Assembly (NCBI RefSeq): GCF_000688295.1
Contig: NZ_JHZF01000013.1
Location: forward strand, 1,054,001-1,118,000
Length of the DNA: 64,000 bases
From: Pseudooceanicola nanhaiensis DSM 18065
GTDB taxonomy: Bacteria > Pseudomonadota > Alphaproteobacteria > Rhodobacterales > Rhodobacteraceae
Reading direction: 5' to 3'
A program made the position numbers and the translations under genes. Below are positions 1 to 64,000 of the stretch, in pieces. The notes under the pieces were generated by a model. That model did no database searches. It had not been told where the DNA came from and saw only the letters and a program-made list of their open reading frames with translations. How positions within the stretch are numbered: the first letter of the stretch is position 1; each line of letters opens with the position of its first letter.

Positions 1-26
1 CGCACGAATGCCGAGGAGAGAGGCTC

Positions 27-290
27 ATGGCCAAGCCACCCGACCTGTCCGATCTCGCCCGCGACGGGGCCGAGATCCCGGTCCGGGTCACGCCGCGCGC
101 CTCCCGGGAAGAGGTCCGGCGCGAGGGCGATGCGATACAGGTCCGGGTCACCGCCCCGCCCGAGGACGGCAAGGCGAACGCGGTGGTGCGCAAGCTGCTG
201 GCCAAGGCGCTCGGCGTGCCGCCGACGCGGCTGGTGCTGATCCGCGGCCGGACGGCGCGGGACAAGACCTTCCGGATCGACCCTGCCTAG
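27..290 (+). CDS. DUF167 (YggU-like) family protein
   Basis: Small 87-residue protein of the DUF167/YggU family. The family signature is visible: R-V-T-P-R-A-S-R near residue 20, then V-R-V-T-A-P-P-E-D-G-K-A-N around residues 38-50, and a C-terminal half ending in G-R-x-A-R-D-K. The length matches the family (about 80-100 residues). The biochemical role of the family is not established. An AGGAGAGAGG ribosome binding site lies just before the ATG. The upstream neighbour is outside the window; such genes often follow yggT, which I infer but cannot see. Family call is firm, function is unknown. Confidence 0.9.
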   Translation: MAKPPDLSDLARDGAEIPVRVTPRASREEVRREGDAIQVRVTAPPEDGKANAVVRKLLAKALGVPPTRLVLIRGRTARDKTFRIDPA

Positions 291-310
291 CGCCCGCCCC
301 GTGCGTCCGC

Positions 311-571
311 CTAGCGCACCGGCCGCGGCGTCCCGTCCGGGTTCTTGGGGATGAAATAGCTCCCCTCCGGCAGGTTCAGCGCGGCGGCGAGGTCGCGGAT
401 CTGGGCGGTCGAGAGGGTGACCTTCTGCACGGTGTCCGTCCGGGCGTCGTATTGTTCGACCGTGACGCATTCCGCGAAGGCGTTGATCGCCACGTCTTCC
501 TGAAGCGGTGCCTGCCCGTCATCGACGAGGGTCACCACGGTGCAGTCGAATTCGTGCTCTATCGTGAACAT
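311..571 (-). CDS. Conserved hypothetical protein, 86 aa
   Basis: Convergent with the DUF167 gene. The protein begins M-F-T-I-E-H-E-F and has alternating hydrophobic and polar stretches suggesting a small mixed alpha/beta soluble domain. It has no signal peptide, membrane segment or motif I recognise. The C-terminus runs to P-K-N-P-D-G-T-P-R. The chosen start (ATG at 571) has AAGGA close upstream; a longer open frame to 631 exists but lacks a ribosome binding site. Reasonable coding character, no assignable function. Confidence 0.6.
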   Translation of the reverse strand: MFTIEHEFDCTVVTLVDDGQAPLQEDVAINAFAECVTVEQYDARTDTVQKVTLSTAQIRDLAAALNLPEGSYFIPKNPDGTPRPVR

Positions 572-708
572 GGGTCCTTGATAGAGACCCGGCCGCGCAA
601 AGCAAGCGATCATATCGGCGGGCCGGCGCAATCACATTTGCGCCGGTCGGGGTGGCAAGCCCGTGACCGGGTGATATGAGGGAAAGGCAGGCACGAAGGA
701 ACTTCCCG

Positions 709-1413
709 ATGCGCGTCAGAGGACTTGCGGCACTTCTATTGGCGATGGCGCTCGGCGCCTGTTCCGTGCCGGTCGCGCAGGGTCCGGACATGGGCCTGCC
801 CTCGGGACCCCGCCCGCAGGCCGAGGTCGCGGCCCAGCGTTTCGTCAACGTGGTGAAGGTCGTGAAACCGGTGGCCGAGCGCGAATGCCGCCAGCACGGC
901 AACCGGCGGAACTGCAACTTCATCATCGCCGTGGACGACCGGCCCGAACAACCCGTGAACGCCTTCCAGTCGATCGACGCAAGCGGCCGCCCGGTGATCG
1001 TCTTCACGCTGTCGCTGATCGCCGACGTGGCGAACGAGGACGAGCTGGCCTTCATCATGAGCCACGAGGCCGCGCATCACATTCTCGACCACCTGAGCCG
1101 CCAGCAGGTCAATGCCGAGGCGGGGGCGGTGATCCTCGGCAGCCTCGCACGCGCCTCGGGCGCCGACATCACGAGCGTGGAGCTTGCGACCCGGATCGGT
1201 GCCACCGTGGGGGCGCGGAACTATTCAAAGGATTACGAGCTCGAGGCCGACGCGCTTGGCGCGCAGATTGCGCAGCGGGCCGGGTTCGACGCGCTCCGCG
1301 GCGCGCTCTATTTCACCCGCATCCCCGATCCCGGAGACCGCTTCCTCGGGACGCATCCGCCGAATGCCAGCCGGATGGATGTCGTCCGCCGCTCGGTCGC
1401 GATCGGGTTCTGA
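709..1413 (+). CDS. M48 family metalloprotease, lipoprotein
   Basis: Putative outer-membrane or periplasmic zinc protease. The first 18 residues form a lipoprotein signal with lipobox L-G-A-C, so Cys18 would be lipidated. The zinc motif H-E-A-A-H lies at residues 119-123, and a third-ligand region Y-E-L-E-A-D at about 176-181. Length is 234 residues, compact for the M48 peptidases, which include BepA- and LoiP-type envelope quality-control proteases; a TPR tail as in BepA is absent. The start at 709 is preferred because AAGGAA precedes it and it gives a clean lipoprotein signal; an upstream in-frame ATG at 676 does not. Substrate unknown. Confidence 0.88.
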   Translation: MRVRGLAALLLAMALGACSVPVAQGPDMGLPSGPRPQAEVAAQRFVNVVKVVKPVAERECRQHGNRRNCNFIIAVDDRPEQPVNAFQSIDASGRPVIVFTLSLIADVANEDELAFIMSHEAAHHILDHLSRQQVNAEAGAVILGSLARASGADITSVELATRIGATVGARNYSKDYELEADALGAQIAQRAGFDALRGALYFTRIPDPGDRFLGTHPPNASRMDVVRRSVAIGF

Positions 1414-1427
1414 CCCCGCCTCTGCAG

Positions 1428-1469
1428 TTGATCGAAATCAAGGCACGGGGCCGTCCGCGCGGCTAGACT
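1428..1469 (+). promoter_or_regulatory. Candidate FnrL/FNR-activated promoter
   Basis: TTGATCGAAATCAA at 1428-1441 is a perfect match to the FNR-family consensus TTGAT-N4-ATCAA. A -10-like TAGACT sits at 1464-1469. If transcription starts about seven bases after it, near 1476, the box centre (1434.5) is near -41.5, the spacing of class II FNR-activated promoters. The downstream genes are two DUF6455 proteins. The box is read directly; FnrL binding and the start site are inferred. Confidence 0.75.
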
Positions 1470-1494
1470 CCTCCTCGAACCTGTGGAGGTGCGG

Positions 1495-1740
1495 ATGCGG
1501 ACGCTCGGCGACACGAACACCCATGTCTTCCTGCTCAAGCGCATGGCGCGGGCGACCGGCGCCGATCTCTCCCCGATGGAGGAGGCGGCCTGGAGCGCGG
1601 CGGTCACGCGCTGCCGGAGCTGCGCCTGCCCCGGCCTCTGCGAGGCGAAGCTCGAAACCGCGGAACGCACCGGGGACGGCATGAGCGAGGCCCCCGGTTT
1701 CTGCGAGAACCGCGACCTGCTCAGATCGCTGCGGCCATGA
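1495..1740 (+). CDS. DUF6455 family protein (first of pair), four-Cys scaffold
   Basis: 81-residue soluble protein. Cysteines at 40, 43, 45, 49 and 70 give R-C-x2-C-x-C-x3-C in the middle, and the C-terminus reads G-F-C-E-N-R-D-L-L-R-S-L. The next gene encodes a paralogue sharing four of these cysteines and the C-x-N-R-x-L ending. Family function is unknown; the spacing suggests binding of a metal or Fe-S cluster or redox chemistry, which is inference. GGAGGT at 1485-1490 lies five bases before the ATG at 1495, which decides the start over an in-frame GTG at 1483. It lies directly behind the FNR-type box. Confidence 0.82.
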   Translation: MRTLGDTNTHVFLLKRMARATGADLSPMEEAAWSAAVTRCRSCACPGLCEAKLETAERTGDGMSEAPGFCENRDLLRSLRP

Positions 1741-1759
1741 TCCTGCCAGGAGACATGTG

Positions 1760-2011
1760 ATGGGACTTTTCACCAGACTCGACCGCGCGTCGGTGCTCTA
1801 CAACGGGATGGCCGACAGGCTGGGCGTCGGCGAGACGCAGCGGATCGACCAGCCCGCAGGCGCGGCGGCCTACCGCTCCGCCCTGCTGCGCTGCTCGGCC
1901 TGCGCCGAGGCCGAGGCCTGTGCGGGCTGGCAGATGGAACATGCGCGCGCCGACGCCGCCCCGGGCTATTGCCGCAACCGTGGCGCCCTCGCGGCGCTGC
2001 GGGTGGAGTGA
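1760..2011 (+). CDS. DUF6455 family protein (second of pair)
   Basis: 83-residue paralogue of the preceding gene, 19 bases downstream and probably co-transcribed. Cysteines at 45, 48, 54 and 71 form R-C-x2-C-x5-C-x16-C, and the end is G-Y-C-R-N-R-G-A-L-A-A-L, matching the partner ending. The N-terminal 40 residues differ between the two and carry no signal peptide. AGGAG at 1748-1752 precedes the ATG at 1760; an overlapping GTG at 1757 is less well placed. The gene is convergent with rimO. Two diverged copies may mean heteromer formation or separate partners; this is untested. Confidence 0.82.
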   Translation: MGLFTRLDRASVLYNGMADRLGVGETQRIDQPAGAAAYRSALLRCSACAEAEACAGWQMEHARADAAPGYCRNRGALAALRVE

Positions 2012-2136
2012 GGTTTCCCGGACGGTGATCCCGCGGGGCGCGGTGCCGGGGAGCCGCCGCGCCGAGAGGGTCGGCGGGACCCGTCCGGGTCAGAGCGCGC
2101 CGGTGCGGTGAGGAGACCGCGCCGGCGCCGATGTCT

Positions 2137-3498
<1,362 letters not shown>

Positions 3499-3597
3499 GG
3501 CGCGCCTATACCCCCATCGGGCCGGCTTGGGAACGCCCCGCTTGTGGCCGGCACGCGGTGCGGTATCCTCCGCGCGGGAACGTGAACGGAGGTGGGC

Positions 3598-5526
3598 ATG
3601 CGGATCCTTGGCTGGCTGGTCCTTGTCGTCGTGGCTGTGGCCGCGGTCTTCGTGGGGGCACTCCTGTTCCTGCCGGGCGAGCGGATCGCCCGCATCGCGG
3701 CGGACCAGATCGAGGCGCAGACCGGGCGGGCGGTGACGCTCACCGGCGAGGCGGAGGTGACCTGGTATCCGGTGCTGGGCGTCACGACCGGGCCGATCGA
3801 GATGGCCAATGCCCCGTGGTCCGACAAGGGCCCGATGTTCCGGGCCGAGGGGCTGCGGATCGGGGTCGACGCGAAGACCGTCTTCAGCGACGAGATCCGG
3901 GTGACCGAACTGCGCGCGATCCGGCCGGAGATCCTGCTGGAGCGCAACGCCGAGGGCGCGGCGAACTGGGATTTCGGCGGGGCAGGGGGCTCCGGCGGGT
4001 CCGCCACCACAGCGCCGGCCGACACCAGCGGCCCCGGCCTGCACCTCGACCGGCTCGAGGTCACCAACGCCACCCTGCGGATGATCGCCCCGGGCGAGGA
4101 GACCGCCTATCGCGATGTCGATCTCACCATCGACTGGCCCGCCTCGGCGGGGCCTGTGGACGTGGCGATGACGCTTCGCCCCGCGGGCGAGCCGATCACG
4201 CTGACCACCCGCCTCGCGGCGCTGGAGCCGCTGCTGGCGGGCGAGACCGTGCCGCTCGAGTTCACCGCGACGGGCCCGGGCGGGACGATGACCTTCTCGG
4301 GCAAGGCAAGCTCGGCGCCCACGGCGGACGGCAGGATCGAGGCCGAGGTCGCCAACCTCGCCAGCTTCACGCAGGCGCTCGGCCTCGGCGCGGTCGAGAT
4401 GCCGGCGGGCTTCGGCCCCTCGGCCGCCTTCACCGGGCAAATGGCGCTCGCGGGGGACAGCAGGCTCGCGCTGCGCGACGGCAACCTGCGGATGGGTGAG
4501 GCGCGGGCACAGGTCCGCGCGGACGTGGATTACGCGGCCAAGCCCCGGGTCAGCGCGGAGGTGACGATGGACCGGCTCGACCTCGCGCCGATGCTGGTCG
4601 GCCAGGGGACCGGCGCGGGCGGTGGCGGAGGCGGGGCGACCGGCTGGTCGCAGGCCCCGATCGACGTCTCGGCGCTGTCCGTCCTCGACGGCGAGATCGC
4701 CTTTGCCGCCAACACCGTCGATCTCGGCGACATCGAGCTCGGCCCGGTCCGCACCACCACCCGGATCGACAATGCCCGCGCGGTGACCGATCTGGCCCAG
4801 GTCGGCGCCTTCGGCGGCAGCCTCGGCGGCCAGTTCATCATCAACAACCGCAGCGGCCTGTCGATGGGCGGAGACCTCTCGGCCACCGGTGTCGACCTCA
4901 AGCGGATGCTGGGCGAGCTCGCCGACGTGCAGCGGATCACCGGCACCGGCGAGGCGCGGGTGACGTTCCTCACCTCGGGCAGCTCGATGCACGCGCTGAT
5001 GAACGCGCTCTCGGGCGAGGGGCGCATCTCGACCGGGCGGGGGACCTTCGAGGGCATCGACCTCGACCGGCTGTTTCGGGCGGGCGACGCGACCGGCGGC
5101 ACGACGATCTTCGACAGCATCGACGCCAGCTTCCGGATGGAGAAGGGGAGCCTCTTCAACGATGATCTGGCGCTTCAGCTCGCCTCGCTCCGGGCCGAGG
5201 GCAAGGGCCGGATCGGGCTTGGCCCGCGCGACATCGACTATCTCTTCACGCCGATCTCGCTCAAGGCCCGCGACGGGCGCGGCATCGCGATCCCGGTCCG
5301 GATCCGGGGGCCCTGGTCCGATCCCGCGATCCTGCCGGACCTCGAGGCGGCGGTGAAGCTGAACCTCGACGAGGAGCGACAGGCGCTGGAACAGCGGGCC
5401 GAGGACAAGGTGCTCGAGAAGCTGGGTGTCGAGAAGCAGGAGGGCGAACGCGCCGAGGACGCGGTGCGCCGGCGGCTCGAGGAAGAGGCGCTCAAGGGGC
5501 TGGGCAGGCTGCTCGGCGGGAACTGA
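3598..5526 (+). CDS. AsmA family envelope protein
   Basis: 642-residue protein with one N-terminal membrane helix (about residues 4-25, rich in V, A and L) followed by a long periplasmic region. The first 80 residues carry the AsmA N-terminal pattern ([13 protein letters not shown], then [10 protein letters not shown]). The C-terminal AsmA_2-like region contains G-x-G-R-I-S-T-G-R-G and repeated beta-rich blocks. A Gly/Ala/Ser linker lies near residue 340. The family relates to bridge-like lipid transport or outer-membrane assembly proteins; the exact role here is not deducible. GGAGGT at 3588-3593 supports ATG 3598 over an in-frame GTG at 3592. Confidence 0.88.
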
Positions 5527-5540
5527 GGGGCAGACACGGA

Positions 5541-5565
5541 AACGGCGCCCGCCGGGGGCGCCGTT
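5541..5565. terminator. Hairpin between convergent asmA-like gene and gcrA
   Basis: AACGGCGCCC at 5541-5550 pairs perfectly with GGGCGCCGTT at 5556-5565 over a five-base loop. It lies in the 57-base gap between two convergent 3' ends, so it may terminate both. There is no clear T-run, so intrinsic termination is uncertain. Confidence 0.5.
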
Positions 5566-5583
5566 CGCATCGGTCGGGACGTG

Positions 5584-6168
5584 TCAGCGCCGGCGGTCGC
5601 GGCGCGAGTACATCGGCTGGAAGGCCACGCCGACATGCGCCTCGCAATAGGGTTTGCCCGCTTGCACGGGCAGGCCGCAGAACCAGAAATCCTCGGTCGC
5701 CGGGTCGCCGACGGGCCATTTGCAGGTCCGCTCGGTCAGCTCCATCAGGGTCAGCTTCTTCGCCTTCTTCTCGATCTCGCTGACCTTGGCGAGCGCCTCG
5801 GGGCTGATCTCGTTGGCCGAAGGCTGCGGGGGCAGCGGCTGGCCCGCCGGGATGATCTGCTTGCGTGCCGGGGTGGCCGCGACGGTCGCCGGCGCGGGCT
5901 CTTCCTCTTCGGCGGGCTTGGCCGCGGGCGCGGGGTCGCGCTTGGCCGCGGGCTTGGGCGCCGGTTTCGCCGCCGGTTTCGGCTCGGGCTTCGGTGCCGG
6001 GGCCGCGGGGGCCGCGCCGCCCGACCGGTTCGAAAGACCCAGCCTGTGCACCTTGCCGATCACCGCATTCCGGGTGACACCGCCAAGCTCCTTGGCGATC
6101 TGCGAGGCGGACTGGCCCTCGCTCCACATCTTCTTCAGCAGTTCGACGCGTTCATCGGTCCACGACAT
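5584..6168 (-). CDS. gcrA: GcrA cell cycle regulator
   Basis: Alphaproteobacterial transcription co-activator that works with sigma-70 at promoters carrying CcrM-methylated GANTC sites. The N-terminus (M-S-W-T-D-E-R-V-E-L-L) through about residue 45 is the GcrA DNA-binding helix-turn-helix, followed by an Ala/Pro/Lys-rich linker (about 50-105). The C-terminal domain has the C-K-W-P-x-G-D-P and F-C-G-x-P...Y-C-x-x-H motifs typical of GcrA. 194 residues. The start at 6168 omits two residues of a longer frame and matches the conserved M-S-W-T beginning. A candidate promoter with an adjacent GAATC site lies upstream. Confidence 0.95.
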   Translation of the reverse strand: MSWTDERVELLKKMWSEGQSASQIAKELGGVTRNAVIGKVHRLGLSNRSGGAAPAAPAPKPEPKPAAKPAPKPAAKRDPAPAAKPAEEEEPAPATVAATPARKQIIPAGQPLPPQPSANEISPEALAKVSEIEKKAKKLTLMELTERTCKWPVGDPATEDFWFCGLPVQAGKPYCEAHVGVAFQPMYSRRDRRR

Positions 6169-6528
6169 GAGCATTCTTCCGGCTTGGATCGGTCCGGCGC
6201 GGGCTGACGGTCAGCCCGGGCCTCGGTGAAGGGCAGATACTAGGCATTTTGGTCCGGGATACAAGGGAACGAATCATTCCCCCGGCGCGTGTCCGCGCGG
6301 CTCGGGCACGGGGGGCACGGGGCCACGGCGCATCCCCCCGCACCGATCCGCGAGACCGCGTCGGGCACCACCCCGAAGGCGGCGGCGGCGCCGAGCGCGG
6401 CATGGAGCAGCGTGGGACAGGAGAAAGGCCCGGTGACGCCGCCTGCAGGAGGCTCTGTGCGCAAATGCATATGCGGTGCTGATACGGTTCCTCTCGCCAA
6501 TGTGAGGGAGCGGCGCTAATGCGGCAGG
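6169..6528. other. Intergenic region between gcrA and MFS transporter gene
   Basis: 360 bases between divergent genes. The gcrA-proximal half holds a candidate minus-strand promoter (6237-6264) and a GAATC methylation site (6271-6275) inside a small inverted repeat GGGAA...TTCCC. The rest, 6285-6480, is GC-rich with open frames on both strands that lack ribosome binding sites and recognisable protein features; I do not support a gene there. The MFS gene start has a weak ribosome binding site. Confidence 0.6.
6237..6275 (-). promoter_or_regulatory. Candidate gcrA promoter with GANTC site
   Basis: On the minus strand TTGTAT (6264-6259) and TAGTAT (6242-6237) are separated by 16 bases, a plausible sigma-70 promoter with a leader of about 60 bases before the gcrA ATG. 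GAATC at 6271-6275, a CcrM GANTC target, is a few bases upstream of the -35. Motifs are read directly; methylation and regulation are inferred. Confidence 0.5.
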
Positions 6529-7764
6529 ATGACGACCACGACTCGCCTCGCCGACGCCGGGGCCCTGCCATTCTGGCGGCGGCCGCAGGCGCTTCTGTTC
6601 CTGATGGCCGCGGCCATGCCGGTGGCCTTCGCGACCTGGTCGGCGCTGCTGAACAACTTCGTCATCGAGGTGGCGAACTTCGACGGCCACGACATCGGCT
6701 GGCTGCACACGGTGCGCGAGATCCCGGGCTTCCTCGCCATCGGTGTGATCATCGTCATCCGCTACATGCACGAACAGGTGCTCGCGCTGTTGTCGCTGGC
6801 CCTTCTGGGGGTGGCGACGGCGGTGACGGCGTGGTTCCCGACGCTGGGCGGCATCATGGTCATCACGCTCCTCAGCTCGATCGGCTTCCATTACTACGAG
6901 ACGGTCAACCAGTCGCTCCAGCTCCAGTGGTTCACCCGCGAGGAGGCGCCGCGCAAGCTGGGGCTGCTGCTGTCGGTGGGCTCGGCCGCGACGCTGGCCT
7001 CCTACGGGCTGATCGTCCTGCTGTGGGAGCCGCTGAGCCTGACCTACAACGCGGTCTACCTCGCTGCCGGCGGTTTCACGGCGCTGGTCGCGATCTTCGC
7101 CTTCTTCGCCTATCCGCGCTTCGAGGCGCCGAACCCGCAGCTCAAGAGCTTCGTCCTGCGGCGGCGCTACTGGCTCTATTACCTGCTCCAGTTCATGGCC
7201 GGGGCGCGGCGGCAGATCTTCGTCGTCTTCGCCGGCTTCATGATGGTCGAGCGCTTCGGCTACGATGTGCACCAGGTGACGGGCCTGTTCCTCGTCACGC
7301 TGCTCTGCAACATGATCTTCGCGCCGCTGATCGGGCGGGCCGTGCAGGTCTTCGGCGAGCGGCGGGCGCTCCTGTTCGAATATGCCGGGCTGGTGACCGT
7401 CTTCACGCTCTACGGCGGGATCTACTTCTTCTCGTGGGGCGTCGTGGTGGCCGCCACGCTCTACGTGATCGACAACCTGCTCTTCGCCATGGCGCTGGCG
7501 CTGAAGACCTATTTCCAGAAGATCGCCGATCCGGGCGACATCGCGCCGACCGCGGCGGTGGCCTTCACGATCAACCACATCGCGGCGGTCTTCCTGCCTG
7601 CGGCGCTCGGCTATCTCTGGCTGGTCTCGCCGGCGATGGTCTTCGTCCTGGCGGCGGGCATGGCCTCGGGTTCGTTCCTGCTGGCGCTGCTGATCCCGCG
7701 CCACCCGGAGCCCGGCCATGAAACGATCTTCGCGAAGCTGAATGCAGCGGCCCCCGCCGAGTGA
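6529..7764 (+). CDS. MFS transporter
   Basis: 411-residue integral membrane protein with about twelve predicted membrane segments, first at residues 20-45, in two halves separated by a basic loop (F-V-L-R-R-R-Y-W near residue 208). Fold and length suit the major facilitator superfamily. Family-wide loop motifs are weak, so substrate and direction of transport cannot be assigned. Its 3' end overlaps the next transporter gene by 23 bases, indicating co-transcription and possible translational coupling. The start at 6529 is the first good in-frame ATG but its ribosome binding site is weak. Confidence 0.8.
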   Translation: MTTTTRLADAGALPFWRRPQALLFLMAAAMPVAFATWSALLNNFVIEVANFDGHDIGWLHTVREIPGFLAIGVIIVIRYMHEQVLALLSLALLGVATAVTAWFPTLGGIMVITLLSSIGFHYYETVNQSLQLQWFTREEAPRKLGLLLSVGSAATLASYGLIVLLWEPLSLTYNAVYLAAGGFTALVAIFAFFAYPRFEAPNPQLKSFVLRRRYWLYYLLQFMAGARRQIFVVFAGFMMVERFGYDVHQVTGLFLVTLLCNMIFAPLIGRAVQVFGERRALLFEYAGLVTVFTLYGGIYFFSWGVVVAATLYVIDNLLFAMALALKTYFQKIADPGDIAPTAAVAFTINHIAAVFLPAALGYLWLVSPAMVFVLAAGMASGSFLLALLIPRHPEPGHETIFAKLNAAAPAE

Positions 7765-9136
7765 CACCCCCGGGCCCGTGCCCCAGGCGCGGTTCCTGAC
7801 GGGATCGACGCTGCGGCACGTCGTGGTCATGTCGATCGCCGGGTCGCTGGGCCTGTCCTTCCTCTTCCTGATCGACTTCCTCGCGATGTTCTGGGTCGGG
7901 CAATACGACGACGCGAGCATGGTCGCCGCGGTCGGTTTCGCCTTCTCGATCCAGTTCTTCCCGGCCTCCATGAACGTCGGCATGATGATCGCGACCGTCG
8001 CGCTCTTCGCCCGCGCCCTGGGCGGCGGGCACCTCGACCGGGCGCGCCGGATCGCGACGCTCGGGATCCTGGCCGGAACACTGGTGCAGATCGCCTTCTC
8101 GGGGCTTCTATGGGTCTTCCGCGAAGAGCTTCTCGCCGTCTCGGGCGCCTCCGGGGCCACGCTCGGGATGGCGTCGGATTTCCTTGCGGTCTCGCTCTGC
8201 GGCATGCCGCTGATGGTGGCGGGGATGACGATGGCCGCGGTGGTGCGGGCGACCGGAGACGCCGTGCGTTCGACCCTGGTGACCGGCCTCGCGGCGGCGG
8301 TGGCGCTGGTGGTCGATCCGTTCAACATCCTCTATCTCGGGCTTGGCGTGACCGGGGCCGGGCTGTCGGTGGTCATCACCCGCAGCGTGATGGTGCTGCT
8401 CGGCTGCTACTTCCTGCTTGTCACCCACAGGATGGCGGCGCGGCCGCGGCTCGAGGACCTCGCGACGCACCTGGGACCGTGGGTGCTGATCGCGATCCCC
8501 TCGGTTCTGACGCAATGCTCCACCCCCTTCGGAAACTGGGTGCTGATGCGCGCCATGGCCCAATATGGCGACGAGGCGACAGCCGGCCTTTCGGTCGTGC
8601 TGCGGCTGATCGTGCTGGTCTTCGCGGGCATCTTCGCGCTTTCGGGGGCGATCGGCGGCATCCTCGGGCAGAACTTCGGCGGCGGACGGCTCGACCGGGT
8701 GGCGATGGCCTATCGCGACGCGGTGATCTACTGCATCGCCTACACCGTCATCGCCTGGGTCTGCCTGATGCTGGGGTCGGACGCGCTTTCGCGCGGCTTC
8801 GGCCTGTCCGGCGAAGGGGTCGAGGTCATGCGGGCCTTCAGCCTCTACGTCACGCCCTGCCTCGTCTTCACCGGCGCGCTCTACGTGGCGAATGCGGCCT
8901 TCAACAACCTCGGCCGTCCGATCTATGCCACGCTCGCGAACTGGGTCCGCGACGGGCTGTTCACCTATCCGCTGGCCTTGGCCTTCGGCACGATCTGGGG
9001 CGCGACCGGGGTGATGCTGGGATATGCGGCGGCGGCGGTGCTGGCAGGCAGCGTCGGCGCCTGGCTCGGATGGCGCTACGTCTGCGGGCTGCGGGACCGG
9101 GCCCGCCCGCTTGACGCGGCACCTCCGGCCCCCTAA
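7742..9136 (+). CDS. MATE family efflux transporter
   Basis: 464-residue protein with about twelve membrane helices in two homologous halves, the pattern of multidrug and toxic compound extrusion antiporters driven by sodium or protons. Typical features include F-x-x-S-x-N-V-G-M-M-I-A-T in the first half, V-R-A-T-G-D-A near residue 165, and A-F-N-N-L-G-R-P in the C-terminal half. The start ATG lies 23 bases inside the preceding MFS gene. Substrate unknown; pairing with an MFS carrier suggests an export operon, which is inference. Confidence 0.88.
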   Translation: MQRPPPSDTPGPVPQARFLTGSTLRHVVVMSIAGSLGLSFLFLIDFLAMFWVGQYDDASMVAAVGFAFSIQFFPASMNVGMMIATVALFARALGGGHLDRARRIATLGILAGTLVQIAFSGLLWVFREELLAVSGASGATLGMASDFLAVSLCGMPLMVAGMTMAAVVRATGDAVRSTLVTGLAAAVALVVDPFNILYLGLGVTGAGLSVVITRSVMVLLGCYFLLVTHRMAARPRLEDLATHLGPWVLIAIPSVLTQCSTPFGNWVLMRAMAQYGDEATAGLSVVLRLIVLVFAGIFALSGAIGGILGQNFGGGRLDRVAMAYRDAVIYCIAYTVIAWVCLMLGSDALSRGFGLSGEGVEVMRAFSLYVTPCLVFTGALYVANAAFNNLGRPIYATLANWVRDGLFTYPLALAFGTIWGATGVMLGYAAAAVLAGSVGAWLGWRYVCGLRDRARPLDAAPPAP

Positions 9137-9165
9137 GCGCGGGGCGATCCTTCAGGAGAAGCCCC

Positions 9166-10035
9166 ATGCCCACCTACACCGCCCTCACCACCCTGCCGGG
9201 CAAGGCCCCGGCCGAGGCGCTCGGAGAGGCGCTCGAGAGCCTGAGCCCGGAACCGACCGGCGTCGGCGTCTTCGAGATCGAGGACGATTCGGGCCTCTGG
9301 GAGGTCGGCGCCTATTTCACCGAAGCCCCCGACGAGGCCGGCCTCGCGCTGCTCGCGACGATCCACGGGGCAAAGGACTTCACCGTCTCCGAACTGCCCG
9401 AGACCGACTGGGTCGCCCATGTGAAGCGCGAACTCGCGCCCGTGGTGGCGGGGCGGTTCTTCGTCTACGGCTCGCACGACGCCGACAAGGTGCCCGCCGA
9501 CAAGGTGCCGCTGCTGATCGAGGCGGCGATGGCCTTCGGCACCGGGCACCATGGCACGACGCAGGGCTGCCTGCGCGCCATCGACCGGCTCGCGGGCGAG
9601 GGGGTCGCGCCGGGGTCGGTCGCGGACATCGGCTGCGGCACCGCGGTGCTCGCCATGGCGGCCGCCCGGATCTGGCCGGTGACGCCGGTGGCGGGCGACA
9701 TCGACCCGGTCGCGGTCGAGGTGGCCGAGGCGAACCTCGCCGCGAACGACATGGCCGGCCGGGTGCAATGTGTGGAGGCGACGGGCTACGACCATCCGGC
9801 GCTCGCCGCGGCCGCGCCCTATGACCTGATCCTCGCCAACATCCTGAAGGGGCCGCTCGTGGATCTCGCGCCCGACACGGCGCGGCATCTCGCCCCGGGC
9901 GGGCATGTGATCCTCTCGGGTCTGCTGAACGACCAGGCCGCCGAGGTCACCGCCGCCTACGAGGCCGAGGGCCTGACCCTCGGCCATGCGGAGCAGATCG
10001 GCGACTGGACCACGCTCACGCTGAAGCGCCCGTAA
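9166..10035 (+). CDS. prmA: Ribosomal protein L11 methyltransferase PrmA
   Basis: SAM-dependent enzyme that methylates ribosomal protein L11. 289 residues, normal for the family. Visible motifs: A-F-G-T-G-H-H-G-T-T near residue 125, the SAM-binding loop D-I-G-C-G-T-A-V-L-A near 154, acidic motif D-I-D-P-V-A near 182, and L-A-N-I-L near 224. The N-terminal third is the L11-binding domain. GGAGAAG precedes the ATG. It follows the transporter pair on the same strand with a short gap and may be part of a longer transcript. Confidence 0.95.
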   Translation: MPTYTALTTLPGKAPAEALGEALESLSPEPTGVGVFEIEDDSGLWEVGAYFTEAPDEAGLALLATIHGAKDFTVSELPETDWVAHVKRELAPVVAGRFFVYGSHDADKVPADKVPLLIEAAMAFGTGHHGTTQGCLRAIDRLAGEGVAPGSVADIGCGTAVLAMAAARIWPVTPVAGDIDPVAVEVAEANLAANDMAGRVQCVEATGYDHPALAAAAPYDLILANILKGPLVDLAPDTARHLAPGGHVILSGLLNDQAAEVTAAYEAEGLTLGHAEQIGDWTTLTLKRP

Positions 10036-10123
10036 AGACAGGGCTTTCCGCGATTTCGTCACGAAAACGCCCGGTTCCGCCTGTATCCGGCGCGGCAGGA
10101 CCGGAAGGGAAACGAGGCGAGAG

Positions 10124-10474
10124 ATGAACGCGCAGCAAAAGGAATTCAGCGCCCGCGTGGGCCGGATCGAGCGCAAGGCCCGGGCGATGGAGCACGGCAG
10201 CGAGGCGCGTCTGCGCAAGGACGGGCTGATCGAGATACGGCCCGCCCGCAAGCCGCTCCGCCGCTTCGTGCCGGTGAAGCTGATCCTCCTGCTCGTGGTG
10301 CTCGGCCTGGGCTACAAGGTCTTCCTGCTCGGCAGCCTCGGAGAGAGCGCCTATGAAGCGCGCCTCGCCGCGCTGGAGGACGGCTCGACCGCGGCCCGCG
10401 TCGGCTCCGCCCTGATGCAGGTCGACCCGGTCACGCGTGCCCTGGCCGGTCTCGTCGCGCCCTACCTGGGCTGA
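10124..10474 (+). CDS. Small membrane protein, hypothetical
   Basis: 116 residues: a charged N-terminal cytoplasmic segment (about 1-48, with R-I-E-R-K-A-R), one membrane helix at about 49-67 (V-K-L-I-L-L-L-V-V-L-G-L-G-Y), then an Ala-rich segment. No family recognised. A ribosome binding site with GAGGCGAGAG lies before the ATG. A strong hairpin terminator follows. Convergent with the DUF1127 gene. Confidence 0.7.
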   Translation: MNAQQKEFSARVGRIERKARAMEHGSEARLRKDGLIEIRPARKPLRRFVPVKLILLLVVLGLGYKVFLLGSLGESAYEARLAALEDGSTAARVGSALMQVDPVTRALAGLVAPYLG

Positions 10475-10508
10475 GGCCCGGCCGTCCCGCCCGGACCCCG
10501 GACAAAGA

Positions 10509-10540
10509 AAAAGCCGCGTCCCGTGCCGGGCGCGGCTTTT
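10509..10540. terminator. Bidirectional intrinsic terminator
   Basis: AAAAGCCGCG at 10509-10518 pairs with CGCGGCTTTT at 10531-10540. The A-run and T-run on opposite sides make it functional in both directions, as expected between convergent genes. Confidence 0.85.
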
Positions 10541-10582
10541 AACCTTGGACCCACTGTGAGGCGGTCCCGACCTCGACGGCGC

Positions 10583-10786
10583 TCAAAGGCGTCCGACGCT
10601 GTCGATATCGCCCCGGCAGAGGCCGATGTCTTCCAGCTCGCGGTCGGTGAGCTTGGAGAGGGCGTTGCGGGTGACGCGGTTGTCGTTCCATGCGGAAACG
10701 CCGTCGATCATCGCGACGATGAAACGGCCGAGGTGGCCGAAGAGGATGGAGCCGTTGCGGGACCCCTGCATGAAGAGAGCGGCCAT
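10583..10786 (-). CDS. DUF1127 domain protein
   Basis: 67-residue protein ending in the DUF1127 motif: L-S-K-L-T-D-R-E-L-E-D-I-G-L-C-R-G-D-I. The N-terminal half is more hydrophobic (A-L-F-M-Q-G...). Small DUF1127 proteins in alphaproteobacteria are stress-induced, arginine-rich and in some cases bind RNA; this copy is less basic than many. Start 10786 has AAGGAA upstream on its strand; the open frame extends further but without a ribosome binding site. A long AT-richer region upstream suggests strong regulation. Confidence 0.85.
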   Translation of the reverse strand: MAALFMQGSRNGSILFGHLGRFIVAMIDGVSAWNDNRVTRNALSKLTDRELEDIGLCRGDIDSVGRL

Positions 10787-11124
10787 GAGAATGTTCCTTG
10801 TATTCGCGCTTGCAGTCTCGTTACGAGCCGCAGCTATTCTCAAGGCGCACAAGAAACAAGCAGCAGAAAACGCATGGGTCGCATGCAGTGGCTGCATAGG
10901 CAGAATGTTTCATAAATATCTGTTTTTCTGACACAAATCTGTCAACAAAAAAAGTCGACCCAGGGGCAGGGAACGTCGTTTTCCGGCCGCGGATGTCGCG
11001 TTCAGGCGCGGTGATGTCGCGAAACGACATCGTTGCGCGACCCGCGCTCGGCTCTTGGCGGATGTTCTCGTTTCGTGCTAGCGTCTCACAAAAGCGACAG
11101 AGGCAGGTCAGAAGGGAGCGCTCG
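10787..11124. other. AT-richer divergent regulatory region, DUF1127 / ruvC
   Basis: 338 bases without a supported gene. The part next to DUF1127 (10850-10960) is notably AT-rich, with a run of A at 10949-10955. The part next to ruvC holds ATGTCGCG twice, at 10993-11000 and 11014-11021, exactly 21 bases apart, and a perfect inverted repeat GATGTCG-N5-CGACATC at 11013-11031. A candidate ruvC promoter follows at 11055-11083. The repeats look like operator sites for an unknown regulator. Confidence 0.6.
11055..11083 (+). promoter_or_regulatory. Candidate ruvC promoter with LexA-like half sites
   Basis: TTGGCG at 11055-11060 and CTAGCG at 11078-11083 are 17 bases apart. Within the spacer, GTTC (11064-11067), seven bases, then GTGC (11075-11078) is one mismatch from the alphaproteobacterial SOS box GTTC-N7-GTTC. 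A box there would block RNA polymerase when LexA is bound. The mismatch makes this tentative. Confidence 0.45.
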
Positions 11125-11625
11125 ATGCGCGTTTTGGGGATCGACCCGGGGTTGCGGAACCTCGGCTGGGGCGCGATTCGCGTCGAGGGCAGCCGGATCA
11201 CCCACCTCGGCAACGGGGTCTGCCATTCCGAGGGGACCGATCTGGCCCAGCGTCTGCTGTCGCTGCACCGCCAGCTGACCCGGGTGGTCGAGGCGTTCCA
11301 GCCCGATGCCGCCGCGGTGGAGCAGGTCTTCGTCAACCGCGACGGGGTCGGCACGCTGAAGCTCGGACAGGCGCGGGGGATCGCGCTGCTGGTGCCCGCG
11401 GCGGCCGGGATCCCGGTCGGGGAATACGCCCCAAACGCGGTCAAGAAGGCGGTGGTCGGCGTCGGCCACGCGCAGAAGCAGCAGATCCTGCACATGGTGA
11501 AGCTCCAGCTTCCGGGGGCCGAGATCGCGGGCCCCGACGCGGCGGATGCGCTGGCCATCGCGATCTGCCATTCGCTGCACCTCGGCAGCGCGGCGAACCG
11601 GGCGAAGGTGAAGGTGCGGGCGTGA
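11125..11625 (+). CDS. ruvC: Holliday junction endonuclease RuvC
   Basis: Dimeric nuclease that resolves Holliday junctions in recombination and repair. 166 residues. Catalytic acids are visible: Asp7 in G-I-D-P-G-L, Glu66 in V-E-Q-V-F-V, and the C-terminal D-A-A-D-A-L-A-I-A pair. The start at 11125 follows AGAAGGGAG and gives the canonical N-terminus M-R-V-L-G-I-D-P-G; an upstream frame to 10993 is not conserved. Stop codon overlaps the ruvA start (GTGA), so the two are translationally coupled. Confidence 0.96.
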
Positions 11626-12293
11626 TCGGCAAAATCTCCGGACGGGTGGATTACCGCGGCGAGGATCACGTCCTCGTCGACGTGAGGGGCGTGGGCTACC
11701 TCGTCTATTGCTCGGACCGGGTGCTCGCCGCGCTGCCCGGCCCGGGCGAGGCGGTGGCGCTCTACACCGACCTTCTGGTGCGCGAGGACATCCTCCAGCT
11801 CTTCGGCTTCCCGACGCTGGTCGAGAAGGAATGGCACCGCCTTCTCATGTCGGTCCAGGGCGTCGGCGCCAAGGCCTCCCTCGCCATCCTCGGCGCCCTC
11901 GGGCCGGAGGGCGTCAGCCGGGCGATCGCGCTCGGCGACTGGAACGCGGTGAAGGCCGCCAGGGGCATCGGCCCCAAGACCGCGCAGCGGGTGGTGAACG
12001 AGCTGAAGGACAAGGCGCCCACCGTCATGGCGATGGCCGGCCGCGCCCCCGCCGCCTCCGACCCCGACGCGGTGCTCGAGGACCTCCCCGCCACCGCCCC
12101 CCGGCCGACCCCCGCCGCGCCGCCCCCCTCCCGCGGCGCCGCGCAGGCCGAGGCCTTGTCGGCCCTCACCAACCTCGGCTATGCCCCGGGCGAAGCCGCG
12201 GGCGCGGTGGCCGAGGCGGCGGGCGCCGACGCGCAGGCCGAAACGCCCGCCCTGATCCGCGCCGCCCTGCGGCTGCTCGCGCCGAAGGGCTGA
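11622..12293 (+). CDS. ruvA: Holliday junction branch migration protein RuvA
   Basis: Tetrameric DNA-junction binding subunit of RuvAB. 223 residues beginning at a GTG that overlaps the ruvC stop by four bases. Domain I is an OB fold (M-I-G-K-I-S-G). Domain II carries two helix-hairpin-helix motifs, G-V-G-A-K near residue 80 and G-I-G-P-K-T-A near 115. After a Pro/Ala-rich linker (about 140-168), the C-terminal domain III for RuvB contact follows. All expected parts are present. Confidence 0.96.
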
Positions 12294-12311
12294 CCCGATG
12301 CACGCCACTCC

Positions 12312-12378
12312 CATCTTCATCTTTTCGGAAATACTCCGGGGGAGTCGCGGCTTTGCCGCGGCGGGGGCAGCGCCCCCT
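12312..12378 (-). repeat. Composite hairpin repeat element (variant copy)
   Basis: Between ruvA and ruvB. Read on the minus strand: a G/C hairpin (12377-12363, GGGGGC/GCCCCC), a second hairpin CGCGGC-N3-GCCGCG (12360-12346), then a C-rich run followed by GTATTTCC and a purine-rich tail (12345-12312). The same order of parts appears at 33911-33982. It probably belongs to a dispersed REP-like family of the lineage. Its effect on ruvA-ruvB transcription is unknown. Confidence 0.6.
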
Positions 12379-12395
12379 GACAACGGGATCCGCCC

Positions 12396-13421
12396 ATGAG
12401 CTCCGATCCCACCCTCCGCCCCGACCGCCTGCCCGAGGACGAGGCCGCCGACACCCGCGCGCTGCGGCCGCAGCAGCTCGGCGATTTCATCGGCCAGGCC
12501 GAGGCGCGGGCGAACCTGCGCATCTTCCTCGAGGCCGCGCGGCGGCGGGGCGAGGCGATGGACCACACGCTCTTCCACGGCCCGCCGGGGCTGGGCAAGA
12601 CCACGCTGGCGCAGATCATGGCGCGCGAGCTCGGGGTGAACTTCCGGATGACCTCCGGGCCGGTGCTGGCCAAGGCGGGCGACCTCGCCGCGATCCTGAC
12701 CAATCTCGAGGCGCGCGACGTCCTCTTCATCGACGAGATCCACCGTCTGAACCCGGTGGTGGAGGAGGTCCTCTATCCCGCGCTCGAGGATTTCGAGCTC
12801 GACCTCGTGATCGGAGAGGGCCCGGCCGCCCGCACCGTGCGGATCGAGCTGCAGCCCTTCACGCTGGTCGGCGCCACGACGCGGCTCGGCCTTCTGACCA
12901 CGCCGCTCCGCGACCGCTTCGGCATCCCCGTCCGGCTGCAGTTCTACACCGTGGACGAGCTGCACGACATCGTCACCCGCAACGCCCGCCTGATGGGCGC
13001 CCCGGCGGAGCCCGACGGCGCGCTCGAGATCGCGCGTCGCGCGCGGGGCACGCCACGGATCGCCGGCCGGCTGCTGCGCCGGGTCGCGGATTTCGCCATG
13101 GTCGAGGGGGACGGACGGATCACCCGGGAGCTCGCCGACGGCGCGCTGACGCGGCTCGGGGTCGATCACCTCGGGCTCGATGCGGGCGACCGGCGGTATC
13201 TCAAGATGATCGGCGAGGAATACGGCGGCGGCCCCGTCGGGATCGAGACGCTCTCGGCCGCGCTGTCGGAAAGCCGCGACGGGCTCGAGGACGTGATCGA
13301 GCCCTACCTGCTGCAACAGGCGCTGATCCAGCGCACGCCGCGAGGCCGGATGCTGGCGCAGAAGGGCTGGCGCCACCTCGGGCTGACGCCGCCGCGCAGC
13401 CAGACGGACCTGTTCGAATAA
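12396..13421 (+). CDS. ruvB: Holliday junction helicase ATPase RuvB
   Basis: AAA+ hexameric motor of the RuvAB branch-migration complex. 341 residues. Walker A G-P-P-G-L-G-K-T is near residue 65, Walker B L-F-I-D-E-I-H near 110, sensor 1 G-A-T-T-R near 160, and an arginine-rich [13 protein letters not shown] stretch (sensor 2 region) near 218. The C-terminal winged-helix domain follows. Separated from ruvA by about 100 bases that hold a repeat element, so it may also have its own expression control. Confidence 0.96.
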
Positions 13422-13432
13422 GGGGAAATGCC

Positions 13433-14047
13433 ATGAATCCGGAGGATGTCGAGGCCTGTTTCACCACGCCCCGGGGCTACCGCTTCGCCCGCTGGGCCCG
13501 GCCGGTCGTGCCGGTGGTCTTCGGGGTCGAGGGGCCGAGCCTCGACGTGCTCAAGCAGGCGATCGAGGCGACGGTCTTCGCGGCCGGTCACCGCATGGCC
13601 GAGACCGACCCCGAGCTCGGCGCGAACCTGATGATCTTCTTCCTGCGCGACTGGCAGGAGCTCGCCGCGCTCGACAACCTCGGGCAGATGATCCCCGATC
13701 TCGATCGTCTCCTGCCGCGGCTCGAGGCGGAGCGGGCCCTGCAATACCGCGCCTTCCGGTTCGAGGCCTCGGGGGCGATCCAGGCCTCCTTCGTCTTCCT
13801 TCGCATGGCCGGCGCGCTGGCCGCGCAGCCGGCGGCCGAGCTGGGGCTCGAACAGGCCGTGAAGTCGATGCTCCTCTGGGGGCCGGGCGCCTTCGCCGAC
13901 CGCTCGCCGCTGGCCCGCGCCGAGGGCGGGGAGGCGGTGCTGAGGGCCGATGTCGCGGCGCTGCTCAGGGCGGCCTACGACCCGGTCATGCCCGAGGCGG
14001 CGGAGGATCCGAGCCACGCCCTGCGGCTGGCGGCGCGGATGCGGTGA
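13433..14047 (+). CDS. Conserved hypothetical protein, 204 aa
   Basis: Starts 11 bases after ruvB with AGGGGAAA before the ATG, so likely in the same transcript. A soluble protein with mixed alpha/beta character; N-terminus M-N-P-E-D-V-E-A-C-F, middle with I-F-F-L-R-D-W-Q-E-L, no signal peptide or membrane segment. I do not recognise a domain. The open frame continues far upstream but only as an off-frame shadow of ruvA and ruvB. Position suggests a lineage-specific companion of ruvCAB; no functional claim is possible. Confidence 0.75.
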   Translation: MNPEDVEACFTTPRGYRFARWARPVVPVVFGVEGPSLDVLKQAIEATVFAAGHRMAETDPELGANLMIFFLRDWQELAALDNLGQMIPDLDRLLPRLEAERALQYRAFRFEASGAIQASFVFLRMAGALAAQPAAELGLEQAVKSMLLWGPGAFADRSPLARAEGGEAVLRADVAALLRAAYDPVMPEAAEDPSHALRLAARMR

Positions 14048-14123
14048 CCCGCGCGCCCGTGGCGGCCCCCGGGGCTATGCCCGTCGCCATCGGTGCCCGG
14101 ACCGATGGCGCACCACTGTCGAG

Positions 14124-14156
14124 CCCCGGGATATTTCCGGCAAGAGGAAGCAGGCG
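14124..14156 (+). repeat. 33-base copy of dispersed repeat
   Basis: A 33-base stretch starting CCCCGGGATATTTCC is identical to 33950-33982, about 20 kb away. Here it lies alone, without the flanking hairpins, between the hypothetical gene and ybgC. A shared sequence of this length in non-coding DNA supports a dispersed repeat family. Confidence 0.75.
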
Positions 14157-14211
14157 GGTTGAGCCTTCGCGACTTCGGTGCTCTTGTGCGGCCGGAAGAA
14201 GGGGAAGGCCG

Positions 14212-14598
14212 ATGGTCCACAGGTTCGAGCTGCGCGTCTATTACGAGGACACCGACCTTGCCGGGATCGTCTATTACGCCAATTACCTGAAGTTCATCGA
14301 GCGGGCGCGGAGCGAATGGGTCCGCGGCCTCGGCATCGACCAGGTGCGGATGAAGGCCGAGGGCCTCGTCTTCGCGGTCCGCCGGGTGGAGGCGGATTAC
14401 CTGAGCCCGGCGCGCTTCGACGACGTGCTCGAGGTCGAGACCGCGCCCGAGGCCGTGACCGCCGCCCGGATCGTGCTGAGCCAGGTGGTGAAGCGCGCCG
14501 GCGAGGTGCTCTTCGAGGCGCGGGTGACGCTGGTGGCGCTGTCCGACACCGGGCATCCGGTGCGGCTTCCGGCGAACATCCGCCGTCTCAGCCACTGA
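14212..14598 (+). CDS. ybgC: Tol-Pal associated acyl-CoA thioesterase YbgC
   Basis: 128-residue hotdog-fold thioesterase acting on acyl-CoA or acyl-ACP, regularly found at the head of tol-pal clusters. The N-terminal active-site motif Y-Y-E-D-T-D-L-A-G-I-V-Y-Y-A-N-Y-L is intact, including the catalytic Asp. The start at 14212 follows a purine-rich AAGGGGAAGG site; the frame extends upstream to 14044 but crosses the repeat element and is not conserved. Precedes tolQ by about 124 bases that could hold a tol promoter (TTGGCG at 14631, TATTTT at 14655). Confidence 0.93.
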   Translation: MVHRFELRVYYEDTDLAGIVYYANYLKFIERARSEWVRGLGIDQVRMKAEGLVFAVRRVEADYLSPARFDDVLEVETAPEAVTAARIVLSQVVKRAGEVLFEARVTLVALSDTGHPVRLPANIRRLSH

Positions 14599-14722
14599 AA
14601 CATCGCGTGATGCGCCCTCGCGGCAATGTGTTGGCGTTTCACCTTGCTTTGCGGTATTTTGCTGCGCAATCAGGCCCGGATAAAGCCGCCAAGGCGGGCC
14701 GACGCAGTAACGAGCAGGCATA

Positions 14723-15421
14723 ATGGAAACAGAGACTCTCGCCCTCGCGCAGGAGATGGACTTCTCCATGTGGGCGCTTTTCGCCCGCGCCACCTTCACC
14801 GTGAAGCTGGTGATGATCATGCTGATCATCGCGAGCTTCTGGTCGTGGTCGATCATCATCCAGAAATTCATCGCCTACCGGGCCGCCCGCCGCGAGGCGC
14901 GCCATTTCGACCGGGAATTCTGGTCGGGGGAGCCGCTCGACGAGCTCTACGAACAGATCGGGCCCGATCCGCGCGGCCGCTCCCAGCGGATCTTCGCCTC
15001 CGGGATGACGGAATGGCGGCGCTCGCACCGCGATGACGGCAACCTGATCGCCGGCGCGCAGGCGCGGATCGACCGCTCGATGGACGTGGCGATCGCGAAG
15101 GAGGCCGAGAACCTCCAGGCTGGCCTTCCGGTGCTGGCGACGGTCGGCTCGACCGCGCCCTTCGTGGGGCTCTTCGGCACGGTCTGGGGCATCATGCACG
15201 CCTTCATCGGCATTGCCGAGCAGCAGAACACCAACCTCGCCGTCGTGGCGCCGGGGATCGCCGAGGCGCTGCTGGCCACCGGGCTCGGGCTGCTCGCGGC
15301 CATCCCGGCGGTGATCTTCTACAACAAGCTCTCGACCGACGCGGACCGCATCGTGGGCAATTACGAAGCCTTCGCCGACGAGTTCTCGACCATCCTCAGC
15401 CGCCAGCTGGACGCGGCCTGA
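14723..15421 (+). CDS. tolQ: Tol-Pal system proton channel subunit TolQ
   Basis: Inner-membrane subunit of the TolQR motor that uses the proton motive force to drive TolA. 232 residues with three membrane segments: about 16-40, about 136-160 and about 168-195. The last two contain the MotA/TolQ/ExbB proton-channel signature ([15 protein letters not shown] and [13 protein letters not shown]). Followed by tolR with one base between the stop and ATG. Confidence 0.96.
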
Positions 15422-15422
15422 C

Positions 15423-15917
15423 ATGGGGGCAGGGGTCGTACAGAAGGGCGGCGGGGGCGGACACCGCCGCGGGCGCCGCCACGGCGGACGCGCCCGTCCG
15501 ATGGCCGAGATCAACGTGACGCCCTTCGTGGACGTCATGCTCGTGCTGCTCATCATCTTCATGGTCGCCGCGCCTCTGATGGTCGTGGGCGTTCCGGTCA
15601 AGCTGCCCAAGACGGCGGCCACCTCGCTGCCCTCCGAGCAGGAGGAGCCGCTGACGGTCACGCTGACCGAGGATGGGCGGATCATGCTGCAGACGACCGA
15701 GGTCGTCGGCGACGAGCTGATCGGCAAGCTCCGCGCCATCGCGGCGGAGCGCAGCTCGGACCGGATTTTCCTGCGGGCCGACGGGGCGGTGCCCTACGCG
15801 CAGGTGGCGGTGGTGATGGGGGCGCTCAACCGGGGCGGCTTCAGCAACATCGGTCTGGTGACCGACAACGGCGGTCCGGCGATGGACGGCACCGACACCG
15901 CCCCGGCGGGGAACTGA
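15423..15917 (+). CDS. tolR: Tol-Pal system protein TolR
   Basis: ExbD/TolR family partner of TolQ. 164 residues with a glycine- and arginine-rich cytoplasmic N-terminus (residues 6-25), a single membrane helix about 35-57 containing the essential Asp37 in N-V-T-P-F-V-D-V-M-L, and a periplasmic domain. The basic N-terminal tail is longer than in enterobacterial TolR. Immediately follows tolQ. Confidence 0.95.
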   Translation: MGAGVVQKGGGGGHRRGRRHGGRARPMAEINVTPFVDVMLVLLIIFMVAAPLMVVGVPVKLPKTAATSLPSEQEEPLTVTLTEDGRIMLQTTEVVGDELIGKLRAIAAERSSDRIFLRADGAVPYAQVAVVMGALNRGGFSNIGLVTDNGGPAMDGTDTAPAGN

Positions 15918-15927
15918 GGCGCGCATC

Positions 15928-17091
15928 TTGCACGCGGGACATGTCATATCCGGGTCCGGCCATGCGCTGCTGATCGGCTGGCTGCTGTTCGGCTCGTTCT
16001 CGATTCCGCCCGAGCCGGCGGTCGAGGTGACCAACGTCGCGCTCGTCTCGAACGAGGAATACGCCGCGATGCTCGCCGCGCAGGAGCCGCCGGGCGCCGC
16101 CACGGAGGTCGAGGCGCCCGAAGCGCCCGAGGCCGACCAGGCCGGCACCCCCGAGGTCAGCGACATGCAGGACGCCCAGCCGGAACAGGCCGAGCCGGAG
16201 GTCACCGAGACCACCGAGCAGGACGCCGCGCCCGAGGCGCCGGTGGCGGTGCCCGAGCCGCAGGAGGTGACCGACACCGCGCCCGAGATCGCGCCGCCCT
16301 CCGAGGATATCGCGGCCCTGCCGCCGGAGCCCCGGCCCGAGCCCGACGCCGCGCCGCAGGACGTGCCGCGCGTTGCGCCGCAGCCCGTGGCCCGGCCCGA
16401 GCCCGACGTGAAGGTGGACGAGCAGGTCCAGCAGCCCGCGGAGCAATCCGAGGACGCCGAGGTCGAGCAGGAAGAGCAGGAAGCCACCGCGCCCGAGGAG
16501 GCGACGACCGAGATCGTCACCGAGGCGGAGGAGGAGAAATCCCTCGCGCCCTCGGTCTCGAAGCGGCCGCAGGCGCGCCCGGAGGTCCGGCAGGCGGCGG
16601 TCGAGCCGGAGCCCGAGCCCGAACCGGAGCCGAAGCCTGAACCCGAGGCCCAGCCGGACCCGAAACCCGAGGCGCCGAAGCAGGACGAACCCGACGCGGT
16701 CGCCGCGGCGCTCGAGAAGGCGCTCGGGGGTGGCGAGAGCGAGAGCGAGACCCCCGCGCCCTCCGGCCCGCCGCTGACCTCGGGCGAGAAGGACGCGCTG
16801 CGCGTCGCCGTTTCAAGCTGCTGGAACACCGGTTCCCTTTCCTCGGACGCGCTTCGCGTTACCGTGGTGGTATCGGTGTCGATGCAGGAGGACGGCCGGC
16901 CCAATGGCAATTCCATCCGGATGGTCTCGTCCTCGGGCGGCAGCGACGCCGCCGCGCGGCAGGCCTTCGAGGCCGCGCGCCGGGCGATCATCCGCTGCGG
17001 CGCCAGCGGCTACGACCTGCCACGGGAGAAATACGGCCAGTGGCGTGACATCGAAATGACATTCAACCCGGAGAACATGCGGATCAAATGA
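15928..17091 (+). CDS. tolA: TolA-like envelope protein
   Basis: Links the TolQR motor to the outer membrane. 387 residues: membrane anchor at about 6-24 ([16 protein letters not shown]), a very long acidic Glu/Pro/Ala-rich periplasmic region (about 35-275, with repeated E-P pairs near 225-245), and a TonB/TolA-type C-terminal domain from about 280 containing a cysteine pair (S-S-C-W-N near 292 and I-R-C-G-A near 368). It begins at a TTG ten bases after the tolR stop; no ATG fits. Sequence of the spacer is lineage specific, so identity rests on position and architecture. Confidence 0.88.
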
Positions 17092-18422
17092 GACACGTGA
17101 CACAGCTTGCCACGGCCGCGCTGACCGCGCTGGCCATGCTTCTTCCGCTCGGCGCCACGGCGCAGGACGGTCCGCTCCGCATCGAGATCACCGAGGGCGT
17201 CATCGAACCCCTGCCGGTCGCGGTGCCGAACTTCGTGCCCGAGACGCCGGCGGCGACCGAGATGGCCTCCCAGATCGCCCGCGTGGTGACCGAGGATCTC
17301 GTCGGCACCGGGCTCTTCCGCGAAGTCCCCGCGAGCGCCTACATCTCTCCGGTGACGAGCTTCTCGGCGCCGGTGCAATATGCCGACTGGAAGGCGATCA
17401 ACGCGCAGGCGCTGGTCACCGGGGCGGTCTCGAAGGACGCGAACGGCCGGATCAACGTGAAGTTCCGCCTCTACGACGTCTTCGCCGGGCAGGAGATGGG
17501 CGACGGGCTCCAGTTCTCGGGCACCGAGGCCGGCTGGCGGCGCATGGCGCACAAGGTGGCCGACGCGGTCTATTCCCGGATCACCGGCGAGGGCGGCTAT
17601 TTCGACAGCCGCGTGGTCTACGTGGCCGAGACCGGGCCGAAGGACGACCGCCGCAAGCGGCTCGCCATCATGGATTACGACGGGGCGAACACCCAGTACC
17701 TGACCGACAGCGCCTCGATCGTGCTGGCGCCGCGCTTCTCGCCCACGGGCGACCGGGTGCTCTACACCAGCTACGAGACCGGCAGCCCGCGGATCTTCGT
17801 GCTCGACGTGGCCAGCGTGGGCCGGCGCGAGCTGCCGACCGCGGGGGGCAACATGGCCTTCTCGCCGCGGTTCGGGCCGAACGGGCAGCAGGTGGTCTAT
17901 TCGATGGAGCAGGGCGGCAACACCGACCTCTACTCGATGGACGTGAACTCGGGCCAGTCCACGCGGCTGACGCAGGCGCCTTCGATCGAGACCGCGCCCA
18001 GCTTCTCGCCCGACGGGTCCCAGATCGTGTTCGAGAGCGACCGCTCGGGCTCTCCGCAGCTCTACATCATGCCCGCCAGCGGCGGCGAGGCGCGGCGGAT
18101 CTCGTTCGGGCAGGGCCGGTACGGCACGCCCGTCTGGTCGCCGCGCGGCGACCTGATCGCCTTCACCAAGCAGAACAAGGGCCGGTTCCACATCGGCGTG
18201 ATGCGCACCGACGGGTCCGAGGAACGCCTGCTGACGGCGAGCTTCCTCGACGAGGGCCCGACCTGGAGCCCGAACGGCCGGGTGATCATGTTCACCCGCG
18301 AGACGCAGGGCGCGCAGGGTCAGTCCTCGCTCTATTCGGTGGACATCTCGGGGCGGAACCTGAAGCCGGTGCGCACCGACGGAGGGGCGTCCGACCCGGC
18401 GTGGTCGCCGCTTCAGCGATAA
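17088..18422 (+). CDS. tolB: Tol-Pal system beta-propeller protein TolB
   Basis: Periplasmic protein binding Pal and outer-membrane partners. 444 residues with a Sec signal peptide (1-24, cleavage after A-T-A), an N-terminal alpha/beta domain, and a C-terminal six-bladed propeller seen as repeated F-S-P-x-G and Y-x-x-D-V-x-S units from about residue 215. ATG overlaps the tolA stop by four bases (ATGA), so translation is coupled. Confidence 0.96.
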
Positions 18423-18498
18423 GCAAATTCCCCTGCATTCCTTTGGCGTAAGCCATGTGCTAGCATACCCTCAACGAACGAGAACGAGGCACGAGACA

Positions 18499-19026
18499 AT
18501 GAGCATTCTTCCCCGCGCGGCCCTTCTGATCGCAGCCCTGGCCCTTTCGGCCTGCTCCACCAACGACCGTTTCAAGAACGGGTCCGGGACCGGGGCGGGC
18601 GCAGGCGCCGGCGCGGGTGCCGGCGCGGTGGTGCCGGGCAGCGCGAACGATCCCCGCTCCCCCGCCTACTTCCAGCAGAGCGTGGGCGACCGGGTGCTGT
18701 TCCTGGTCGACCAGTCGTCGCTGACCGACGAGGGGCGCCGCACGCTGGACGGCCAGGCCCAGTGGCTGATGACCAACACCGATTACATGGCCACGATCGA
18801 AGGCCATGCGGACGAACAGGGCACCCGGGAATACAACCTCGCCCTGGGCGCACGCCGCGCCAACACGGTGCGCGAATATCTCGTGTCCAAGGGCATCTCC
18901 TCGGCCCGGCTGAAGACGATCAGCTACGGCAAGGAGCGTCCGATCGAGATCTGCTCCGAGGAAGCCTGCTACGCCAAGAACCGCCGCGCCGTGACGGTGA
19001 TCGCCGCCGGCGGCCTGACAAGCTGA
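18499..19026 (+). CDS. pal: Peptidoglycan-associated lipoprotein Pal
   Basis: Outer-membrane lipoprotein that binds peptidoglycan. 175 residues: lipobox A-L-S-A-C with Cys19, a Gly/Ala-rich linker (about 30-45), then an OmpA-like domain with T-I-E-G-H-A-D-E-Q-G-T-R-E-Y-N and A-R-R-A-N-T-V-R-E-Y-L. Start chosen at the ATG giving a clean lipoprotein signal; a longer frame from 18457 crosses a CTAGCAT promoter-like motif. Confidence 0.96.
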   Translation: MSILPRAALLIAALALSACSTNDRFKNGSGTGAGAGAGAGAGAVVPGSANDPRSPAYFQQSVGDRVLFLVDQSSLTDEGRRTLDGQAQWLMTNTDYMATIEGHADEQGTREYNLALGARRANTVREYLVSKGISSARLKTISYGKERPIEICSEEACYAKNRRAVTVIAAGGLTS

Positions 19027-19051
19027 CCCCGGTCCGGAGGGAAAGGTCCCG

Positions 19052-19888
19052 ATGCGCCCGATTGTCCTGATCCTGAGCCTCGCCATGGCCCTCGCCTTCA
19101 CCGGCGGGGCCCGCGCGCAGTCCAACGACGAGACCCTCGCCGATATCCGGCAGGAGCTGTCGATCCTCTATGTCGAGATCCAGAAGCTCAAGCGCGAGCT
19201 GTCGACGACCGGCAATGCCGGCGCGCTCGAGGCCGGCGGCTCGGCGCTGCAGCGGCTCGACGCGATCGAGGCCGAGGTGCAGCGCCTGACCTCGAAATCC
19301 GAGGAGATGGAATACCGCATCGACCAGGTGGTCCGGGACGGGACGAACCGGATCGGCGACCTCGAATTCCGCCTCGTGGAGCTCGAGGGCGGCGACGTGT
19401 CGAAACTGGGCGAGACCTCCACCCTCGGGGGGGGCGAGATGCCCCAGACCCCCGTGGCCGCCCCGCCGTCCGAGCCGACCGAGGAGGCCCCGGCGACAGA
19501 GCTCGCGATCAGCGAGGAAGCCGATTTCAAACGCGCCGAAGAGGCGTTGTCCGCCGGCAATTACGCAGATGCGTCCGAGCAATACACCCAGTTCCTGCAA
19601 AGCTATCCGGGCTCTCCGCTCGAGATCCGGGCCCAGCTTGGCCGGGGCAAGGCGCTCGAGAAGATGGGCGAGACGAGCCAGGCCGCCCGCGCCTTCCTGA
19701 ACGCCTTCTCGGCCGCGCCGGACGGGCCGGAAGCGCCCGAGGCACTCTATAACCTCGGCCGTATGCTCGGGGCGCTGAACCAGCAGCAGGAGGCCTGCGT
19801 GACGCTGTCCGAGGTGCCCGTGCGGTTCCCCGGGTCCCCCTTCGTGGCCCAGGCGCAAAGCGAGATGCAGTCCCGGAACTGCCAGTGA
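19052..19888 (+). CDS. cpoB: Tol-Pal coordinator CpoB/YbgF
   Basis: Periplasmic protein coordinating peptidoglycan synthesis with outer-membrane constriction. 278 residues: signal peptide 1-23 (ends A-R-A), an N-terminal coiled coil (about 28-100, heptad-like with L and I), a Pro/Ala/Glu-rich linker (about 120-150), and C-terminal TPR repeats from about 153 (F-K-R-A-E-E-A-L-S-A-G-N-Y, then A-L-Y-N-L-G-R). Its stop overlaps the tilS GTG by four bases. Confidence 0.93.
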   Translation: MRPIVLILSLAMALAFTGGARAQSNDETLADIRQELSILYVEIQKLKRELSTTGNAGALEAGGSALQRLDAIEAEVQRLTSKSEEMEYRIDQVVRDGTNRIGDLEFRLVELEGGDVSKLGETSTLGGGEMPQTPVAAPPSEPTEEAPATELAISEEADFKRAEEALSAGNYADASEQYTQFLQSYPGSPLEIRAQLGRGKALEKMGETSQAARAFLNAFSAAPDGPEAPEALYNLGRMLGALNQQQEACVTLSEVPVRFPGSPFVAQAQSEMQSRNCQ

Positions 19889-21168
19889 AGCATGACGACC
19901 TCACCGGGGCCGAACGGCTCTTGCGCGAGGTCGTCGGCGGTCACTTCCTTCCCACCCCGCCCGACAGGATCGGCGTCGCCGTCTCGGGCGGGAGCGATTC
20001 CACAGCGCTCCTGACCCTGTTGTCCGATTTCGTCGCCGAGACGGGCGGACCCTCCCTCCATGTGGTCACGGTCGATCACGGGCTGCGGCCCGAGGCCGCC
20101 GGAGAGGCGCGTGCCGTCGCCGCGCTGGCGGCGGAGCTCGGGCATGGCCACGACACCCTGCGCTGGACCGGCTGGGACGGAGAGGGCAACCTCCAGGACG
20201 CCGCCCGCCGCGCCCGGTATGCGCTGATCGCCGAGTGGGCCCGGGCCGAGGGGATCGGCGCCGTCGCGCTTGGCCATACCGCCGACGATCAGGCCGAGAC
20301 GGTGCTGATGCGGCTGGCGCGCGCGGCGGGGGCCGACGGGCTCTCGGGCATGCGGGCCCGGCGGTATCACCACGGCGTCCTCTTCGTGCGGCCGATGCTC
20401 ACGCTCAGGCGCGGCGACCTGCGCGCCCTTCTGAGGTGCAAGGGCCGCACCTGGATCGACGACCCCAGCAACGAGGACGAGAGCTTCGACCGGGTGCGGA
20501 TGCGCCGCGCGATGGACCTCCTGGCGCCGCTCGGGCTGACGGTGCCGGCACTTGCCTCGGTCGCGGCGAATTCCGCGGCGATCCGCGACACGCTCGACTG
20601 GTACGCCTTCACCGAGGCGCGCGCCTGCGTCCGGATCGAGGGCGGCGACGTCGTCATCCCGCTGCGCGACCTGCGGCGGCTCAGGCCCGAGATCCTCCGC
20701 CGCGTGCTGATCGCCGCGCTGCACTGGCTGACCGGCACCGAATACCCGCCCCGCCGCCGCGCCATGGCGCTGCTGGCCGAGGCGGTGCGGCACGGCACGG
20801 ACATGACGCTGCACGGCTGTCACGCAAAGGTGTCCCGCGGTGAACTGCGCCTCATGCGCGAGGCGCGCGCCGTCGCGGCGGTGATCGCCGCCCCGGGAAG
20901 GCCATGGGACGGACGCTGGCGGCTGACCCCGCCCGAAGGCACCGACGCGCCGGAAGGCGCCGAGATTCGCGCCCTCGGCGCGGCGGGCCTTGCCGAATGC
21001 CCGCTCTGGCGCGACACTGGGATCCCCCGGCTGTCGCTGCTCGCCTCCCCGGCCGTGTGGCAGGGCGACCTGCTGGTCGCCGCGCCCGCCGCGGGCCGTC
21101 CGGAGGGCTGGACGGCAGAGCTGATCCGCGACGAAGAGGCCTTCTTCGGGTTCTTCCTGTCGCATTGA
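19885..21168 (+). CDS. tilS: tRNA(Ile)-lysidine synthetase TilS
   Basis: Modifies the wobble cytidine of tRNA-Ile(CAU) to lysidine, essential for AUA decoding. 427 residues. The PP-loop ATP pyrophosphatase motif G-V-A-V-S-G-G-S-D-S-T-A is near residue 32, with D-H-G-L-R-P near 69 and G-H-T-A-D-D-Q-A-E-T near 131. GTG start coupled to cpoB by a four-base overlap. The C-terminal region is poorly conserved, as usual outside gammaproteobacteria. Confidence 0.95.
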   Translation: MKHDDLTGAERLLREVVGGHFLPTPPDRIGVAVSGGSDSTALLTLLSDFVAETGGPSLHVVTVDHGLRPEAAGEARAVAALAAELGHGHDTLRWTGWDGEGNLQDAARRARYALIAEWARAEGIGAVALGHTADDQAETVLMRLARAAGADGLSGMRARRYHHGVLFVRPMLTLRRGDLRALLRCKGRTWIDDPSNEDESFDRVRMRRAMDLLAPLGLTVPALASVAANSAAIRDTLDWYAFTEARACVRIEGGDVVIPLRDLRRLRPEILRRVLIAALHWLTGTEYPPRRRAMALLAEAVRHGTDMTLHGCHAKVSRGELRLMREARAVAAVIAAPGRPWDGRWRLTPPEGTDAPEGAEIRALGAAGLAECPLWRDTGIPRLSLLASPAVWQGDLLVAAPAAGRPEGWTAELIRDEEAFFGFFLSH

Positions 21169-21192
21169 ACCCGGGCCGGTGAAACTTATTTA
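21165..21192 (+). promoter_or_regulatory. Candidate ftsH promoter
   Basis: TTGAAC at 21165-21170 (overlapping the tilS stop) and TATTTA at 21187-21192 are 16 bases apart, in the only AT-rich patch before ftsH. The C-ATTGAAC -35 also resembles heat-shock sigma sites, which would fit ftsH biology, but I cannot separate the two possibilities by eye. Confidence 0.5.
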
Positions 21193-21248
21193 ATGTTCAC
21201 CGCCCCTGTGCTACGGCGCAGGCTGACCGAATGTGAGGAGAAGCTCCC

Positions 21249-23165
<1,917 letters not shown>

Positions 23166-23187
23166 CGCCAGCCGTTATTCCATGGCA

Positions 23188-23215
23188 GAAGGGCCGGACG
23201 AACGTCCGGCCCTTC
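23188..23215 (+). terminator. Perfect 12-bp hairpin after ftsH
   Basis: GAAGGGCCGGAC at 23188-23199 pairs perfectly with GTCCGGCCCTTC at 23204-23215 over a GAAC tetraloop, 22 bases after the ftsH stop. No T-run follows, so it may act as an mRNA 3'-end stabiliser or a weak terminator. Confidence 0.6.
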
Positions 23216-23286
23216 GCATATCCGGATGGACATTTTCCACCACCTTTGAGACCTCTGGCAGGTGGACAGATGGAGAGGCACGCATC

Positions 23287-24063
23287 GTGACATCGACGGA
23301 CTGGGACCCCGATCACTACGGACGTTTCGGCGACGTGCGCCTGCGGCCCGCGCTGGACCTGCTGGCCCGGATCGGCGGCCTGCCCGAGGGCGACGTGGTC
23401 GACCTCGGCTGCGGCTCGGGCTCGGTCGGCGCGGCGCTGGCGCGGCGCTTCCCGGACCGGCGGCGGATCGGCGTGGACAGCTCCCGCGCCATGCTCGCCA
23501 AGGCCGAGGCGACCGGCGCCTATGACGTCGTGGTCGAGGCCGACATCGCGACGTGGGAGCCCGAGCGCCCGGTCGCGCTGCTCTATTCCAACGCGGCGCT
23601 GCAATGGCTGGGCGGGCACGAGAGCCTGATGCCCGCGCTGGCACGGCGGCTTGCGCCCGGCGGTATCCTCGCCGTGCAGATGCCCCGCCAGAACCGCGCG
23701 CCCTCGCACCGGATCTGGAACGACCTTGTCCAGGACCACTTCCCCGGCCGCGCCGCGCAGGTGGCCCGCCCCGAGACCGTCGATCCCATCGAGTATCACC
23801 GGATCCTCGCCCCGCTCGGCCGGCTCGACCTGTGGGAGACGGAGTATTTCCAGATCCTGCCGGCCGCCGAGACCGGCCACCCGGTGCGCCATTTCACCTC
23901 GTCCACCTTCGCGCGCCCGATCCTCGACCGGCTGGACGAGGGCGAGCGCGTGATGATCGAGAAGCTCTACGACGAGGCGATGACCGCGGCCTATCCGCCC
24001 GCGGCGGACGGGACGGTGCTGTTCCCGTTCCGGCGGATGTTCTTCACGCTGGACATCGGCTGA
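23287..24063 (+). CDS. Trans-aconitate 2-methyltransferase-like protein
   Basis: 258-residue class I SAM-dependent methyltransferase resembling Tam, which methylates trans-aconitate and so removes a citrate-cycle inhibitor. SAM motif V-D-L-G-C-G-S-G-S-V-G is near residue 38, then G-V-D-S-S-R-A-M-L and L-Y-S-N-A-A-L-Q-W-L-G-G-H. The C-terminal half has Y-H-R-I-L and W-E-T-E-Y seen in Tam. GTG start at 23287 with GGAGAGG eight bases upstream gives the T-D-W-D-P-x-x-Y N-terminus typical of Tam. Substrate is inferred from similarity. Confidence 0.78.
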   Translation: MTSTDWDPDHYGRFGDVRLRPALDLLARIGGLPEGDVVDLGCGSGSVGAALARRFPDRRRIGVDSSRAMLAKAEATGAYDVVVEADIATWEPERPVALLYSNAALQWLGGHESLMPALARRLAPGGILAVQMPRQNRAPSHRIWNDLVQDHFPGRAAQVARPETVDPIEYHRILAPLGRLDLWETEYFQILPAAETGHPVRHFTSSTFARPILDRLDEGERVMIEKLYDEAMTAAYPPAADGTVLFPFRRMFFTLDIG

Positions 24064-24104
24064 GCCCTGCGCTCGACTGCGGCGCAACCGACAGGAGGGC
24101 GATG

Positions 24105-24707
24105 ATGGCCGCACTGAAGAAGACCCGTTACGAGGCCGAGATCACCTGGCTCGGCATCGTCGGCGACCGCGAGGCGGCGCTTGCCTCGGATGCGGCCGAG
24201 GCGCTGGAGCTGAGCTTCGCCGGCCCAAAGGGCGAGGACCACGGCGGCGAGACGCGGCCCTCCTGCTCGCGGGTGCTGGGGCTCTATCCGCGCAACACGC
24301 CGATCCGCAACACGCGGCAGCTGGCGGTGGTGTCCGAGGAGGAGCTTCAGGCCATTGCGGAGGAGATGGGGCTCGACGCGCTTGATCCCGCCTGGCTGGG
24401 CTCGACGATCGTTCTGAGGGGGCTGCCGGATTTCAGCCACGTTCCCCCGGGCGCGCGGCTTCAGGGGCCGGATGGCTGCACCATCACGGTGGACATGAAC
24501 AACCGCCCCTGCAACCTGCCCGCCCGCGTGATCGAGGATCAGCGTCCGGGGTTCGGCAAGGCGTTCAAGCGCGCGGCCGAGGGGCGGCGCGGGGTGACGG
24601 CCTGGGTCGAGAGGGAAGGGCGGCTGCGGGTCGGGGAGAGGCTGAAGCTCTTCATCCCCGACCAGCGGCCGTGGTCGGAACTCGAGGCCGCGCGGGCGGC
24701 CTCCTGA
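24105..24707 (+). CDS. MOSC domain protein
   Basis: 200-residue MOSC-domain protein, a family related to the C-terminal sulfur carrier part of molybdenum cofactor sulfurase. The second half has R-P-C-N-L-P-A-R-V-I near residue 141 with the conserved cysteine, then G-R-R-G-V-T-A-W-V and a C-terminal G-E-R-L-K-L-F-I-P-D. A substrate is not known for stand-alone members. Two in-frame ATGs (24102, 24105) follow AGGAGGG; 24105 has the better spacing. Confidence 0.85.
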   Translation: MAALKKTRYEAEITWLGIVGDREAALASDAAEALELSFAGPKGEDHGGETRPSCSRVLGLYPRNTPIRNTRQLAVVSEEELQAIAEEMGLDALDPAWLGSTIVLRGLPDFSHVPPGARLQGPDGCTITVDMNNRPCNLPARVIEDQRPGFGKAFKRAAEGRRGVTAWVEREGRLRVGERLKLFIPDQRPWSELEAARAAS

Positions 24708-24713
24708 TCCGGA

Positions 24714-24788
24714 TCAGGCGAGCACGGCGGCGAACAGCAGCAGGCTCGTGAAGAAGGATGCGTGGATGGTGATTGCGGCAGCTTTCAT
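24714..24788 (-). CDS. Candidate 24-aa membrane peptide
   Basis: A very short frame convergent with the MOSC gene: start ATG at 24788, TGA at 24714-24716. The peptide begins [10 protein letters not shown] and continues [13 protein letters not shown], one hydrophobic helix with a short polar head and almost no other charge. A strong AAGGAG lies six bases before the ATG on the minus strand, spacing as good as any gene here. No homologue recognised. The ribosome binding site and helix are seen; translation is inferred. Confidence 0.55.
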
Positions 24789-25010
24789 CGTCTAACTCCT
24801 TGGTGTCCCCGGCATATGGGATTGCCGGAACAACATCGGGAACGGCCATTCGGTTCCGTCAGACTGCCTTTCGGGCACGCGGCGCCGGTTTCCGAAGGGA
24901 AACCCTTTCTGCCGATATCGAGGTCGGATAGGTCGGAATTGCCGCGCTTTCCGTCGCGTCGCGCGGCTATCTGGAACCAAGGAAGCGACGCAGCCAGGGG
25001 GGCGCAAGCC

Positions 25011-26687
25011 ATGACCGTCAAATCCGATATCGAGATCGCCCGCGCGGCGCAGAAGCTGCCGATCCAGGAGATCGGGGCGCGGCTTGGAATCGGTGCGGCG
25101 GACCTCGTGCCCTACGGTCACGACAAGGCCAAGGTCGGGCAGCATTTCATCGACGGCGTGCAGGACCGCCCGGACGGAAAGCTGATCCTCGTCACCGCGA
25201 TCAACCCCACCCCCGCGGGCGAGGGCAAGACCACGACGACCGTGGGTCTGGGCGACGGGCTGAACCGGATCGGCCGGAAGGCGGCGATCTGCATCCGCGA
25301 GGCGAGCCTCGGGCCCTGCTTCGGGATGAAGGGCGGCGCGGCCGGGGGCGGCCATGCGCAGGTGGTGCCGATGGAGGACATGAACCTCCACTTCACCGGC
25401 GATTTCCACGCGATCACGAGCGCGCACAACCTGCTCGCGGCGATGATCGACAACCACATCTACTGGGGCAACGCGCTCGAGATCGACGCCCGCCGCGTGG
25501 TCTGGCGCCGGGTGATGGACATGAACGACCGGGCGCTCCGGGACGTGGTCAGCTCGCTCGGCGGGGTGGCGAACGGGTTTCCGCGGCAGACGGGCTTCGA
25601 CATCACGGTGGCCTCCGAGGTGATGGCGATCCTCTGTCTCGCCACCTCGCTGTCGGATCTGCAGAACCGTCTGGGCCGGATCATCGTGGCCTACCGGCGC
25701 GACAGGACGCCCGTCTATGCCAGCGACCTCAAGGCGGACGGGGCGATGACGGTGCTCCTGAAGGACGCGATGCAGCCGAACCTCGTCCAGACGCTCGAGA
25801 ACAACCCGGCCTTCGTGCACGGCGGGCCCTTCGCCAATATCGCACATGGCTGCAATTCGGTGATCGCCACGACGACGGCGCTGAAATGCGCGGATTACGT
25901 GGTGACCGAGGCCGGGTTCGGCGCCGACCTCGGGGCCGAGAAGTTCATGAACATCAAGTGCCGCAAGGCGGGGCTGGCGCCCGATTGCGTGGTGCTGGTG
26001 GCGACCGTCCGGGCGATGAAGATGAACGGCGGCGTGGCCAAGGGCGACCTTGCCGCCGAGGATGTGGAGGCGGTGCGCCGCGGCTGCCCCAACCTCGGGC
26101 GCCACATCGCCAACGTGAAGCAGTTCGGCGTGCCCGTCGTGGTGGCGGTGAACCACTTCACCGGCGACACCGAAGCCGAGATCGCGGCGGTGCAGGACTA
26201 CGTGGCCGAACAGGGCTCCGAGGCGATCCTCTGCAGGCACTGGGCCGAAGGTTCGGCCGGGATCGAGGACCTCGCCCGTCGCGTGGCCGAGATCGCTGAT
26301 GCGGGCCAGTCGCAGTTCGCCCCGCTCTATCCCGACGACATGCCGCTCTTCGAGAAGATCGAGCGCATCGCGAAGCGCATCTACCGCGCCGACCAGGTGA
26401 TCGCCGACCAGAAGATCCGCAGCCAGCTGCACGAATGGGAAGAGGCGGGCTATGGCCGGCTGCCGATCTGCATGGCGAAGACGCAGTATTCCTTCTCGAC
26501 CGATCCGACCCTGCGCGGTGCGCCGACGGGCCATGACGTGCCGATCCGCGAGGTGCGGCTCTCGGCGGGGGCGGGCTTCGTGGTGGTGATCTGCGGTGAG
26601 ATCATGACCATGCCGGGCCTGCCCCGTGTTCCGTCGGCCGAGGCGATCATGCTAAACGACGCCGGACAGATCGAGGGGCTGTTCTGA
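25011..26687 (+). CDS. fhs: Formate-tetrahydrofolate ligase
   Basis: ATP-dependent ligation of formate to tetrahydrofolate giving 10-formyl-THF. 558 residues, standard length. Motifs: P-loop-like [15 protein letters not shown] near residue 65, [10 protein letters not shown] near 105, [13 protein letters not shown] near 299, and [15 protein letters not shown] near the end. Start ATG at 25011 after a G-rich site. It heads a one-carbon operon with a chorismate mutase gene and folD. Confidence 0.96.
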
Positions 26688-26688
26688 G

Positions 26689-27003
26689 ATGACGCGCAAG
26701 GCCCCGCGGGACGTCGAGACCATGGCAGAGCTGCGCGCGCAGATCGACGCGATCGACCGCGCGCTGCTGGCCCTGCTGGCAGAACGCCAGGGCCATGTCG
26801 ACCGCGCGGCCGAGCTGAAGCGGGCCGAGGGGATCAGCGCGGCGGCCCCGGGACGGGTGGCCGAGGTGCTGGCGCGGGTCCGTGAGAGGGCCGCGGCGGC
26901 AGGGATGGACGCGGACATCGCCCAGGCGATGTGGCGCGTGATGATCGAGGGCTTCATCGCCCGCGAGGAACGAGTTTTGGGCAAGGACGGGACGGACGCA
27001 TGA
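26689..27003 (+). CDS. Chorismate mutase, AroQ type
   Basis: 104-residue all-helical AroQ-class protein converting chorismate to prephenate. Characteristic pattern: [19 protein letters not shown] near 15-33, A-A-E-L-K-R-A-E-G near 40-48, [10 protein letters not shown], and the C-terminal [10 protein letters not shown]. Inserted between fhs (one-base gap) and folD (ATGA overlap), so it is expressed with folate enzymes. The related isochorismate-pyruvate lyase activity of this fold cannot be excluded. Confidence 0.85.
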
Positions 27004-27899
27004 GCGCGACGATACTGAACGGCAAGGCATTTGCAGGACGGCTGCAGGAACGGGTGGCGGAGCATGTCGCCGGGCTGAAGACGCAGGGCGTGGTCCCTGG
27101 CCTCGCGGTGGTGCTCGTGGGCGAGGACCCGGCGAGCGAGATCTACGTCCGCAACAAGGGCATCGCGACGAAGGCGGCGGGGATGAACTCCTACGAGCAC
27201 AAGATGCCCGCCGAAACCTCGGAGGCCGATCTGCTGGCCAAGGTCGAAGAGCTGAACGCGGATCCGGCGGTGCACGGCATCCTGGTGCAGCTGCCTTTGC
27301 CGAAGCACATCGACGACACCAAGGTCATCAACGCGATCCGGCCCGAGAAGGACGTGGACGGGTTCCATATCCTCAACGTCGGGCGGCTGGCGACGGGGCA
27401 GGCGGCGATGGTCTCCTGCACGCCGCTCGGATGCCTGCTGCTGCTGCGGGATCACCTCGGGTCGCTCTCTGGTCTGGAAGCGGTGGTGATCGGGCGGTCG
27501 AACATCGTCGGCAAGCCGATGGCGCAGCTTCTGCTGGGCGAAAGCTGCACGGTGACGATCGCGCATTCCCGGACGAAGGACCTGGCCGGGGTGGTGCGCC
27601 GGGCGGACATCGTGGTGGCCGCCGTGGGGCGCCCCGAGATGGTGCCGGGCGACTGGATCAAGCCGGGGGCGACGGTGATCGACGTGGGCATCAACCGTAT
27701 CCCCGCGCCCGAGAAGGGCGAGGGCAAGACCCGGATCGTCGGCGACGTGGCCTTCGATTCGGCGTCGCAGGTGGCCGGCGCGATCACCCCGGTTCCGGGC
27801 GGGGTCGGGCCGCTGACCATCGCCTGCCTGCTGGCCAATACCGTGACGGCGGCCTGCCGGGCGCATGGCCTGCCGGAGCCCGAGGGCCTTTCCGTCTGA
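27000..27899 (+). CDS. folD: Methylene-THF dehydrogenase / methenyl-THF cyclohydrolase FolD
   Basis: Bifunctional enzyme interconverting 5,10-methylene-THF and 10-formyl-THF with NADP. 299 residues. [13 protein letters not shown] near residue 47 contains the catalytic Lys; V-Q-L-P-L-P near 96, [10 protein letters not shown] near 165, and P-G-G-V-G-P-L-T near 264 are the other signatures. Start overlaps the chorismate mutase stop by four bases. With fhs it forms the complete formate-to-methylene-THF route. Confidence 0.96.
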
Positions 27900-27908
27900 G
27901 GCGCGTGG

Positions 27909-28328
27909 CTAGAGCGGCACCGGCATCATGGTGCCCTGCAGAAGGGCCACGGTCTTCGCCCTGTCGCCGGTCATCGCCACGACCTCGGCGGTGACAACCG
28001 AAAGCGACCGGCCCGCGCGGATCAGGTGGCCGGTCGCGACCAGCTCGTCGCCCATGGCCGGGGCGAGCAGGTTGATCTTGATCTCGACGGTGACGACCTC
28101 GTGCCCCGCGGGCGCGCGGGTGAGGGCCGCGTAGCCCGCCGCCGTGTCGCCGATGGTGAAGGACAGGCCCGCGTGGCCGAAGCCCTGCTGCTGGCGGCTG
28201 CCGGGCAGGATCGGGGCCCGGATCTCGACCCGGCCCTCCGCAACCTCGGTCAGGCGGGCGCCGAGCGTGGCCAGCATGGGCGAGGCGTCGAAGCTGGTGC
28301 GGATGCGGGTGAAGAGGGGGTCGGTCAT
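27909..28328 (-). CDS. PaaI family hotdog thioesterase
   Basis: 139-residue single hotdog domain of the PaaI/YiiD type, hydrolysing acyl-CoA thioesters such as phenylacetyl derivatives. The active-site region G-F-G-H-A-G-L-S-F-T-I-G-D-T-A-A-G-Y-A-A is present near residue 49, followed by V-E-I-K-I-N-L-L-A-P-A. No other aromatic degradation genes are near, so the substrate is open. Convergent with folD with only nine bases between stops. Confidence 0.85.
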   Translation of the reverse strand: MTDPLFTRIRTSFDASPMLATLGARLTEVAEGRVEIRAPILPGSRQQQGFGHAGLSFTIGDTAAGYAALTRAPAGHEVVTVEIKINLLAPAMGDELVATGHLIRAGRSLSVVTAEVVAMTGDRAKTVALLQGTMMPVPL

Positions 28329-28557
28329 CCGGCGATCTTACGGGGTGCGGGGCGCGCGGCAAGGGGATGTGTGCCCCGCCGTCCCGTCGCTGACGCGCAG
28401 GGCGGTGATGGCGGAGGGGCGTGCAGGAGGCGCAGCCTGCGGGGGGGGGCGCGCCGGCGCGGCGTCGTCCCGGGCGCCGAGCGCCTCCGAGGGGCACGCC
28501 AGGCTTGAGCCCGGCCCACGGGCGCCGGCGGGCGCTGCAAGGACCGGAGAGGCCACG

Positions 28558-29220
28558 CTACCGCGGCATGGGGATCGCGCGCGGGATCGGGCCGGTGAGG
28601 ATCGCCAGCGCGCCCGGCTCCATCAGGCTGCAGAGCGCCGGGTCGCGGGAGCGGAGCCCGCCCGTGTAGGCGCCGTAGGCCGGCAGGATCAGGCGCGTCG
28701 CGTCCAGCAGGAAGCAGGGCCGCGTGATGCTGCGCCCCCGGGCCGAGAGGCTGGCCTTCGGATGGTAATGGCCCGAGACCTCGCCCGACGCGCCCTCCGC
28801 CGCGATGTGGCGGAAGGTCAAGGGGCCCAGCGTCAGCTCGGCCCGGTGTTCGCCGCCGAGCGCCAGCGGCCCCGGGTCGTGGTTGCCCTCGACCCAGATC
28901 CAGCGCCGGCCGGCCTGCAGCCGCGTGATCCAGAGCACCTCTTCCTCGGACAGCGACATCGCGGCGGCGGGATCGTCGAAACTGTCCCCGAGGCAGAGCA
29001 CCTGCGCCGCGCCCGTCGCCTCGATATCCGCCTCGAGCCGCGACAGCGTCTCGCGCGTCTCGTAGGGCGGCAGCTGGAGGCCGGAGCGCCGGGCGATCCG
29101 CTCGGACTTGCCGAGGTGCAGGTCCGAGACCACGAGCAGGCCGGCCTCGGGCCAGTGGAGCGCGCCGGACCCGAGCGCCTGCAGCCGGGCGCCCGCGAAG
29201 GTGAAGGAATGGGTGTTCAT
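28558..29220 (-). CDS. pdeM: Ligase-associated metallophosphoesterase PdeM
   Basis: 220-residue calcineurin-like phosphoesterase of the PdeM group, often associated with an ATP-dependent DNA ligase and helicase in bacterial repair. Metal motifs: D-L-H-L-G-K near residue 33, G-D-S-F-D-D near 79, G-N-H-D-P near 112, and G-H-Y-H-P near 150. The usual ligase and Lhr-type helicase partners are not in this window, so the repair role is inferred from family only. Start at 29220 (M-N-T-H-S) fits the family. Confidence 0.85.
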   Translation of the reverse strand: MNTHSFTFAGARLQALGSGALHWPEAGLLVVSDLHLGKSERIARRSGLQLPPYETRETLSRLEADIEATGAAQVLCLGDSFDDPAAAMSLSEEEVLWITRLQAGRRWIWVEGNHDPGPLALGGEHRAELTLGPLTFRHIAAEGASGEVSGHYHPKASLSARGRSITRPCFLLDATRLILPAYGAYTGGLRSRDPALCSLMEPGALAILTGPIPRAIPMPR

Positions 29221-29280
29221 GCTTCGTTCAATGCCGCGCCGGGCGCCCGGTGGCAAGGGGGCGCCGCCCCGCGCGTGGCG

Positions 29281-29601
29281 TCACTTCTTGCCGACGTTCT
29301 CCGCGAAGGCCTGATCGAACTGCGCCGTCTTCGCCGCATCCGCCTCGGTCTGGTGGGCGTCGCGCCAGGCGTCGTAGGGCATGCCGTAGAACGCCTCGCG
29401 CCCCTCGTCCTTGGTCATCTCGATGCCGCGCGCGTTGGCGGCCTCCTGATACCAGCGCGACAGGCAGTTGCGGCAGAAGCCGGCCAGGTTCATCAGGTCG
29501 ATGTTCTGCACGTCCGGGCGCTTTTCCATGAGATGCGCGCGCAGGGTGCGGAAGGCGGCGGCTTCAAGCTCGATCCGGGTCTGGTCGTCGATCTGGGGCA
29601 T
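29281..29601 (-). CDS. DUF1244 family protein
   Basis: 106-residue protein of DUF1244, a family widespread in alphaproteobacteria without assigned function. The diagnostic block D-L-M-N-L-A-G-F-C-R-N-C-L-S-R-W-Y is at about 35-51, with two cysteines three apart, followed by Y-G-M-P-Y-D-A-W. The C-terminal 30 residues are charged. Start at 29601 follows GAGGAG; the open frame runs far upstream as antisense only. Confidence 0.9.
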   Translation of the reverse strand: MPQIDDQTRIELEAAAFRTLRAHLMEKRPDVQNIDLMNLAGFCRNCLSRWYQEAANARGIEMTKDEGREAFYGMPYDAWRDAHQTEADAAKTAQFDQAFAENVGKK

Positions 29602-29754
29602 GGCGGGTCTCCTCGGGATACCTCCGCAATCTAGGCGTTGCGGCGGCAGGACGAAAGGGGCGGGCGGCGACACATCCCTGATCCTTGCCGCAGCGGGATT
29701 GCCGGGCGGACCGGCCCGGTCCCAGATCGGCGCAGACGCCCGAGGAGCCCGCAG

Positions 29755-30573
29755 ATGACCGACCTCTCCACCCCCGCGCCCGTCACGCCCTACGCGGGCC
29801 TTGCCTACACGCCGCGCCGGTTCCGTTTCGACCCTGCGGCGGAGGACCGGATGATGCGGGTCTGCGGGTCTGACGCGGCGCTGTTCGGCGGCATGGTCGA
29901 TCCCGCCGCCTTCATCCCGCACGCGATCCGCGAAAGCGCGCTGAACGGGGTGCGCGAGAACGGCGGGGTCAACATGCTGCAGGTGGTGCGGATGGAGAGC
30001 CCGCTGGCGCTGGACGAGGAGATCACGGTCTCGGGCGGCATCACCTCGGTCACCGAGGCCCCGCGCGGCATGATCACCACGGCCGAGACCTTCTACCACG
30101 GCGCGGACGGGCGGCTCGGGATGGCGCTGCGCAGGGTCGCGCTGAAGACCGACCCCGCGCGCGCCGCCGACCCGGCCCTGCGCGGCGCGGGAGCGCGTCC
30201 GGCGCCGCTGATCGACGATCCGGAGGCGCTGGACCCTCTGGGCGCGGTGGCGCTGACCCCGGAGGACGTGAAGACCTATTCGGCCGGCACCGCCAACCTG
30301 TTGCATGTCGATCCGGAGGCGGCCGCCCGTGCGGGCTACCGCGCGCCCATCGTCGGCGGATCACAGGGCGTGCGCTACATGACCGCCGCCCTCTGGCGGG
30401 AAGGGGCGCCCGGGCGGGTCGAGCTCGACATCCGGTTCCGGCGCCCGATCTTCTGGGATGACGCGTTCGAGGTCCGGGCGGAGGGCGAAAAGGGCGCCCG
30501 GAGCGCCCTTTGCCTGTCACGCGGACCGAAGGTCCTGATGGAGATGCGCGTGCGCCGTCAGGAGGCGAGCTGA
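29755..30573 (+). CDS. MaoC-like double-hotdog dehydratase/hydratase
   Basis: 272 residues forming two hotdog halves. The C-terminal half carries a hydratase-type motif D-V-K-T-Y-S-A-G-T-A-N-L-L-H-V-D (about 170-185) and G-Y-R-A-P-I-V-G-G-S-Q-G; the N-terminal half is more diverged. Resembles FAS1-like / HTD2-type acyl thioester dehydratases, including mesaconyl-type CoA hydratases. Exact substrate cannot be read. Convergent with the IclR gene, their 3' ends overlapping by 16 bases. Confidence 0.75.
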   Translation: MTDLSTPAPVTPYAGLAYTPRRFRFDPAAEDRMMRVCGSDAALFGGMVDPAAFIPHAIRESALNGVRENGGVNMLQVVRMESPLALDEEITVSGGITSVTEAPRGMITTAETFYHGADGRLGMALRRVALKTDPARAADPALRGAGARPAPLIDDPEALDPLGAVALTPEDVKTYSAGTANLLHVDPEAAARAGYRAPIVGGSQGVRYMTAALWREGAPGRVELDIRFRRPIFWDDAFEVRAEGEKGARSALCLSRGPKVLMEMRVRRQEAS

Positions 30574-31364
30574 GTCAACGCCGCACGCATCAGGCCCGCG
30601 GTCTCGTTCAGACGCTCCGACATCCGGGCCGTCGGCCCCTCGACCGACAGGACGAGCATGTCGCCGGCCGCCTGGTGACGCACCTGCTGCGCCACCGAGG
30701 CCGTGCCCGGCCCGATCCCCGGCCCGGTGAACCGGCCCTGGCGCCGGCCCTCGGCCAGCCGCGCGGCATAGTCGGAAGGGTCGATCGCGGTGGTGTTGCG
30801 CGGCCGCTCGGCGTTGATCCGGCCGATCAGGCGCTTCAGCTCCTTCTCGTCCGACATCGCCAGCAGCGCCATGCCCGGCGCCGAGCGCGAGACGCAATGC
30901 TGTTCGCCCGGCATCGGCACCGCGGGGTTCCGGCCGCCGTCGGCGACATAGATGACCTGCACGCTCAGCTCGTTCCGGCGGGCCAGCAGCACCGTCTCTC
31001 CCACGACGTTCGCCAGCGATTCGGCAAGGCTCACCAGCGTGCCGCGGCGGATCAGCGAGGGATCCACCCAGGAGCCCAGCAGGCCCGTGCGGCGGGTCAG
31101 GCGGTAGGCGCGGGTCTCGCGGTCGTGCTGGAGGTAGCCCATGGCCACCATCGACCGCAGCAGCGCCGAGGTGCTGGAAGCGGGATAGTTCAGGGCCGCG
31201 GCCACTTCCGAGCCGCTGACGTCGCGGCGGACATGGTCGATGAATTCGAGGATCTGGATGGTCCGGGCCGCGGATTTGACCACGGAGTCAGGAATCTCTG
31301 TTCTGTAGGACGGTGGCTCTACGGGTGTGCCACCGGCGCCGGGGTGTGCGCTGGTATAGGTCAC
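30558..31364 (-). CDS. IclR family transcriptional regulator
   Basis: 268 residues: N-terminal winged helix-turn-helix (about 30-85, S-A-A-R-T-I-Q-I-L-E-F-I then A-L-N-Y-P-A-S-S-T-S-A-L-L-R-S-M) and a C-terminal IclR effector domain (about 100-260). Divergent from the CoxL-like gene at 31606, with a 14-base palindrome between them, so that gene is its most likely target. Ligand unknown. Confidence 0.88.
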   Translation of the reverse strand: MTYTSAHPGAGGTPVEPPSYRTEIPDSVVKSAARTIQILEFIDHVRRDVSGSEVAAALNYPASSTSALLRSMVAMGYLQHDRETRAYRLTRRTGLLGSWVDPSLIRRGTLVSLAESLANVVGETVLLARRNELSVQVIYVADGGRNPAVPMPGEQHCVSRSAPGMALLAMSDEKELKRLIGRINAERPRNTTAIDPSDYAARLAEGRRQGRFTGPGIGPGTASVAQQVRHQAAGDMLVLSVEGPTARMSERLNETAGLMRAALTQLAS

Positions 31365-31487
31365 GATGCTCCTCCTTCATCGCTGGGACTGCGCGTGTCG
31401 CTCCCGGGCGTCCGCGCCTCGATTTGCGGAATTCGATACCGCATGTAGGAATTAAGAACCTCGCTTACCGGTGAGTCAAGTTTCTAT

Positions 31488-31501
31488 TTGCCGCCCGGCA
31501 A
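31488..31501. promoter_or_regulatory. Perfect palindrome TTGCCG-N2-CGGCAA
   Basis: TTGCCG at 31488-31493 and CGGCAA at 31496-31501 form a perfect dyad in the 241-base region between the divergent IclR and CoxL-like genes. Size and position suit an IclR operator; no binding data. Confidence 0.45.
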
Positions 31502-31605
31502 GTAAGTGCCGTATCCCCATCTGTTGCCGGCGAGGTTGGGTTTGACCTTCGGGCAGGCGCGGATAACCTTCGCCGCGGACACCCGGCGGAGACGAGGACA
31601 CACCC

Positions 31606-33900
31606 ATGACGACAGCGACACGGAAAGGCCGGATCGAGGATCGGCGACTGATCACCGGGCAGGGCCGCTATGCCGACGACATGGCCGAGCCGGGCGCGCT
31701 GGTGGCGGTGTTCCTGCGTGCGACCCTGGCCTCCGCGCGGCTCATCTCGCTCGACACCTCGGCCGCGAAGGAGATGCCGGGCGTCGCCGCGGTCCTCACC
31801 GCCGCCGAGCTCGAGGCCGACGGAATCGGCCCGGTGCAGGCGCCGATCAAGCTCAAGGGCCCGGACGGCACCGACTGGAGCGCGACGCCCCGCCATCTGC
31901 TGGTCACCGACCGTGTGCGCCATATCGGTGAACCGCTCGCCATGGTGATCGCCGGGACCCGGGCCCAGGCGATGGACGCCGCCGAGGCGATCGAGGCCGA
32001 GCTCGAGGAGCTGGGCGCCGTGACCAGCGTCGACGAGGCCAGCGACGAGGGCGCGCCGCTGGTGCATGACGACCGGCCGGGCAACCTCGGCGCGGAATGG
32101 GAACGCGGCGACTGGGCCGCTGTCCGCGCCGCATTGGAGGCCGCGCCGCACCGGGTGCACGCCTCGGTCCCCGTGACCCGCGTCACCGCCGTCGCGATGG
32201 AGCCGCGCACCGCGCTGGCGCGCCCCGAGGGCGAGCGCCTCGCGCTCTACGCAAGCCACCAGAACCCGGTCGCCATGCGCGCGGCGCTCGCCCATTTCCT
32301 GACGATGGAGCCCGAGTCCGTGCGCTGCGTCGCGGGCGATGTCGGCGGCGCCTTCGGCATGAAATCGGGACCGCTCCGCGAGGAGATGCTGGTCTTCTGG
32401 GCCGCCCGCCGCCTCGGCCAGGCTGTCCGCTGGCGCGCCGACCGGGGCGAGGATTTCCTCTCCGACGAGGCCGGCCGAGGGATGGAGATCGAGGTCGAGC
32501 TGGGGCTCGACACCGATGGCACGATCCTCGCCCAGGGCGTCACGATGAAGCTGAACATCGGGGCCTATGCCACCGGACGCTCGCTCTCGCCGATCATCAA
32601 TTTCGGCGGCGTTGCGGGGGTCTACCGCACGCCGCTCATCGCCGGCCGGGTCGAGGCCTGGCTGACGCATCTCGTGCCGGTCGCCGCCTATCGCGGCGCG
32701 GGCCGGCCCGAGGCGACCTATGCGATCGAGATGGCGCTCGACCAGGCCGCGCGCGAGATCGGCATGGACCGCGTCGAGCTGCGCCGGAAGAACCTGATCC
32801 CCGCGGCGGCGATGCCGTGGAAATCGCCCTTCATGTTCGACTACGATTCGGGCGATTTCGCGCAGGTGCTCGACACCGGCCTCGCGCGCGCCGATCACGC
32901 GGGCTACGCCGCGCGCAAGGCCGCCTCCGAGGCGCGGGGCCGGATCCGCGGCTTCGGGCTCGCGCTCTGCATCGAGACGGCGGGCGGGCTCTGGGGCCAG
33001 CCCGGGCGCGACTTCGCCGATGTCTCGATCAATGCGGACGGCACGGTGACCCTGGGCGGCGGCGGCTTCTCGGCCGGGCAGGGGCTGGAGACGCTGCTCT
33101 CCGATCTCGCGGCCGAGGGGCTCGAGCTGCCGGTGGACCGCGTCAGCTATCACCAGGGCGACACCGCGCGGATGGAACGCGGCGGCGGCATGGGCGGCTC
33201 GGGCGCGACGATCAAGGTCGGCTCGGCGGTGCGCGACGCGGTGGCCAAGGTGCTGGCGCAGGCGAAGGAGCTGGCCTCCGACCGGCTCGAGGCGGACGCG
33301 GCTGACATCGAATACGCGGCGGGCCGGTTCCGCGTGGCGGGCACCGACGTGGAGGTCGAGCTGACCGAGATCGCCCGCACCGCCGCCGAGCGCGGCACGC
33401 CGCTGCTCGGACGCGGCGAGTTCCACACCGACGGCCCCACCTTCCCGAACGGCTGCCACGTCTGCGAGGTCGAGATCGACCCCGAGACCGGCCATGTGAA
33501 GATCGACCGCTACACCGGGGTCGAGGATATCGGCCGGGTGATGCAGCCCCAGATGGCCGAGGGCCAGGTCCAGGGCGGGGTGGCCCAGGCCCTGGGCCAG
33601 ATCTTCCTCGAAGAGATGCGCTACACCCCCCGCGACGGCCAGCTCCTCACCGGGAGCTTCATGGACTACGCCATGCCGCGCGCGGCCGACCTGCCGTGGC
33701 TGATGACGGATTTCGCCAACGTGCCGACCGAAAAGAACCCGCTCGGCGTGAAGGGCGTGGGCGAGGCCGGATCCGTCGGCGGGCTGGCCGCGGGCATGTC
33801 GGCCGTGCTCGACGCGCTGGCGCAGGCCGGGGTCGAGACGTTCGACATGCCCGCGACGCCGGGCCGGGTCTGGGAAGCGCTGCAGGCGGCGCAGGGCTGA
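31606..33900 (+). CDS. Xanthine dehydrogenase / CoxL-like molybdopterin subunit
   Basis: 764-residue molybdenum hydroxylase large subunit. N-terminal a/b hammerhead domain (G-Q-G-R-Y-A-D-D to about 130), then molybdopterin-binding domains with G-D-V-G-G-A-F-G-M-K near 243, A-Y-R-G-A-G-R-P-E-A near 362, and the catalytic-Glu segment K-G-V-G-E-A-G-S near 717. The A-Y-R-G-A-G-R motif is of the form II type, not the A-Y-R-C-S-F-R loop of true CO dehydrogenase, so CO oxidation is unlikely. No FAD (CoxM) or 2Fe-2S (CoxS) subunit gene lies beside it. Substrate unknown. Confidence 0.88.
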   Translation: MTTATRKGRIEDRRLITGQGRYADDMAEPGALVAVFLRATLASARLISLDTSAAKEMPGVAAVLTAAELEADGIGPVQAPIKLKGPDGTDWSATPRHLLVTDRVRHIGEPLAMVIAGTRAQAMDAAEAIEAELEELGAVTSVDEASDEGAPLVHDDRPGNLGAEWERGDWAAVRAALEAAPHRVHASVPVTRVTAVAMEPRTALARPEGERLALYASHQNPVAMRAALAHFLTMEPESVRCVAGDVGGAFGMKSGPLREEMLVFWAARRLGQAVRWRADRGEDFLSDEAGRGMEIEVELGLDTDGTILAQGVTMKLNIGAYATGRSLSPIINFGGVAGVYRTPLIAGRVEAWLTHLVPVAAYRGAGRPEATYAIEMALDQAAREIGMDRVELRRKNLIPAAAMPWKSPFMFDYDSGDFAQVLDTGLARADHAGYAARKAASEARGRIRGFGLALCIETAGGLWGQPGRDFADVSINADGTVTLGGGGFSAGQGLETLLSDLAAEGLELPVDRVSYHQGDTARMERGGGMGGSGATIKVGSAVRDAVAKVLAQAKELASDRLEADAADIEYAAGRFRVAGTDVEVELTEIARTAAERGTPLLGRGEFHTDGPTFPNGCHVCEVEIDPETGHVKIDRYTGVEDIGRVMQPQMAEGQVQGGVAQALGQIFLEEMRYTPRDGQLLTGSFMDYAMPRAADLPWLMTDFANVPTEKNPLGVKGVGEAGSVGGLAAGMSAVLDALAQAGVETFDMPATPGRVWEALQAAQG

Positions 33901-33910
33901 CGGAGAGGGG

Positions 33911-34085
33911 GACGGGGGGCCAGCCCCCCGTCGGCCTGCGGCCGACTCCCCCCGGGATATTTCCGGCAAGAGGAAGCAGGCGACCGGTCCTGTCTTCCTC
34001 TTGCCGGAAATATCCCCGCCGGAGGCAGACGCGATTTGGCCGCGCCAAATCGCAAGATATCGCGTGCGGCCCGTTTGCGGGCCGC
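33911..34085. repeat. Cluster of five inverted repeats (composite REP-like element)
   Basis: Five consecutive hairpins between convergent genes. (1) GACGGGGGGC/GCCCCCCGTC, 33911-33932. (2) GTCGGCC/GGCCGAC, 33930-33946. (3) A 26-base arm at 33955-33980 and its near-perfect complement at 33989-34015, one inserted base, eight-base loop. (4) GCGATTTGGC/GCCAAATCGC, 34031-34053. (5) GCGGCCC/GGGCCGC, 34066-34085. Parts 1-3 match the order of elements at 12312-12378 and share 33 identical bases with 14124-14156. Confidence 0.8.
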
Positions 34086-34105
34086 TCCGCTGGAACGGGG
34101 CCGGG

Positions 34106-34969
34106 TCAGCGGAGGATCGCCATGAACTTCGGCCAGGCGCCGGGATCCTGCACGGTCTTGTCGCGGCAGAACGGGTTGCAGAAGCCGAAGACACGGCCCT
34201 GCATCTCCATGAAATCCGTCACCGGCTTGCCGGAATAGGGGCAGGCGTCGTTTTCGGAGGGACCCGTCTCCACCGCCCGGGCGGGGATCGGTGCGGGGCC
34301 GGGCCAGTCTCCGCGCGGCAGGTCGAGGCGGTAGGGCTCGGGCGCGTAGGAGACGGTGAGCCCCATGGCCCGCCAGCGGCGGAAGGCCGGATCCGACAGA
34401 GCCCGCGCGACATACTCCTGCGCGACGCTGCCGACCGGCAGGCCGTAGCCCGCGATCCGCGCCGCGACCGGGGCGTAGAAGACATCCGCCAGCGAGTATG
34501 CCCCGAAGAGCCAGTCGCCGCCGTGGCGCTCCAGCGCGAGGGTCCAGAGCGTCTCGATCCGGGCGAGGTCGGCCTTCACGTCCGCGGAGGGCTCGAAGCC
34601 CTCGTAGCGGCCGAAGAGCTGCATCGGGCAATCGCCGCGCAGGGCGCCGAAGCCCGCATGCATCTCGGCCGCGATCCAGCGCGCCAGCGCCCGCGCCTCG
34701 GGCACCTCGGGCCAGAGCCCCGCTTCCGGATGGCGCTCCGCGAGCGTCTCGGCCATCGCCATCGTGTCGCCCACCACGATCCCGTCGGGCGTGCGCATCA
34801 CGGGCACCAGCCGCGCGGGGGCGAGCGGCGCGAGGTCCTCGGCCAGGCGGCCGCTGTAGAGCCCCGTGAGGTGAACCCGGTGCGTCAGGCCGAACTTCTC
34901 GAACATCAGCCAGCCGCGGAGCGACCAGCTCGAGAAGGTCCGGTCGCCGATGTAGAGGTCATAGGTCAT
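34106..34969 (-). CDS. Glutathione S-transferase family protein with C-terminal Cys cluster
   Basis: 287 residues. The N-terminal thioredoxin-like domain has S-S-W-S-L-R-G-W near residue 13, as in GstA/MaiA-like GSTs, followed by an all-helical GST C-domain (about 85-200). A further C-terminal extension from about 235 has A-C-P-Y-S-G-K-P and, twenty residues after the first Cys, C-N-P-F-C-R-D-K, giving C-x20-C-x3-C, like a small metal-binding YHS/TRASH-type module. This extension is unusual for a GST. Possible thiol or metal-linked role; unproven. Confidence 0.82.
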   Translation of the reverse strand: MTYDLYIGDRTFSSWSLRGWLMFEKFGLTHRVHLTGLYSGRLAEDLAPLAPARLVPVMRTPDGIVVGDTMAMAETLAERHPEAGLWPEVPEARALARWIAAEMHAGFGALRGDCPMQLFGRYEGFEPSADVKADLARIETLWTLALERHGGDWLFGAYSLADVFYAPVAARIAGYGLPVGSVAQEYVARALSDPAFRRWRAMGLTVSYAPEPYRLDLPRGDWPGPAPIPARAVETGPSENDACPYSGKPVTDFMEMQGRVFGFCNPFCRDKTVQDPGAWPKFMAILR

Positions 34970-35047
34970 CGCGTCGTCTCCGCTGTCTCGGCGCAGATTA
35001 CGCGTCGGCGCGGCGTCGGGCGAAACGAATAATGCTGCCGGAGCCCA

Positions 35048-35623
35048 TCACGGCAGGTGATTGATCCGGCCCAGCGTCCAGCCCGTGCCGTCCCAGCTGA
35101 GCTCGGTCACCGAGAGGTTGTCGATCTTCTGCCCGATCACTTCCCGCGCGGGCTGGCCGGTGGCGACCGCGACCTGCGCCAGGATCACGCCGATATGCGC
35201 CACCGCCACGATGTCCCGCCCCGGATGCGCCCGCATCAGGCGCGCGACCGCGGCCGAGGTGCGTGCGGTCAGCTCCGTCCAGCTTTCGCCGGCCGGCGGG
35301 CGGGTCTCCCCGGGGTCGGTCCAGAAGGCGCGGGAGAGCTCCGGGTGGGTCTCGGTGATCTCGGCCGAGGTCTTCAGCTCCCAGTCGCCGAAGGACATCT
35401 CGCGCAGGTCGCGGTCGTGCGGCAGGCGCTGCCTGTCCCCGCAGATCGCATCGGCGGTGGCGACCGAACGGACGAGGTCCGACGAGATCACCAGCGCCCC
35501 GGCCGGAAGATGCGCCGAGAGCCGGGCCACCTGCGCCGTGTCGCCGAGGTCGGCGGGCAGATCGGACCAGCCGACCATGCCCCTGGCATGGGTCGGGCCG
35601 TGTCGCACCCAGTGAAACCGCAT
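35048..35623 (-). CDS. Histidine phosphatase family protein, CobC-like
   Basis: 191-residue phosphoglycerate-mutase-like phosphatase. The catalytic R-H-G motif is at residues 7-9 (W-V-R-H-G-P-T), the second conserved arginine in S-S-D-L-V-R-S near 48, and the second histidine in V-A-H-I-G-V-I near 146. Its ATG overlaps the cobU stop by one base (TGATG), which supports alpha-ribazole phosphatase (CobC) as the likely role in cobalamin synthesis. Sequence alone does not prove the substrate. Confidence 0.8.
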   Translation of the reverse strand: MRFHWVRHGPTHARGMVGWSDLPADLGDTAQVARLSAHLPAGALVISSDLVRSVATADAICGDRQRLPHDRDLREMSFGDWELKTSAEITETHPELSRAFWTDPGETRPPAGESWTELTARTSAAVARLMRAHPGRDIVAVAHIGVILAQVAVATGQPAREVIGQKIDNLSVTELSWDGTGWTLGRINHLP

Positions 35624-36141
35624 CAGATCTCTCCCTTCAGCACGTTCGGCAGCCCGGCGACCACGTGAACCACCCGGTCCGCCTGCGCCGCGAGGCGGAT
35701 GTTGAGCCGGCCCTGCGCGTCGCGGAAGCGCCGGGCCAGCGCGTTGTCGGGCACGATGCCCTGCCCGACCTCGTTGCTGACCACGGTGACCTGCGCCGGG
35801 CTGGCCGCGAGCGCCGCGAGGAAGCCGTCGACGGCCGGCTCGGTCTCCATCTCGTTCAGCATCAGGTTGCTGAGCCACATGGTCGCGCAATCGACGAGCA
35901 CTGCCCGATCCGCAGGCAGTCCGCGAAGCGCGGCGGCCGGATCGAGCGGGGTTTCGACGGTTTCCCACCCGGCCCCGCGACCTTTTCGGTGGGCCGCGAT
36001 CTTGGTGCTCATCTCGTCGTCGAGCGCCTGCGCCGTCGCCACGTAAATCATTGGCAGGCCGAGGGTTTTCACGTGCCCTTCAGCCCAGGCAGACTTGCCA
36101 GAAGCTGCGCCGCCCAGCACCAAAGTCAAGGATCCATTCAT
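35623..36141 (-). CDS. cobU: Cobinamide kinase / cobinamide-phosphate guanylyltransferase CobU
   Basis: 172-residue bifunctional enzyme of cobalamin nucleotide-loop assembly. Walker A G-G-A-A-S-G-K-S near residue 9, V-A-T-A-Q near 31, H-R-x-G-R near 49, and V-D-C-A-T-M-W-L-S-N near 81 are signatures. Start at 36141 (M-N-G-S-L-T-L-V-L-G-G) is the family N-terminus; the ribosome binding site is weak. The other cob genes are not in this window. Divergent from rpoH. Confidence 0.92.
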   Translation of the reverse strand: MNGSLTLVLGGAASGKSAWAEGHVKTLGLPMIYVATAQALDDEMSTKIAAHRKGRGAGWETVETPLDPAAALRGLPADRAVLVDCATMWLSNLMLNEMETEPAVDGFLAALAASPAQVTVVSNEVGQGIVPDNALARRFRDAQGRLNIRLAAQADRVVHVVAGLPNVLKGEI

Positions 36142-36171
36142 TTTTCTTTTACCCAGACGTGAACCCAATCG

Positions 36172-36199
36172 GGATCTCAAACGTATAGACCTTGTAAGA
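36172..36199 (+). promoter_or_regulatory. Candidate RpoE-type promoter of rpoH
   Basis: GGATCT at 36172-36177 and TAAGA at 36195-36199, 17 bases apart, resemble the TGATCC...TAAGA sites used by group IV sigma RpoE in Rhodobacter. The -35 matches only in the central GATC and the spacer may be one base long, so this is tentative. In Rhodobacter sphaeroides rpoHII is known to be RpoE dependent. Confidence 0.35.
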
Positions 36200-36282
36200 A
36201 AGTCATAGCGAGGCGCAAGCAATGCGCCGTTCATACCTCAAGGCACCGGAGCTGCGAGGCGGACAACGACCGGGGAGGCCTC

Positions 36283-37161
36283 ATGCCGCTGGATCGAACC
36301 ATTGAATCCTCACTGTCGCGCAAGGCGATGAAGGCGGAACTTCTGGACGCCGAGACCGAGCTGACGCTCGCCTTCGCCTGGCGGGATCAACGGGACGAGG
36401 CCGCGCTGCATCGCCTGGTCACAGCCTACATGCGGCTGGCGATCTCGATGGCCTCGAAATACCGGCGCTACGGCGCCTCGATGAACGACCTGATCCAGGA
36501 AGCGGGGCTGGGCCTGATGAAGGCTGCCGACAAGTTCGACCCGGATCGGGGGGTCCGCTTCTCGACCTACGCGGTGTGGTGGATCAAGGCCTCGATCCAG
36601 GATTACGTCATGCGGAACTGGTCGATGGTCCGGACCGGCTCCACCTCTTCCCAGAAATCGCTGTTCTTCAACATGCGCCGGGTGCAGGCGCGGCTCGAGC
36701 GCGAGGCGATCTCGCGCGGGGAGGCGCTGGACGGGCACCAGCTGCGCCAGATGATCGCGACCGAGGTCGGCGTGCCCCTGCGCGACGTCGAGATGATGGA
36801 AGGCCGGCTTTCGGGCACCGATTTCTCGCTCAACGCGACGCAATCGGTCGACGAGGAAGGCCGCGAATGGATCGAGGCGCTGGAGGACGACAGCGCCCAG
36901 GCCGAGGAGCTGGTCGGCGAGGATCACGACCGCCGCGCCCTGCGCGAATGGCTGGTCGAGGCGATGGCCGGGCTCAACGATCGCGAGCGCCTGATCGTGC
37001 GGGAGCGCAAGCTGCGCGACGATCCGCGGACGCTCGAGTCGCTCGGCCAGCAGCTGGGGCTTTCCAAGGAACGGGTGCGCCAGCTCGAGGCGGCGGCGTT
37101 CAAGAAGATGCGCCGGCGGCTCGAGGCCACGGGCGGCGAGGCCGAGGCGCTGTTGCACTGA
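36283..37161 (+). CDS. rpoH: RNA polymerase sigma factor RpoH (sigma-32 family)
   Basis: 292-residue heat-shock type sigma factor. Region 2 is at about 45-110 (A-Y-M-R-L-A-I-S-M-A, D-L-I-Q-E-A-G-L-G-L-M, R-F-S-T-Y-A-V-W-W-I-K-A-S-I-Q), followed by the RpoH box-like S-Q-K-S-L-F-F-N-M-R-R near 123, region 3, and region 4 with L-G-L-S-K-E-R-V-R-Q-L-E near 258. Rhodobacterales carry two RpoH types; the gene context beside cobU and the Q-K-S-L-F-F-N variant suggest RpoHII, involved in oxidative stress. The paralogue assignment is inference. Confidence 0.93.
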   Translation: MPLDRTIESSLSRKAMKAELLDAETELTLAFAWRDQRDEAALHRLVTAYMRLAISMASKYRRYGASMNDLIQEAGLGLMKAADKFDPDRGVRFSTYAVWWIKASIQDYVMRNWSMVRTGSTSSQKSLFFNMRRVQARLEREAISRGEALDGHQLRQMIATEVGVPLRDVEMMEGRLSGTDFSLNATQSVDEEGREWIEALEDDSAQAEELVGEDHDRRALREWLVEAMAGLNDRERLIVRERKLRDDPRTLESLGQQLGLSKERVRQLEAAAFKKMRRRLEATGGEAEALLH

Positions 37162-37168
37162 CCCCCCT

Positions 37169-37200
37169 GCGCTTGCTCCCGGCCCCGCGCTTGCTCCCGG
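37169..37200 (+). repeat. 14-base direct repeat after rpoH
   Basis: GCGCTTGCTCCCGG occurs at 37169-37182 and again at 37187-37200, period 18. It sits in the short rpoH-coaBC gap. Function unknown. Confidence 0.6.
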
Positions 37201-37219
37201 AAGGTGGCTCGCCTAGTGT

Positions 37220-37239
37220 CCCCGCTTGAAAGAGCGGGG
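37220..37239 (+). promoter_or_regulatory. Hairpin holding the coaBC ribosome binding site
   Basis: CCCCGCTT at 37220-37227 pairs with GAGCGGGG at 37232-37239 (one G-U pair). The 3' arm contains GGGG, and GGGGA at 37236-37240 is the only Shine-Dalgarno-like sequence, seven bases before the coaBC ATG. Folding would therefore hide the ribosome binding site. A weak rpoH terminator is the alternative reading (the hairpin is followed by ATTTCTCT). Confidence 0.45.
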
Positions 37240-37247
37240 ATTTCTCT

Positions 37248-38450
37248 ATGCTGGCGAACAAGCGGATCTTGCTGATCATCGGCGGCGGCATCGCCGCCTA
37301 CAAGACCCCCGACCTGATCCGGCGCCTGCGGGAACGCGGCGCCCGGGTAACCCCGGTGCTGACCCGCGCGGGCTCGGAATTCGTGACGCCCCTGACCGTG
37401 GCCGCGGTGGCGGGAGAGCGGGTGCATGACCAGCTTTTCGACCTGACGACGGAAGCCGAGATGGGGCATATCCAGCTCTCCCGCTCGGCCGACCTGATCG
37501 TGGTGGCCCCGGCGACGGCGGACCTGATGTCGAAGATGGCGGGGGGCGCGGCGGACGACCTGGCCTCCACGCTGCTCCTGGCGACCGACACGCCGGTGCT
37601 CCTGGCCCCCGCGATGAACGTCCGGATGTGGGACCACCCTGCCACGCAGCGCAACCTTGCGACGCTGAAGGCGGACGGGATCCTCTTCACCGGGCCGAAC
37701 GAGGGCGACATGGCCTGCGGCGAATACGGGCCGGGGCGCATGTCGGAACCGCTCGAGATCGTCGCGGCGGCGGAGCGGTTCTTCGCGGAGGGTCCGCTGA
37801 GCGGCAAGCGCGTGGTGGTGACCTCCGGCCCGACCCATGAGCCGATCGACCCGGTGCGCTACATCGCCAACCGCTCCTCCGGCGCGCAGGGGACCGCGAT
37901 CGCGCGGGCGCTCGCCGCTCTCGGGGCCGAGGTCGTCTTCGTTACCGGCCCCGCGAGCGTGCCGCCGCCCGAGGGTGTGCAGGTGGTGAAGGTCGAGACC
38001 GCGCGCGAGATGAAGGAGGCGGTCGAGGCCGCACTGCCCGCGGATGCGGCGATCTTCGCGGCGGCGGTGGCGGACTGGCGCGTGCGCTCGGCTTCCGGCT
38101 CGAAGATCAAGAAGGTGAAGGGCACCCTGCCCACGCTCGAATTCGACGAGAACCCGGACATCCTGGCCACGGTCAGCCAGATGGAGACCGGGCGCCCGGC
38201 GCTTGTCGTGGGCTTTGCCGCCGAAACGGACGACGTGGTGGCCCATGCGACGGCCAAGCGCGCGCGGAAGGGCTGCGACTGGATCCTCGCCAACGACGTG
38301 CGCCCCGAGACGGGGATCATGGGCGGGGCCGAGAATGCCGTGGTGCTGATCTCGGAACAGGGGGCCGAGGACTGGCCCCGGATGGGCAAGGAGGCCGTCG
38401 CCGAGAAGCTGGCGGCGCGCGTTGCCGAGGCGCTCCGGCAGGGACGATGA
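37248..38450 (+). CDS. coaBC: Bifunctional phosphopantothenoylcysteine synthetase/decarboxylase CoaBC
   Basis: Two consecutive steps of coenzyme A synthesis. 400 residues. The N-terminal CoaC flavoprotein domain has I-G-G-G-I-A-A-Y-K near residue 11, the A-P-A-M-N-V-R-M-W motif near 121 with the active-site Asn, and [13 protein letters not shown] with the catalytic Cys near 160. The C-terminal CoaB domain carries [14 protein letters not shown] and I-A-N-R-S-S-G. Stop overlaps the dut ATG by four bases. Confidence 0.96.
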
Positions 38451-38938
38451 GACGTGAACAAGGTGAAGGGGCGGGCGTGGTCGAGATTGCCATTCTGAGG
38501 CTCGAAGGGCACGACGACAGGATCGCGCTGCCGTTTCATGCGACGGCCGGCGCGGCGGGTGCCGACATCCGCGCGAATTTCCCTGACGGCGCGCGCGAGG
38601 GCCTCGTGCTGGAACCGGGCGCGCGGGCGCTGGTGCCGACCGGGCTGGCGATGGCCATTCCCGACGGATTCGAGGTGCAGGTCCGGCCCCGCTCCGGCCT
38701 GGCGCTGAAACACGGGATCACGCTGGTGAACACGCCCGGCACCATCGACAGCGATTACCGCGGCCCCATCGGCATCCTGCTCGTGAACCTCGGGGCCGAG
38801 CCGTTCCGCGTGACCCATGGCGAGCGGATCGCGCAGCTGGTCGTGGCGCCGGTGACGAAGGGCAGCTACGTGCTGGCCGAGACACTGGACGAGACGGTGC
38901 GCGGCCACGGCGGCTTCGGCTCCACCGGGCGCGGCTGA
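38447..38938 (+). CDS. dut: Deoxyuridine 5'-triphosphate nucleotidohydrolase
   Basis: Trimeric dUTPase making dUMP and preventing uracil incorporation. All five motifs are visible: A-G-A-D-I (I), [10 protein letters not shown] (II), G-T-I-D-S-D-Y-R-G (III), G-E-R-I-A-Q-L-V (IV) and G-H-G-G-F-G-S-T-G (V). The ATG at 38447 overlaps coaBC by four bases; an internal GTG at 38477 with AAGGGG five bases upstream gives the more usual N-terminus V-V-E-I-A-I-L and may be the real start. Confidence 0.93.
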
Positions 38939-40008
38939 TGCTGACGGTCCTCTTCCTCGCGGCGGTCTTCTGGTTCGGCGGCGCGTGGCTCGGTGTGGCG
39001 CGCGGACCGCGGTATGCGGTGCTCGCGGTGCTCTTCGGCTTCGCGGTGCTGGCGCAGGTGGTCCTGCCGGACGGCCATGCGATCCGCCAGATGACCGGCG
39101 GCACGCTGGCCCGCTGGCTGATGTTCTTCGGCTTCGTTGCCATCGTGCTGCTCTACCGGGCCGGCCTCGGGAAGCTCCGCCGCCGGGCGCAGGGAGGGGG
39201 GGCGGCAGAGGATCCCGGCACCGCGCCGCGGGCGGGCGGGTTCCGTGACGTGGAGCTTGAGCGCTACGCCCGCCACATCGTGCTGCGCGAACTCGGCGGG
39301 CCCGGACAGAAGCGGCTCAGGGACGCGCGGGTGCTGGTGATCGGGGCCGGCGGCCTCGGCTCCCCGGCGCTGCTCTACCTCGGCGCCGCCGGGGTGGGCA
39401 CGGTCGGGGTGATCGACGATGACGTGGTCGAGAACACCAACCTGCAGCGGCAGGTGATCCACATGGACGCGGCGCTCGGCCGGCCCAAGGTCTTCTCGGC
39501 CGAGGCGACGGTGAAGGCCCAGAACCCGCATGTCACCGTGAAGCCCTACAACCGGCGTCTGACCGAGGACATCGCCGCCGGGCTCTTCGCGGAATACGAC
39601 GTCATCCTCGACGGCACGGACGATTTCGCGACCCGCTACCTTGCGAACCGGGTGGCGGTCGCGCAGGGCAAGCCGCTGGTCTCGGGCGCGCTGTCGCAAT
39701 GGGAGGGGCAGGTGAGCGTCTTCGACCCGGCCCGCGGCGCGCCCTGCTACCAGTGCATCTTCCCCGAGGCGCCCGCGCCGGGGCTGGCCCCGACCTGCGC
39801 CGAGGCGGGGGTGCTGGGGCCGCTGCCGGGGGTCGTGGGCGCGATGATGGCGGTGGAGGCGGTGAAGGTCATCACCGGCGCCGGTGCGCCGCTCAGGGGC
39901 GAGATGCTGATCTATGATGCGCTCTGGGGCGAGACACGCAAAATTGCACTGAAGCGGCGGGCGGATTGCCCCGTCTGCGGGGTGGCGCAGGCCGAGGCGC
40001 GGCCCTAG
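38938..40008 (+). CDS. ThiF/MoeB/HesA family adenylyltransferase with membrane N-terminus
   Basis: E1-like enzyme that adenylates the C-terminus of a ubiquitin-like sulfur carrier (MoaD or ThiS). 356 residues. Unlike standard MoeB, the first about 80 residues form three membrane segments (about 2-20, 26-43, 60-77). The catalytic part has R-Y-A-R-H-I-V-L near 110, V-I-G-A-G-G-L-G-S-P near 136, D-D-D-V-V-E-x-T-N-L-Q-R-Q near 161, C-Y-Q-C near 268 and C-P-V-C near 347 for zinc. ATG overlaps the dut stop by one base. Confidence 0.9.
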   Translation: MLTVLFLAAVFWFGGAWLGVARGPRYAVLAVLFGFAVLAQVVLPDGHAIRQMTGGTLARWLMFFGFVAIVLLYRAGLGKLRRRAQGGGAAEDPGTAPRAGGFRDVELERYARHIVLRELGGPGQKRLRDARVLVIGAGGLGSPALLYLGAAGVGTVGVIDDDVVENTNLQRQVIHMDAALGRPKVFSAEATVKAQNPHVTVKPYNRRLTEDIAAGLFAEYDVILDGTDDFATRYLANRVAVAQGKPLVSGALSQWEGQVSVFDPARGAPCYQCIFPEAPAPGLAPTCAEAGVLGPLPGVVGAMMAVEAVKVITGAGAPLRGEMLIYDALWGETRKIALKRRADCPVCGVAQAEARP

Positions 40009-40033
40009 TCTCCGGGTCCAAAGGAGACATTCC

Positions 40034-42061
40034 ATGACCAATCCCCTGCTGGACGACTGGACGGGCCCGCACGGCCTCGCCCCCTTCGACGCGATCTCGG
40101 ACGAGGATTTCGCGCCCGCCCTCGAAACCGCGCTGACCCTGCACAAGGCCGAGGTGGCGGCGATCGCCGCGAACCCCGACGCGCCCACCTTCGAGAACAC
40201 CGTCGAGGCGCTGGAAACCTCGGGCAAGGCGCTCGACAAGGTGGTCTCGGCCTTCTTCGCGGTGGCGGGCGCCGACAGCACCCCGCGGCGGGAGGAACTT
40301 CAGCGTGAGTTCTCGCCCAAGCTCGCGGCGCATGCGGCCGAGATCTCGTCCAACGTGGATCTCTTCGCGCGGATCTCGGAGCTCTGGAACCGCCGCGAGG
40401 ATCTCGAGCTGAACGCCGATCAGGATCGCCTGCTCTATCTCTCGCACCGGGGGTTCGTGCGGTCCGGCGCGGCGCTCGTCGGCGAACAGGCCGAGCGGAT
40501 GAAGGAGATCAAGGGCCGCCTTGCCACGCTCGGCACGGCCTTCACGCAGAACCTGCTGGCCGACGAACGCGCGTGGTTCATGGAGCTGAGCGAGGCCGAC
40601 CTCGAAGGGCTGCCGGGCTTCGTCGTGGACGCCGCCCGCGCGGCGGGCGAGGAGAAGGGCGTGGACGGCCCGGCGGTGACCCTGTCGCGGTCGCTGATCA
40701 CGCCGTTCCTGCAGTTCTCGCCGCGTCGCGACCTGCGCGAGAAGGCCTTTGCCGCATGGGCCGCGCGGGGCGCCAACGGCGGGAAGACCGACAACCGCGA
40801 CATCGCGCGCGAGATCCTAGAGTTGCGGCAGGAGCGGGCCCAGCTGCTGGGCTACGGGAATTTCGCCGAATACAAGCTCGAGACCGAGATGGCGGGATCG
40901 CCGGAGCGGGTGCGCGAGCTGCTGATGGCGGTCTGGGAGCCGGCGAAGGCGCAGGCGCTCAAGGACCAGGCCCTGCTCGAGGAGATGATGCACGAGGACG
41001 GCGTGAACGGCGATCTCGAGGCCTGGGACTGGCGCTATTACGCGGAGAAGCGGCGCAAGGCCGAGCATGACCTCGACGAGGCGGCGCTGAAGCCCTACCT
41101 CCAGCTCGACCGGATGATCGAGGCCGCGTTCGACTGCGCGAACCGGCTGTTCGGGCTGGAGTTCACGCCGCTGGACGTGCCCCTCTACCACCCGGACTGC
41201 CGGGCCTGGGAGGTCTCCCGCCGGGGCGAGGTCATCGCGGTCTTCATCGGCGATTACTTCGCGCGCGGCTCGAAGCGGTCGGGCGCCTGGTGCTCGGCCA
41301 TGCGGCAGCAGGCGAAACTGCCCGAGACGCAGATCCCCATCGTCTTCAACGTCTGCAACTTCGCGAAACCGCCCAAGGGCCAGCCCGCTCTGCTGTCCTA
41401 CGACGACGCGCGGACGCTGTTCCACGAGTTCGGCCATGCGCTGCACCAGATGCTCTCGGACGTGACCTATGAACGCGTCTCGGGCACCTCGGTGGCGCGG
41501 GACTTCGTGGAACTTCCGAGCCAGCTCTACGAGCACTGGCTGGAGGTGCCGGAGGTGCTTCAGAAATACGCGACCCACGTGGAAACCGGCGAGCCGATGC
41601 CGCAGGCGATGCTGGAGAAGGTGCTTGAGGCCGCGAATTTCGACCAGGGCTTCCAGACGGTGGAATACGTGGCCTCGGCGCTGGTGGACCTCGAGTTCCA
41701 CGACGGCGCGCCGCCCGCGGATCCGATGGCGAAGCAGCGCGAGGTGCTTGAGACGCTCGGGATGCCGAAGGCCATCATCATGCGCCACGCGACGCCGCAT
41801 TTCGCCCATGTCTTCAGCGGGGACGGCTATTCCTCGGGGTATTACAGCTACATGTGGTCCGAGGTGATGGACGCCGACGCCTTCGAGGCCTTCGAGGAAG
41901 CCGGCAGCGCCTTTGATCCGGAGGTCGCGGCGCGGCTCGAGGAATTCATCCTCTCGAAGGGCGGGTCCGAGGAAGCCGACGTGCTCTACGAGAAGTTCCG
42001 CGGCCGGCTGCCGGGGGTGGAGGCGCTGCTGAAGGGGCGCGGGCTCGACAAGGTGGCCTGA
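40034..42061 (+). CDS. M3 family oligopeptidase (oligopeptidase A-like)
   Basis: 675-residue cytoplasmic zinc metallopeptidase of the thimet oligopeptidase/Dcp/PrlC family, degrading short peptides. Zinc motif L-F-H-E-F-G-H-A-L-H-Q-M-L lies near residue 463, with the downstream Glu in the E-L-P-S-Q-L-Y-E-H-W block. The N-terminus (N-P-L-L-D-D-W) and G-Y-S-S-G-Y-Y-S-Y-M-W near the end are typical. AAAGGAG precedes the ATG. Dcp-type dipeptidyl carboxypeptidase activity is an alternative. Confidence 0.9.
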   Translation: MTNPLLDDWTGPHGLAPFDAISDEDFAPALETALTLHKAEVAAIAANPDAPTFENTVEALETSGKALDKVVSAFFAVAGADSTPRREELQREFSPKLAAHAAEISSNVDLFARISELWNRREDLELNADQDRLLYLSHRGFVRSGAALVGEQAERMKEIKGRLATLGTAFTQNLLADERAWFMELSEADLEGLPGFVVDAARAAGEEKGVDGPAVTLSRSLITPFLQFSPRRDLREKAFAAWAARGANGGKTDNRDIAREILELRQERAQLLGYGNFAEYKLETEMAGSPERVRELLMAVWEPAKAQALKDQALLEEMMHEDGVNGDLEAWDWRYYAEKRRKAEHDLDEAALKPYLQLDRMIEAAFDCANRLFGLEFTPLDVPLYHPDCRAWEVSRRGEVIAVFIGDYFARGSKRSGAWCSAMRQQAKLPETQIPIVFNVCNFAKPPKGQPALLSYDDARTLFHEFGHALHQMLSDVTYERVSGTSVARDFVELPSQLYEHWLEVPEVLQKYATHVETGEPMPQAMLEKVLEAANFDQGFQTVEYVASALVDLEFHDGAPPADPMAKQREVLETLGMPKAIIMRHATPHFAHVFSGDGYSSGYYSYMWSEVMDADAFEAFEEAGSAFDPEVAARLEEFILSKGGSEEADVLYEKFRGRLPGVEALLKGRGLDKVA

Positions 42062-42100
42062 GGGGACGGGGCGCGCGGGCGCCCTCCCCGCCGCCTGCGG

Positions 42101-42592
42101 TCAGTGGTGCGCGGCGGGGTCCGCCCCCGCGCGTCCCTGCACCCGGGCGATCGCGCGGATCTCCATCAGCCCGCCCGGCACCAGAAGCTCGGCCACGCCT
42201 ATGGCGGTCCATGCCGGGTAGGGCGGCCTGATGTAGCGGTCCTTGGACCGGGTGAAGGCCGCCATGTGGGTGGCCATGTCCACGTGGTAGGTGGTGATCT
42301 CGACAAGGTCGGCGAGCGTCGCGCCCGCGTGGTGGAGGATGGCGCTCAGCGCCTCGAAGGCGGTGTCGAACTGCGCCTCCGGATCGCGCACGGCCTGAAG
42401 GGCGATGGTTTCGTAGGTCGCGGCAGAGGCCTCCGCCCCGGCCAGGGCGCCGGAGGGCAGTTCCCCGTCCGGGCTGGTGCCGATGATGCCGGAGACGAAG
42501 ACATGGCCGTTCGAGATCACGGCCGGCGCGAAGTGCCAATTGTCGTAGGTGGCCTGCAGTGCGGGCGGGATGATGCGGACGGGGTCAGTCAC
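42101..42592 (-). CDS. Rid (RidA/YjgF) family protein
   Basis: 163-residue chorismate-mutase-like fold protein of the Rid family. Features: F-A-P-A-V-I-S-N-G-H-V-F-V-S-G near residue 21 and P-A-W-T-A-I-G-V-A-E-L near 125, then M-E-I-R-A-I-A. The canonical RidA arginine-containing I-E-I-E-A-I-A segment is present in changed form (M-E-I-R-A-I-A), so enamine/imine deaminase activity is plausible but not certain. Longer than RidA (about 128) by an N-terminal extension and an internal insertion. Confidence 0.82.
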   Translation of the reverse strand: MTDPVRIIPPALQATYDNWHFAPAVISNGHVFVSGIIGTSPDGELPSGALAGAEASAATYETIALQAVRDPEAQFDTAFEALSAILHHAGATLADLVEITTYHVDMATHMAAFTRSKDRYIRPPYPAWTAIGVAELLVPGGLMEIRAIARVQGRAGADPAAHH

Positions 42593-42669
42593 GGGCCGGG
42601 CCTCCGGGTCGGGGATGTTTCGGCCCTCACCCTAGGGGATGCGGCGGCGCGGGCAATATCGGTGGGGGT

Positions 42670-42690
42670 GGGGCGTGCTCTGCACGCCCC
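42670..42690 (-). terminator. Perfect 9-bp hairpin after mcd
   Basis: GGGGCGTGC at 42670-42678 pairs with GCACGCCCC at 42682-42690 over a three-base loop, just beyond the stop of the acyl-CoA dehydrogenase gene. There is no T-run on the minus strand. Confidence 0.5.
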
Positions 42691-42696
42691 TTCCGT

Positions 42697-44385
42697 TCAG
42701 GACAGCAGGCGCCTTGCAATCACCTGCGCCTGGATCTCCGCCGCACCTTCAAAGATGTTGAGGATCCGCGCGTCGCAGAGGATCCGGCTGATCGCGTATT
42801 CCAGCGCGAAGCCGTTGCCGCCGTGGATCTGCAGCGCGTTGTCGGCCGCCGCCCAGGCCACCCGGGCGCCCAGCAGTTTCGCCATCCCGGCCTCGAGGTC
42901 GCAGCGGCGGTCGTGGTCCTTCTCGTAGGCCGCGAAATAGGTGAGCTGGCGCGCCACCATGATCTCGACCGCCATCATCGCAAGCTTGCCCGACACCCGC
43001 GGGAAGTTCACGATCGCCTGCCCGAAGGCCTTCCGGTCGAGCGCGTATTGCATGCCGGTGTCGAGCGCCGCCTGCGCGACCCCGATGGCGCGGGCCGCGG
43101 TCTGGATCCGGGCGCTTTCGAAGGTCTGCATGAGCTGGCGGAAGCCCTGGCCCTCGACGCCGCCCAGAAGGTTCTCGCCCTTCACGTGGAAATTGTCGAA
43201 GCCGAGCTCGTATTCCTTCATGCCGCGGTAGCCCAGCACCTCGATCTCGCCGCCGGTCATGCCTTCGGAGGGGAAGGGATCGGCGTCGGTGCCCGGCGTC
43301 TTTTCGGCCAGGAACATCGACAGGCCGGTGTGATCGGTCGTCTCGGGATTGGTCCGGGCCAGCACGGTCATCACGTGGGTCCGCGCGGCATGGGTGATCC
43401 AGGTCTTGTTGCCGGTGATCCGGTAATCCCCGTCCTCGCCCTTGACCGCGCGGGTGCGCAGCGCCGCGAGGTCGGAGCCGGTGTTGGGTTCGGTGAAGAC
43501 GGCCGTGGGCAGGATCTCTCCGCTCGCGATCTTGGGCAGCCAGTGCGATTTCTGCTCGTCCGTGCCGCCGCAGAGGATCAGCTCGGCCGCGATCTCGGAC
43601 CGGGTGGCCAGGGAGCCGACACCGATGTAGCCGCGCGACAGCTCTTCGGAGACCACGACCATCGACGCTTTCGACAGCCCGAACCCGCCGAGGTTCTCGG
43701 GGATCGTCAGGCCGAAGACGCCCATCTCGGACAGGTCCTCGATGACCTCCATCGGGATCAGCTCGTCCTTCAGGTGCCATTCGTGGGCGCGGGGTTCGAC
43801 CTTGTCGACCGCGTAGCGGCGGAACTGGTCGCGGATCATCTCGAGCTCTTCGTCGAGACCCGAGGCGCCGAACATCGTCGCGCCCTGCTGTTCGACCATC
43901 AGCTCGGCCAGGCGCGCGCGCGCGGCCTGCGTGTTGGCCTTCCGGATCAGCGTCGTCACGGCATCGGAGGCAAGCGGCTCCGCATCGGCGGGCGCGAGGC
44001 CGAGGTCGGGCAGGCGGACGATCTCGTTCTGGGACATCTGGATGCCGCCGGCGATCTGGGCGAGGTATTCGCCGAAGGCGATCTGGTGCAGCAGCTGCTC
44101 GAGCTCGCCGAACCGGCCCTCGCCGGACATACGCTCGGCCCATTTCTGCATCTGGCGCAGGGATTCGACGTAGGTGGCCAGCCAGGCCAGCCCGTGGGTG
44201 GCGGCCTGGTTCGCCTCGACCGCCTTGGCCGAGACCCGGGTGCCGTCGCCGAGCGTCTCCTTCTGGAGCGCGATGGCGCGCTCGAGGATCGCCTCGGCCG
44301 GGCTCAGCGCGGCCGCGGTGAGTGCCAGAAGATCGGGGAGGAGGACCTCTCCCGCGCCCGTCAGATCCTGTCCGTCATGCGCCAT
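42697..44385 (-). CDS. mcd: Probable (2S)-methylsuccinyl-CoA dehydrogenase
   Basis: 562-residue FAD-dependent acyl-CoA dehydrogenase. About 180 residues of helical N-terminal extension precede a normal ACAD core (S-E-E-L-S-R-G near 245, T-E-P-N-T-G-S-D-L-A near 298, G-Y-R-G-M-K-E-Y near 390, and I-H-G-G-N-G-F near 530). This length and architecture are typical of Mcd of the ethylmalonyl-CoA pathway for acetyl-CoA assimilation, a pathway characteristic of Rhodobacter relatives. No other pathway gene is adjacent, so identity rests on architecture. Confidence 0.75.
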   Translation of the reverse strand: MAHDGQDLTGAGEVLLPDLLALTAAALSPAEAILERAIALQKETLGDGTRVSAKAVEANQAATHGLAWLATYVESLRQMQKWAERMSGEGRFGELEQLLHQIAFGEYLAQIAGGIQMSQNEIVRLPDLGLAPADAEPLASDAVTTLIRKANTQAARARLAELMVEQQGATMFGASGLDEELEMIRDQFRRYAVDKVEPRAHEWHLKDELIPMEVIEDLSEMGVFGLTIPENLGGFGLSKASMVVVSEELSRGYIGVGSLATRSEIAAELILCGGTDEQKSHWLPKIASGEILPTAVFTEPNTGSDLAALRTRAVKGEDGDYRITGNKTWITHAARTHVMTVLARTNPETTDHTGLSMFLAEKTPGTDADPFPSEGMTGGEIEVLGYRGMKEYELGFDNFHVKGENLLGGVEGQGFRQLMQTFESARIQTAARAIGVAQAALDTGMQYALDRKAFGQAIVNFPRVSGKLAMMAVEIMVARQLTYFAAYEKDHDRRCDLEAGMAKLLGARVAWAAADNALQIHGGNGFALEYAISRILCDARILNIFEGAAEIQAQVIARRLLS

Positions 44386-44442
44386 TGAATCACACCTTTC
44401 TCTGTTCGCCCCCGGATAGCCATTTCGCAGGTGCAGCGCAAC

Positions 44443-44463
44443 AAAAAGACCCTGCCGCAGGGT
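44443..44463 (-). terminator. Intrinsic terminator-like hairpin in mcd leader
   Basis: On the minus strand ACCCTG (44463-44458), loop CGG, CAGGGT (44454-44449), then C and TTTTT (44447-44443). It lies about 58 bases before the mcd ATG and points towards mcd, so it could be an attenuator or could stop transcription entering from upstream. Confidence 0.5.
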
Positions 44464-44497
44464 GTCGCATGCCAGATATTGCGCAGCGATTTTTGCT

Positions 44498-44526
44498 GTG
44501 GCGGAGGCGGGGCGCTTTGGCTAGAG
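44498..44526 (+). promoter_or_regulatory. Candidate TauE promoter giving a leaderless mRNA
   Basis: GTGGCG at 44498-44503 and CTAGAG at 44521-44526, 17 bases apart, match the pattern seen before ruvC. The ATG of the permease gene begins eight bases after the -10, so the transcript would start at or next to the AUG. No ribosome binding site precedes that ATG. Confidence 0.4.
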
Positions 44527-44534
44527 CCGATGCC

Positions 44535-45299
44535 ATGGACACGATCACCAGCCTCATGTCGCCGGAGGTGTTTCTCCTCTGCCTCGCCGTCGCCGCCTTC
44601 GCGGGCGTCATCAAGGGGATGGTCGGTTTCGCCATGCCGATGATCCTCGTCTCGGGCCTGGGCTCCATCGTCGGGCCCGAACTGGCGCTGGCCGGGCTGA
44701 TCCTGCCAACGGTGATGACCAACGGATGGCAGGCGCTCCGGCAGGGGCCGGCGGCCGCCTGGGAGAGCGTGAAGCGCTTCCGGGTGTTCCTGCTGATCGG
44801 CTTCGTCATGCTGATGACCTCGGCCCAGCTGGTGCGGGTGATGCCGGAAGAGCTGATGCTGCTGCTGATCGGCGTGCCGATCACGATCTTCGCGCTGACC
44901 CAGTTGATGGGCAAGGCGCTGGTGCTGCCCTCGGCCTCGCTGAAGGTCGAGGCGGGGATCGGCGCCTTCGCCGGGTTCGTCGGCGGGTTTTCCGGGGTCT
45001 GGGGGCCGCCGACGGTGGCCTATCTGACCGCGCTCAACACGCCCAAGGCCGAACAGATGCGGGTTCAGGGCGTGATCTATGGCCTCGGCGCGGTGGCGCT
45101 GGTTGCGGCGCATGTCGCCTCGGGGGTCTTCAACCGCGAGACGGCGCAATTCTCGGCCGCGCTGCTGATCCCGGCCGGGATCGGGATGTTCATCGGGCTG
45201 AAGGTGCAGGATCGGGTGGATCAGGCGACCTTCCGCAAGGCGACGCTGGCGGTCCTGTTCATCGCCGGGCTCAACCTGGTGCGGCGCGCGGTGATGTAG
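44535..45299 (+). CDS. TauE/SafE family permease
   Basis: 254-residue membrane protein with about eight helices. The family signature G-V-I-K-G-M-V-G-F-A near residue 23 in the first half is echoed by G-F-V-G-G-F-S-G-V-W-G-P-P near 148 in the second half. Members export sulfite, sulfoacetate or related anions. No sulfur metabolism genes are adjacent, so the substrate is unknown. Divergent from mcd. The start at 44535 gives the usual N-terminus; ribosome binding site absent. Confidence 0.86.
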   Translation: MDTITSLMSPEVFLLCLAVAAFAGVIKGMVGFAMPMILVSGLGSIVGPELALAGLILPTVMTNGWQALRQGPAAAWESVKRFRVFLLIGFVMLMTSAQLVRVMPEELMLLLIGVPITIFALTQLMGKALVLPSASLKVEAGIGAFAGFVGGFSGVWGPPTVAYLTALNTPKAEQMRVQGVIYGLGAVALVAAHVASGVFNRETAQFSAALLIPAGIGMFIGLKVQDRVDQATFRKATLAVLFIAGLNLVRRAVM

Positions 45300-45320
45300 C
45301 CAGATCGGATCCCGGTCGCA

Positions 45321-45348
45321 AGAAAACCGGGCGGCAGGGCCGCCCGGT
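45321..45348 (-). terminator. Intrinsic terminator of PRC-barrel gene
   Basis: ACCGGGCGGC (45326-45335) pairs perfectly with GCCGCCCGGT (45339-45348). On the minus strand the stem is followed by a TTTTCT tract, so it terminates the gene ending at 45382; it also lies at the 3' end of the convergent permease gene. Confidence 0.75.
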
Positions 45349-45381
45349 CTCAGGTCTCAAGTCTCGGGACGCGAGTCGCGC

Positions 45382-46746
45382 TTATTTCACGCGGAGCTCA
45401 CGGTCCATCGCCACTTCTTCCGAAGAGTCGTAACGGAAGTCGCTCGCGGCTTCGATTTCCTCTTCGGTGAGGTTCTGCAGCTGCAGTTTCTCTTCGTCGA
45501 GGTTCATCGCGATCCGATCGAAGGGAACGGCGACGGCGTTCTGACCGAGCCCGAGGAAGCCACCTTCCTCGATCACCAGCAGGAGCTGGCCGTCACGTTC
45601 GATCAGCGCTTCCGGCTCGCCGAGGTCTTCACCATCGGCACCGATGACTTCCATGTCGAGCAGGTCACCGACGAGGATCATCTGACCCTCGGTTTCCGGC
45701 ATCTGCTGCTCGCCTTCGGCCTGCGCCTGCTGCTGCTCGGCATCGCCACCGGCCTGCGCCTGCTGGTTCTGGCGTGCTTCGCGCTCTTCCGCGGTCTCGA
45801 AGGTCACGGTCGCTTCGCCGATCTGGGCGATCTCGACGGTGGGCTCCTGCGTGAAGCTGACCGAGACGTTCGGCTCGCTGCCACGGAACTCGACCTGCGG
45901 CTCTGCCGATGCGATCGACACCCGCGGTTCGCCTTCCGGCTCCACGAACTCGATCTGCGGTTCGTTCGAGGCCACGTCGACATCGCCGCCGCGGTTCATC
46001 TCGTCCTGGTCGCCGGCTTCCATGTCCTCGGCCATCTGCGGCTCACCCGGCTGCGCCTCTTCGCCTTCGCTGGTCACGCCGAGATCGACCCGAAGCTCGG
46101 GGTCCGCCTGGCGTACGGTGACGCGGGGCTCGCCCTGCGTGACCTCGATCTGCGGGTTGGCGCTGGCGACCTCGACCATCGGCTCGTCGGTCTGCACGAA
46201 GATGCGCGGTGCCGGCACTTCGACCCGGACGACGATCTCGGGGATCTGGACGTCCACGGTGGGCTGCGGCTGTTCGACCTGGATGCGGGCAGCCTGTTCC
46301 TGGACCGACACCTCGGGCTGCGCCTTGCGGACCGTCACCTGCGGTGCGTCGACTTGCACGTCGACTTCCGGCTCGGGCACCATGACGGCGGCCTGGCCTT
46401 CGATCGTCGCCTGTTCCTCGAGCTCGACGCGTTCGGTCACTTCGTCGGAGGTCTCGGTCTGGGCCGTGTCGCGGTCCTCCACCTGGTCCGCCGAGGCGAG
46501 CGTCTCTTCGGCCTGCATGCAGGCGTCCGGATCGTCGTTGTTGAGCGCCTCGAGGATCATCTCGCTGTGATCGTCGGGCACGGAGTTGTTGCGATCACGA
46601 ATTTCCTGGGCGAGCGACTGGCAGGCCTCGTTCAGGTTCGGGATCACGTTGCGGTCCAGGTTGATGTTGGTGGCTGCGGATGCGCCACCGGCCACGGCGA
46701 GGCTCATCGCGGTGCCGAGAAGAATGGTGCTGCGCTTGCTGTTCAT
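45382..46746 (-). CDS. Exported repeat-rich protein with C-terminal PRC-barrel domain
   Basis: 454 residues, very acidic. A Sec signal peptide (1-25, ends G-A-S-A) is followed by a short helical region with two cysteines (about 42 and 75). A long segment (about 118-325) consists of degenerate 10-13 residue units such as E-P-E-V-D-V-Q-V, A-Q-P-E-V-S-V-Q and E-P-R-V-T-V-R, with alternating Val pointing to beta strands. After a Gln-rich linker (about 328-360) comes a PRC-barrel-like domain (M-I-L-V-G-D-L-L-D-M-E-V-I to about 440). Start 46746 is set by the signal peptide and a purine-rich AAGGGGA upstream. Confidence 0.8.
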   Translation of the reverse strand: MNSKRSTILLGTAMSLAVAGGASAATNINLDRNVIPNLNEACQSLAQEIRDRNNSVPDDHSEMILEALNNDDPDACMQAEETLASADQVEDRDTAQTETSDEVTERVELEEQATIEGQAAVMVPEPEVDVQVDAPQVTVRKAQPEVSVQEQAARIQVEQPQPTVDVQIPEIVVRVEVPAPRIFVQTDEPMVEVASANPQIEVTQGEPRVTVRQADPELRVDLGVTSEGEEAQPGEPQMAEDMEAGDQDEMNRGGDVDVASNEPQIEFVEPEGEPRVSIASAEPQVEFRGSEPNVSVSFTQEPTVEIAQIGEATVTFETAEEREARQNQQAQAGGDAEQQQAQAEGEQQMPETEGQMILVGDLLDMEVIGADGEDLGEPEALIERDGQLLLVIEEGGFLGLGQNAVAVPFDRIAMNLDEEKLQLQNLTEEEIEAASDFRYDSSEEVAMDRELRVK

Positions 46747-46884
46747 GGAGAAATCCCCTTGTTGGTTGCGGGGACTCAAGGGGTTCCCCTCCCGTGATGT
46801 TCCCGGGAGGTTTTCACGATTAACTTATGACAAGATAGGGTTGACGCCGGCGGTACACGCCCCATTTGCGCGGGGGCCGGGGCG

Positions 46885-47417
46885 TCAGCTCAGCAGGTCG
46901 GGGCCGTCGCACATCTTCTTCGATATCGGCGACATCTCCTTGGGAACGACCGTGAAATCCTGCCGCAGTACGATCTCTCCGTCGATCTCGACCGCCATGC
47001 TCCAGGTGCCCGGCTGAACCTCGTAGGGATCGTCGAAATCGAACTGGGTCATGCTGGTGGCGCTGCCGTCCAGCGTGATCGCGTAGCTTTCGCGTGCGAT
47101 CGGGGGGCTGCCGAAGGGCGGATGGGTGATGATCACCCGGCCCATGCGGAGGCCTTCGTCCCCGGCGAGGCGGAAGCGCATCCCGAAGCCGAGCCCCAGT
47201 TCGCCCGGCACGACATCGGTGCGGAAGTCGACCGGCGGGTCGCCGTCGATGAGGTCGATGAAGCCGCGCTCGGTGTCGGGCGCCTCGACCTGGCCTGAGG
47301 GTTCGTCGGGGCAGAAGATACCGAATTCCAGCAGTTCGACCCGGGGCGAAACGAAATTGCCGGTCTGCCCGAGGGCAGGACCGGCAATCAAGAGAGCGAT
47401 GATCGCGAGCGGGCGCA

Positions 47418-47418
<1 letters not shown>
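46885..47418 (-). CDS. DUF3859-like exported protein
   Basis: 177-residue protein with a Sec signal peptide (M-R-P-L-A-I-I-A-L-L-I-A-G-P-A-L-G) and a beta-rich mature domain. Features include V-E-L-L-E-F-G-I-F-C near residue 26 and W-S-M-A-V-E-I-D-G-E near 143. It resembles the DUF3859 family, which has no known function. ATG overlaps the pckA stop by one base (TGATG), so it is translated with pckA, an odd partnership for an exported protein. Confidence 0.68.
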
Positions 47419-49016
<1,598 letters not shown>

Positions 49017-49382
49017 ATTGCAATGCTCCTCTGGCCGCGTCGCTGCGGCAGTCTTCGTGACGTGCCGGAAGGCAGTGCTATGTCTGTGCATGCAGCCCCG
49101 ACAGGGCGGCTCTTAACACGAGGTCAGCGGGATGGAACAGGACGCTTTGGCGCAGTTAGCGCAACCACGTCGGGTTTATCGCAAACACCCGCCGAGCGGG
49201 GTCGATCGTGCTGCAGTGCGGCGTGGAAATTAAGGCCGTCCTAAGACATTTTCGCCACATTTCCGGCGACTTCCATTTGGCGATTCGCGTTTGGGGATTG
49301 ATCGGGCGATCTAAATATGCGGATAGTCTGGAGAAAATCCAAAAAAACATAAAAAACCTGAGCAGAACGAAGGACAACGGAC
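49017..49382. other. Divergent regulatory region pckA / chvI
   Basis: 366 bases without a supported gene. The part near chvI (49225-49380) is AT-rich, with runs of A at 49341-49358. An imperfect dyad TTGGCGC-N5-GCGCAA at 49147-49164 lies towards pckA and may be an operator. TTGATCGGGCGATC at 49299-49312 looks FNR-like at first glance but does not fit the consensus. Promoters for both genes must lie here, but I cannot place them firmly. Confidence 0.6.
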
Positions 49383-50084
49383 ATGTCGAAGATCGCCCTT
49401 GTGGACGATGACAGGAACATCCTGACATCGGTCGCGATGACGCTCGAGGCCGAAGGCTTCGACGTCGAGACCTACAATGACGGGCAGGCCGCACTGGACG
49501 CCTTCAACAAGAAGCTGCCCGACATGGCCGTCCTTGACATAAAGATGCCACGAATGGACGGGATGGACCTGCTGCAGCGGCTCCGTCAGAAGACCTCGAT
49601 GCCGGTTATCTTCCTGACCTCCAAGGATGACGAGATCGACGAGGTTCTGGGTCTGCGCATGGGGGCGGACGACTACGTCAAGAAACCCTTCAGCCAGCGG
49701 CTGCTGGTCGAACGGATCCGCGCGCTTCTGCGCCGGCAGGATGCGGTCGCCGGCGAGATCGTGGGCGACACGGAAGAGACCAAGGTGATGGAACGCGGCG
49801 AGCTGCGGATGGACCCGCTGCGCCATTCGGTGGCGTGGAAGGGGCAGGATGTCTCGCTCACGGTGACCGAGTTCCTGCTGCTCCAGGCCCTCGCGCAGCG
49901 TCCCGGCTTCGTGAAGAGCCGCGACCAGCTGATGGACGTGGCCTATGACGATCAGGTCTACGTGGACGACCGCACCATCGACAGCCACATCAAGCGCCTG
50001 CGCAAGAAGATGCGCACGGTCGATCCGGATTTCTCCGCGATTGAGACGCTTTACGGCATCGGCTACAGATACAACGAAGAGTAA
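49383..50084 (+). CDS. chvI: Response regulator ChvI
   Basis: OmpR-type regulator of the ChvG/ChvI system, which controls envelope and acid or host responses in alphaproteobacteria. 233 residues: receiver domain 1-120 with acidic pocket D8-D9-D10, phospho-acceptor Asp52 ([11 protein letters not shown]) and K-P-F near 104; winged-helix output domain from about 135 to [13 protein letters not shown] and Y-G-I-G-Y-R-Y. AAGGA precedes the ATG. The chvG ATG directly follows its stop. Confidence 0.94.
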
Positions 50085-51800
50085 ATGGCTCTCGTCGAAG
50101 GGATCAGCTTGCGCGACACGGCGCCTGACAAGAGCGGCGACGTCGTTCTTGGCGACGACTTCGTCGCGCCGAACTCCGTCGTCGACGAGGAACTCCGCGA
50201 ACATCGTGAGCGGCGCGGCTTCTTCTCACTCAAGCGCTCGCCGCTCACCCGCAAGATCATCGTCTTCAACCTGATCGCGCTGAACGTCCTCGTGGCGGGC
50301 ATTCTCTATCTCAACGCCTCCCGCGACAGCCTCGCCCTGCAGCGCGGCAACGCGCTGGCGAACGAGGTCGAGCTGGTCGCCGATGTCTTCGAGGTCAGCG
50401 TCGCGGCGACCTCCGGGGTCGAGGCGGGCGCGCTCGCCGACGTGGCGCAGACCCTCGCCGGGCTGGACCTGCGCGACGGGGTGGAGCTGTACGTCTTCGA
50501 CACCGGCGGCGCGATGGTGGGCAAGGCGACCGGCTCCGGCTTCGAGGGTGCGCAGGGCGTCCCGGCGGCCGATGACCGGCGCACGATCCTGACCGACCTG
50601 CTGACCTCCGTCTGGGACGGGGCGACGGCCGTCTTCTCGTCCGGCCGGCGCGAGGTCACGCCGGCGCCGCTCGCCGATCAGGTCCGGGACATGGTCGCGC
50701 AGAACCCCGACCGTCCGAGCGAGGTGAAGATGGGCCGCGCCGAGGATGGCGCCTTCTTCGCCGTGACCGCGCCGATCCTGCGCGACGGCACGCCGATCGG
50801 CACCGTGGCCCTCGTGTCGGGCGCGGGCGAGATCGACGCCATGGTCCGCAGCGAGCGGGAGCGCGTGCTGCAGATGTTCGTGATCGCCACGCTGGTGTCG
50901 ATCGGGCTGAGCCTCGTGCTCGCCTCGACCATCGCCAACCCGCTGGCCGACCTGGCCGCCGCCGCCGAGGTGGGGCGCGACCGGGACCACAAGCGGATGT
51001 CGCCCTCGCGCGTGCGGATCCCCGACCTCACCGCGCGGCCCGACGAGATCGGGCGGCTCTCCGGCGCGCTGCGCGGCATGGTCTCGGCGCTTTACGACCG
51101 GATCGACGCGAACGAACAATTCGCCGCGGACGTGGCGCACGAGATCAAGAACCCGCTGGCCTCGCTCCGCTCGGCCGTCGGGTCCCTGCGGATGGTGAAG
51201 AAGGAAGAGCACCGGGCGAAGCTCCTCGACGTGATCGAACACGACGTGCGGCGGCTCGACCGGCTGGTCTCGGACATCTCCAACGCCTCGCGGCTCGACA
51301 GCGAGCTGGTGAAGGAGGAAGAAGAGGAATTCGACCTGCTCGTCATGCTGGGCAACCTGAACGAATACCTCGGCCAGCAGGCGGGCGAGAAGGGCATCGA
51401 CTTCATCTCGGACCTGCCGAAGAACCAGATCATCATGCGCGGGCTCGAGGCGCGGCTGGCGCAGGTCTTCGTCAACCTCATCACCAACGCGATCTCGTTC
51501 TGCGAAGAGGGCGACGCGATCCGCGTCTGGGCCCGGCGCCGCGAGAACCGCGTGCTGATCGTCGTGGAGGACACCGGACCGGGCATCCCCGACCAGGCGC
51601 TGACCAAGGTGTTCAAGCGCTTCTACTCGCACCGGCCCGACACCGATTTCGGCAACAACTCGGGCCTGGGCCTCGCGATCTCGAAGCAGATCGTCGAAGC
51701 CCATGGCGGCGTGATCTGGGCCGAGAACATCCGTCCGACCGACGCCGACATCACCTCGGACCCGCTGGGCGCGCGGTTCGTCGTCGGCCTCCCGGTCTGA
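50085..51800 (+). CDS. chvG: Sensor histidine kinase ChvG
   Basis: 571-residue partner of ChvI. Cytoplasmic N-terminus, membrane helix at about 58-80, a periplasmic sensor domain of about 180 residues, second helix at about 263-286, HAMP, then the dimerisation domain with A-D-V-A-H-E-I-K-N-P-L-A-S-L (His352) and the HATPase domain with N-L-I-T-N-A-I, D-T-G-P-G-I-P and N-N-S-G-L-G-L-A-I-S. ATG abuts the chvI stop, without a gap. Confidence 0.94.
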   Translation: MALVEGISLRDTAPDKSGDVVLGDDFVAPNSVVDEELREHRERRGFFSLKRSPLTRKIIVFNLIALNVLVAGILYLNASRDSLALQRGNALANEVELVADVFEVSVAATSGVEAGALADVAQTLAGLDLRDGVELYVFDTGGAMVGKATGSGFEGAQGVPAADDRRTILTDLLTSVWDGATAVFSSGRREVTPAPLADQVRDMVAQNPDRPSEVKMGRAEDGAFFAVTAPILRDGTPIGTVALVSGAGEIDAMVRSERERVLQMFVIATLVSIGLSLVLASTIANPLADLAAAAEVGRDRDHKRMSPSRVRIPDLTARPDEIGRLSGALRGMVSALYDRIDANEQFAADVAHEIKNPLASLRSAVGSLRMVKKEEHRAKLLDVIEHDVRRLDRLVSDISNASRLDSELVKEEEEEFDLLVMLGNLNEYLGQQAGEKGIDFISDLPKNQIIMRGLEARLAQVFVNLITNAISFCEEGDAIRVWARRRENRVLIVVEDTGPGIPDQALTKVFKRFYSHRPDTDFGNNSGLGLAISKQIVEAHGGVIWAENIRPTDADITSDPLGARFVVGLPV

Positions 51801-51803
51801 GCC

Positions 51804-52268
51804 TTGCCCGCCGCCGCGGAGGGCGACGGGCCTGACCCCATCTCCGAGGGCGGAGCGGCGACCATCCATGCCTCGGCCGTGGCGCTCGACGGGAGCGGCC
51901 TTCTGATCCTCGGCGCGGCGGGCAGCGGCAAGTCGGCGCTGGCGCTTGAGCTGATGGCCCGGGGCGCCCGGCTCGTGTCCGACGACCAGGTTGCGCTCTC
52001 GGTCGAGGGGGGGCGGCTGATCGCACGCGCGCCCGCCGCGATCCGCGGCCGGATCGAGGCGCGCTTCGTCGGCATCCTGAACGCGGAAACGATCCCCGGG
52101 GCAGAGGTCGCGCTGGCCGTCGATCTTGACCGCGCGGAAACGGACCGTCTCCCGCCGCGGCGCAGCAAGAAACTGCTGGGCGTTACCTTCCCGTTACTTC
52201 ACAATGCCGCCATCCCGTCTTTCCCCGCGGCGATTCTTCAGTATCTCAAGGCCGGTCGAAGCGACTGA
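51804..52268 (+). CDS. hprK: HPr kinase/phosphorylase (short form)
   Basis: 154 residues, the short alphaproteobacterial form lacking the N-terminal domain of firmicute HprK. P-loop [10 protein letters not shown] near residue 37, L-V-S-D-D-Q near 57, and a catalytic-loop region [12 protein letters not shown] near 80. Phosphorylates HPr on its serine to tie carbon status to regulation. TTG start three bases after chvG; no in-frame ATG fits. The HPr gene in this cluster keeps the target Ser. Confidence 0.9.
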
Positions 52269-52356
52269 GTCACCGAGACCAAGCCAACCCGCGGCGCGCG
52301 CCGCTCCCTCGCGGCACGGCCGCAGCACGCCCCCGCGGCCATGCCGCAGCAAGCAG

Positions 52357-53253
52357 ATGCCTGATACGCCAGAGCTCGCCATCATCCCCCGCCTCGTCCT
52401 CGTCACCGGCCCGTCCGGCGCCGGCCGCTCGACCGCGATCCGGGTGCTGGAGGACCTCGGCTACGAGGCGATCGACAACATGCCGATCAGCCTGCTGCCG
52501 CGGCTCATCGACGGCGGACAGCCGGGGCGGCCGCTCGCGCTCGGGATCGACGTGCGCAACCGCGACTTTTCGACCGGCGCGCTGATCGAGACGATCGACG
52601 GATTCGGGGCCGGCCGCGAGGACAGGATCGAGGTGCTCTACCTCGACTGCCGCCCCGACGTTCTGGTGCGGCGCTATTCCGAGACGCGCCGCCGCCATCC
52701 GCTCGCGCCCGCCGAAAGCCCCGAGGTGGGCGTCGAGCGCGAGATCGACCTGCTCATCCCGATCCGGGCGCGGGCAGACTTCCTGATCGACACCTCCGAC
52801 CTGAGCCCCCACGACCTGCGCGCCGAGATGGAACGCTGGTTCACCGTGACCCGGGGGCAGTCCATGGCGGTGTCGGTGCATTCGTTTTCCTACAAGCGCG
52901 GGGCGCCCCGGGGGCTGGACATGATGTTCGACACCCGGTTTCTGCAAAATCCCTACTGGCAGAAAACCCTGCGCGACCTGGACGGGACCGGGACCGCGGT
53001 CCAGGAGTATGTTGCGGGCGATCCGCGCTTCCCGGCCTTCTTCGACAAGGTGGTCGATCTGTGCGACATGCTCCTTCCGGCCTACGTGGCCGAGGGCAAG
53101 GCGCACCTCGCCATCGGGTTCGGGTGTACCGGCGGGCAACACCGTTCGGTCACCCTTGCGGAGCGGCTGGCGAAGTCCCTTGCGCAGCGTGGCTGGCAGG
53201 TGTCAATTAGGCACCGGGAGCTCGAGCGACGCCAGGCGGCAGCCCATGTCTGA
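52357..53253 (+). CDS. rapZ: RNase adapter protein RapZ
   Basis: 298-residue P-loop protein of the RapZ/YvcJ family. In enterobacteria RapZ guides RNase E to a small RNA controlling glucosamine-6-phosphate synthase; in alphaproteobacteria the role is less clear. Walker [11 protein letters not shown] near residue 18 (Arg in place of Lys), L-D-C-R-P near 95, R-R-R-H-P-L near 110, and C-terminal [13 protein letters not shown] near 257. Located between hprK and EIIA, as in related genomes. Confidence 0.93.
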
Positions 53254-53283
53254 CCAGTTCCCGGGAAGAGAGGTTATCCGGTC

Positions 53284-53679
53284 TTGATCGGTATCGTGAT
53301 CGTCGCTCATGGAGGGCTCGCCCGGGAATATCAGGCGGCGATGGAACATGTCGTGGGCACCCAGAACGGGGTCCGCGCGATCTCCATCGAAGCCAACCAC
53401 GACAGGGCGGGCAAGCAGCGCGAGATCTGCGCCGCGGCCGACAGCGTGGACAGCGGGGACGGGGTCGTGCTCGTCACGGACATGTTCGGGGGCTCGCCCT
53501 CGAACCTGAGCCTGATGGCCTGCCAGCCCGAAAACCGCCGGATCCTCTACGGCGCCAACCTGCCCGCGCTGATCAAGCTGGCGAAATCGCGCCACATGGC
53601 CTTGCCGGATGCGGTCCGGGCTGCGACCGAGGCGGGACGGAAATACATCGACAGCCAGAACGTCGGCCGGGTCGACTGA
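53284..53679 (+). CDS. PTS EIIA component, mannose family
   Basis: 131 residues, EIIA of the mannose (Man/Fru/Sor) family. The phosphorylated His9 lies in I-V-I-V-A-H-G, and D-M-F-G-G-S-P-S-N-L near residue 67 is the family hallmark. No EIIB, EIIC or EIID sugar permease is nearby, which points to a regulatory rather than transport role. TTG start after a purine-rich AGAGAGG site. Confidence 0.92.
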   Translation: MIGIVIVAHGGLAREYQAAMEHVVGTQNGVRAISIEANHDRAGKQREICAAADSVDSGDGVVLVTDMFGGSPSNLSLMACQPENRRILYGANLPALIKLAKSRHMALPDAVRAATEAGRKYIDSQNVGRVD

Positions 53680-53698
53680 ACGACGAAGCAGAGGTTCC

Positions 53699-53977
53699 AT
53701 GAGCAACAAGATCATCCGCAAGCTCGAGATCGTGAACGAGAAGGGGCTTCACGCCCGCGCCTCGGCGAAGCTTGTGGAGGTCGTCGAGGGATTTGACGCC
53801 CGTGCGGAAGTATCCTGCGACGGGCAATCCGCGCCGGGGGACAGCATCATGGGGCTTTTGATGTTGGCAGCCTCCCGGGGAACAACTATTGAGGTCGAAA
53901 CCTCCGGCCCGGACGCCGAAGCGCTTGCCGATGCACTCGAGGCACTCGTCGCGGACCGGTTCGGGGAAGAGATGTAG
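53699..53977 (+). CDS. ptsH: Phosphocarrier protein HPr
   Basis: 92-residue HPr. His18 in N-E-K-G-L-H-A-R-A-S-A-K is the phosphate carrier for EI and EIIA; Ser49 in G-D-S-I-M-G-L-L-M-L-A-A is the HprK target. Placed 19 bases after the EIIA gene. EI itself is not in this window. Confidence 0.95.
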   Translation: MSNKIIRKLEIVNEKGLHARASAKLVEVVEGFDARAEVSCDGQSAPGDSIMGLLMLAASRGTTIEVETSGPDAEALADALEALVADRFGEEM

Positions 53978-54027
53978 CCCTGCGGGGCAGTGGGTGGCGT
54001 TTGGTGGACGGGGCGCAAAATCCGGGG

Positions 54028-54912
54028 ATGCGCGCGGCGGGTGCCGAGACCGGCCCGCCCGTCCGCTATGACCGCCGCAGCCTGACCTATTCGACCAGTT
54101 TCGAGAATCCGTGGAAGCGGAATGTCATCCGCACCATGGAATGGATGACCGGCAAGCTGGCCATCCTGCGCATGATACGTGAGTTCGAGCGGCGCGGCCC
54201 GCCGGAGGATTCGACCTTCTGGGCGGCCTGTCTCGACGTGATGCGGATCGACGTGACGACCCCCGAGGCGCAGCTGCGCAACATCCCCGCGACCGGGCCG
54301 GTGGTGGTGGTCGCGAACCACCCGCACGGCATGGTCGACGGCATGGTGCTGGGCCACGTGATCGCGCGGGTGCGCGACGATTACCGCATCCTGACGCGCA
54401 ACCTGCTGACCGGCATCGACGAGGTCGCCTCGCGTTTCCTGATCCCGGTGCCCTTTCCGCATGATCCCGAGGCGCAGCGCAAGTCGGTCGCGATGCGGGC
54501 GACGGCGATGGATCACCTGAAGGCGGGCGGGCTGGTCACGCTGTTCCCCTCGGGCGTCGTCGCCGCCTCGCAGACGGTCTTCGGACCGGCGGTCGAGGCC
54601 GAATGGAACGTCTTCACCGCCCAGCTGATCCGCCGGAGCGGCGCGACGGTGGTGCCGGTCTACTTCCCGGGCGCCAATTCACGCTGGTATCAGGCGGCCA
54701 ACCGCGTCTCGGCCACGCTCCGGCAGGGTCTGCTGCTGCACGAGATCGTGCATTCTTCCGGCAAGCCGCAGGCGCCGGTGATCGGGGCGCCCATCGGTCC
54801 GGACGACATGGCGCGGCTCAAGGATGATCCGCGCGGCTTCATGGAATGGCTCAGGGCGCACACGCTGGCGCTTGGCGCTCAGCAGGGCGCGGCGAAGACC
54901 GCGACCCAGTAG
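54028..54912 (+). CDS. Lysophospholipid acyltransferase family protein
   Basis: 294 residues from this start. The acyltransferase motif appears as V-V-V-A-N-H-P-H-G-M-V-D-G, a variant of the N-H-x4-D box, followed by F-P-S-G-V-V near residue 173 and V-P-V-Y-F-P-G near 208. Predicted to transfer acyl groups to a lyso-lipid or glycerolipid at the membrane. Alternative starts TTG 54001 and GTG 54004 would add eight or nine residues; none has a clear ribosome binding site. Its 3' end overlaps the convergent CAP gene by 34 bases. Confidence 0.82.
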   Translation: MRAAGAETGPPVRYDRRSLTYSTSFENPWKRNVIRTMEWMTGKLAILRMIREFERRGPPEDSTFWAACLDVMRIDVTTPEAQLRNIPATGPVVVVANHPHGMVDGMVLGHVIARVRDDYRILTRNLLTGIDEVASRFLIPVPFPHDPEAQRKSVAMRATAMDHLKAGGLVTLFPSGVVAASQTVFGPAVEAEWNVFTAQLIRRSGATVVPVYFPGANSRWYQAANRVSATLRQGLLLHEIVHSSGKPQAPVIGAPIGPDDMARLKDDPRGFMEWLRAHTLALGAQQGAAKTATQ

Positions 54913-55343
54913 GGCCGCCCGTCGGCGACCGCAAAGGCTGCGCCGGAATGGGTCGCATCCGGATTCAGGATGTTCTCGCGATGCGCTCGGCTCCGCAGCC
55001 ATGCGGCGACGGTCTCGGTCACGTCTTCCTGCCCGAAGGCGATGTTCTCGGCCGCCATGCACCACGCGTAGCCCGCGGCCCGCATCCGCTCGCCCGAGGT
55101 CCGGCCATCGCGGGAGCGGTGGTCGAGGTAGCCGTGCCGCGCCATGTCCTGCGCGTGGTAGCCGGCCGCGTTGTCGAGCGCGGTGTCGCGGGCCAGTGGC
55201 GGCAATCCGTGCCCGGCGCGGGCGGCGTTGATCGCCTGCACCAGCGTCGGGATGATCCGCGCCACGGCGTCCGGCGCGACGGTGAGCTGCTGGGCCGGGG
55301 CAGCGGTGGCCATCAGCAGGGCGAGGGCGAGAGCGAGCCTCAT
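54879..55343 (-). CDS. CAP/SCP-like exported protein
   Basis: 154 residues: signal peptide (M-R-L-A-L-A-L-A-L-L-M-A-T-A-A-P-A) and a CAP domain. Signature segments are A-I-N-A-A-R near residue 38, G-Y-H-A-Q-D-M-A near 61, H-R-S-R-D-G near 75, A-E-N-I-A near 98 and H-R-E-N-I-L-N-P near 121. Bacterial CAP proteins are extracellular or periplasmic with poorly known roles. ATG overlaps the deaminase stop by four bases. Confidence 0.87.
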   Translation of the reverse strand: MRLALALALLMATAAPAQQLTVAPDAVARIIPTLVQAINAARAGHGLPPLARDTALDNAAGYHAQDMARHGYLDHRSRDGRTSGERMRAAGYAWCMAAENIAFGQEDVTETVAAWLRSRAHRENILNPDATHSGAAFAVADGRPYWVAVFAAPC

Positions 55344-56674
55344 GTCATCAATCTCCTTGCCAGCCGGCGCTGATCCTCGAGGACGCGCGGCAGGTCGATG
55401 GTCGTCACATGGAAATCCCGCACCACCTGTCGTCCCTCGACGAAGAGGTGGCGCACCTGCGTCGGCCCCGCGAGCAGGAGCGCGGCCGGGTCCCAGCTGC
55501 CGGCGCTTTCCACGCCGCTGACGTCCCAGATCGCGATGTCCGCCCGCTTGCCCGGGGCCAGGCGGCCTGTATCGGGCCGGCCCAGCACATCCGCGCCGCC
55601 GCGGGTCGCGATCTCGAGCGCCTCGCGCGCGGACATGGCGTCGGCGCCGCGCGCGACGCGCTGGAGGAGCATCGCCTGCCGTGCCTCGGCCACGAGGTTG
55701 CCGCTGTCGTTGGAGGCCGAGCCGTCAACCCCGAGCGCCACCTTCACCCCCGCGTCCCGCATCGCACGCACCGGCGCGATGCCCGAGCCGAGGCGGCAGT
55801 TCGAGCAGGGGCAATGGGCGATGCCGGTGCGCGAGCGCGCGAAGAGGTCGATCTCGGCCCCGTCGAGCTTCACGCAATGGGCGTGCCAGACGTCCTGCCC
55901 GGTCCAGCCGAGGTCTTCCGCGTACTGGCCGGGACGGCAGCCGAACCTGGCCTGCGAATAGGCGATGTCCTCGTCGTTCTCGGCCAGGTGCGTGTGCAGC
56001 ATCACGCCCTTGTCGCGGGCCAGCAAGGCCGCCTCGCGCATCAGGTCGCGCGACACCGAGAAGGGCGAGCAGGGGGCGATGCCGACGCGGACCATCGCGC
56101 CTTCGGAGGCGTCGTGATGGGCGTCGATCACCCGGACGCAATCCTCGAGGATCGCCGCCTCGGCCTCGACCAGCACGTCGGGGGGCAGGCCGCCGTCGCT
56201 TTCGCCGATGCTCATCGCGCCGCGGGTCGGGTGGAAGCGCAGGCCGATCTCGCGCGCCGCGTCGATCGTGTCGTCGAGCCGGGCGCCGTTCGGATAGAGA
56301 TAGAGATGGTCGCTGCTCATCGTGCAGCCCGAGAGCGCCAGTTCGGCGAGCCCGGTCAGGGCCGACACGCGCATCTCCTCGGGGCCGAAGCGCGCCCAGA
56401 TCGGATAGAGCGTCCTGAGCCAGCCGAAGAGCAGCGCGTCCTGACCGCCCGGCACCGCACGGGTCAACGTCTGGTAGAGGTGGTGATGCGTGTTCACGAG
56501 CCCGGGCGTCACGACGCAGCCACGGGCATCCACGGTCTCTCCGGTCGTCGTCAGGCCTTCGCCGATCTCCGCGATCACGCCGTCGCGGATCAGGATGTCG
56601 GCGCGGGACAGCTCCTGTCGGGCGTCGTCCATCGTCAGGATGGTGCCCGCGCGGCGGATCAGCGTCTCGGCCAT
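55340..56674 (-). CDS. 8-oxoguanine deaminase / amidohydrolase
   Basis: 444-residue metal-dependent hydrolase of the AtzB/TrzN/8-oxoguanine deaminase group. Zinc ligands: V-N-T-H-H-H-L-Y-Q near residue 61, T-H-L-A-E-N near 231, and D-G-S-A-S-N-D near 318. C-P-C-S-N-C-R-L near 293 and the typical N-terminal I-L-T-M-D support the 8-oxoguanine deaminase assignment common in Rhodobacteraceae. Hydroxy-triazine or another aminated purine is an alternative substrate. Confidence 0.82.
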   Translation of the reverse strand: MAETLIRRAGTILTMDDARQELSRADILIRDGVIAEIGEGLTTTGETVDARGCVVTPGLVNTHHHLYQTLTRAVPGGQDALLFGWLRTLYPIWARFGPEEMRVSALTGLAELALSGCTMSSDHLYLYPNGARLDDTIDAAREIGLRFHPTRGAMSIGESDGGLPPDVLVEAEAAILEDCVRVIDAHHDASEGAMVRVGIAPCSPFSVSRDLMREAALLARDKGVMLHTHLAENDEDIAYSQARFGCRPGQYAEDLGWTGQDVWHAHCVKLDGAEIDLFARSRTGIAHCPCSNCRLGSGIAPVRAMRDAGVKVALGVDGSASNDSGNLVAEARQAMLLQRVARGADAMSAREALEIATRGGADVLGRPDTGRLAPGKRADIAIWDVSGVESAGSWDPAALLLAGPTQVRHLFVEGRQVVRDFHVTTIDLPRVLEDQRRLARRLMT

Positions 56675-56677
56675 CGG

Positions 56678-57478
56678 TCAGCCCGCCGCGAAGGGCGCGA
56701 CGATCTCCAGCGCGGCGCGGTGGATCTCGGGGTTGGCGGCGGCGATCGCGCGGCCGCCCATGTGGGTCTTTCCGCCCTGCCAGTCGGTGACGATGCCGCC
56801 TGCGGCCTCGATCACCGCGATCGGCGCCTGGATGTCGTAGGCGTGCAGGCCCGCTTCGATCACCAGGTCGATCTGACCGGCGGCGAGCAGAGCGTAGGCG
56901 TAGCAATCCATCCCGTAGCGCACCAGCCGGACGCGGTCGGCCACGGCGCGGAAGCCGTCGCGGTCCTGCGGCGTGCCGACTTCGGGGAAGGTGGTGAAGA
57001 GGATCGCCTCGTCCAGCGTCGCGGTGCGCCGGGTGGCAAGGCGCCGCGCGCCGAGCGGCCCGGTCCATTGCGCCGCTCCGAAGCCGCCCCAGAAGCGTTC
57101 GCCGGTATAGGGCTGGTCGATCATGCCGAAGCTGGGGCCCTCGGGTCCGCCCACGGCGATCAGCACGCCCCAGGTCGGGGTGCCGGACATGAAGCCGCGG
57201 GTGCCGTCGATCGGGTCGAGCACCCAGGTCAGGCCGCTGGTGCCTTCGGAATGGCCGAATTCCTCGCCGAGGATGCCGTCGTCAGGCCGCCGTTCGGCCA
57301 GGATCACGCGCATCGCCTCTTCGGCGGCGCGGTCCGCGACGGTGACGGGGTCGAAATGGTCCGCGGCCTTGTTGTCGGCCGCAAGTCCGCCCTCCGCCCG
57401 AAAATGGGGGAGGATGGCCCGCCGCGCGGCATCCGCCATCGCGTGGGCCGTCTCTGTGATGTGTGCCGCCTCGCTCAT
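56678..57478 (-). CDS. hisN: Histidinol-phosphatase, inositol-monophosphatase type
   Basis: 266-residue Mg-dependent phosphatase of the IMPase fold. Motifs D-P-V-T-V-A-D near residue 43, G-E-E-F-G near 71, W-V-L-D-P-I-D-G-T-R-G-F near 85, and H-A-Y-D-I-Q-A near 207. The T-R-G-F version after D-G is typical of HisN rather than SuhB, which has T-x-N-F. Would remove phosphate from histidinol-phosphate in histidine synthesis. Three bases separate it from the deaminase gene. Confidence 0.84.
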   Translation of the reverse strand: MSEAAHITETAHAMADAARRAILPHFRAEGGLAADNKAADHFDPVTVADRAAEEAMRVILAERRPDDGILGEEFGHSEGTSGLTWVLDPIDGTRGFMSGTPTWGVLIAVGGPEGPSFGMIDQPYTGERFWGGFGAAQWTGPLGARRLATRRTATLDEAILFTTFPEVGTPQDRDGFRAVADRVRLVRYGMDCYAYALLAAGQIDLVIEAGLHAYDIQAPIAVIEAAGGIVTDWQGGKTHMGGRAIAAANPEIHRAALEIVAPFAAG

Positions 57479-57539
57479 GTGCCTGCCCGCCTGTGCCCGC
57501 GCCGTGTGATCCGACGGCTAACGCAGGCGGGCTGCGTGC

Positions 57540-57911
57540 TCAAGCGACGTCGGACAGGACCCGCGCCAGTTCGAAGAGCCGGCGGCGCTGGTTCTCGGGA
57601 ATCGCGTAGTACGAACGAATGAGGTCCAGCGCTTCCTTGTCGCCCATCAGGTCTGCGGGGATATCGTTTGTCGATTCCTTTCCCGCCGACTCGGAGTCGA
57701 GGCCTTCGAAGAAGAAGCTCACCGCGACGTCCAGCGCGTCCGCAATGTCCCACAGCCGAGAGGCGCTGACGCGGTTCGCGCCAGTCTCGTACTTCTGGAT
57801 TTGCTGGAACTTGATCCCGACGCGTTCCGCCAGCTGCTGCTGGGTCATGCCGACAAGCCACCTACGGTGGCGAATTCTCTTGCCGACATGCACGTCTACT
57901 GGGTGGGTCAT
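57540..57911 (-). CDS. XRE family helix-turn-helix regulator
   Basis: 123 residues: Cro/C1 helix-turn-helix at about 10-65 (T-Q-Q-Q-L-A-E-R-V-G-I-K-F-Q-Q-I-Q-K-Y-E-T-G), then a helical tail of about 55 residues with an E-N-Q-R-R-R-L segment. This size and the Q-Q-I-Q-K-Y-E-T-G-A-N-R recognition helix are common in chromosomal alphaproteobacterial XRE regulators, not prophage repressors. Target unknown. Upstream lies a 329-base region with several repeats. Confidence 0.87.
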   Translation of the reverse strand: MTHPVDVHVGKRIRHRRWLVGMTQQQLAERVGIKFQQIQKYETGANRVSASRLWDIADALDVAVSFFFEGLDSESAGKESTNDIPADLMGDKEALDLIRSYYAIPENQRRRLFELARVLSDVA

Positions 57912-58240
57912 TAGCGCGGCTCCCTCAGATTTCAGTCATTCACACCCGCACTGGCGCCGGTCATCGGGCCAGTCGGTTGAGTTACCTATTGTTTCCTTGC
58001 GCCACGCATCCCAATAGCGCCAAAAAAGAATACCAGTATTTGCAAACCGATCAAGGAAGATGCGGTTTACGTTTGGTAACTGTTCCTTACGTCAACGTCA
58101 TTTCACGTCAATTCCTTACGCTGCGTAAACCTGACGCGGCCCGCGCGCGCCCGGGGGCGTCCGCGCGCACCGGCCGGCGGTTTGACAGCCGGGGCCCTGT
58201 CGCCCTAACTCGCGCACAGGTCGATGCGGAGGAGGTGCAG
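57912..58240. other. Divergent regulatory region XRE regulator / quinone oxidoreductase
   Basis: 329 bases without a gene, AT-richer than its surroundings between 57990 and 58125. It contains the repeat cluster described separately at 58065-58130, a run of A at 58022-58027 and the strong GGAGGAGGT ribosome binding site of the quinone oxidoreductase gene at 58228-58236. Confidence 0.6.
58065..58130 (+). promoter_or_regulatory. Repeat cluster: three ACGTCA, two TTCCTTACG, inverted GTTTACG
   Basis: ACGTCA occurs at 58089-58094, 58095-58100 and 58105-58110. TTCCTTACG occurs at 58083-58091 and 58112-58120. GTTTACG at 58065-58071 is inverted as CGTAAAC at 58124-58130. Such density in 66 bases suggests a multi-site operator, possibly for the adjacent XRE protein. 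No binding evidence. Confidence 0.5.
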
Positions 58241-59200
58241 ATGCGCGCGTACAGGGTGGTTGAAGCGGGGCAGGGGGCCTCACTCGTGGAGGTTGATAAG
58301 CCCTTGCCGCAAAAGGGGTGTACGGTGGTGCGCGTGCACGCCTGCGGGTTGAATTTCGCGGACCTTCTGATGACCGAGGGAAAGTACCAGGAAACCCCCG
58401 AGCCGCCCTTCACCTTGGGCATGGAAGTGGCGGGCGACGTGGTGGCCGAGGATCCCTCGGGCGATGGTCCGAAAGCGGGCACGCGGGTCGCCGTCTTCGG
58501 CGGAAATGGTGGCCTATCCGACTACGGATTGTTTCCAACCGAACGACTCGTGACGCTGCCCGACTCGGTCGGATATGCCGAGGCGGCGGCGGTGCCGGTC
58601 GCCTATGGCACCAGTCACGTGGCGCTGGAGCACAAGGCGCGGCTGCAACCGGGCGAGACATTGCTGGTGCTGGGCGCCGCCGGGGGCGTCGGGCTGACGG
58701 CGGTCGAGATCGGCAAGCTCATGGGGGCGCGGGTCATCGCCTGCGCCCGCGGTGCCGAGAAGCTCGACGTCGCCCGGGCGGCAGGCGCCGACCACCTGAT
58801 CGACGCGAAGTCCAAGGACATCCGCGAGGCCGTGCGTGCGCTCGGCGGGGCCGACGTGGTCTACGATCCCGTGGGCGGCGAACAGTTCGAGGCCGCCTTC
58901 CGCGCGACCCGGCCCGAGGGGCGCATCCTGGTGATCGGCTTCGCCAGCGGCAAGGTGCCCGAGGTGAAGCCGAACCACATGCTGGTGAAGAACATCGACC
59001 TGCTCGGCTTCTACTGGGGCGGCTACATGAAGTTCCGCCCCGCCGTGGTGACCGACAGCCTCGCGCAGATCTTCCGCTGGCTGGAGGAGGGCCGCATCCG
59101 GCCGCACATCAGCCACCGCCTGCCGCTCGACCGCGCGGGCGAAGGGCTCGAGCTTCTCCGGCAGAGGAAGTCCACCGGCAAGGTGATCATCGAGCCCTGA
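58241..59200 (+). CDS. NADPH:quinone oxidoreductase, zinc-free MDR family
   Basis: 319-residue medium-chain dehydrogenase/reductase of the QOR type without zinc ligands. Catalytic-domain motif C-G-L-N-F-A-D-L-L near residue 32, P-F-T-L-G-M-E-V-A-G near 54, NADPH loop V-L-G-A-A-G-G-V-G-L near 144, and V-Y-D-P-V-G-G near 206. Reduces quinones or enones. The ATG follows GGAGGAGGT with ideal spacing, indicating strong translation. Preceded by the repeat-rich region. Confidence 0.88.
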   Translation: MRAYRVVEAGQGASLVEVDKPLPQKGCTVVRVHACGLNFADLLMTEGKYQETPEPPFTLGMEVAGDVVAEDPSGDGPKAGTRVAVFGGNGGLSDYGLFPTERLVTLPDSVGYAEAAAVPVAYGTSHVALEHKARLQPGETLLVLGAAGGVGLTAVEIGKLMGARVIACARGAEKLDVARAAGADHLIDAKSKDIREAVRALGGADVVYDPVGGEQFEAAFRATRPEGRILVIGFASGKVPEVKPNHMLVKNIDLLGFYWGGYMKFRPAVVTDSLAQIFRWLEEGRIRPHISHRLPLDRAGEGLELLRQRKSTGKVIIEP

Positions 59201-59206
59201 GCGCGC

Positions 59207-60100
59207 TCAGGCGCGCTTCTTGATCTCGTGCAGGGGGCGGACATGGGTGTCCGTCCCGGTGAAACCGGAGCAGAGCATGTCCGCAAGCCGCGAGGCGACG
59301 TCGTTCTCTCCGCGCGGTTTGCGGTAGAGGCAGATCTTCTGGGTGCCGAGCGCCGGCAGGTCGCCGCCATGCTCCACCCGCACCAGCATCGGCGGCTCGG
59401 TGCCTTCCAGCATCGCGCCGATGGCGAGGTCCGCGCTGATCGTCGCCTCGACGGTGCGGTCCGAGGCGGTCTCGACCGCGTTCTCCCAGTCTATGCCGGC
59501 GCTCTCCATCGCCCGGATGGCCGAGCCGCGGAAGATGCAGGTCCGGGCCGAGGCATAGCGGATCGGGCGCTGCCGCCACGCGCTGCCGCCCGGCGCGCCG
59601 ATCCAGCAGAGCGGGCGTTCGTCCAGCACCTCGGCATTCGGATCGGGCGCGGATTCGGTCGTCATGATCACGTCGATCTCGCCCTTCGCGAAGGCGGGCT
59701 TCAGCATCGAGGTATAGGCCGAGATGAGCTGCACCTTCATCCGCGGAAACTCCGCGTTGAACCGCTGCAGCACCCGGGGCAGCACCGGGTAGACGATGTC
59801 ATGGGGCACGCCCAGCACCACCTCGCCCTCGAAGGTGGGGCAGGTGAGGCGCGTCATCGCCTCGTCGTTCAGCTCCACGATGCGCCGGGCGTAACCGAGC
59901 AGCTGCTCGCCCGACGCCGTGAGCTCGATCCGCCGGTTGGACCGGTCGAAGAGCGACACGCCCAGCGTCTCCTCGAGCCGCTTGAGCTGCATCGAGACGG
60001 CAGATTGCGTGAAGTTCAGCATACCGGCAGCGCGCGTGACACCGCCATGCTCGGTCACCGCCACGAAGGAGCGGAGCGCGGTCATGTCGAGGTTTCTCAT
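59207..60100 (-). CDS. LysR family transcriptional regulator
   Basis: 297 residues: N-terminal winged helix-turn-helix (about 1-60, F-V-A-V-T-E-H-G-G-V-T-R-A-A-G-M-L-N-F-T-Q-S-A-V-S) and a C-terminal substrate-binding domain. Divergent from the small DUF1127 gene; the intergenic region holds TTGAT at 60149 and ATCAA at 60171, an inverted pair 17 bases apart that could be a LysR site. Start 60100 (M-R-N-L-D-M) follows AAGGATGG; a longer frame to 60130 is less likely. Confidence 0.87.
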   Translation of the reverse strand: MRNLDMTALRSFVAVTEHGGVTRAAGMLNFTQSAVSMQLKRLEETLGVSLFDRSNRRIELTASGEQLLGYARRIVELNDEAMTRLTCPTFEGEVVLGVPHDIVYPVLPRVLQRFNAEFPRMKVQLISAYTSMLKPAFAKGEIDVIMTTESAPDPNAEVLDERPLCWIGAPGGSAWRQRPIRYASARTCIFRGSAIRAMESAGIDWENAVETASDRTVEATISADLAIGAMLEGTEPPMLVRVEHGGDLPALGTQKICLYRKPRGENDVASRLADMLCSGFTGTDTHVRPLHEIKKRA

Positions 60101-60227
60101 ATCATCACCATCCTTGATGAAGATGTCCAAAAGTATTCATTTTCAACATTGATCACAGCGCGCCATATACATCAACAGAAATCATTGAAGCACCATTTGA
60201 CATCAAGTTCAGGAAAGGATGAAGGCC

Positions 60228-60440
60228 ATGGCTTCGATCACCTCCCGCCGCCCCGCCTATGTTCCCGGTGGCCGCCCCTCCTCGCTCATCGGCCGGGCGT
60301 TCGCCTACTTCGGCCTCTGCGCCAGCCGCCAGTCCCTCTCCCGGCTGGACGACGCGATGCTGAAGGATATCGGCGTCACCCGTGAGCAGGCGCTGAAGGA
60401 ATCCAGACGCTGGGACGTGCCGCAGAACTGGCGTCGCTGA
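60228..60440 (+). CDS. DUF1127 domain protein (second copy)
   Basis: 70-residue basic protein ending in the DUF1127 block L-S-R-L-D-D-A-M-L-K-D-I-G-V-T-R-E-Q-A. It is arginine-rich, unlike the copy at 10583. Such small proteins in Rhodobacter are stress-linked and may bind RNA. ATG 60228 is preferred because AGGAAAGGA sits eight bases before it; ATG 60219 lies inside that site. Divergent from the LysR gene, its possible regulator. Confidence 0.85.
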   Translation: MASITSRRPAYVPGGRPSSLIGRAFAYFGLCASRQSLSRLDDAMLKDIGVTREQALKESRRWDVPQNWRR

Positions 60441-60474
60441 CCGGGATCCCGACATGCTGACAGGAAAGTGATGG

Positions 60475-60505
60475 CCGCGTCCCGCCGGGGCGCGGTTTCG
60501 CTTTT
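60475..60505 (+). terminator. Intrinsic terminator after DUF1127 gene
   Basis: CCGCGTCCC at 60475-60483 pairs with GGGGCGCGG at 60487-60495 (one G-U pair), followed by TTTCGCTTTT. Good terminator geometry. Confidence 0.75.
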
Positions 60506-60588
60506 GAATATCTTGAAATTGCTGGCACCATTCCCGATATTCGACAGGAACCCTGGTGAGGGGCAATTGCTAACTTTCGGAGGAATGG

Positions 60589-61329
60589 ATGGCTGAACCG
60601 AGAACGATCCGACAGACCACAGGCGTGCGTGGTGCCGCGGTCGTCGACGAGGGCCTGCGCGCCCACATGAACAAGGTCTACGGGACGATGTCCGTCGGCA
60701 TGCTGCTGACGTTCCTCGTCGCATGGGCTGTCGGCACCAGCCCCGACCTCCTCGCGGTCTTCCGCGATCCCCAGACGCTTCAGCCGAATATCCTCGGCTG
60801 GATTGTCATGTTCGCTCCGCTGATCATGGTCTTCGCCTTCGGCGCGGCGATCAACCGCCTGTCCGCCGCCGGCGCGCAGCTGTTCTTCTACGCCTTCGCG
60901 GCGGTGATGGGCCTGTCGCTGTCGTGGATCTTCGTGGCCTTCACCGGCATGTCGATCGCACAGGTGTTCCTGGTGACCTCGATCGCCTTCGCGGGCCTGT
61001 CGCTCTGGGGCTACACCACGAAGAAGGACATCTCGGGCTGGGGCGCGTTCCTGATCATGGGTGTCATCGGCATTCTGGTCGCCTCGATCGTCAACATCTT
61101 CCTCGGCTCGCCCGCGCTCTACTTCGCGATCTCGATCCTGGGTGTGCTGATCTTCGCCGGCCTGACCGCCTACGACACGCAGAACATCAAGAACACCTAC
61201 CTGCAACACGCGCATTCCGGTGACAGCGAGTGGCTGGGCAAGGCCGCCATCATGGGCGCGCTGAGCCTCTACCTCGACTTCATCAACATGTTCATGTTCC
61301 TGCTGTCGATCTTCGGCAACCGCGAGTAA
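60589..61329 (+). CDS. Bax inhibitor-1 / YccA family membrane protein
   Basis: 246 residues with about seven membrane helices, beginning after a charged 30-residue N-terminus. The family pattern is seen in M-N-K-V-Y-G-T-M-S-V-G-M near residue 27, G-Y-T-T-K-K-D near 142, and the C-terminal A-Y-D-T-Q-N and L-Y-L-D-F-I-N-M-F. Members are stress-related, with calcium-leak or FtsH-associated roles in bacteria. GGAGG precedes ATG 60589; an ATG four bases earlier is out of frame. Confidence 0.93.
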   Translation: MAEPRTIRQTTGVRGAAVVDEGLRAHMNKVYGTMSVGMLLTFLVAWAVGTSPDLLAVFRDPQTLQPNILGWIVMFAPLIMVFAFGAAINRLSAAGAQLFFYAFAAVMGLSLSWIFVAFTGMSIAQVFLVTSIAFAGLSLWGYTTKKDISGWGAFLIMGVIGILVASIVNIFLGSPALYFAISILGVLIFAGLTAYDTQNIKNTYLQHAHSGDSEWLGKAAIMGALSLYLDFINMFMFLLSIFGNRE

Positions 61330-61371
61330 CGAACGGCGCGCCGCTCCCCGCGGCGCCTCCGGTCGAACACG

Positions 61372-61400
61372 AAGCCCCCGGCATCGCCCGGGGGCTTTTT
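61372..61400 (+). terminator. Intrinsic terminator after Bax-inhibitor gene
   Basis: AAGCCCCCGG at 61372-61381 pairs with CCGGGGGCTT at 61388-61397 and is followed by a T-run to 61400. Confidence 0.88.
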
Positions 61401-61527
61401 CGTTGCCGCGCATCGAACCATCGCGGCGAGCCACCCGGCGCCCCGGCCGCCCCCGAGGTCACTTGCCGCGCGATTTCAACAAGTTGGCACCGCCCGGTCA
61501 CAGCTTCGGAAGCAACGCAATTTCGCC

Positions 61528-61557
61528 TTGTAACCCGCAGCTTCGCACGGCTATACC
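61528..61557 (+). promoter_or_regulatory. Candidate tRNA-Ser promoter
   Basis: TTGTAA at 61528-61533 and CTATAC at 61551-61556, 17 bases apart, end just before the tRNA (mature 5' end 61565). Spacing suits a sigma-70 promoter with a very short leader. Confidence 0.5.
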
Positions 61558-61564
61558 CGTCGGC

Positions 61565-61654
61565 GGAGACGTGGCCGAGTGGTCGAAGGCACACCCCTGC
61601 TAAGGGTGCATACCGGAAACGGTATCGAGGGTTCGAATCCCTTCGTCTCCGCCA
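61565..61654 (+). tRNA. tRNA-Ser(GCU)
   Basis: 90-base class II tRNA with encoded CCA. Acceptor GGAGACG pairs with CGTCTCC; D arm GCC...GGC; anticodon stem CACCC/GGGTG with loop CTGCTAA, anticodon GCT reading AGC and AGU; long variable arm ATACCG-GAAA-CGGTAT; T arm with TTCGAAT loop. Discriminator G suits serine. No integrase or att-like duplication of its 3' end is seen nearby. Confidence 0.97.
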
Positions 61655-61750
61655 CTACCCTCCTTCTTCCGAGAAACGATCTCCCGCCACGGGCCCTCCG
61701 CTTCCGCGCCGGGGCCCGTCCGCGTGCTGCGTTGTCCGCGCGGCACCACG

Positions 61751-61829
61751 TTGACATCCGCTCTGAAACGCGATTATTTTACGTTCTGAAATAAATGCGA
61801 TGCGACCCGGGAGGAGGGTCGCAGGGAGG
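61751..61829 (+). promoter_or_regulatory. xylB promoter, operator candidate and leader hairpin
   Basis: TTGACA at 61751-61756 and TTATTT at 61774-61779, 17 bases apart, form the best sigma-70 promoter in the window. TTATTT-N9-AAATAA (61774-61794) is a perfect dyad over the -10, and TCTGAAA repeats at 61762 and 61785, 23 bases apart; both could bind a XylR-type repressor. Then TGCGACCC (61801-61808) pairs with GGGTCGCA (61816-61823), directly before the AGGGAGG ribosome binding site (61823-61829). Confidence 0.65.
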
Positions 61830-61836
61830 CGCAATC

Positions 61837-63291
61837 TTGTATCTCGGGTTGGACGTGGGGACCTCGGGCCTTCGGGCGCTGCTGGTCGATGATGCGGGCA
61901 CCGTGGTCGGCGCCGCGGAGGCGGGCTATCCGGTCGCGCATCCCGCGCCGGGCTGGAGCGAGCAGGACCCGGCGGACTGGGTCTCGGCCTGCGAGAGGGC
62001 GGTCGCCGCGCTGCGCGAGACCCATCCGGCGGAGTTCTCGGCGCTGAAGGGCATCGGGCTGAGCGGGCAGATGCACGGGGCGACCCTGCTCGACGCCTCC
62101 GGCGCGGTGCTCAGGCCCTGCATCCTCTGGAACGACACGCGCTCGCATGTCGAGGCGCGGGCGCTCGACGCGGCCCCCGGGGTGCGCGACCTGTCGGGCA
62201 ATATCGTCTTCCCGGGCTTCACCGCCCCCAAGCTCGCATGGGTCGCGAAGCACGAGCCTGAGGTCTTCGCGGCAGTCGCGAAGGTCCTGCTGCCCAAGGA
62301 TTACCTGCGCTACTGGCTGACCGGCGAACATATCGGCGACATGTCGGACAGCGCCGGGACCTCGTGGCTCGACACCGGGGCGCGGGACTGGTCGGACGCG
62401 CTGCTCTCTGCGGGTGGCATGCGGCGGGACCAGATGCCCGCGCTGGTCGAGGGCTCGGCGCCGGGCGGGACGCTCCGGACCGAGCTTCTCAAGGCCTGGG
62501 GGCTGCCCGGGCCGGTGACCGTGGCGGGCGGCGGCGGCGACAATGCCGCGGCGGCCTGCGGCGCCGGCTGCTTCCGGGACGGGCAGGGCTTCGTGTCGCT
62601 CGGCACCTCGGGCGTGCTTTTGGCGGCCAAGGACAGCTATGCGCCCGATCCGGCCTCGGCCGTGCACACCTTCTGCCACGCGGTGCCGGGCACCTGGTAC
62701 CAGATGGGCGTGATCCTGGCCGCGACCGACTGCCTGAACTGGCTGTCGCGCACTCTGGGACAGGAGCCCGCCCGGCTGGCCGAGCATGTGCCCGACCGCA
62801 TCGCGGGGCCGTCACACATCCTGTTCCTGCCCTATCTCTCGGGCGAACGGACGCCGCACAACGACAGCGCGATCCGCGCGACCTTCGCCAATGTCGACAT
62901 CGGCGACGGCCCGGAGCAGCTGACGCAGGCGGTGATGGAGGGCGTCTCCTTCGCGCTCCGCGACTGCCACGAGGCGCTGAAGGGCACCGGCACGCAACTG
63001 ACGCGCCTCCTGGCGGTCGGCGGCGGCACCCGGTCCCGCGGCTGGGTCGAGACGCTGGCGACCGTGCTGGGCGTGCCGCTCGACCTGCCGGCGAAGGGCG
63101 AATTCGGCGCGGCGCTCGGCGCTGCCCGGCTTGCCATCGCGGCGGTCACCGGCGGGCCGCTCGACGTGATCATGGCGCCGCCCGAAATATCCGAAACCAT
63201 CGAGCCGCGCGCGGATCTCACCGCAGCCTATGACGAGGCCCATGCGAAGTACCGCGCGCTCTATCCCCAGATGAAGGCAATCCTGACATGA
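61837..63291 (+). CDS. xylB: Xylulokinase XylB
   Basis: FGGY-family kinase converting D-xylulose to xylulose-5-phosphate. 484 residues from a TTG start that yields the canonical [10 protein letters not shown]-terminus with AGGGAGG seven bases upstream; an in-frame ATG at 61795 lacks a ribosome binding site. Motifs: G-L-S-G-Q-M-H-G near residue 73, W-N-D-T-R near 97, G-G-G-G-D-N-A-A near 230, [11 protein letters not shown] near 329, and G-G-G-T-R-S near 393. Stop overlaps the xylA ATG by four bases. Confidence 0.95.
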
Positions 63292-64000
63292 GCACCGGCT
63301 TCTTCCGCGACATCACCGAGATCCCCTTCGAGGGGCCCGACAGCGCCAACCCGCTGGCCTTCCGCCACTACGACCCGGACGAGGTCGTGATGGGCAAGGC
63401 GATGAAGGACCACCTGCGCTTCGCCGTGGCCTATTGGCACAGCTTCTGCTGGCCCGGGCTCGACCCGTTCGGCGGGCAGACCTTCGAGCGGCCGTGGTTC
63501 GGCGACGACATGGCGAGCGCCAAGGCCAAGGCGGACGTGGCCTTCGAGATGTTCCAGCTTCTGAAGGCGCCCTATTACTGCTTCCACGACGCCGACGTGC
63601 GGCCGGAAGGCGCGGATTTCGCCGAGAACACCCGCAACCTGCAGGAGATCGTCGAGGTCTTCGCGCGGAAGCAGGAAGAGACCGGCATGAAGCTCCTCTG
63701 GGGCACCGCGAACCTTTTCGGCCATGCGCGCTACATGGCGGGCGCGGCAACCAACCCGGACCCGGAGGTCTTTGCCTTCGGTGCCGCGACCATCAAGACC
63801 TGCATGGACGCGACCCACGAACTGGGTGGCGAGAACTACGTCCTCTGGGGCGGCCGCGAAGGCTATGAGACGCTCTTGAACACCGACCTCGCGCGGGAGG
63901 ACCAGCAGCTTGGCCGGATGCTGAACCTCGTCGTGGAATACAAGCACAAGATCGGCTTCAAGGGCACGATCCTCGTGGAGCCGAAGCCGCAGGAGCCGAC
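63288..64000 (+). CDS. xylA: Xylose isomerase XylA (partial, cut by window end)
   Basis: First 237 residues of D-xylose isomerase; the frame runs off the window with no stop. N-terminus M-S-T-G-F-F-R-D-I. Signatures: [10 protein letters not shown] near residue 45, F-D-P-F-G-G-type segment [16 protein letters not shown] near 99 with the catalytic His, and [10 protein letters not shown] near 185. Class II (longer, about 435 residues) type. ATG overlaps xylB by four bases. Confidence 0.95.

Follow-up and report, generated by a model that had tools for sequence, protein, structure and literature searches.

The locus described here raises the question of which regulator controls two small neighbouring genes of the DUF6455 family, a family without known function, and what this control implies for the process in which the encoded proteins take part. 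The genes lie near the beginning of the window, by which the whole stretch of 64,000 nucleotides that was analysed is meant. A first-pass annotation of this DNA had proposed that they are preceded by an exact FNR-type box at class II distance from a predicted transcription start, and that they are switched on by FnrL at low oxygen. The best reading of the evidence collected below is that DUF6455 would represent an overlooked FNR-activated family.

The box and the predicted promoter of the DUF6455 genes

On the forward strand of the window, two genes at 1495-1740 (81 amino acids) and 1760-2011 (83 amino acids) code for proteins with the cysteine pattern CX2CX5C...CXN. Both were identified as DUF6455 by PF20056, with 63.3 and 70.2 bits over a cut-off of 23.7, in agreement with the first-pass annotation, and they are the only genes of the genome with a PF20056 match at an E-value of 0.001. 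Since they are spaced by 19 nucleotides, they probably form a single operon. The upstream neighbour on the same strand is a gene for an M48 peptidase (709-1413; PF01435), and the downstream neighbour on the reverse strand is rimO (2137-3498; TIGR01125, 534.7 bits). A conserved small open reading frame of 86 amino acids without a Pfam or NCBIfam match adjoins the M48 gene at 311-571 on the reverse strand.

The intergenic span from the stop codon of the M48 peptidase gene to the ATG at 1495 (1414-1494) contains the FNR-type box TTGATCGAAATCAA at 1428-1441 of the forward strand, centred at 1434.5. It matches TTGAT-N4-ATCAA with no mismatch, as had been claimed, and is the only perfect match in the 64-kb window; after shuffling, the window contained 0.01 perfect boxes on average, with one present in one of 100 shuffles. 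Boxes with at most one mismatch were found twice in the window, compared to 0.42 expected. The centre of the box is located 29.5 bases 5' of the first T of the -10 element TAGACT (1464-1469, forward strand), which places it at -41.5 if this T is numbered -12. The coordinates bear out the earlier placement of the box centre 41.5 bases before the transcription start at about 1476 (forward strand), a position predicted from the box together with the -10 element. A ribosome-binding site, GGAGGTG, follows at 1485-1491 of the same strand. A generic sigma-70 scan of the intergenic box region identified neither a promoter nor a -35 box, as should be the case for a promoter that depends on an activator and lacks a -35 element. 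Judged from the sequence, TTGATCGAAATCAA and TAGACT are highly likely to constitute a class II FNR-dependent promoter.

In the whole genome of 4.66 Mb, five perfect TTGAT-N4-ATCAA palindromes were identified, including the one at 1428-1441. One of them is located between hemA, coding for ALA synthase, and a divergent gene, and another one 5' of coxB; for R. sphaeroides, Table 2 of PMC2908626 gives hemA as activated and coxII as repressed by FnrL. A further perfect box precedes a small unnamed open reading frame of 82 amino acids (L001:1501-1816), which has no match in NCBIfam; here, TAGGGT is present at the same class II distance, as counted by eye. The remaining one was judged by eye to lie inside an ABC permease gene (L003:1501-1514) and is probably not a promoter.

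The genome also encodes FnrL (L139; NCBIfam equivalog, 461 bits, cut-off 300). Its N-terminus, CGDCPIRHRAVC, carries the cluster cysteines, and a box with one mismatch is located directly 5' of its gene. A second gene of the Crp/Fnr type (L140), to which NCBIfam assigns no class, was identified about 18 kb from nosZ.

Recurrence of the box and of its spacing

By using a profile built from A1, DUF6455 genes were identified in 138 loci of the Rhodobacteraceae, and neighbouring copies, one to four genes per group, were grouped. From the resulting 136 groups, those with identical first proteins and L089, with its short upstream region, were dropped, which left 113 groups with distinct first proteins; these are mainly the best-scoring DUF6455 matches among the matches listed, and some come from related species, so that not all are independent. 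When 300 nucleotides upstream were searched, a box within two mismatches was found 50-113 nucleotides 5' of the start in 111 of the 113 groups, with 35 perfect boxes, 47 with one mismatch and 29 with two. The two groups without a box are made up of additional copies in Lutimaribacter that have diverged (L074, L080). In contrast, a box was present in the 300 nucleotides upstream of only 73 of 708 control genes from the same loci (none perfect, six with one and 67 with two mismatches), the controls being open reading frames of at least 100 amino acids from rough longest-ORF calls, some of which are not real genes. Conservation of the box before orthologues, set in advance as a test of the proposal, was thereby demonstrated, and the class II spacing was found to recur with it.

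After alignment of the 111 upstream regions on the box, the preceding flank from -36.5 to -7.5 was shown to contain at most 0.12 bits per position, which rules out general conservation of the upstream DNA in place of a specific site. Within the box, the four positions at either end contain 1.7 to 2.4 bits, values that are selected by the match and are meaningful only against the control; the -10 element and a G at +8.5 are unselected. This G, the second base after the box, is present in 94% of the sequences. The unselected signal 3' of the box centre consists of T at +29.5, A at +30.5 and T at +34.5, corresponding to a -10 hexamer with its first base at -12 if the box centre is at -41.5, and TANNNT recurs in homologues at exactly the offset of TAGACT in the window. 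A TA was found at the class II offset, allowing one base on either side, in 72 of the 111 regions, versus zero to four at each other offset scanned. Since both the box and the spacing recur before orthologues, the box is more than a product of chance. A box borrowed from a neighbouring gene is unlikely, because the site is located between the stop codon of the M48 gene on the same strand and the first DUF6455 gene, and because homologues with a different gene neighbourhood are also preceded by a box.

A low-scoring set of Rhodobacteraceae homologues was derived from 30 genomes, with 30 of 34 matches taken as loci and 29 domains placed (L215 was without a domain). In the 400 nucleotides before the domain, 20 of the 29 had a box within two mismatches and 13 a box within one, and no box within two mismatches was found in this range for L187, L190, L193, L195, L198, L199, L204, L208 and L212. 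By eye, L195, L204, L208 and the second groups in L074 and L080 are look-alikes, all of them without a box; L029 and L206, which resemble this group, do have a box.

Outside the Rhodobacteraceae, DUF6455 was identified in 16 of 289 genomes of a class sample and in 38 of 396 genomes of a phylum sample. The 14 hits of the class sample outside the family included eight with at most one mismatch and one with two (L162), while no box within two mismatches was found for L156, L157, L159, L160 and L165 (500 and 400 nucleotides searched). L165, which is under the Pfam cut-off and does not have the conserved cysteines, is a doubtful member. In L157 (G615), the DUF6455 domain forms the C-terminal end of a long reading frame, glycosyltransferase-like by eye, with no FNR box nearby. 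Among the 13 further hits of the phylum sample, which are not fully independent because three belong to genus g575 and two to genus g590, 12 had at most one mismatch and one had two (450 nucleotides). Perfect boxes were present for the three hits outside the class (G884, G939, G1014). Altogether, 20 of the 27 hits outside the family, three of which are below the Pfam cut-off (L165, L169, G939), have a box with at most one mismatch. For other genes of the same loci, the corresponding number was 18 of 253 (450 nucleotides), and some of these 18 owe their box to a divergently oriented DUF6455 gene. For 19 of 22 non-family boxes, NANNNT was found no more than one base away from the class II offset, 12 of them at the exact offset, compared to zero to three at any other single offset. 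In the proposed reading, FNR control would extend beyond the window genome to the greater part of the DUF6455 family in the sampled phylum.

The usual site of DUF6455 genes in the Rhodobacteraceae extends from the M48 peptidase gene (41 of 57 loci) to rimO (31 of 57). In these 57 loci, a DUF167 gene was found nearby in 20 and a relative of the small open reading frame at 311-571 of the window in 42; due to the rough gene calls, all these counts are lower bounds. The neighbouring genes of these loci gave no hint of a function. At a locus outside the class (L248:767-8381), DUF6455 is part of a cluster with fnr, a DsbD-like gene, a divergent copper ATPase gene, ompW, ccoN and ccoO, and a perfect box is located between DUF6455 and the copper ATPase gene. 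Within the class, L255 contains genes for a universal stress protein, a cation ATPase, DUF6455 and a CBS-domain protein. These two neighbourhoods look like low-oxygen islands; the remaining distant loci have ordinary neighbours.

Cysteines, fold and fusion partners of DUF6455

Among 240 distinct DUF6455 domains, 212 contain the complete CX2CX5C...CXN pattern, 13 contain only CX2CX5C, and 15 contain neither. C40, C43, C49 and C70 are invariant among 23 sequences; in a set of 72 sequences, three of the cysteines are invariant and the fourth is present at 90% or more. The CX2CX5C spacing is that of the N-terminus of FnrL. In some third copies (L072:8270-8545, L092:8267-8530) the second cysteine is shifted, which may reflect a changed or lost metal site.

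An AlphaFold2 model of the second window protein, based on 72 sequences, is all helical, with a pLDDT of 90 and a pTM of 0.82. A Foldseek search of the PDB with this model gave no match (two returns, with E-values of 7 or more), and a sequence search for a homologue of solved structure gave only weak matches, the best with an E-value of 0.009 to thioredoxin reductase. For the two window proteins, DUF6455 was the only Pfam match at an E-value of 0.001, NCBIfam gave no match, and neither a WhiB nor an FNR profile matched. Since the model is without a structural match in the PDB, it is the cysteine spacing that points to a metal centre.

Two-domain proteins consisting of DUF1127 and DUF6455 were identified at L207:1351-1698 and L213:1489-1836, both domains being over the Pfam cut-off, and the two genes are preceded by boxes with two mismatches. 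L211 has a DUF1127 match below the cut-off and L209 and L210 have none, and all five proteins align. L209, L210 and L211 also resemble the two fusions, and their boxes are better. Members of DUF1127 described in PMC10253847 and PMC12501420 bind RNA or partner proteins. A hydrophobic N-terminal stretch, membrane-anchor-like by eye, is present in L156, L158, L164 and L248.

From these features, DUF6455 proteins would be small helical four-cysteine proteins, and it seems rather probable that they hold a metal centre, either [4Fe-4S] or Zn, by CX2CX5C...C. For the centre being [4Fe-4S] rather than Zn, the chances may be put at somewhat less than even. The arrangement CX2CX5C plus a distant cysteine is commoner in [4Fe-4S] proteins like FNR and WhiB than in zinc ribbons. 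This argues against a structural zinc, by which DUF6455 would become a plain protein- or RNA-binding adaptor without redox sensing; such a site, which is compatible with the FNR-dependent promoter, must nevertheless be taken as a serious possibility, if not quite an even one, in view of the four conserved cysteines in a helical fold of 80 residues and of the fusion to DUF1127, a family some members of which bind RNA or proteins (described in PMC10253847 and PMC12501420).

As a tentative suggestion from the fusion partners, DUF6455 proteins might be redox- or iron-sulphur-dependent adaptors which tune the low-oxygen program, probably via RNA or protein partners. A more far-reaching idea, which we consider speculative and rather unlikely, is that they could form a second oxygen- or NO-sensing layer made by FNR: small proteins with an iron-sulphur cluster and with cysteines spaced as in FNR would be produced at low oxygen and, when oxygen or NO returns, would lose the cluster and change their RNA or protein partners, either directly or via fused DUF1127 domains or membrane anchors.

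FnrL as the probable activator and comparison to known systems

In a sample of 395 Rhodobacteraceae genomes, DUF6455 was present in 239. Among the 347 genomes that had a strong FnrL match (E-value below 1e-60, a limit chosen after the list had been seen), it was found in 237, and in two of the 48 genomes without one (p about 1e-18); with respect to nosZ, it was present in 84 of 100 genomes over the cut-off versus 155 of 295 without (p about 1e-8). The counts come from lists compiled by hand, and both p-values exaggerate the significance, since the genomes are related. Within the FnrL-containing genomes, the numbers were 84 of 100 with nosZ and 153 of 247 without. The two exceptions with DUF6455 and without a strong FnrL match are G377, in which DUF6455 has no box (L208), and G308, in which a box is present (L186); the assembly of G308 consists of about 360 contigs, so that an FnrL gene may have been missed.

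Binding of FnrL to the box and activation of the DUF6455 operon by FnrL are very likely on these grounds. However, we only infer that FnrL is the sole activator, since FNR, FixK and Dnr have a common target sequence according to PMC2908626 and the genome contains a second Crp/Fnr-type gene. The box might be read mainly by such a regulator of the NO-responsive Dnr/NnrR type, in which case DUF6455 would belong to denitrification and not to general oxygen limitation. The presence of nosZ with L140 in its vicinity, the shared target and the enrichment of DUF6455 with nosZ, also among genomes with FnrL, are consistent with this explanation; it is nonetheless unlikely, because no nosZ exceeds the cut-off in 155 of the 239 genomes with DUF6455, the co-occurrence with FnrL is tighter, with its two exceptions, one copy outside the class is part of a cbb3 oxidase cluster beside fnr, and L140 was not identified as Dnr by NCBIfam. 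Repression by FnrL at 1428-1441, as reported for R. sphaeroides cox genes, of which coxII is repressed (PMC2908626, Table 2), might be considered in view of the perfect box before coxB in the same genome, but is very improbable, since a box at -41.5 from a recurring -10 element with no -35 found is the layout of FNR activation. A functionless chance palindrome is hardly credible: single boxes with two mismatches occur often, as in 67 of 708 control genes, but a perfect box is rare, and the occurrence of a box within two mismatches in 111 of 113 groups versus 73 of 708 controls, with a -10 element at a fixed distance amid upstream DNA that is not conserved otherwise, rules out a chance origin for the family.

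With FnrL as the activator, the following sequence of events is proposed. When oxygen falls, FnrL would regain its [4Fe-4S] cluster and dimerise; the dimer would bind to 1428-1441 at -41.5 and touch RNA polymerase, and transcription of the two-gene DUF6455 operon would start near 1476. It is very probable that the DUF6455 family takes part in the response of bacteria to low oxygen.

The target TTGAT-N4-ATCAA is the same as that of the FnrL regulon in R. sphaeroides and R. capsulatus, as presented in PMC2908626, PMC4634722 and PMC4263372, and the FnrL targets hemA and coxII of R. sphaeroides (PMC2908626) have their counterparts in the perfect boxes at hemA and coxB of the window genome. DUF6455 is not named in the main-text portions of PMC2908626, PMC4634722, PMC5398030 and PMC4263372 covered here. 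PMC2908626 contains a core FNR ortholog set, no. 2905, which is hypothetical and without an R. sphaeroides locus, and which might correspond to the DUF6455 family. RSP_2573, a hypothetical R. sphaeroides gene, is given as FnrL-bound and activated in PMC2908626 and PMC4263372; a fingerprint search for it as a DUF6455 member in two candidate genomes found nothing. In the literature searched, PF20056 was not mentioned, and the only mention of DUF6455, in the parts of the sources covered, was in an Azospirillum ethylene-response table, in which a dimethyl sulfoxide reductase anchor subunit is included as well. As far as seen in these sources, an FNR target is of a known kind, and DUF6455 as a member is undescribed.

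The FNR regulon of the Rhodobacteraceae is thus suggested to have a conserved nameless member, and a family without known function, which is present in 239 of 395 genomes, gains a strong assignment to the low-oxygen response.

Compared to the DUF1127 small proteins, like CcaF1 and YjiS, some DUF6455 members have an N-terminal DUF1127 domain (L207, L213), whereas the two window proteins are without a DUF1127 match in Pfam. WhiB and FNR have the motif CX2CX5C plus one further cysteine, and WhiB proteins are small. DUF6455 resembles these [4Fe-4S] sensors in the CX2CX5C motif with an extra cysteine, and WhiB also in the small size; it differs in the C-terminal position of the fourth cysteine, and the window proteins have no match to the profiles of either and no PDB fold match. 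In class II promoters of E. coli FNR, the box is located at -41.5 and is followed by a -10 element, with no good -35. The predicted DUF6455 promoter is alike in all three respects, but the DUF6455 promoters are distinguished by their GC-rich context, by a -10 element of the form TANNNT and by the G at +8.5, with its frequency of 94%.
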